Positions 1 through 21,092 of a stretch of 21,092 nucleotides of DNA are shown here, one piece after another (the stretch's first letter is position 1; each line of letters opens with the position of its first letter). A program made the translations under genes and the position numbers. The stretch comes from a virus, in IMG/VR virus record IMGVR_UViG_3300033571_008068, positions 1 through 21,092 of that record; one strand, written 5' to 3'. A model generated the notes under the pieces. It was not told the origin of the DNA. It worked only from the letters and a program-made list of their open reading frames with translations, and did not search any database.

Positions 1-86
1 GTTGTTATGGTTGAGTTTGCGTTTATCAACTTAGCTTGTGTAGCCAACTCAAGTACTTTGTTACGGGAGATTAGTGAGAGCTTCAT
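1..86 (-). CDS. Partial hypothetical protein, N-terminus only
   Basis: Reading leftward from ATG at 86, the frame stays open to the window edge and gives 28 codons, starting MKLSLISRNK and continuing VLELATQAKL. The ATG overlaps the TGA stop of the upstream gene (ATGA, 83-86), and an AGGTGG-like ribosome site lies just before it, so translation is probably coupled. Too little is visible to name a function. Confidence 0.6.
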   Translation of the reverse strand, partial: MKLSLISRNKVLELATQAKLINANSTIT

Positions 87-610
87 GCTGCCACCTGTAA
101 TTCTGATTGACGGTCGTTAATGAGATCGCTGAGCCAAATTGGCATAGGCCGCTCCCCACGGTGGTATATGAGAGGCATGGTTGCAGATTTGCTTGCGTAA
201 TAGCGACGGTACGATTCGACAGCATTGTCGGACTTGAATTCGTCAGGCATTGCAAGGGGTGGGGCAGACCATGTTTTAGGTAAGTCGTGCATAGCTGATG
301 GTGGGTTAAGTAGCTCGGCAATGAGCACGTCGCGTGATTTATGATTTTTGCCATAACGTATATAGAATTCGCGGCCAAGGTAGATGGCCAGAGTAACGAC
401 ATAATGATAATGAAGTGTTGACTGACGTGTCCAGATGGCGCTTGGATGATTAACGTGAGTGGACTTATAGGATACTGCATCGCCATTGCCATGGACATGG
501 TGAGCCGTGGCAAGTAATTGGCATGATTCGATAAGCATTTTGCCGACATGTTTGTCGCAATGCATAGCTGCGGCAACAGGAGCAAGTTGGTGTAGATAGA
601 AGATATTCAT
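83..610 (-). CDS. Conserved phage protein of unknown function (175 aa)
   Basis: The start at 610 (MNIFYLHQ) is preferred to an upstream ATG at 631 because GAAAGG sits 6 bases before it and the encoded N-terminus matches the usual beginning of this family. The protein has the pattern I know from many phage genomes: an early CDKHVGKM segment (about residues 18-25), QLLATAHH, HPSAIWTR, and a C-terminal ESYRRYY followed by a P.PIWL tail. The conserved Cys, His and Asp residues could bind a metal, but no activity is established to my knowledge. It is the first gene after a predicted promoter at 660-687 and is coupled by ATGA to the next gene. The family recognition is from memory and the function is unknown. 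Confidence 0.85.
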   Translation of the reverse strand: MNIFYLHQLAPVAAAMHCDKHVGKMLIESCQLLATAHHVHGNGDAVSYKSTHVNHPSAIWTRQSTLHYHYVVTLAIYLGREFYIRYGKNHKSRDVLIAELLNPPSAMHDLPKTWSAPPLAMPDEFKSDNAVESYRRYYASKSATMPLIYHRGERPMPIWLSDLINDRQSELQVAA

Positions 611-616
611 GGTGTA

Positions 617-630
617 CCTTTCAAAAATCA
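617..630 (-). promoter_or_regulatory. Leader box TGANNNTTGAAAGG, copy 1
   Basis: On the - strand this reads TGATTTTTGAAAGG and ends 6 bases before the ATG at 610. The GAAAGG end is the Shine-Dalgarno. The upstream TGA and TT positions are also fixed in four other copies in the window, which a ribosome site alone does not require. Confidence 0.7.
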
Positions 631-659
631 AAACAAGTGGACGAGTGGACTACGTTAGC

Positions 660-687
660 AATATACATCAAGTCGTGACAGTTTCAA
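660..687 (-). promoter_or_regulatory. Predicted sigma70-type promoter for the 83-610 gene
   Basis: On the - strand the -35 is TTGAAA (682-687, 5 of 6 consensus) and the -10 is TATATT (660-665, 5 of 6), with a 16-base spacer. It overlaps the 3' end of the 668-904 gene. The -35 lies in a tandem TTGAAACTG TTGAAACTG that also encodes a repeated ETV in that protein. The predicted leader before the ATG is about 43 bases. Confidence 0.5.
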
Positions 688-904
688 CAGTTTCAATAGA
701 AATATTTGTAAATGCTTTGATTGCCCAAACTTGAGCCTCAAGAGGTTGATAGGCTGACATCAATCTTGCACGAATCTCACGGTATTCAGGCTTCATAGTG
801 GAATTGTACTTATAGTGCTCATCCAGAGTATGTGCAAGGTAGTCATCAAGAGCATGGCACAGAGCATCCAGTTGGGACAGAGTGACGATTCTATTATTAG
901 ACAT
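668..904 (-). CDS. Hypothetical protein (78 aa)
   Basis: The start at 904 (MSNNRIVTLS) is chosen because GAAAGG lies 7 bases before it; an in-frame ATG at 919 would fall inside that ribosome site. The protein is soluble, probably mostly helical, and moderately acidic, with a central HYKYNSTMKPEYREIRARL stretch and a Thr/Val-rich tail (ISIETVETVTT). I do not recognise a family. It lies directly downstream of the 923-1111 gene, whose stop codon falls inside its leader box, and its 3' end carries the promoter of the next gene. Confidence 0.75.
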   Translation of the reverse strand: MSNNRIVTLSQLDALCHALDDYLAHTLDEHYKYNSTMKPEYREIRARLMSAYQPLEAQVWAIKAFTNISIETVETVTT

Positions 905-911
905 GGTAGTT

Positions 912-925
912 CCTTTCAATAGTCA
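912..925 (-). promoter_or_regulatory. Leader box TGANNNTTGAAAGG, copy 2
   Basis: Reads TGACTATTGAAAGG on the - strand, 7 bases before the ATG at 904. Its first three bases are the TGA stop codon of the upstream 923-1111 gene. There is almost no intergenic space here, which argues against the box being a promoter and for a role in the mRNA. Confidence 0.7.
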
Positions 926-1111
926 AGTTAAGTTGCTGACGTGCATTACGTTAATGTTGCCTGTTTCTGAATCGATAATACGGTAGGACTGTTTACGTCT
1001 TTTACCGAATATGGCGTCTGCAACACTTTGCAGTTGGATGACACTAATACCAGCAAGGATGGCACGCCATGTGCCATCATCTTGCTTAGTCTCGAGGACA
1101 TAGCGTAACAT
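923..1111 (-). CDS. Hypothetical protein (62 aa)
   Basis: A small protein, MLRYVLETKQ onward, with a DGTWRAI segment and a basic GKRRKQSYRI stretch, suggesting a compact beta-alpha-beta domain. I recognise no family. It starts one base after the TAA stop of the 1113-1532 gene and has no clear ribosome site of its own, so coupled translation is likely. Its own stop is inside the leader box of the next gene. Confidence 0.7.
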   Translation of the reverse strand: MLRYVLETKQDDGTWRAILAGISVIQLQSVADAIFGKRRKQSYRIIDSETGNINVMHVSNLT

Positions 1112-1112
1112 A

Positions 1113-1532
1113 TTAGTCTTCGATCAAATCACGTAGGTTTTCGATTGCTTCTTCAGCAGTGGCGCCGTAGGCATGGGTGTCATCACCATCGTGGCCTTTT
1201 TCGTAAGCTATATAAGCCTCGGTAGGTGGGCACAAAGAAGCATACTCATGGCGGTAGGCCTCGTATTCTCTAAACTTTAACAGGCCTTTTTCCCAGGTGC
1301 CTACTTTTTTGGTTGAGGTATCAACAGGTAGAGGAAACTGCACCATGGCTTCACGTGCCGAGTCGTTGGCCGATGAGAAAGCATAATCATTGGTGAAAGT
1401 ATTGAAGCCGCTGAAGTATGTCCACTCACCATCTTTAAGAACTTCGACCACCAAGTCGTAGCGATTTGTAAACGGATCGCCGAGAGACATGATGCGGACA
1501 TTAGATGCTAGGGTTTTGTGTAAGTGTGCCAT
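1113..1532 (-). CDS. Hypothetical protein (139 aa)
   Basis: Starts MAHLHKTLAS with GAAAGG 6 bases upstream. Visible segments are a beta-rich N-terminal half (NRYDLVVEVLKDGEWTYF), an aromatic and acidic middle (KFREYEAYRHEYASL), and a C-terminal AYGATAEEAIENLRDL. That tail resembles the end of HicB-like or DUF1902-like domains, where a short strand is followed by a TxEEAxxNL helix. The resemblance is local, no toxin partner is visible, and I do not assign that function. It is first in a two-gene unit with the 62-aa gene, behind the strong promoter at 1587-1614. Confidence 0.8.
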   Translation of the reverse strand: MAHLHKTLASNVRIMSLGDPFTNRYDLVVEVLKDGEWTYFSGFNTFTNDYAFSSANDSAREAMVQFPLPVDTSTKKVGTWEKGLLKFREYEAYRHEYASLCPPTEAYIAYEKGHDGDDTHAYGATAEEAIENLRDLIED

Positions 1533-1538
1533 GATATA

Positions 1539-1552
1539 CCTTTCAATAGTCA
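1539..1552 (-). promoter_or_regulatory. Leader box TGANNNTTGAAAGG, copy 3
   Basis: Reads TGACTATTGAAAGG on the - strand, the same 14 bases as copy 2, and ends 6 bases before the ATG at 1532. Confidence 0.7.
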
Positions 1553-1560
1553 GTTGGTTA

Positions 1561-1579
1561 GTGGGGGAGTACCCCCCAC
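1561..1579 (-). promoter_or_regulatory. GC-rich hairpin at the predicted 5' end of an mRNA
   Basis: A perfect 7-bp stem (GTGGGGG with CCCCCAC) closes a 5-base loop. On the - strand it begins about 7 bases after the TATAAT at 1587-1592, so it would form the extreme 5' end of the transcript. No T-run follows, so a simple intrinsic terminator for the upstream DUF932 gene is less likely. A 5' stabilising stem or a processing site fits better. Confidence 0.5.
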
Positions 1580-1586
1580 ATGAGCC

Positions 1587-1614
1587 ATTATACCGTTTCG
1601 CTGGAGAAAGTAAA
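1587..1614 (-). promoter_or_regulatory. Predicted strong sigma70-type promoter for the 1113-1532 / 923-1111 pair
   Basis: On the - strand the -10 is a perfect TATAAT (1587-1592) and the -35 is TTTACT (1609-1614, 4 of 6), with a 16-base spacer. It lies in the gap between the DUF932 gene and the 1113-1532 gene, oriented toward the latter, so it has a clear target. Confidence 0.6.
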
Positions 1615-1619
1615 CAATT

Positions 1620-2576
1620 TTATGCGAGGGCCAGTAATTCTTCGGCGACCTTTGCCTTAACATTAACACCGCCACCAAACCAAGCATTTGCCATTCTAGC
1701 ATCTGGTGTACGAGCTGTTTCCCAATCCATCAATTGAGTAACAGCATTTAAAGCACCCCATGCTGTACCTTTGGCAGATTCCAGCTCGGCGCCGATGCCA
1801 GCACCATTAAAGAGAGCCAGAGCTCGAGTGGCTGCGCGGCTTGGTTTCTTATCATCACCGCCAAGAACTTTGGCAAAGACTGCCTGAGCTTGAGAGCTTG
1901 ATAACTTAATGGATGCCAAGTACTTGGCTGTGTGCTCAAAGGCTTTGAAGGCGTCATCAAACTCGCCAAGTTGAGACTTAACAGCTTCAGGATTAAAGAT
2001 GGAGTTGTGACGAACTTGAACCACGTTGCCTTTTTCTTTGGCGGCAATCTGTAATGTGTTATTACATACAACACGTACCGAAGTCAGGCGTGCCTGAGTG
2101 GCCAGAGAGCCATCGCAACTAGAAGCCAAGAGGAGATATTGGTTAACTTTGTCGCCAGCCATGGAGAACTCACCATCCATCTTGGCCAATGCCCAGTAAT
2201 GAGCACCATTACGCAACACACCAGCAGTTTCAAGGTGTGCTATATTGCCTACCATATCGCGGAAGAACTCAAGGACTTCCATTGGCTGCACTACTTTGTA
2301 TCGGTCAGATACTAGACCAAGTGGCAGATTGGAGTCAGCGCGATAAAGAACCTTCTTACCTGCAAAAGGAAGTACTTGGCTCTTTGACCAAGCTGTTGCA
2401 GGAGTTTGAAACTGGACATCCGCTGAGTTAATCATGAAATCCAGACCAGCTTCCTCGGCCCAAGTTTCAATCGGTGCATCGCTAGTTAATTGCTGACCAA
2501 GACCATGCCATGGTGTATCACCAACGTAGGCCATTGCGTCTTTACCGGTAGAGGTGGTTGCGATCATGTGTGCCAT
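1620..2576 (-). CDS. DUF932 phage/plasmid-like protein (318 aa)
   Basis: Matches the DUF932 family (phage/plasmid-like protein, TIGR03299). It shows the typical N-terminal DTPWHGLGQQL (residues 20-30), a middle with FRDMVGNIAHLETAGVLRNG, and a conserved core around SVRVVCNNTLQIA with RHN downstream. The length of 318 aa is normal for the family, which is widespread on phages and plasmids. Its biochemical role is not established. The start at 2576 has GAAAGG 8 bases upstream within a leader box. The gene stands alone between a predicted promoter (2671-2700) and the next promoter (1587-1614), and is probably expressed early. Confidence 0.93.
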   Translation of the reverse strand: MAHMIATTSTGKDAMAYVGDTPWHGLGQQLTSDAPIETWAEEAGLDFMINSADVQFQTPATAWSKSQVLPFAGKKVLYRADSNLPLGLVSDRYKVVQPMEVLEFFRDMVGNIAHLETAGVLRNGAHYWALAKMDGEFSMAGDKVNQYLLLASSCDGSLATQARLTSVRVVCNNTLQIAAKEKGNVVQVRHNSIFNPEAVKSQLGEFDDAFKAFEHTAKYLASIKLSSSQAQAVFAKVLGGDDKKPSRAATRALALFNGAGIGAELESAKGTAWGALNAVTQLMDWETARTPDARMANAWFGGGVNVKAKVAEELLALA

Positions 2577-2584
2577 TTTGTGTA

Positions 2585-2598
2585 CCTTTCAAAGTTCA
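2585..2598 (-). promoter_or_regulatory. Leader box TGANNNTTGAAAGG, copy 4
   Basis: Reads TGAACTTTGAAAGG on the - strand and ends 8 bases before the ATG at 2576. The three variable bases differ from the other copies while the 11 fixed positions are kept. Confidence 0.65.
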
Positions 2599-2670
2599 GG
2601 ATTAAAAATAAGTGCTACATGAGAATAATAACCCGATTTTCGCCCTTGAAACACAATTATTTGCACAAAG

Positions 2671-2700
2671 ATAAGAAAAAGATGCATATTTAGTTGTCAA
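2671..2700 (-). promoter_or_regulatory. Candidate promoter for the DUF932 gene
   Basis: On the - strand a consensus -35 TTGACA (2695-2700) is followed after 18 bases by TCTTAT (2671-2676, 4 of 6). It sits in the 129-base gap before the DUF932 gene, leaving a leader of about 90 bases. A TATTAT nearer the gene lacks a matching -35. The remainder of this gap is AT-rich with no other feature that I see. Confidence 0.4.
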
Positions 2701-2705
2701 ATCAG

Positions 2706-2957
2706 TTAATTTCTTTGATTTGGGATGCGATTCCGTATCTTTTCTGCAATATCTGGCTGTTCTTCGTCTTCAGCAATCTTAGCGCAGGCATCTCTTTCTA
2801 TAAAAATGGCCTGTTTTGTGGTTTCAATAGCTATGGTCATGATTTCTGCCTTACCTACTGCCAAAGCTTCATCAAATTCGCTTTGAGTAAATAACTCCAT
2901 TGCGCCTGAGCCACTAAGTAATTGCTTAGCCAATGGGCTTAATTCTTTCTTTGACAT
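2706..2957 (-). CDS. Hypothetical phage protein (83 aa)
   Basis: Starts directly after the stop of the helix-turn-helix gene, with AAAGGA upstream inside that gene. The N-terminal half (SPLAKQLLSGSGAMELFTQ) is followed by a helical ERDACAKIAEDEEQPDIAEKIRNRI segment. ERDACAK followed by a short helix and an IR-type end is a module I know from many small phage proteins, where it often forms the C-terminus; its role is unknown. It is the last gene of the eight-gene operon. Confidence 0.8.
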   Translation of the reverse strand: MSKKELSPLAKQLLSGSGAMELFTQSEFDEALAVGKAEIMTIAIETTKQAIFIERDACAKIAEDEEQPDIAEKIRNRIPNQRN

Positions 2958-3212
2958 TTATATTCCTTTGTCATTAACTACTTTTTGTTTAAAGAGAGAA
3001 CGTATTTGGTCAATAGGTATACCTGTACGATCGTAGATGATAAGAATCATTTTAGGCGTTAAGCCAAGCTTACCATTCATTATGCGACTAATGGTAGGTG
3101 ATGAAGAAAATAAGAACCTAGCCAATTGGCTATCACTAGTTAGTTTATGTTTTTGTTTAATGTGTTCAAATAATTTATTCGAACAATACGTTGCTGCCAC
3201 TTGGTTAATCAT
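2958..3212 (-). CDS. Helix-turn-helix DNA-binding protein, putative phage regulator (84 aa)
   Basis: Start chosen at 3212 (MINQVAATYC): GGGAGG lies 6 bases upstream, and the ATG overlaps the TGA of the previous gene. Residues about 25-70 form a lambda-repressor/XRE-like fold: SDSQLARFLF, then SSPTISRIMNGKLGL as the turn and recognition helix, then a PKMILIIYDRTG helix. The spacing resembles a family of short regulators common in Burkholderiales (LARxL, PxISxIRxGxL, LLIRI). It probably binds operator DNA. Candidate targets are the inverted repeats around 4600-4732 and 4640-4658, but that link is inference. Confidence 0.8.
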   Translation of the reverse strand: MINQVAATYCSNKLFEHIKQKHKLTSDSQLARFLFSSSPTISRIMNGKLGLTPKMILIIYDRTGIPIDQIRSLFKQKVVNDKGI

Positions 3213-3367
3213 GCAGCCTCCCAATACAGCTCTACGTAATCATCATAGGCAGCCCAGCATACTAAATATTCCCACATTAATCTTTCATTCTTTACTACAT
3301 CACAATAATATTGCGCCAATCGTAAACATGTTTCTTGTGTAGGAGGTTTAAATTTAGCTATTGTCAT
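3209..3367 (-). CDS. Small hypothetical protein (52 aa)
   Basis: Starts MTIAKFKPPTQETCLRL and ends with an aromatic and acidic segment (YDDYVELYWEAA). Both ends overlap neighbours as ATGA: the start overlaps the TGA of the 48-aa gene and its stop overlaps the start of the helix-turn-helix gene. GGAGG lies about 9-13 bases before the ATG. The tiling within the operon is the main evidence that it is real. I see no signal peptide or membrane segment and do not recognise a family. Confidence 0.7.
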   Translation of the reverse strand: MTIAKFKPPTQETCLRLAQYYCDVVKNERLMWEYLVCWAAYDDYVELYWEAA

Positions 3368-3510
3368 ACGCTTTTCTCCTCCGCTTCTAATACACGTAAA
3401 TCATTCGCGGCATCGGATACTCCATGCCAATCTCCTCTTGCAATCATTACCTGCATGTACTCCATTAAAATAGCGCGTTGCGTTTCGTAGTCTGAGTAAT
3501 CTTTATCCAC
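3364..3510 (-). CDS. Small hypothetical protein, GTG start (48 aa)
   Basis: A GTG at 3510 is preceded by AAGGAG at a good distance and overlaps the end of the 193-aa gene by 8 bases, which supports the GTG over an internal ATG. The protein (DKDYSDYETQ..., GDWHGVSDAANDLRVLEAEE) is helical and acidic. The segment GDWHGVSDAANDLRxLEAE matches a motif I know from small phage and prophage proteins that are annotated as hypothetical. Its stop overlaps the next ATG as ATGA. Function unknown. Confidence 0.7.
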   Translation of the reverse strand: MDKDYSDYETQRAILMEYMQVMIARGDWHGVSDAANDLRVLEAEEKSV

Positions 3511-4084
3511 CGTTCTTCTCCTTCAGCTTGGCTCCAATGATGCGGCAAAAATCCCAAAAGTTTGTATCTCCACCTTGCGCTGCTTGTTCAATCTCTTTAT
3601 CCGTAAGCCCTACCCATTCTTTCTTTGGCGGTGTGGTGTACAGCGGAACCTTATCCATCTTCACTACTGTTGGCGTTTCCCATTTAATAGGCGTTGCCCA
3701 CTCCAACTTGCGCGTTTCAACATCGATGTACGCTACTGGCTCCGGCTTTGGTATGCCATTTACCCGCGCACTCTGTGCAAAGCTTTGCGCAAACTCTTCA
3801 AAAGTTTTATCTTGTACTTTTATTGGCGGCAACCCTGACCACAAAGGCCAGCCGTCTAGCGTTGGCTCCTTCTCAATTTTGGCTTTTATCGGCATGTCAG
3901 GAATCCCATCCATTACCCTCTTCATCATCGCTTCGTCAGGCTGCGTATAGTTCGGCTTGCCACCTGAATACGTCTTGACGGCTTGATCTGAAAACAACTT
4001 GTCTCGCAGTTCATTACGCTGCGCTACGATGCAAGCATGTCTGTCGCAGTAGTATCCGCAGCTGTGTATGTCACTTTGTGTCAT
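3503..4084 (-). CDS. Hypothetical phage protein with N-terminal Cys/His cluster (193 aa)
   Basis: The N-terminus has a Cys/His cluster (C9, C13, H16, C18) followed by IVAQRNELRDKL; this CDRxxCxxAQRxELR pattern recurs at the start of unrelated phage proteins and could hold a zinc ion. The middle is Pro- and Lys-rich with no clear domain (PTLDGWPLWSGLPPIKVQ). The C-terminus, from about residue 156, is WVGLTDKEIEQAA followed by FWDFCRIIGAKLKEKNGG, again a module shared by small phage proteins. The two end modules around a low-complexity middle suggest domain shuffling. It overlaps the upstream gene by 14 bases, with AAAGGAG at a slightly long distance. Function unknown. Confidence 0.85.
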   Translation of the reverse strand: MTQSDIHSCGYYCDRHACIVAQRNELRDKLFSDQAVKTYSGGKPNYTQPDEAMMKRVMDGIPDMPIKAKIEKEPTLDGWPLWSGLPPIKVQDKTFEEFAQSFAQSARVNGIPKPEPVAYIDVETRKLEWATPIKWETPTVVKMDKVPLYTTPPKKEWVGLTDKEIEQAAQGGDTNFWDFCRIIGAKLKEKNGG

Positions 4085-4262
4085 TTTGTGATGACTCCTT
4101 TCGTGCTTTCATCATTGCGTCTGCCAATTCGTAACAGGCTTTTGCCATTTGCTCATACGTTGGCTGCGTAAACTCTTCTTTAATAAACCCATGCAAAGCC
4201 ATAGCTGCAAAGTAATCACGTAACTCCATACCTTCGCTTCTATGATTTGGAAATGCTTTCAT
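4071..4262 (-). CDS. Small hypothetical phage protein (63 aa)
   Basis: The ATG at 4262 overlaps the previous TGA (ATGA) and has AGGAG about 7 bases upstream. The core GMELRDYFAAMALHGF followed by a YELADAMMKAR helix matches a small protein family frequent in phages of Proteobacteria, all hypothetical to my knowledge. No membrane segment. An internal ATG (MELRDY) lacks a properly spaced ribosome site. It overlaps the 193-aa gene by 14 bases. Confidence 0.8.
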   Translation of the reverse strand: MKAFPNHRSEGMELRDYFAAMALHGFIKEEFTQPTYEQMAKACYELADAMMKARKESSQNDTK

Positions 4263-4465
4263 TTCTTATCTCCTATCTCAGGTAATTCCAATTGCTGAGA
4301 ATTAAGACTCATCGTATTTCGCTCTCCATCTTCTGCTTCAGCAATCATACGTTTTAAATCACCAAGACGATACCATCCATCAAATAAGTAAATGGATCGC
4401 GCGTCCTCAATTTGTTTATCAATTTGCTTTTCCACTATTCGTTTTCTCCATAGCTTACTTATCAT
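4259..4465 (-). CDS. Hypothetical protein (68 aa)
   Basis: MISKLWRKRIVEKQIDKQ opens with a basic amphipathic helix, followed by LFDGWYRLGDLKRMIAEAEDGER and a polar tail. No family recognised. The start overlaps the end of the 44-aa membrane-peptide gene by 11 bases and has no good ribosome site, so translation probably depends on the upstream gene. Confidence 0.7.
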   Translation of the reverse strand: MISKLWRKRIVEKQIDKQIEDARSIYLFDGWYRLGDLKRMIAEAEDGERNTMSLNSQQLELPEIGDKK

Positions 4466-4589
4466 AACGGTCGTTTACCTCGAATGTAGAGTCCCACCAC
4501 ATGAAAAGTTTAGCAAGCAAAATGATGCCTATGCATGTAAGACATGAGCCAATGAAGAGAGTAAAGATGATGGTGAGAATTTGTGTCAT
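4455..4589 (-). CDS. Small single-pass membrane protein (44 aa)
   Basis: ATG at 4589 follows GAAAGG by 6 bases within a leader box. The peptide has a hydrophobic stretch of about 24 residues (roughly 4-28, ILTIIFTLFIGS, then CLTCIGIILLAKLF) and a polar C-terminal tail (WDSTFEVNDRYDK), so one membrane helix is expected, with two cysteines in it. It is the first gene of the leftward operon, behind the promoter at 4663-4690. An inhibitor, a superinfection-exclusion peptide or a holin-like protein are possible; nothing in the sequence decides. The length is below common gene-caller cut-offs. Confidence 0.75.
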   Translation of the reverse strand: MTQILTIIFTLFIGSCLTCIGIILLAKLFMWWDSTFEVNDRYDK

Positions 4590-4595
4590 ACTTTT

Positions 4596-4609
4596 CCTTT
4601 CAATAATCA
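4596..4609 (-). promoter_or_regulatory. Leader box TGANNNTTGAAAGG, copy 5
   Basis: Reads TGATTATTGAAAGG on the - strand, 6 bases before the ATG at 4589. Its upstream part also forms one arm of the 11-bp inverted repeat that spans the divergent region. Confidence 0.7.
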
Positions 4610-4639
4610 ATACCACCAGAGCATACTACAAAAATTTTT

Positions 4640-4658
4640 CATCCATGTACAATGGATG
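4640..4658 (-). promoter_or_regulatory. Palindrome at the predicted leftward transcription start
   Basis: CATCCAT and ATGGATG form a perfect 7-bp inverted repeat with a 5-base centre (GTACA). On the - strand it begins 4 bases after the -10 (4663-4668), so it covers the expected start of transcription. It could be an operator for the helix-turn-helix protein or a 5'-terminal mRNA stem. Confidence 0.45.
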
Positions 4659-4662
4659 TTGA

Positions 4663-4690
4663 AATATAATAGGCCTACGGCCGGTTGCAA
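4663..4690 (-). promoter_or_regulatory. Predicted promoter of the eight-gene leftward operon
   Basis: On the - strand the -35 is TTGCAA (4685-4690, 4 of 6) and the -10 is TATATT (4663-4668, 5 of 6) with a 16-base spacer. The leader to the ATG at 4589 is about 65 bases and carries the palindrome and leader box. An AGGCCT palindrome on each side of the spacer (4671-4676, 4690-4695) adds local dyad symmetry. Confidence 0.55.
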
Positions 4691-4727
4691 GGCCTTCTAT
4701 ACACTATGAGATTGCGAACTCTTGATT

Positions 4728-4756
4728 ATTGACCAGCAAGTAAGTTACGCAATTAT
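4728..4756 (+). promoter_or_regulatory. Candidate rightward promoter before the primase-helicase
   Basis: TTGACC (4728-4733, 5 of 6) and AATTAT (4751-4756, 4 of 6) are separated by 17 bases. A second TTGACA at 4758-4763 has no good -10. Transcription from the first would begin just before the hairpin at 4772-4804. The match is moderate only. Confidence 0.35.
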
Positions 4757-4771
4757 TTTGACAAAAAAGAT

Positions 4772-4804
4772 AAAGGCCCTCTATCTGCATAATAGAGAGC
4801 CTTT
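4772..4804 (+). promoter_or_regulatory. Stem-loop in the 5' leader of the primase-helicase
   Basis: Two 13-base arms (4772-4784 and 4792-4804) pair at 12 of 13 positions around a 7-base loop; the one mismatch is C with A. The arms are AAAGGC-C-CTCTAT and ATAGAG-A-GCCTTT. It ends 9 bases before the AAGGAT ribosome site. No T-run follows on the + strand, but on the - strand TTTATCTTTTTT follows, so it may also stop leftward antisense transcription. Confidence 0.6.
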
Positions 4805-4824
4805 GTATACCGCAAGGATTACGT

Positions 4825-6906
4825 ATGTCATCCGGTTTCGCCGCACACACCACAACACCTCAGCAATTATACACCAATTTCATAGCAGACAGACAGTTCG
4901 AGGATCAAGATCTTGCCCTTCTCGGCCTAGAATTATTACCTCCAGAAGATACTCACAAGCTTCTTGGCCACACAAAAGAGTGGTCCGTAAAGCTACCTTA
5001 TTACGATCTACAAGGCCAACTCACCGGCTTTAATCGTGTTAGGCTCTTGGCTCCAAAGACCAAGATGAAGTACTCACAGGCTCGAGCTACAGGATCTCAT
5101 ATCTACTTTCCTCCGGGCGCCAATTGGAAAAGTATAGCACAGGAAGTAGATATCCCCATCATTATTACCGAGGGGGAATTCAAAGCCTACCAACTTCTTA
5201 AGAAAGTTACCACTGACACATTACTCTACGCGCCCATCGGCTTAGCCGGTGTGACAAGCTGGACTGACAAGTCAGGTCTTCCTCTCCACAAAGATCTAAT
5301 GCAAATTGCTTGGCACCGCAAAACCAGTTTCGCCGAAAAGCATCGCAAGGTATATATCATCTTCGATTATGATGGCGCAGGAGAAGATGGTGAGCCCAAT
5401 GAGCAAGTCGGCATGGCTGAGACTAAGCTAGCCGTAACACTACGCGGACTTGGCGCTGTGGTACATCTCTGCAGAGTCGGCCGCTTCGGCCAAGGCAAAG
5501 GAAGTAAATACGCCATTGATGACCATATACTTAATGGAGGAGAGCTTGGCTCCGTGCTCACAGCTACCTCGGCCGTGATGAATGGTGTTGACACCATGGA
5601 AACTAAGCTATATGAATTCAAAACTCAATACGCTCTTTTCAATGGTGATGTCATAAGATTAAAAGATGGCCTGATCCTTAACTGGAATAAGGCCAAAATT
5701 GATAGCGCGCAGCACTATTTCACTCAGGTCAATACAAATAGCCGTGGAAATGTTACTAACAAGGACATTCCATTACTTGATGAGTATAAAAAATGGCCAC
5801 GCTGCTGCAAGCTTGAACATATTGGCATGTACCCAGAATATCAGGGCTTGCAAATAACACCAGATAGAAAGTACAATCTCTTTAAAAATTGGGCTTATGA
5901 ACCGATACCTAGCGATCCTAGTCCTTATCTGGATTTTTGTGCATATTTCTTTCAGTCTGAGCCTGCGTTTGTCGACTACTGGCACGACTGGGTCGCCAAC
6001 GTTATCCAATACCCGTGGCGAAGAAACAACACAACCCCACAATTCATCCACGACATGGAGGGGATGGGCAAGTCAGCAATCCCTGAATTTGTTGCAGAGA
6101 TGATGGGCCTTGGTGAGAATGCTCCTGCTGCTACACTTGGCCCCGATGACCTGTTCTCCAGCTTCAATGGTGGCATGAGAGGAAAGATCTTTGTCGTTGT
6201 GAATGAACCATCATCCGATAGAGAAGATCATTCAGCCAAACTAAAGAATCTCATCACAGGTAAAGAAATCACCATCAATAACAAATATGGAGCGCAGTAT
6301 ACTGTTAAGAATTACGTGAACTACGTCTTTACTTCCAACAAGCCCTACATCACTCACATGGGCGCAAGCAGTCGCCGTGAAGCTATCTATAAGTGCCCTA
6401 CCTTCAGCCAACAAGATATCTTAGAACGTGTTAGCAGTATGATGAAGTGGGCAAGAGCTAATAATGGAGCTGGATTCTCAGCTGTCCTTGATTGGTATAT
6501 GAGTCGTGATGTATCGGACTTTGATCCTTACGCACCAGCCCCAATGACCAAGTACAAACAAAAAGCTATTGAGCTCAGCAAGAGTCCACTTGAAGCTTTT
6601 GCCAAAGAACTTACTGACTGGACACGTGAACATTGCAAAGGATCAGCTGCCTTCACCGCTACTCAGCTCTCAATTCTATGCGAACGGTGGGGCTACGATT
6701 CAAAAGCTAAGACGCAATATATTCGTAGAGCTCTCGAATCTCAAGGTGAAGTTGAACCAAGCAAGGTGATCAAAGTACATGGCAAAACTTCTAGGTATAC
6801 AGTTTTTGTGGTTACACCACGGCCGGGAGACGTTGCTGTAACTGCATCTTTGAATGACATTGCGATAATTACCGAAGAAGCAATAAAGAAAGAAATTGAG
6901 CTATAA
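4825..6906 (+). CDS. Phage primase-helicase: TOPRIM-like N-terminal region and SF3/DUF5906-type helicase (693 aa)
   Basis: Start at 4825 follows AAGGAT by 5 bases. Residues about 20-240 resemble the DUF3854/TOPRIM-like region of phage primases: KYSQARATGSHIYFPPG, then IITEGEFKAYQ with Glu116, and YIIFDYDGAG with Asp181 and Asp183. From about 370 a helicase region follows, resembling DUF5906 (SF3, D5/NrS-1-like). It has an atypical Walker A DMEGMGKS (410-417, Lys416), Walker B KIFVVVNE (454-461) and a sensor-like NYVFTSNKPY, with an arginine-rich SSRREAIY after it. The last 120 residues look like a winged-helix DNA-binding end. It probably unwinds and primes phage DNA. No archaeo-eukaryotic primase motif or zinc finger is evident, so true priming is uncertain. 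No DNA polymerase is in the window. Confidence 0.9.
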   Translation: MSSGFAAHTTTPQQLYTNFIADRQFEDQDLALLGLELLPPEDTHKLLGHTKEWSVKLPYYDLQGQLTGFNRVRLLAPKTKMKYSQARATGSHIYFPPGANWKSIAQEVDIPIIITEGEFKAYQLLKKVTTDTLLYAPIGLAGVTSWTDKSGLPLHKDLMQIAWHRKTSFAEKHRKVYIIFDYDGAGEDGEPNEQVGMAETKLAVTLRGLGAVVHLCRVGRFGQGKGSKYAIDDHILNGGELGSVLTATSAVMNGVDTMETKLYEFKTQYALFNGDVIRLKDGLILNWNKAKIDSAQHYFTQVNTNSRGNVTNKDIPLLDEYKKWPRCCKLEHIGMYPEYQGLQITPDRKYNLFKNWAYEPIPSDPSPYLDFCAYFFQSEPAFVDYWHDWVANVIQYPWRRNNTTPQFIHDMEGMGKSAIPEFVAEMMGLGENAPAATLGPDDLFSSFNGGMRGKIFVVVNEPSSDREDHSAKLKNLITGKEITINNKYGAQYTVKNYVNYVFTSNKPYITHMGASSRREAIYKCPTFSQQDILERVSSMMKWARANNGAGFSAVLDWYMSRDVSDFDPYAPAPMTKYKQKAIELSKSPLEAFAKELTDWTREHCKGSAAFTATQLSILCERWGYDSKAKTQYIRRALESQGEVEPSKVIKVHGKTSRYTVFVVTPRPGDVAVTASLNDIAIITEEAIKKEIEL

Positions 6907-6913
6907 AGTACCA

Positions 6914-7074
6914 TTTTTACTGTAACTTGTAACTTTGATGTAACTCCAGATGCGTTGGTACTCCTACTTAGTTACATGGTTACAGTAGTTACAGTAAAAA
7001 TAAAAATTAGGAATATATATTATATATACACATATCTATATAGTTTTCGAGGTAGATGTAACCCGAACTGTAAC
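6914..7074. repeat. TGTAAC repeat cluster with 14-bp inverted repeat; candidate replication origin or packaging site
   Basis: This is most of the 226-base gap between the helicase and terS. TGTAAC occurs at 6921, 6928 and 6939, as its complement GTTACA at 6971, 6979 and 6988, and again as TGTAAC at 7057 and 7069: eight copies in 154 bases. The outer copies belong to a perfect 14-bp inverted repeat, TTTTTACTGTAACT (6914-6927) and AGTTACAGTAAAAA (6987-7000). An AT-rich block (about 6994-7044, runs of TATA) follows. No coding frame is convincing. Repeats beside an AT-rich block fit a replication origin; the position before terS fits a cos/pac recognition site. Confidence 0.65.
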
Positions 7075-7095
7075 CTGAGCCTCTTCAGCATATAA

Positions 7096-7129
7096 GTTTA
7101 CAACCATCCAATTTTATGTTTACAATCAT
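7096..7129 (+). repeat. Direct repeat GTTTACAAYCAT upstream of terS
   Basis: GTTTACAACCAT (7096-7107) and GTTTACAATCAT (7118-7129) match at 11 of 12 positions and begin 22 bases apart, about two helical turns. The second copy ends 3 bases before the terS ATG and takes the place where a ribosome site would be. A TATAAG (7091-7096) before the first copy could be a -10, but I see no good -35. Confidence 0.5.
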
Positions 7130-7132
7130 TTC

Positions 7133-7600
7133 ATGACTACGAAAACACCATCAAAGAACGGAAAGTTCTTAGGCCGCCCTAGCAAATACGACCCTGCGTA
7201 TTGCGAGCAAGTCGTTGAGCTTGGCAAGCTGGGTAAGTCACGTTGGGCTATCGCATCAGAGCTTGGCATCACGCCTAGCAATCTCAAAGAATGGGAAGCT
7301 GTTCACGAAGATTTTCAGACCGCCTTGGCAATTGCACGACAAGATTCGTTGGCGTACTGGGAGTCATTAGCCGAGAATCACATGATTGAGACGCCGGGTG
7401 GGCCGAAGATCAACACAGGTCTTTGGTCAAGGAGCATGGCGGCGCGGTTCCCAGAGCAGTATCGTGAAAACTCCAAGATGGAAGTCACAGGCAAAAATGA
7501 TGGGCCGATTGAAGTCGATCACATGCACGACTTTACTGGGCATTTACTAACTGAGCTCTTGGCTGTGCGTCAATCAGATGCTGAGTCCGGAACTGAGTGA
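7133..7600 (+). CDS. terS: Terminase small subunit (155 aa)
   Basis: The product begins with a basic tail (TTKTPSKNGKFLGRPSKYDP) and a helix-turn-helix region of about residues 20-60, where GKSRWAIASELGITPSNLKEW gives the turn. The middle helix is ARQDSLAYWESLAENHM, followed by INTGLWSRSMAARFPEQYREN, a pattern typical of small terminase subunits in this phage type. The protein recognises phage DNA at the packaging site and loads the large subunit. Its position directly before terL, with a 23-base overlap, supports the call. No Shine-Dalgarno is visible before the ATG, which is unusual for this window. Confidence 0.85.
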   Translation: MTTKTPSKNGKFLGRPSKYDPAYCEQVVELGKLGKSRWAIASELGITPSNLKEWEAVHEDFQTALAIARQDSLAYWESLAENHMIETPGGPKINTGLWSRSMAARFPEQYRENSKMEVTGKNDGPIEVDHMHDFTGHLLTELLAVRQSDAESGTE

Positions 7601-9008
7601 GCAGTTTGCGGAGAAGATTCGCAAAGGCCCTGATCTCAACAAACTACCTCCTGAACACAAAGCGGCTACCTTAGCTCGCCTTAAGTGGTTGATCGCAGCC
7701 AATAGGCACCAAGTACCTCCTTCAGGCGATTGGTGGGATATCTGGCTTTTGCTTGCTGGGCGTGGCGCAGGCAAGACTCGGTGTGCAGCTGAATGGGTGT
7801 GGTGGGAAGCATGGACCAACCCCAATACAAGATCTTTAGTCTCAGCTCCGACATCCGGTGATGTGCGCGATGTTTGCTTTGAGGGAGACTCAGGTCTGTT
7901 GAACGTGATCCCCAACATCCTCATCAAGTCCTATACGAAGTCTTTGCACGAATTAACTCTCACAAATGGGTCGATCATCAAAGGCATTCCGGCGTCTGAG
8001 CCCGATCGATTCCGCGGACCTCAGTTTCATCGTGGTTGGCTCGATGAGTTGGCTGCATGGGATTACCTTGATGATGCATGGGACATGCTGCAGTTTGGTA
8101 TGCGATTAGGCCAGCACCCACGGCTGATATGTACCACAACACCTAAGCCAAAGCCTCTAGTTATTGATCTGGTGGCACGCGACGGCAAGGATGTGGTGTA
8201 CACCACAGCTAGTACCTACGACAACATCCAGAACCTCGCCCCAACATTCCAAAAACAAATTCTCCAATACGAAGGCACAAAGCTAGGGCGCCAAGAGATC
8301 TACGCCGAGATCATCGACCCTGAAGAAGCCGGTATCGTTAAGCGTAATTGGTTCAAGCTTTGGCCTGCAGATAAAGCTCTACCCCGCTTTGAGTATGTAG
8401 TTCAGTCTTACGACTGCGCTACATCAGATAAGACAAAGAACGACCCGACTGCGTGTGTGGTGCTTGGCATCTTTAAGCCGAATGCAGATAAGCCACTTAG
8501 TGCTATGGTCATTGACTGTTGGCAGGAGTATCTGCAGTACCCTGACCTGCGACCTAAAGTCGTAGAGGAGTCTAAGTCGATTTATGGAGATGATAACGAG
8601 TTTGGAAGCGGAAAGAAGGTCGACCTCGTACTTATCGAAGATAAGTCAGCCGGCATCAGCTTAATCCAAGATCTGCAACGTGCTCAAGTACCTGTGCGAA
8701 GCTACAATCCGGGCATGGCCGACAAGACGCAGCGTCTTAATATCATAGCACCTATCATCAAGCGGGGTCGTGTCTACGTACCTGAGTCTTCCAAAAAGGA
8801 AGGCTATCCTCGTGATTGGGTTGAGCCTTTGATCAGCCAGCTCTGCTCTTTCCCCGAGGTACGACACGATGACTTGGTTGATGCAACGACTCAAGCCCTA
8901 AGAATTTTGCGGGATATGGGATTCTTAGACATCGATCCGGTATACAATGACGAGAGTCAGTACATTGATGAAACACGACCTAAGAGGGTGAACCCTTATG
9001 CCGCCTGA
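7578..9008 (+). CDS. terL: Terminase large subunit (476 aa)
   Basis: This is the packaging ATPase-nuclease. Walker A is AGRGAGKT (60-67, Lys66), Walker B is RGWLDE (Asp156, Glu157), and the coupling motif CTTTPKPKP lies at 185-193. The C-terminal RNase H-like nuclease shows YDCATSDK (Asp279), LVLIEDKSAG (Glu354) and RHDDLVDA (Asp431, Asp432), the three acidic sites expected for metal binding. The length is usual. It overlaps terS by 23 bases and has no strong ribosome site, so translation is probably coupled. The C-terminal pattern RHDDLVDATTQALR matches the TIGR01630-type terminase end. Confidence 0.97.
   Translation: MLSPELSEQFAEKIRKGPDLNKLPPEHKAATLARLKWLIAANRHQVPPSGDWWDIWLLLAGRGAGKTRCAAEWVWWEAWTNPNTRSLVSAPTSGDVRDVCFEGDSGLLNVIPNILIKSYTKSLHELTLTNGSIIKGIPASEPDRFRGPQFHRGWLDELAAWDYLDDAWDMLQFGMRLGQHPRLICTTTPKPKPLVIDLVARDGKDVVYTTASTYDNIQNLAPTFQKQILQYEGTKLGRQEIYAEIIDPEEAGIVKRNWFKLWPADKALPRFEYVVQSYDCATSDKTKNDPTACVVLGIFKPNADKPLSAMVIDCWQEYLQYPDLRPKVVEESKSIYGDDNEFGSGKKVDLVLIEDKSAGISLIQDLQRAQVPVRSYNPGMADKTQRLNIIAPIIKRGRVYVPESSKKEGYPRDWVEPLISQLCSFPEVRHDDLVDATTQALRILRDMGFLDIDPVYNDESQYIDETRPKRVNPYAA
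8985..8996 (+). promoter_or_regulatory. Small hairpin over the ribosome site of the 297-aa gene
   Basis: AGGG (8985-8988) can pair with CCCT (8993-8996) around TGAA, and a G-T pair extends the stem by one. This holds the only Shine-Dalgarno-like GAGGG before the ATG at 8998. Ribosomes finishing terL would open it, which fits terL-dependent translation. The stem is short and may be chance. Confidence 0.3.
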
Positions 9009-9891
9009 GGTAGATCAAGACTTAGCCAAGCTATATGCTGCTATGATGGCCGAGCAAACGCCGCCTACGTATGACGATGGCGCAAGTCTCTTACAACGCA
9101 ACCCCGCAATGATGGATGTCGGACTATTTGGCAAACCAAAGCCTAAGCCGGTTGCGCCGCCTGTTGACATTCAAAGGCGTAAGCTGTTTGGGCTGAGTGA
9201 AACTCCTACAGCGCCTGTGCCTGCCCCAATGCCTATGCAGCCTCCTGCAATGTCGCCTGTGTATAAAGCACTTACTACGCCAATGACAAGGCGTGATTTC
9301 CTAGAGCATACAGCACGTGCAGCAGGTAACATGGCGTTACGTGGCGCATTGCCTGAGCTTGGCGCTTTGGCTGAGACTCCGGCGCCTTTAACCGAAGCTG
9401 CCAAAGCTGTAGGCAAAACAGTTGCAGATCCGCATGCGGCAATATGGAACGCGCTAAGAGAAACAATGCAAGAACGCGTGTCTGATAGTGCGCTTGATGA
9501 AATGCTTGGTTCAGCGTATTCAAGAATACGTGACGCGATTGGTGATGCTAATCTACCAAAAGATATGTTGCAAGAACATGATGCTACGTATGATAAGCTA
9601 GACCAGCTTGATAACCTCGATTACGAGGGCAATGAAGATATAGAAGAGCATTATACGGACGCGTATGAGAGTTTGCAAGGCCACTTAAATGATCTTGTAG
9701 AGCACATGCCTAAAGGCAATGTATTAAGCACAATGGAAGAAATAGGCTTTGACACCAATGCCGGTGATATCGCTGAAATACTGCATTCACAAGGATTTAA
9801 GCCTAAGCAAATTCATGACTTCTTGGATGAGAATCATCCTGGGTACGATGAAGATGTCATCAACGATGTACTCCAAGATTTAGAAAGCTAA
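8998..9891 (+). CDS. Hypothetical virion-region protein with Tat-like motif (297 aa)
   Basis: Overlaps terL by 11 bases. Residues 1-95 are Pro- and Ala-rich and probably disordered (PKPKPVAPP, TAPVPAPMPM). At 97-102 is TRRDFL, resembling a twin-arginine export motif, followed by EHTARAAGNMALRGAL; the next stretch is only weakly hydrophobic. From about 160 the protein is helical, and 195-297 is strongly acidic (DQLDNLDYEGNEDIEEHY, GYDEDVINDVLQDLES). I recognise no family. Its place between terL and portal suggests a virion or assembly protein. The Tat-like motif is far from the N-terminus and a start at Met96 has no ribosome site, so export is doubtful. Confidence 0.8.
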   Translation: MPPEVDQDLAKLYAAMMAEQTPPTYDDGASLLQRNPAMMDVGLFGKPKPKPVAPPVDIQRRKLFGLSETPTAPVPAPMPMQPPAMSPVYKALTTPMTRRDFLEHTARAAGNMALRGALPELGALAETPAPLTEAAKAVGKTVADPHAAIWNALRETMQERVSDSALDEMLGSAYSRIRDAIGDANLPKDMLQEHDATYDKLDQLDNLDYEGNEDIEEHYTDAYESLQGHLNDLVEHMPKGNVLSTMEEIGFDTNAGDIAEILHSQGFKPKQIHDFLDENHPGYDEDVINDVLQDLES

Positions 9892-9893
9892 TC

Positions 9894-12800
9894 ATGGCAG
9901 CCATGTACGATCAGCTAGGTAACTACATAGGCGATGATGGCGCAGGTGCGCCGCCTGTAGATGAGATGCGTGCAGCACTGGCTCTTAAGAGAAATAAGAG
10001 ATCGCCATTGCCTGCTGCAGTTGCAAACATTGAGCAAATGTCACCGCAGTTAAAAGAGCTTATGGCCCTTAACGCTAAGCCTGTAACGTTGGATGATATA
10101 TACGCAAGGCTCACAACGCCTAAAGCTAAGCCTCTCTCACGTACTCAGCAATTCGAACGTGACATGACAGAGCTGCCTAAGCAGTTTGCAGATGTGGAGA
10201 ACGTCCTTTTTGGCGGGCCTACAAGAGCTGCTGTATTGCAGCCTTGGGAAGCGTTACTAAAGTCTGCGTATAAGATGCCCGGCATTGCTTACCGTGAGCG
10301 TATTGCTAAAGATCCGCAATCATTGCGTGAAGCTGCGCAAATGCGTAAAGATTTAGAAGCTTCAACTTTTGAAGGTGGGATGTTCCCAACTCAGCCTTTA
10401 CAAACTCAAGGTGGGCAAGACTTTGCATCTAACTTTGGCAAGGCACTTGATACGTTTAAGGTACCGTCTGCTTGGCCTATGGTGCCATCACCTACACGAC
10501 CAATGCTGACAGGCTCTGATATTAGAGCCATGAAAGGCAACGTACAGAATGTTGCGCGCCAAGTTGGTGATATACCTATTGACTATCGCAACGCGCAATC
10601 TGGCTTTACTCGTATGGACCCAGTCACAGGTAAGCCAACTGTAGGCGCCAAGGCTCAAGCGCTTATGGATGATTGGGCTAACGTATTGCAGCGCCGCCAA
10701 GAGGTAACAGGCACTCCAACATTCGGTAGCATTGCGCCTGAGACTAATATGTACGCCGTGCGACCTGATAAGGGCACAAGGATAGTCCAGCCTACGCGAA
10801 CAGAAGAAACGTCGGCGCATCCGTTTTACATGGACCCAATCACGAATGTTATTTCAGAAGTTTCCACGGTTGCAGAGCTAGACAATAAGAGATTGTTAAA
10901 TAGGTATACCGACTTGGATTCACATCGGTTGCCTTCACAGCGTGGCGCTGCGTTGCCTGCGCCAGTAAAAAGGCAGATCAATAGTTATATTGCTGGGCGT
11001 CTTAAAGAGACGTACCCAGATGTTCCGGTACGTAGTGGCGAAGGTGGCGATGACGCGTTGTTTGCAGCGTTCCAAATTGGAAATAAGCCAACCATACGCG
11101 ACCAAAAGCTATTAGGCATGTATGAGGATTTCTTTAAGACCGATGAAGGCAAGGCGGCGATAGAGCAATCAGGCGGTATGTTGGTGCCTCCATCTGAGCA
11201 TGCTAATCGCCACGCAGCTGCGTCTAATTGGTTGAATAGTACGTTTAAAAATTACTTAGATACTCGATTAGGCACTGCCGCAGACCCATTGTTGCAAAAG
11301 GCAAGACAAGGCGTTACGCTTACGCCGGCATCAACGTTAGAAGGGTTCGCTGAATCAAGATCAGATACCGCGCGACAAAATCGAATATCAGGAGGCTTTT
11401 CTGAAGTAGGCGAATTCATGCCAGAGTTTCATGCGGTTGGCGATAGGCTAGATGTTGTTAATGCTGAGCTTAATGAGCTTGATGCTCGCAAAGCGGAATT
11501 AGATGCGACATTGCCTCCCCCAGAGCAAATGCAAGGGCGATCATTTAACGATGTCATCCCTGGGTATAACGATTTCATGCGTGAATATAACGCCAAAATT
11601 GCTGAGCGCAATAAGCTTCGCAAAGATATGGCCAACTTGCGGATTGCTCAAGATTACGAAACCCTTGCAGATTCTTCCGTAAAGCCAAGATTTGTAAGCA
11701 GTGTATTAAACGAATTGCCCGAGGCTGAAAAGCCTTTTTACCCGTCCCTTACTTTAGCGCCACCTAGTTCTATTGCCTTTGAGTTGAAGAAAGGCCCATT
11801 GGGCGCGTTAGGTATTGATGATATGGTGAGTAGCTTTTATAACGACGTTCTTACAGGTAAGATTCCTGTTGAGAAGTTAAAAGGCTTAACGGTTGATAAG
11901 TATGTTCAACAGCATTTTGATAAGCGCCGACTTAGAGAAATAGAAGAAGAAAAAGCTGCGCAAACATTTCTTACCAATGTTAATACTGTTCTACAAGAAC
12001 GAGTACAGCAGGTGCCATTGGATATGCATTTCTACAATACAGCTGTTATTGAGTTTGATGCCAATACACCAAGAGAGCAAGCATACAGAGACTTGGCAGC
12101 CGATACTACAATTCTTGACCATTGTGTTGCTGAAGGTGGATCCGCGGGAGATACTAAAAAGCATTTCCTTACTGGTAAGCAGCAAAGACATGAGCCACTA
12201 ATTGACATCACAACAGGCGAGCGCAACCCTAATGCAATTGAAGGTAAACAAACTTCAACATACACTGAAGAACTTTATAATAATGGCGTAAAATTAGCCA
12301 GTGTACGAGATAGCACAACTGGGTACCCTGCTGCTACAATACGTCTGCAACGTGCATCTGCACCTGGGAAATACAATGTAAGTTGGGTTAATGGCTATCG
12401 CAATGGCGCTATTGACCGCGCATACAGTGAAGGCATTGCTGCGTATTTAAATTCTAAAGCAGATATAATCGTAGGCTCAGGCTCTGATATGCAAAGACAT
12501 GCCGGTGTGTATGATACGCAGATGCCTGCAGATATGCGAACACTAAGTCAAAGAGTACAAGGCATGAGCCCTGCTGACGTTAGAAGCTTGGATTTTGACT
12601 TTGTAGAGCTGCCTCGTTTTATAACGCAAAAACAATTCAATGAGATTGTTGCAGGGGCGATGGACGATACGCCATCTGCACCCGCCGCGCAGCCTAGATT
12701 TAACGTTGAATCTACAGCTGATATGCGCCGCCGTCTAACTCCTGGGCAATTGGATGACGCAAATGAGCTGCATACTGAAATCATGGGTCAGTTAGAGAAT

Positions 12801-13727
12801 GTAATATACGACGCTATACAAAGAAATGAGAGTCCACTTTCTGCGCAACGCGACTTTTTACAAGCATTCCGTGATGACCCAGTATATTATGCAGGTGAGC
12901 TAGACCCGGATGTCATTGAGTACGCGCTACGCTTTACAGAAGAACAGAACCCAGATATTGCACCGCAGGATACGCAAACAGCGCTTAATAATCTTGAGTA
13001 TACGCCTTCGCAACAATTGGCACCGCCTCCTGCTGAAGTGCGATTACCGCCTGAGGATCTTGGTCTATTTGAGCCTGACCCCACGCACCCTGCCAATATG
13101 CCTGTTGCTTCAACACAAGCGCAACGGCCTGCAGACTTCTATACACAAGAGCTTGCGCGCTTAAATGCGCGGCATGACGCCCTTACTTCTGATGTTACAG
13201 AGTGGAATCGTCAAATGTTACCTTACATTAGGCGTGAGAATGATGGCACTATAACGCCTGCGCAAGCACAAGACTTAGAAGGCTTACGTGAGCAATATGA
13301 GGAGACTGTGCGTGCGCTACGAGATACGCAACAGCAAATTGCTGAAGCTGCAAGACAGCAACAAGCAGCAATGGAAATGCAACACCCTGCACAGCGCAAT
13401 GCAGTTACGCCTAACATAAGCAATTTATCAGATGCTGAATTATCGCAACGTCTGTCCATTGAGCAATCAACGCAAGCACAAAATGTATTTGCGCAAATTG
13501 TGCGCAGTGCACGTGATTCCAATATTGCGCTCACGCCAGAATTGATTGATAGCGTTAGCAATTGGTCATTTAACGCACAAGAATTGGCGCCTGAGCAAAG
13601 AGAGTTTTTAAAGCGATTGCTCACACGCCACGTTCAACGTGAGCGTGGCGTTGGATTTGCCAAAGGCGGCGCAGTGCGTATTGCAAAAACAATTCCCGCC
13701 ATGCGGGCTGAACTTCGGAGAATGTAA
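9894..13727 (+). CDS. Very large protein of unknown function with PcfJ-like segment (1277 aa)
   Basis: Begins two bases after the 297-aa gene; MAAM allows a start at 9894 or 9903, both with a weak ribosome site. The first 700 residues are mostly helical and Pro-spaced, with a coiled-coil segment near 515-600 (NAELNELDARKAELDATLPPP, NKLRKDMANLR). Residues about 735-840 resemble the PcfJ domain: ILDHCVAEGG (His743, Cys744), then YTEELYNNG, ASVRDSTTGYPAATIRL and VSWVNGYRNGAI. A second coiled coil, rich in Gln and Ala, lies near 1095-1165, and the C-terminus ends FAKGGAVRIAKTIPAMRAELRRM, strongly basic. The size and position suggest an internal or ejected virion protein, but this is inference. 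No transglycosylase or peptidase motif was seen. Confidence 0.85.
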   Translation: MAAMYDQLGNYIGDDGAGAPPVDEMRAALALKRNKRSPLPAAVANIEQMSPQLKELMALNAKPVTLDDIYARLTTPKAKPLSRTQQFERDMTELPKQFADVENVLFGGPTRAAVLQPWEALLKSAYKMPGIAYRERIAKDPQSLREAAQMRKDLEASTFEGGMFPTQPLQTQGGQDFASNFGKALDTFKVPSAWPMVPSPTRPMLTGSDIRAMKGNVQNVARQVGDIPIDYRNAQSGFTRMDPVTGKPTVGAKAQALMDDWANVLQRRQEVTGTPTFGSIAPETNMYAVRPDKGTRIVQPTRTEETSAHPFYMDPITNVISEVSTVAELDNKRLLNRYTDLDSHRLPSQRGAALPAPVKRQINSYIAGRLKETYPDVPVRSGEGGDDALFAAFQIGNKPTIRDQKLLGMYEDFFKTDEGKAAIEQSGGMLVPPSEHANRHAAASNWLNSTFKNYLDTRLGTAADPLLQKARQGVTLTPASTLEGFAESRSDTARQNRISGGFSEVGEFMPEFHAVGDRLDVVNAELNELDARKAELDATLPPPEQMQGRSFNDVIPGYNDFMREYNAKIAERNKLRKDMANLRIAQDYETLADSSVKPRFVSSVLNELPEAEKPFYPSLTLAPPSSIAFELKKGPLGALGIDDMVSSFYNDVLTGKIPVEKLKGLTVDKYVQQHFDKRRLREIEEEKAAQTFLTNVNTVLQERVQQVPLDMHFYNTAVIEFDANTPREQAYRDLAADTTILDHCVAEGGSAGDTKKHFLTGKQQRHEPLIDITTGERNPNAIEGKQTSTYTEELYNNGVKLASVRDSTTGYPAATIRLQRASAPGKYNVSWVNGYRNGAIDRAYSEGIAAYLNSKADIIVGSGSDMQRHAGVYDTQMPADMRTLSQRVQGMSPADVRSLDFDFVELPRFITQKQFNEIVAGAMDDTPSAPAAQPRFNVESTADMRRRLTPGQLDDANELHTEIMGQLENVIYDAIQRNESPLSAQRDFLQAFRDDPVYYAGELDPDVIEYALRFTEEQNPDIAPQDTQTALNNLEYTPSQQLAPPPAEVRLPPEDLGLFEPDPTHPANMPVASTQAQRPADFYTQELARLNARHDALTSDVTEWNRQMLPYIRRENDGTITPAQAQDLEGLREQYEETVRALRDTQQQIAEAARQQQAAMEMQHPAQRNAVTPNISNLSDAELSQRLSIEQSTQAQNVFAQIVRSARDSNIALTPELIDSVSNWSFNAQELAPEQREFLKRLLTRHVQRERGVGFAKGGAVRIAKTIPAMRAELRRM

Positions 13728-16255
13728 TGGCTACTGAAATGCCAATACCACAAGACTATAATCGTTTTGTGGAGCCTATTGAAGACGAAGATGACGATGA
13801 GCACCAGTTCAACGACATCTTTGATGCTGAGATAGAAGATGACAATATTGAAGAATTACCTGATGGTTCGGTCATTGTACGTATGGATGACCTTAAAGGC
13901 CCAGATGAAGAGCCTGATTTTTATGAGAACCTTGCTGAGAAGTTGCCTGCCTACGAGCTAGGTAATGTGGCTATCAAGTATTTGGATCTTATCGATAAAG
14001 ATAAAGATGCCAGATCAGAGCGTGATAAGCAATATGAAGATGGTATTCGTCGCACAGGCTTAGGGCATGACGCACCGGGTGGCGCATCTTTCCAAGGTGC
14101 CTCAAAGGTAGTACACCCAGTGATGGCCGAGGCTTGCGTGGACTTTGCTGCAAGAGCTATTAAGGAGCTCTTTCCACCGGATGGCCCAGTAAGAACTAAG
14201 CTATATGGCGAGGTTACTGAGGAAAAAACTAAGCGTGCTGATCGTAAAAAAGAATTTCTCAATTGGCAGTTAACTGAGCAAATTGAAGAGTTTCGCGATG
14301 AGCAGGAGCAAATGTTTACTCAGATCCCATTGGGCGGCTCACAGTATTTCAAAATCTGGTACGATGAGCAAAAGAAACGCCCATGTGTAGAGTTCGTGCC
14401 TATCGATAATATCTATTTGCCCTTTGCGGCTGGTAACTTCTACACAGCAGCTCGTGTTACTGAGGTGCAAGATATTACTCAGGAAGAGTTTGAGCTTCGT
14501 GTATCGCAAGGTTTGTATTTAGATATTCAGATCCACCGCGCTAGCATGGAGCCTGAAGAGTCTAAAGCTGAGAAGGCCAATAAAAAGATCGAAGGTAAGG
14601 GCTCACAAAGCGATAATATCGATGGAGTGCGTCGAGTATTTAATGTTTACACTTGGCTTGAGTTAGAAGATGATAACTACTCCAAAGGTGAGCGTGCACC
14701 GTATATCTTAACCATCGATGAGATTTCACGCGAGGTTGTAGGCCTATATCGTAACTGGGAACTAGGCGATGAGACTTTGGCCAAGATGGATTGGATTATC
14801 GAGTTTAAGTTTATCCCATGGCGTGGTGCTTACGCTATTGGTTTCCCGCATCTCATTGGTGGATTATCAGCTGCATTGACCGGCGCATTACGAGCTTTAT
14901 TGGATAGCGCCCACATCAATACTGCGCCAACCATGTTAAAGCTCAAAGGTGCCAAGATTTCTGGCCAAAGTACTACCATTGAGCCTACACAGATTGCTGA
15001 GATTGAAGGCGCACCGGGTGTGGATGACGTTCGTAAGATCGCCATGCCTATACCATTTAACCAACCAAGCCCAGTTTTATTCCAGTTGCTAGGCTGGTTA
15101 ACTGATGCTGCCAAAGGCGTGGTCACCACTAGTGAAGAGAAGATAGCTGATGTCAATTCTCAAGCACCGGTAGGTACTACACAAGCATTGATTGAGCAAG
15201 GCGCGGCGGTTTTCTCCTCAATTCATGCTCGTTTGCATGAGTCGCAAAAGAAAGTGCTTAAAGTTATTGCTCGTCTTGACCGCTGGTACCTCGATGAGCA
15301 ACGCTTAAACGATATTGCTGAAGATATTGGCGTTACAAAAGAAGATTTTGAGAAGAATTCTGACATTGTACCAGTTTCTGACCCACATATCTTTTCAGAA
15401 ACTCAGCGTTACGCGCAAATTCAAGCACTTGCAGCACGCGCACAAGCAAATCCTGACTTATATAACCGTCTTTCAGTTGAAAAGCGCATTCTACGGCAAA
15501 TTAAGATCCCGGATATTAATGAAGTTTTGCCAGATCCGCAGAATGTTAAGGATATGAACCCAGCTTTAGAGAACGTGGCCATGACTGTAGGCAAAGCTGT
15601 TGGTGCTTTCCCACATCAGGACCATTTAGCCCACATTCAGGTGTTGCTGGATTACCTACAAAACCCAATGTATGGTAGTAACCCCATAATTGCACCAACT
15701 TACATACCAGCAGCACTTGAGCACCTCAAGCAACATGTTACTTTATGGTATCTCAACCAAATTGATATCTACGCAAGCCAAGCTTTAGGTAGACCGTTCG
15801 ATATTATGCGCGAACAGCAGTTACCAAATGATGCAGATAAGCTTTTAGCCGTTTCATCGCAGCATGTGATGATGGATACGCAAGGCGCATTTGAACAAAT
15901 ACCGCCAATCATCCAAAAGTCAATGCAAATGCTGCAGCAAATGAGAGGTTCACAACCTCCAGACCCAGCAACACAAGCCTTTATGCAAACTTCAATGGCT
16001 GAGACACAGCGTCGTGCAACAAAAGACCAAGGTGATCTGCAATTGAAGGCGCAAAAAATGGCGTTAGATCAGCAAGCAAATGAGAAGAAGTTGCAAACAG
16101 ATCTAATCTTAAATACTGAGGATAACCTTACTCAGGAACGTATCAAATCGGCTGAGTTGTCCCACAACGCAGCTTTATTACAGCATGAGCAAGTAAGAAC
16201 TGCTCTTTCGGCGCAGCAGCAACTACAATCTCAATTAGGAGAACCAAATGTCTGA
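13727..16255 (+). CDS. Portal protein (842 aa)
   Basis: TAATG overlap with the previous stop, with GGAG 6 bases before the start. The first 70 residues are very acidic (EDEDDDEHQF). Residues 115-160 carry a typical portal sequence: GGASFQGASKVVHPVMAEA, then AARAIKELFPPDGPVRTK. Next come PLGGSQYFKIWYDE, a beta-rich wing region (PCVEFVPIDNIYLPFAAG) and LIGGLSAALTGALRALLDSAHI in the clip/stem region. The C-terminal 150 residues are Gln-rich coiled coil (QQMRGSQPPDPATQAF, KAQKMALDQQANEKKLQ), as in long podovirus-type portals whose ends form a barrel. A dodecameric ring at the capsid vertex is expected. Position two genes after terL supports the call. Confidence 0.9.
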   Translation: MATEMPIPQDYNRFVEPIEDEDDDEHQFNDIFDAEIEDDNIEELPDGSVIVRMDDLKGPDEEPDFYENLAEKLPAYELGNVAIKYLDLIDKDKDARSERDKQYEDGIRRTGLGHDAPGGASFQGASKVVHPVMAEACVDFAARAIKELFPPDGPVRTKLYGEVTEEKTKRADRKKEFLNWQLTEQIEEFRDEQEQMFTQIPLGGSQYFKIWYDEQKKRPCVEFVPIDNIYLPFAAGNFYTAARVTEVQDITQEEFELRVSQGLYLDIQIHRASMEPEESKAEKANKKIEGKGSQSDNIDGVRRVFNVYTWLELEDDNYSKGERAPYILTIDEISREVVGLYRNWELGDETLAKMDWIIEFKFIPWRGAYAIGFPHLIGGLSAALTGALRALLDSAHINTAPTMLKLKGAKISGQSTTIEPTQIAEIEGAPGVDDVRKIAMPIPFNQPSPVLFQLLGWLTDAAKGVVTTSEEKIADVNSQAPVGTTQALIEQGAAVFSSIHARLHESQKKVLKVIARLDRWYLDEQRLNDIAEDIGVTKEDFEKNSDIVPVSDPHIFSETQRYAQIQALAARAQANPDLYNRLSVEKRILRQIKIPDINEVLPDPQNVKDMNPALENVAMTVGKAVGAFPHQDHLAHIQVLLDYLQNPMYGSNPIIAPTYIPAALEHLKQHVTLWYLNQIDIYASQALGRPFDIMREQQLPNDADKLLAVSSQHVMMDTQGAFEQIPPIIQKSMQMLQQMRGSQPPDPATQAFMQTSMAETQRRATKDQGDLQLKAQKMALDQQANEKKLQTDLILNTEDNLTQERIKSAELSHNAALLQHEQVRTALSAQQQLQSQLGEPNV

Positions 16256-16523
16256 TGACATCAACATGCATAAACGCCTCGCTATGGGCGAAGCCGGTGG
16301 TTTTACACAAACCAAAGGCAAAGGAGTTAAAGGCTATAAATCAGGTGGCGCAGTTATGCCAGAAAGCAAAACTCGTACACTGATAGAGGATTCTTCACAA
16401 AAGCAGCCTCTGCCTAAACCAACCGGTAAGATCGCTACCATGAAAAAAGGTGGTTCTCTTAAAGGTCCCGGTCTGACAATCGCAGTAGCACTTCCTATGC
16501 GAAAAGCAGGTCGCGGTCGCTGA
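16248..16523 (+). CDS. Small basic protein with KGG motifs (91 aa)
   Basis: AGGAG lies 6 bases before the ATG, and the gene overlaps portal by 8 bases. The product is Lys-, Gly- and Ser-rich, predicted unstructured: KGKGVKGYKSGGAVMPESK, PLPKPTGKIATMKKGGSL and a basic end RKAGRGR. The KSGGAV and KKGGSL pieces echo FAKGGAVR at the end of the 1277-aa protein. It may bind DNA or dock to the portal, but there is no direct support. Comparable short KGG-containing proteins occur next to portals in related phages, as far as I recall. Confidence 0.75.
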   Translation: MSDDINMHKRLAMGEAGGFTQTKGKGVKGYKSGGAVMPESKTRTLIEDSSQKQPLPKPTGKIATMKKGGSLKGPGLTIAVALPMRKAGRGR

Positions 16524-16711
16524 TGAAGACTCTTTCAGACTTTATTGGCCGCATCAAATCTGAGCAATCAAAAATTACTGTAGTGCTGCAAGCTGGCACG
16601 CCGGTAAATTATGAATCTTATCAGCGTTTGGTCGGCCATTTCCAAGGCTTGGAAGAAGCTTTGTCGATTCTTGATACTCTTTTGGATGAGGAAAAACGAG
16701 ATGTCGAATGA
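16523..16711 (+). CDS. Small hypothetical protein of the head module (62 aa)
   Basis: Starts by TGATG overlap with the previous stop. The product MKTLSDFIGRIKSEQSKI then ESYQRLVGHFQGLEEALSIL forms two helices with the YQRLVG-xxQGL motif. I know this pattern from small proteins between portal and capsid genes in several phages, without an assigned function. It overlaps the co-chaperonin gene by 11 bases. Confidence 0.75.
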   Translation: MKTLSDFIGRIKSEQSKITVVLQAGTPVNYESYQRLVGHFQGLEEALSILDTLLDEEKRDVE

Positions 16712-17123
16712 TATCGCTGAACAAACGCTTGAAGAAGCGTTTCCGTTAGTAGATCCACTTATGCGCCCTTACGGTGCTCGTGTCTTGGTGCAGCTTCGTG
16801 CCGTTAAAGACAAAGTTACCAAATCAGGCATTATGCTGGTGGAAGAAACAAAAGAAACTGAAAAATGGAACACCATGATTGGCAAGATTGTTGCCATAGG
16901 CCCGCTTGCGTTTATGAAGCGTGACACCATGGAACCGTGGCCAGAAGGTGCATGGGCAAAAGTTGGAGATTATGTCCGTGTTCCAAAATGGGGTGGCGAT
17001 CGTTGGGAAATCGACTTTGAGCAAGGCGAGCAAAAAGGTAAAGCACTCTTTACTTTCTTTAACGACCATGAGCTTATTGGCGCCTGTACTGGGGACCCCC
17101 TCGCAATTAGAGCGTTTGTTTAA
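16701..17123 (+). CDS. GroES-like co-chaperonin (140 aa)
   Basis: Start chosen at 16701 (MSNDIAEQ): GAGGA lies 8 bases upstream, and the longer frame from 16611 would add 30 residues inside another gene. Alignment by eye to GroES: GARVLVQLRAV (25-35) fits the first strand, KVTKSGIML (38-46) the mobile loop, where SGIML stands for the GGIVL that contacts GroEL, and GKIVAIGP (61-68) and VGDYVRVPKWG (88-98) the beta-barrel. The end LFTFFNDHELIGA fits the last strand before ALAIVE in GroES. It probably caps host GroEL to fold the capsid protein, like T4 gp31 or RB49 CocO. No GroEL gene is in the window. An insertion near 72-86 is longer than in bacterial GroES. Confidence 0.85.
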   Translation: MSNDIAEQTLEEAFPLVDPLMRPYGARVLVQLRAVKDKVTKSGIMLVEETKETEKWNTMIGKIVAIGPLAFMKRDTMEPWPEGAWAKVGDYVRVPKWGGDRWEIDFEQGEQKGKALFTFFNDHELIGACTGDPLAIRAFV

Positions 17124-17143
17124 GCGCAGAAAGGTAAAACTAT

Positions 17144-18130
17144 ATGACTCCTACCGAGAAATTGGAACTACAGGTGGCTGAGGAACTTGACGGGTCTGCT
17201 GTTGTGCAGCTTCCTGACAGTGAGCCTTCACCTCAAGCTCCGGAACCTAGCAATAACGATGACGATGATGATGGTCCTTCTGGCGACTATGAAGCCAAGG
17301 ATGACGTATCTGATAATGATCCTGAACGTGAAGCTATTCGAGCAGCTCGTCGTGAAGAGCGCAAGCTGAAGAAGCAACTTCATCGTGAAAAGGCACGTGA
17401 ATCTAACCATCTCATTTCTGCACTAAAGAAGCAGAATAATGCCTTGGCTGATAGATTGGCTGTGTTGGAGAAGAAAACATCGGGCGCAGAATTAGCACGT
17501 GTAGACAAAGCCATCGACGATGCTGGTGTACAAGTTGAGTACGCCAAAATGAAGATGAAAGAAGCTGTGTCTGCACAAGATGGTGAATCACTGGTACAAG
17601 CTCAAGAAATGCTATATGAGGCTCAACGCAAGATGGAGTCTTTAAGCACCATTAAGGAGAATGCCACTCGCCAAATGACTCAACAACCTAAGCAGAATAT
17701 CCAACTCCCTGACCCTATGGTTCAGAGAATGGCTGCCGATTGGATGAGTCGCAATGGCTGGTATGACCCTCAAGGTAAAGATCTTGATTCAGAGATTGCT
17801 CAAAAAATTGACCGTAAACTAACCGAGGAAGGGTTTGACCCAACGCAAGAAGATTACTGGGAAGAGCTCGACGACCGCTTGCAAAAATATTTACCACATC
17901 GTTCTAACACAGGATATAATGAGCGTAACAGAAATCAGAGGCCTAGGTCTGTGGTTACTAGTTCGGGGCGAGAATCATCAGGTGGAGTACGATCTAATGA
18001 GTTTCGCTTAACCCCTGATCGTGTAGCAGCCATTAAGGAAGCTGGCATGTGGGATAATACCGAGCAACGTAACAAGATGATTCGTAAATTTGCGGATTGG
18101 GATCGTCAAAACAAACAGAATAGGGGCTAA
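17144..18130 (+). CDS. Scaffold-like protein (328 aa)
   Basis: AAAGG is upstream at a slightly long distance. Residues 1-60 are acidic and Pro-rich with an Asp run at 39-43. A long coiled coil follows at about 60-175 (EERKLKKQLHREKARES, LADRLAVLEKK). The middle (PMVQRMAADWMSRNGWYDP) and the acidic EDYWEELDDRLQKYLPH precede a basic end (DWDRQNKQNRG). An acidic N-terminal region, coiled coil and basic C-terminus, placed between portal and capsid genes, are features of scaffolding proteins. Sequence identity to a known scaffold is not obvious, so the role rests on layout and composition. Confidence 0.75.
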   Translation: MTPTEKLELQVAEELDGSAVVQLPDSEPSPQAPEPSNNDDDDDGPSGDYEAKDDVSDNDPEREAIRAARREERKLKKQLHREKARESNHLISALKKQNNALADRLAVLEKKTSGAELARVDKAIDDAGVQVEYAKMKMKEAVSAQDGESLVQAQEMLYEAQRKMESLSTIKENATRQMTQQPKQNIQLPDPMVQRMAADWMSRNGWYDPQGKDLDSEIAQKIDRKLTEEGFDPTQEDYWEELDDRLQKYLPHRSNTGYNERNRNQRPRSVVTSSGRESSGGVRSNEFRLTPDRVAAIKEAGMWDNTEQRNKMIRKFADWDRQNKQNRG

Positions 18131-18666
18131 TGATGGATGACAGAATCAAGAAAAACGCTGGCGTAGGTCGTGAAAGTCGTGCTGCTGATGATCGTAAGCG
18201 CGATGCACCCGAAACCAACTTTGCATTTTCCGAGGAGCGTCGTAAGATGTTCCGCTCGGAGTGGCTTCAAGAAGCACTTCCGACCCCACCCGAAATTCCG
18301 GGTTACCATTTGTGCTGGTTGTCTTCTACAAATCAGTACGACCCAATCCACAAACGGATGCGAATGGGTTATGAACCTGTAAAAGCCGAGGAATTGCCGG
18401 GCTTTGAGCATCTAAAAGTGAAAGCTGGTGAGCATGCCGGTTTTGTTTCTTGCAACGAGATGATCTTGTATAAGATGCCTATGGATCTTTATCAACAAAT
18501 CATGTACGAAATTCACCATCGTGCCCCACTCGAAGAGCAGGACAAGATTAAGGTGCAGCAAGAGCAATTGCTTGGAGCTCGCGATAGCGGTGGTCGTTCA
18601 CTTGTATCGATAGAAGGCGAAGGCATGGAATCTAACGCCACAGCTAAAGTACCAATTTTTGAGTAA
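18130..18666 (+). CDS. Conserved head-module protein of unknown function (178 aa)
   Basis: TAATGATGG gives two ATGs; the second, at 18133, lies 6 bases after AGGGG and may be the real start. The product begins with a polar, basic segment, then SEERRKMFRSEWLQEALPTPPEIPGYHLCWLSS, followed by a globular part (YEPVKAEELPGFEHLKVKAGEHAG, SCNEMILYKMPMDLYQQIMYE) and a Gln-rich end. The IPGYHLCWLSTTN-like and EMILYKMP patterns recur in proteins next to phage capsid genes. Function unknown; a head-assembly role is inferred from position. Confidence 0.8.
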   Translation: MMDDRIKKNAGVGRESRAADDRKRDAPETNFAFSEERRKMFRSEWLQEALPTPPEIPGYHLCWLSSTNQYDPIHKRMRMGYEPVKAEELPGFEHLKVKAGEHAGFVSCNEMILYKMPMDLYQQIMYEIHHRAPLEEQDKIKVQQEQLLGARDSGGRSLVSIEGEGMESNATAKVPIFE

Positions 18667-18698
18667 TTTAGCATATCGAATGAGAAAGGACTCATTAT

Positions 18699-19268
18699 AT
18701 GAGCGCAACTTCTGCACCATTCGGTCTTCGTCCGGCGTTCTTTCCTACGGGATTGGAACGTGCTCAGGCGTTGGCTAATGGCATTACATCGGCTTACAAT
18801 ACAGATATTCTGAAAGGTCAGCCGGTCAAGTACAACAATGGTGTTATTAATCCTGTGTCTTCTACTGAAGCTTTCGTTGGAGCATTTTCCGGCGTAGAGT
18901 GGACAGATACCACAGGTCGTCGTCGTGTGTCAAACTACTGGCCTGCAAATACAGCTTACCAAACTGGTAGCTGCATAGCTTATTTTTATAACGATCCTTT
19001 GATCGTATATGAAATCCAAGCTGATGGCTCTGTAGCACAAACATCGATTGGCGATAACGCTAACTTTTCTAACCTAACTGCTGGTTCTACTACAACTGGT
19101 TTGTCACAGTGCACTATGTCGGCTTCATTGACAGGTACTTCGACTTTTGGTCAGTTGCGTATTGTAGACTTAGCACCGTACGCTGACAACGCTTGGGGTG
19201 ATGCATACACGATTGTTCGTGTACAAGTTGCTAACCATCAGTTGGTCGCTACTCTTAACGCTATCTAA
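18699..19268 (+). CDS. Head decoration/stabilisation-type protein (189 aa)
   Basis: AAAGGA lies 8 bases before the ATG. The N-terminus SAPFGLRPAFFPTGLERAQA and the sequence NGITSAYNTDILKGQPV, GAFSGVEWTDTTGRRRVSNYWP, IAYFYNDP and YEIQADGSVAQTSIG match a protein family that precedes the major capsid gene in many tailed phages. It is beta-rich and not obviously membrane-bound. The family is usually regarded as a decoration or cement protein, and the name is by association. It sits 15 bases before the capsid gene. Confidence 0.8.
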   Translation: MSATSAPFGLRPAFFPTGLERAQALANGITSAYNTDILKGQPVKYNNGVINPVSSTEAFVGAFSGVEWTDTTGRRRVSNYWPANTAYQTGSCIAYFYNDPLIVYEIQADGSVAQTSIGDNANFSNLTAGSTTTGLSQCTMSASLTGTSTFGQLRIVDLAPYADNAWGDAYTIVRVQVANHQLVATLNAI

Positions 19269-19283
19269 GGGAGGGCATAGACT

Positions 19284-20198
19284 ATGGCAGCCCCAATGAG
19301 AAGTACCGACTTCCGGTCGATTGTTGAGCCAATTCTCAACGAAGCATTCGACGGAGTTTATGACCAACGTACCGATGAATGGTCCACGGTTTTCCGTGAA
19401 CAACAAGGTATCCCACGTAACTACCATGAAGAGCCAGTCCTGTACGGCTTTGGTGCAGCACCTGAGTTGCCTGACGGTACTCCTGTGTCGTATCAACAAG
19501 GTGGTGTTCTCTTCCTCAAACGCTATGTGTACAAAGTGTATGGCTTGGCCTTCGCTTTGACCAAAGTGCTGGTTGAAGATGGCGACCACATCCGTATTGG
19601 TTCTGTATATGCCAAACACTTGGCGCAATCTCTGGTTGAGACTAAAGAAACACTTGCAGCCAACGTGCTGAATCGTGCTTTCAATAGTGCTTACCCAGGC
19701 GGTGACGGCGTTCAGTTGAATGCTACTACACACCCAATCGTTAACGGTAACTTTAGCAACCTGCTAGGGACTGCTGCTAACTTGTCGCAAACTTCACTAG
19801 AACAAATGCTTATCCAAGTTCGTCAAGCAGTTGACAACAACGGTAAGAAAATCCGTTTGCAACCGGTTAAACTGGTTGTTGCACCGGGCAATGTGTTCCA
19901 AGCTGAAGTGTTGCTGAAGTCTGTTCTGCGTACAGGAACTGCGAACAACGACATCAACCCAGTTAAATCAATTGGTTTGTTGCCAGAAGGCGCAACTGTT
20001 CTTTCTCGTCTGACTTCCGCAACTGCATGGTGGGTAGAGACCGATGCACCAGAAGGTATGAAACTGATGATGCGTCGTGGTTTGGAAAAAACCATGGAAG
20101 GCGATTTCGAAACTGACTCAATGCGCTATAAGAGCACTGAGCGTTACGACATCGGCTGGACTGATCCTCGCGCAATGTACGGCACGCCCGGCGTGTAA
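19284..20198 (+). CDS. Major capsid protein (304 aa)
   Basis: GGGAGG is about 9 bases upstream. The protein has the architecture of an HK97-fold capsid subunit: N-terminal arm (RSTDFRSIVEPILNEAFDG), long spine helix region (AKHLAQSLVETKETLAANVL), then NRAFNSAYPGGDGVQLNATTHP with a DGxxL and HP pair typical of one capsid family. The last third is beta-rich (AWWVETDAPEGMKLMMRRG), with a KSTERYDIGWTDPRAMYG end. It should form the icosahedral shell. It follows scaffold-like and decoration genes and precedes a terminator, as expected for a highly expressed gene. Confidence 0.92.
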   Translation: MAAPMRSTDFRSIVEPILNEAFDGVYDQRTDEWSTVFREQQGIPRNYHEEPVLYGFGAAPELPDGTPVSYQQGGVLFLKRYVYKVYGLAFALTKVLVEDGDHIRIGSVYAKHLAQSLVETKETLAANVLNRAFNSAYPGGDGVQLNATTHPIVNGNFSNLLGTAANLSQTSLEQMLIQVRQAVDNNGKKIRLQPVKLVVAPGNVFQAEVLLKSVLRTGTANNDINPVKSIGLLPEGATVLSRLTSATAWWVETDAPEGMKLMMRRGLEKTMEGDFETDSMRYKSTERYDIGWTDPRAMYGTPGV

Positions 20199-20204
20199 AG
20201 TATT

Positions 20205-20233
20205 AGGGGCTGGGGTAAAACTCAGCCCCTTTA
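20205..20233 (+). terminator. Probable rho-independent terminator after the capsid gene
   Basis: AGGGGCTG (20205-20212) pairs with CAGCCCCT (20223-20230), a perfect 8-bp stem with a 10-base loop, directly followed by TTTAT. It is 7 bases after the capsid stop. The T-tract is short, so termination may be partial, lowering expression of the genes beyond. Confidence 0.7.
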
Positions 20234-20267
20234 TCCACTATTCGTCAAACTTTTCAAGGAGCAGACG

Positions 20268-21092
20268 ATGCCTCAATTTTCAGACGACCTATTTTTAGGT
20301 TCAGCCATTACCGTTCAAGGTATGGATCAGTACCCTGCTGTTTCAACTTTTACTGGCTCAATTGCTACAACCACATTAACTGTCACCGCTATGCTTTCTG
20401 GTGACCCAATTACTGTTGGTATGTTCATTGACAGCTCAACATCACTCACCAATGGTACTTATATTACAGCTTTTGGTACAGGTACAGGTGGAGTAGGTAC
20501 TTACACCGTAAGCGCCTCACAAACTGTAGCAAGCGCCACAATTATTGGCTCTGGCAACGCTTTGTTGCAAAACCCATCCCCAATGAGCGTAGGTGTAGGC
20601 CCACTAGGTCGTCTTTATGTTTGGGACGTTGTTCCACAAGCAAAGTTAACAAATAACATTGTTGCCGCTGTCATTACAACTGCTACCACGCTCACGCTTG
20701 CCGCAGGTGCTGGTGTTACATCCGTTACGACTACAAGTGGTGCAACAGTCTTGCAACTTGACTGCCCTCGTGCTGTTTCTACAACCACTGGTGCTGGTAC
20801 TCCAACTTCTGTCAACATTACTGTTTCTGGCTACGACTACTACGGTCAAGCCATGAGCGAAGTGATTGCCACAGGTACAGCGGCGTCAACAACCGTTAAT
20901 GGCAAAAAAGCCTTCTACCAAATCTCTAGTGTTACAGCTTCTGGCGCAAGCGTAGTAACAATTGCGGTAGGCACAACCGACATCTTGGGTGCGCCACTGC
21001 GCATCACTGATAGGGGCTATGTCTGTCGCGCTGGTTGGGACAATACCTTGGCTGAAGATGCTGGCACTTTGACTGTTGCCGCTACTCAGACA
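20268..21092 (+). CDS. Partial virion structural protein with inserted beta-domain (275 codons visible)
   Basis: ATG at 20268 follows AAGGAG by 6 bases. The frame stays open to the edge of the window. The product is Thr-, Ser-, Ala- and Val-rich and beta-structured. Residues about 27-92 carry a domain with [15 protein letters not shown], then [20 protein letters not shown], a module I know from many unrelated phage and bacterial surface proteins. Either side of it, MDQYPAVS and [20 protein letters not shown] look like one interrupted head-protein sequence. A C-terminal segment ([34 protein letters not shown]) continues. It is probably a capsid-associated or head-surface protein; the C-terminus is not visible. 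Confidence 0.75.

Follow-up and report, generated by a model that had tools for sequence, protein, structure and literature searches.

The alpha protein of phage P4 carries an origin-binding domain of the winged-helix type at its C-terminus. Replication of P4 requires alpha together with its cognate ori site (PMC6092414). The origins of PICIs always contain two sets of iterons with AT-rich DNA between them, and the authors who described this layout termed it unique to PICIs (PMC6092414). DUF5906 proteins are part of the PICI replication module (PMC6092414, PMC7581432, PMC10111431). In SaPIs, the C-terminal domain of Rep recognises the iteron origin downstream (PMC7581432). The SCCmec helicase Cch2 is a similar case: its C-terminal domain, taken alone, binds short direct repeats that follow the helicase gene (PMC7581432). 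Opposed repeats have been found to load two hexamers head to head (PMC9894130). Outside replication, TcpK, which acts on the oriT of pCW3, uses a winged-helix fold to read tandem boxes, the main contribution coming from its beta-wing in the major groove (PMC6137059).

Repeat cluster and gene context

We analyzed a virus record of 21,092 bases, without end repeats, which we refer to as the window. Most genes left of about 4.5 kb read leftward. The rightward genes are those for a primase-helicase and then for TerS, TerL, the portal, a GroES-like protein and the major head protein. The primase-helicase (4825–6906, plus strand; 693 aa) is our proposed origin-binding initiator. Pfam and PHROG matches assign it an N-terminal DUF3854 region and a DUF5906 SF3-type helicase core; its PHROG label is 'DNA primase', and the core resembles the NrS-1 phage primase 6k9c (E 2.5e-12). 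The gene for the terminase small subunit, terS (7133–7600, plus strand; Pfam and PHROG matches), flanks the other side of the gap. The helicase gene ends at 6906 and terS starts at 7133; these are the flanking genes named in a preliminary description of this DNA. Amid the head genes, positions 16611–17123 encode a GroES-like co-chaperonin (Cpn10).

Searches of known phage records returned no close relative, the best DNA match being the Manatee Spring phage terminase at 67.5%, and the genome collection searched for a host yielded distant relatives only, at 25–36% identity. A satellite would be without a full set of virion genes; the window has TerS, TerL, portal and major head protein. A circular relative of 55.7 kb carries genes for DNA polymerase, helicase, thymidylate synthase and thymidylate kinase. 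The owner of the window is a phage rather than a satellite: it brings its own genes for terminase, portal and head, a relative has a DNA polymerase, and a search of 12 records for an integrase was negative. The repeats are most likely the replication origin of this aquatic bacterial virus.

The gap contains eight copies of TGTAAC within 154 bp, three on the plus strand, three on the minus strand and two again on the plus strand, exactly as first described. They form array 1 (6921–6944, plus; copies at 6921, 6928 and 6939), array 2 (6971–6993, minus; copies at 6971, 6979 and 6988) and array 3 (7057–7074, plus; copies at 7057 and 7069). Two more copies, at 6811 (minus) and 6837 (plus), lie inside the helicase gene and are outside the count of eight. 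The preliminary description had called this density far above chance, and simulation bears it out: the maximum was three TGTAAC per 154 bp in 300 Markov sequences of the whole window and four in 20,000 runs with the gap's own composition, while any 6-mer reached eight copies in 2 of 5,000 runs. Arrays 2 and 3 are separated by an AT-rich stretch of 63 bp (6994–7056), the proposed melting site; the AT-rich block reported after the first six repeats is indeed present, with 87% A+T across 7001–7046. A perfect inverted repeat also exists as described (6913–7001), although its arms, 6913–6927 and 6987–7001, measure 15 bp and not 14 bp. Separate from the repeats, a promoter-like site for terS (TTTACA-18-TACAAT; 7097–7126, plus strand) matches the consensus at 10 of 12 positions. 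A TACAAT-like box recurs at the same place in front of terS in many relatives.

Layout across relatives

Searching IMG/VR with the helicase and TerS, we obtained 156 loci with both genes, representing 100 distinct gap sequences. Nearly all gaps contain array 2, with two or three words that are usually on the minus strand, then 61–73 bp of AT-rich DNA, then array 3, with two or three words on the plus strand. This layout is kept across the 100 distinct helicase–terS gaps, at helicase identities down to 49%. Array 1 is looser: it is present, but its orientation differs by lineage and is reversed in several. The inverted repeat has already lost one arm in a relative with a 96% identical helicase (L010), and given such loss even in close relatives we reject the idea that its 15-bp arms form a functional hairpin. 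Because array 1 varies in orientation and the inverted repeat is lost, comparison of the gaps identifies the AT-rich block with its two flanking arrays, 2 and 3, as the core. The preliminary description had made its interpretation depend on conservation of the repeats in related phages and on where genome ends and the skew switch map; the position of the repeats is kept, and their sequence changes in concert.

A TATA-type stretch followed by AGTTYY, the CTATATAGTTTTC-type element, occurs in 80 of the 100 gaps, a few of these matches lying outside the core. In the window, the conserved element CTATATAGTTTTC lies just 5' of array 3 (7036–7048, plus strand). It is similar in most relatives though the surrounding AT-rich block varies, and the AT-rich DNA often ends TATA...AGTTTTC. 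Gaps of 354–419 bp, with approximately 110–190 extra bases upstream of or within array 1, occur in five loci (L023, L130, L163, L108 and L164). Near-complete relatives have one cluster per genome, coding tandem repeats aside. Two genomes contain tandem 12-base units with TGTAAC far from the origin gap (G015:C1 58864–58971 and G017:C1 19605–19646); these units probably lie inside coding sequence and are not iterons.

The IHF consensus (WATCAANNNNTTR) is found in 38 of 100 gaps, whereas shuffled sequences give about 4. The sites are almost all on the minus strand, and most of them fall between arrays 1 and 2 (L084, L087 and L098 are examples). The consensus is absent from the window, where the relatives' site corresponds to 6945–6970. 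Repeats, an AT-rich core and an IHF-like site in some relatives recall the anatomy of an attP site, in which the words would be arm-type repeats. A search for the tyrosine integrase PF00589 found none in 12 records of 51–75 kb and was positive in 14 of 14 control genomes, and the words follow the helicase, as described below. The missing integrase rules out attP as a working candidate, and we give this reading hardly any credence.

In the window and nearly all relatives, the array lies directly 3' of the helicase gene. The exceptions are rearranged lineages (L224 and L278/L228), in which the array is on the terS side and 2–5 kb from the helicase; closeness to the helicase is thus not general, which counts against the origin reading proposed below. 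In L278, one further gene separates the array from terS (662–1273, minus strand; also L281, 251–841, minus strand); by eye, this gene appears GIY-YIG homing endonuclease-like. In L224, the array sits between divergent late and early genes. The terS-side position in these lineages may reflect a connection of some kind to packaging or to late transcription. Taken further, helicase binding could serve mainly to control late-gene transcription, the terS promoter being 23 bp downstream of array 3, rather than to start replication. The promoter-like site and the placement of the L224 array are compatible with such control, but an AT-rich block between two opposed arrays is how SaPI/PICI origins are laid out, and it would be unusual for transcription to be regulated by a hexameric helicase alone. 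We therefore consider transcriptional control as the main function highly improbable.

Repeat words and their proposed reader

The word found in the 100 gaps is TGTAAC in 39, TGTTAC in 39, TGTAAT in 18 and TGTATC in 4. Most copies within one gap switch together as a rule, which is expected if a single protein reads all copies and its preference shifts. One locus (L161) has TGTAAC in arrays 2 and 3 and still TGTTAC in array 1, with helicase residues that agree with arrays 2 and 3; it is a possible intermediate between words, to judge from its arrays.

Each helicase and TerS column was tested against the word in 97 scored loci. Base 4 follows helicase residue 648, with Leu corresponding to T: the residue is Leu in 37 of 37 TGTTAC loci and in 0 of 39 TGTAAC loci. 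Base 6 follows residue 650: this residue is Lys or Arg in all 79 loci with words ending in C and in none of the 18 with TGTAAT, where Thr, Ser, Asn, Phe, Tyr or Leu is found. In the window, these positions are V648 (codon 6766–6768, plus strand), with 1 mismatch in 97 loci against 6 for the next best column, and K650 (codon 6772–6774, plus strand), with 0 mismatches against 4. The best TerS columns make 13 errors for base 4 and 11 for base 6. When 15-residue windows were compared, the nine top predictors of the word all fell within helicase residues 636–690, and the same wing sequence was never paired with two different words. On a tree built from helicase residues 1–585, which leaves out the wing, the word changed at least 12 times. 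Supported independent pairs on this tree agree in 6 of 6 cases for base 4 with residue 648 (sign test p 0.03) and in 3 of 3 for base 6 with residue 650; statistically, the analysis is limited above all by how few independent events there are, three supported pairs in the case of base 6.

The rule was then applied to loci that had not been used in finding it, taken from further scans together with two from earlier scans that stood outside rule-making (L174 and L224), and it held in every new locus with a clear array and readable residues. Eight of these have the array beside the helicase (L174, L256, L263, L264, L269, L271, L273 and L277, the last with a best helicase match of 51%). The rule also fits where the array is 2–5 kb from the helicase, in L228/L278 (TGTAAC) and in L224, for which the predicted word TGTATC is the one observed. 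The new loci are partly interrelated, representing perhaps five or six lineages, and several are near the training set. Three loci were left unscored, two with degenerate arrays (L280 and L281) and one without the residues (L167). In the L024/L171/L175–L178 lineages the C-terminal domain is very divergent, and the wing alignment is less certain.

Closely related pairs separate the two candidate readers. Two phages with different words, L127 (TGTTAC) and L128 (TGTAAC), have identical TerS proteins, while their helicases differ at 15 positions, 11 of them in residues 590–693. Conversely, L125 and L126 share the same word with one helicase difference and 28 TerS differences, and a single TerS segment, WRNLQNWEGAHDDFRA, accompanies three different words. 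Identical TerS with different words, together with the error counts of its best columns, rules out TerS as the repeat reader, and the covariation points to the helicase instead. In its DNA-binding half TerS is mosaic, and very different versions occur in near-identical phages (L125/L126, window/L011 and L013/L015); this pattern looks as if it arose by exchange through recombination.

These comparisons bear directly on packaging, since the preliminary description had left the gap as either an origin or a cos/pac site. The origin side of that alternative is strengthened by the covariation of word and helicase and by a PICI/SaPI-like layout, and repeats bound by TerS are contradicted by L127/L128. 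A TerS-bound cos or pac site, cut in or near the AT-rich block, would suit the position of terS as the next gene, and also the fact that relocation of the helicase gene leaves the array on the terS side. A few contigs also end within the AT-rich block (L009/L081, L014/L078, L016 and L027). Those ends do not share one base and come mostly from one A-rich subclade, most relatives read through, and two circular contigs (G002 and G003) read through the gap and close within other genes. These observations speak against the AT-rich block as a fixed genome end, though a cos site elsewhere in the gap would be compatible with them. With the pairs above and 13 loci missed by the best TerS column also counting against it, we regard a TerS-bound packaging site as very unlikely. 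An origin read by the helicase could instead share the gap with a packaging start. Closeness to terS is constant, and the 58 bp from array 3 to terS are not accounted for by iterons; against this, the gaps and contig ends compared showed neither a fixed end nor a cut site that is conserved, and the stretch 5' of terS looks like a promoter. Such an overlap is unlikely in our estimation.

The helicase region that tracks the word is predicted to form a C-terminal winged-helix domain (residues 578–693; 6556–6903, plus strand), our proposed repeat reader. AlphaFold2 modeled it with a pLDDT of 89.9 and a pTM of 0.84, in the order H-E-H-H-E-E-H, and places residues 648 and 650 as i and i+2 on the first wing strand, near the wing tip. 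The full-length helicase model, with a mean pLDDT of 68.8, was not used. A Pfam search with this domain gave no family above its cut-off, and a PDB profile search with the C-terminal alignment gave chance-level matches only. The nearest PDB fold, a weak match, is TcpK (5vfx; E 0.1–0.25, TM about 0.4). The nearest viral models, also weak matches, include several end portions of primase-helicases from other phages.

Proposed origin and comparison with known systems

Given the conserved layout, the concerted words, the residue–base covariation, the agreement of new loci, the exclusion of TerS and the predicted fold, we propose, with a probability of roughly 0.83, that the gap is a replication origin whose hexamers are iterons for the C-terminal winged helix of the phage's own primase-helicase, with residue 648 setting base 4 and residue 650 setting base 6. 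From the same evidence we infer direct contact, hexamer loading, melting and the origin activity itself. The winged-helix domain would bind the hexamers, and arrays 2 and 3, being opposed on either side of the AT-rich melting site, could allow two helicase hexamers to assemble head to head. After melting the AT-rich DNA, these hexamers would set both forks going, and array 1 may be an accessory or loading array. The GC skew minimum lies near the gap in the window and G002; its distance from the gap is 1.6–2.3 kb in three genomes and 6.7 kb in G016. Skew is weakly informative here, being confounded with the gene-strand switch.

We further hypothesized a two-residue code, in which wing residues 648 and 650 would contact and set bases 4 and 6, and in which iteron and reader have switched together many times, with whole arrays rewritten, perhaps in escape from satellites or rival phages that use the same origin. 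This fuller scenario is tentative, and we would place it somewhat below even odds. An unexplained patch of repeats becomes a predicted initiator–origin pair with more than 100 natural variants, origin specificity becomes testable with two residues and two bases, and a simple sequence rule is available for locating origins in uncultured phages of this group.

Among described systems, the lambda O origin is alike in that iterons adjoin AT-rich DNA and the initiator is encoded beside the site, but lambda O is not known as a helicase, and the gene that encodes it contains the iterons. TcpK shares the winged-helix fold, in a match that is weak though the best in the PDB; it is a conjugation accessory protein and not a helicase. 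SCCmec Cch2 is likewise a helicase with repeats downstream of its own gene, but it has three 5-nt iterons only and belongs to another helicase subfamily; an opposed pair is not described, and replication was not shown there. P4 alpha also combines primase and helicase in one protein, here as DUF3854 and DUF5906. Its iteron word and layout (ori/crr) differ from those in the window. The P4 origin-binding domain gave no sequence or fold match among our PDB fold or profile hits, and what remains is a general winged-helix likeness of the modeled C-terminal domain.

The closest parallel is the SaPI/PICI Rep–ori system. There too, the origin lies just downstream of the initiator helicase gene (PMC6092414, PMC7581432, PMC10111431), and iteron sets flank an AT-rich region, as arrays 2 and 3 do around 63 bp in the window. 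The helicase C-terminal domain is the reader in SaPI/PICI systems and, as covariation suggests, would be so here. Unlike these islands, the phages described here encode terminase, portal, capsid and DNA polymerase themselves. They also have a third array, whose orientation varies, words and a C-terminal domain without a named family and, in two lineages, an array 2–5 kb from the helicase. By analogy, the window locus would resemble a PICI origin in its working, yet it is not a PICI.
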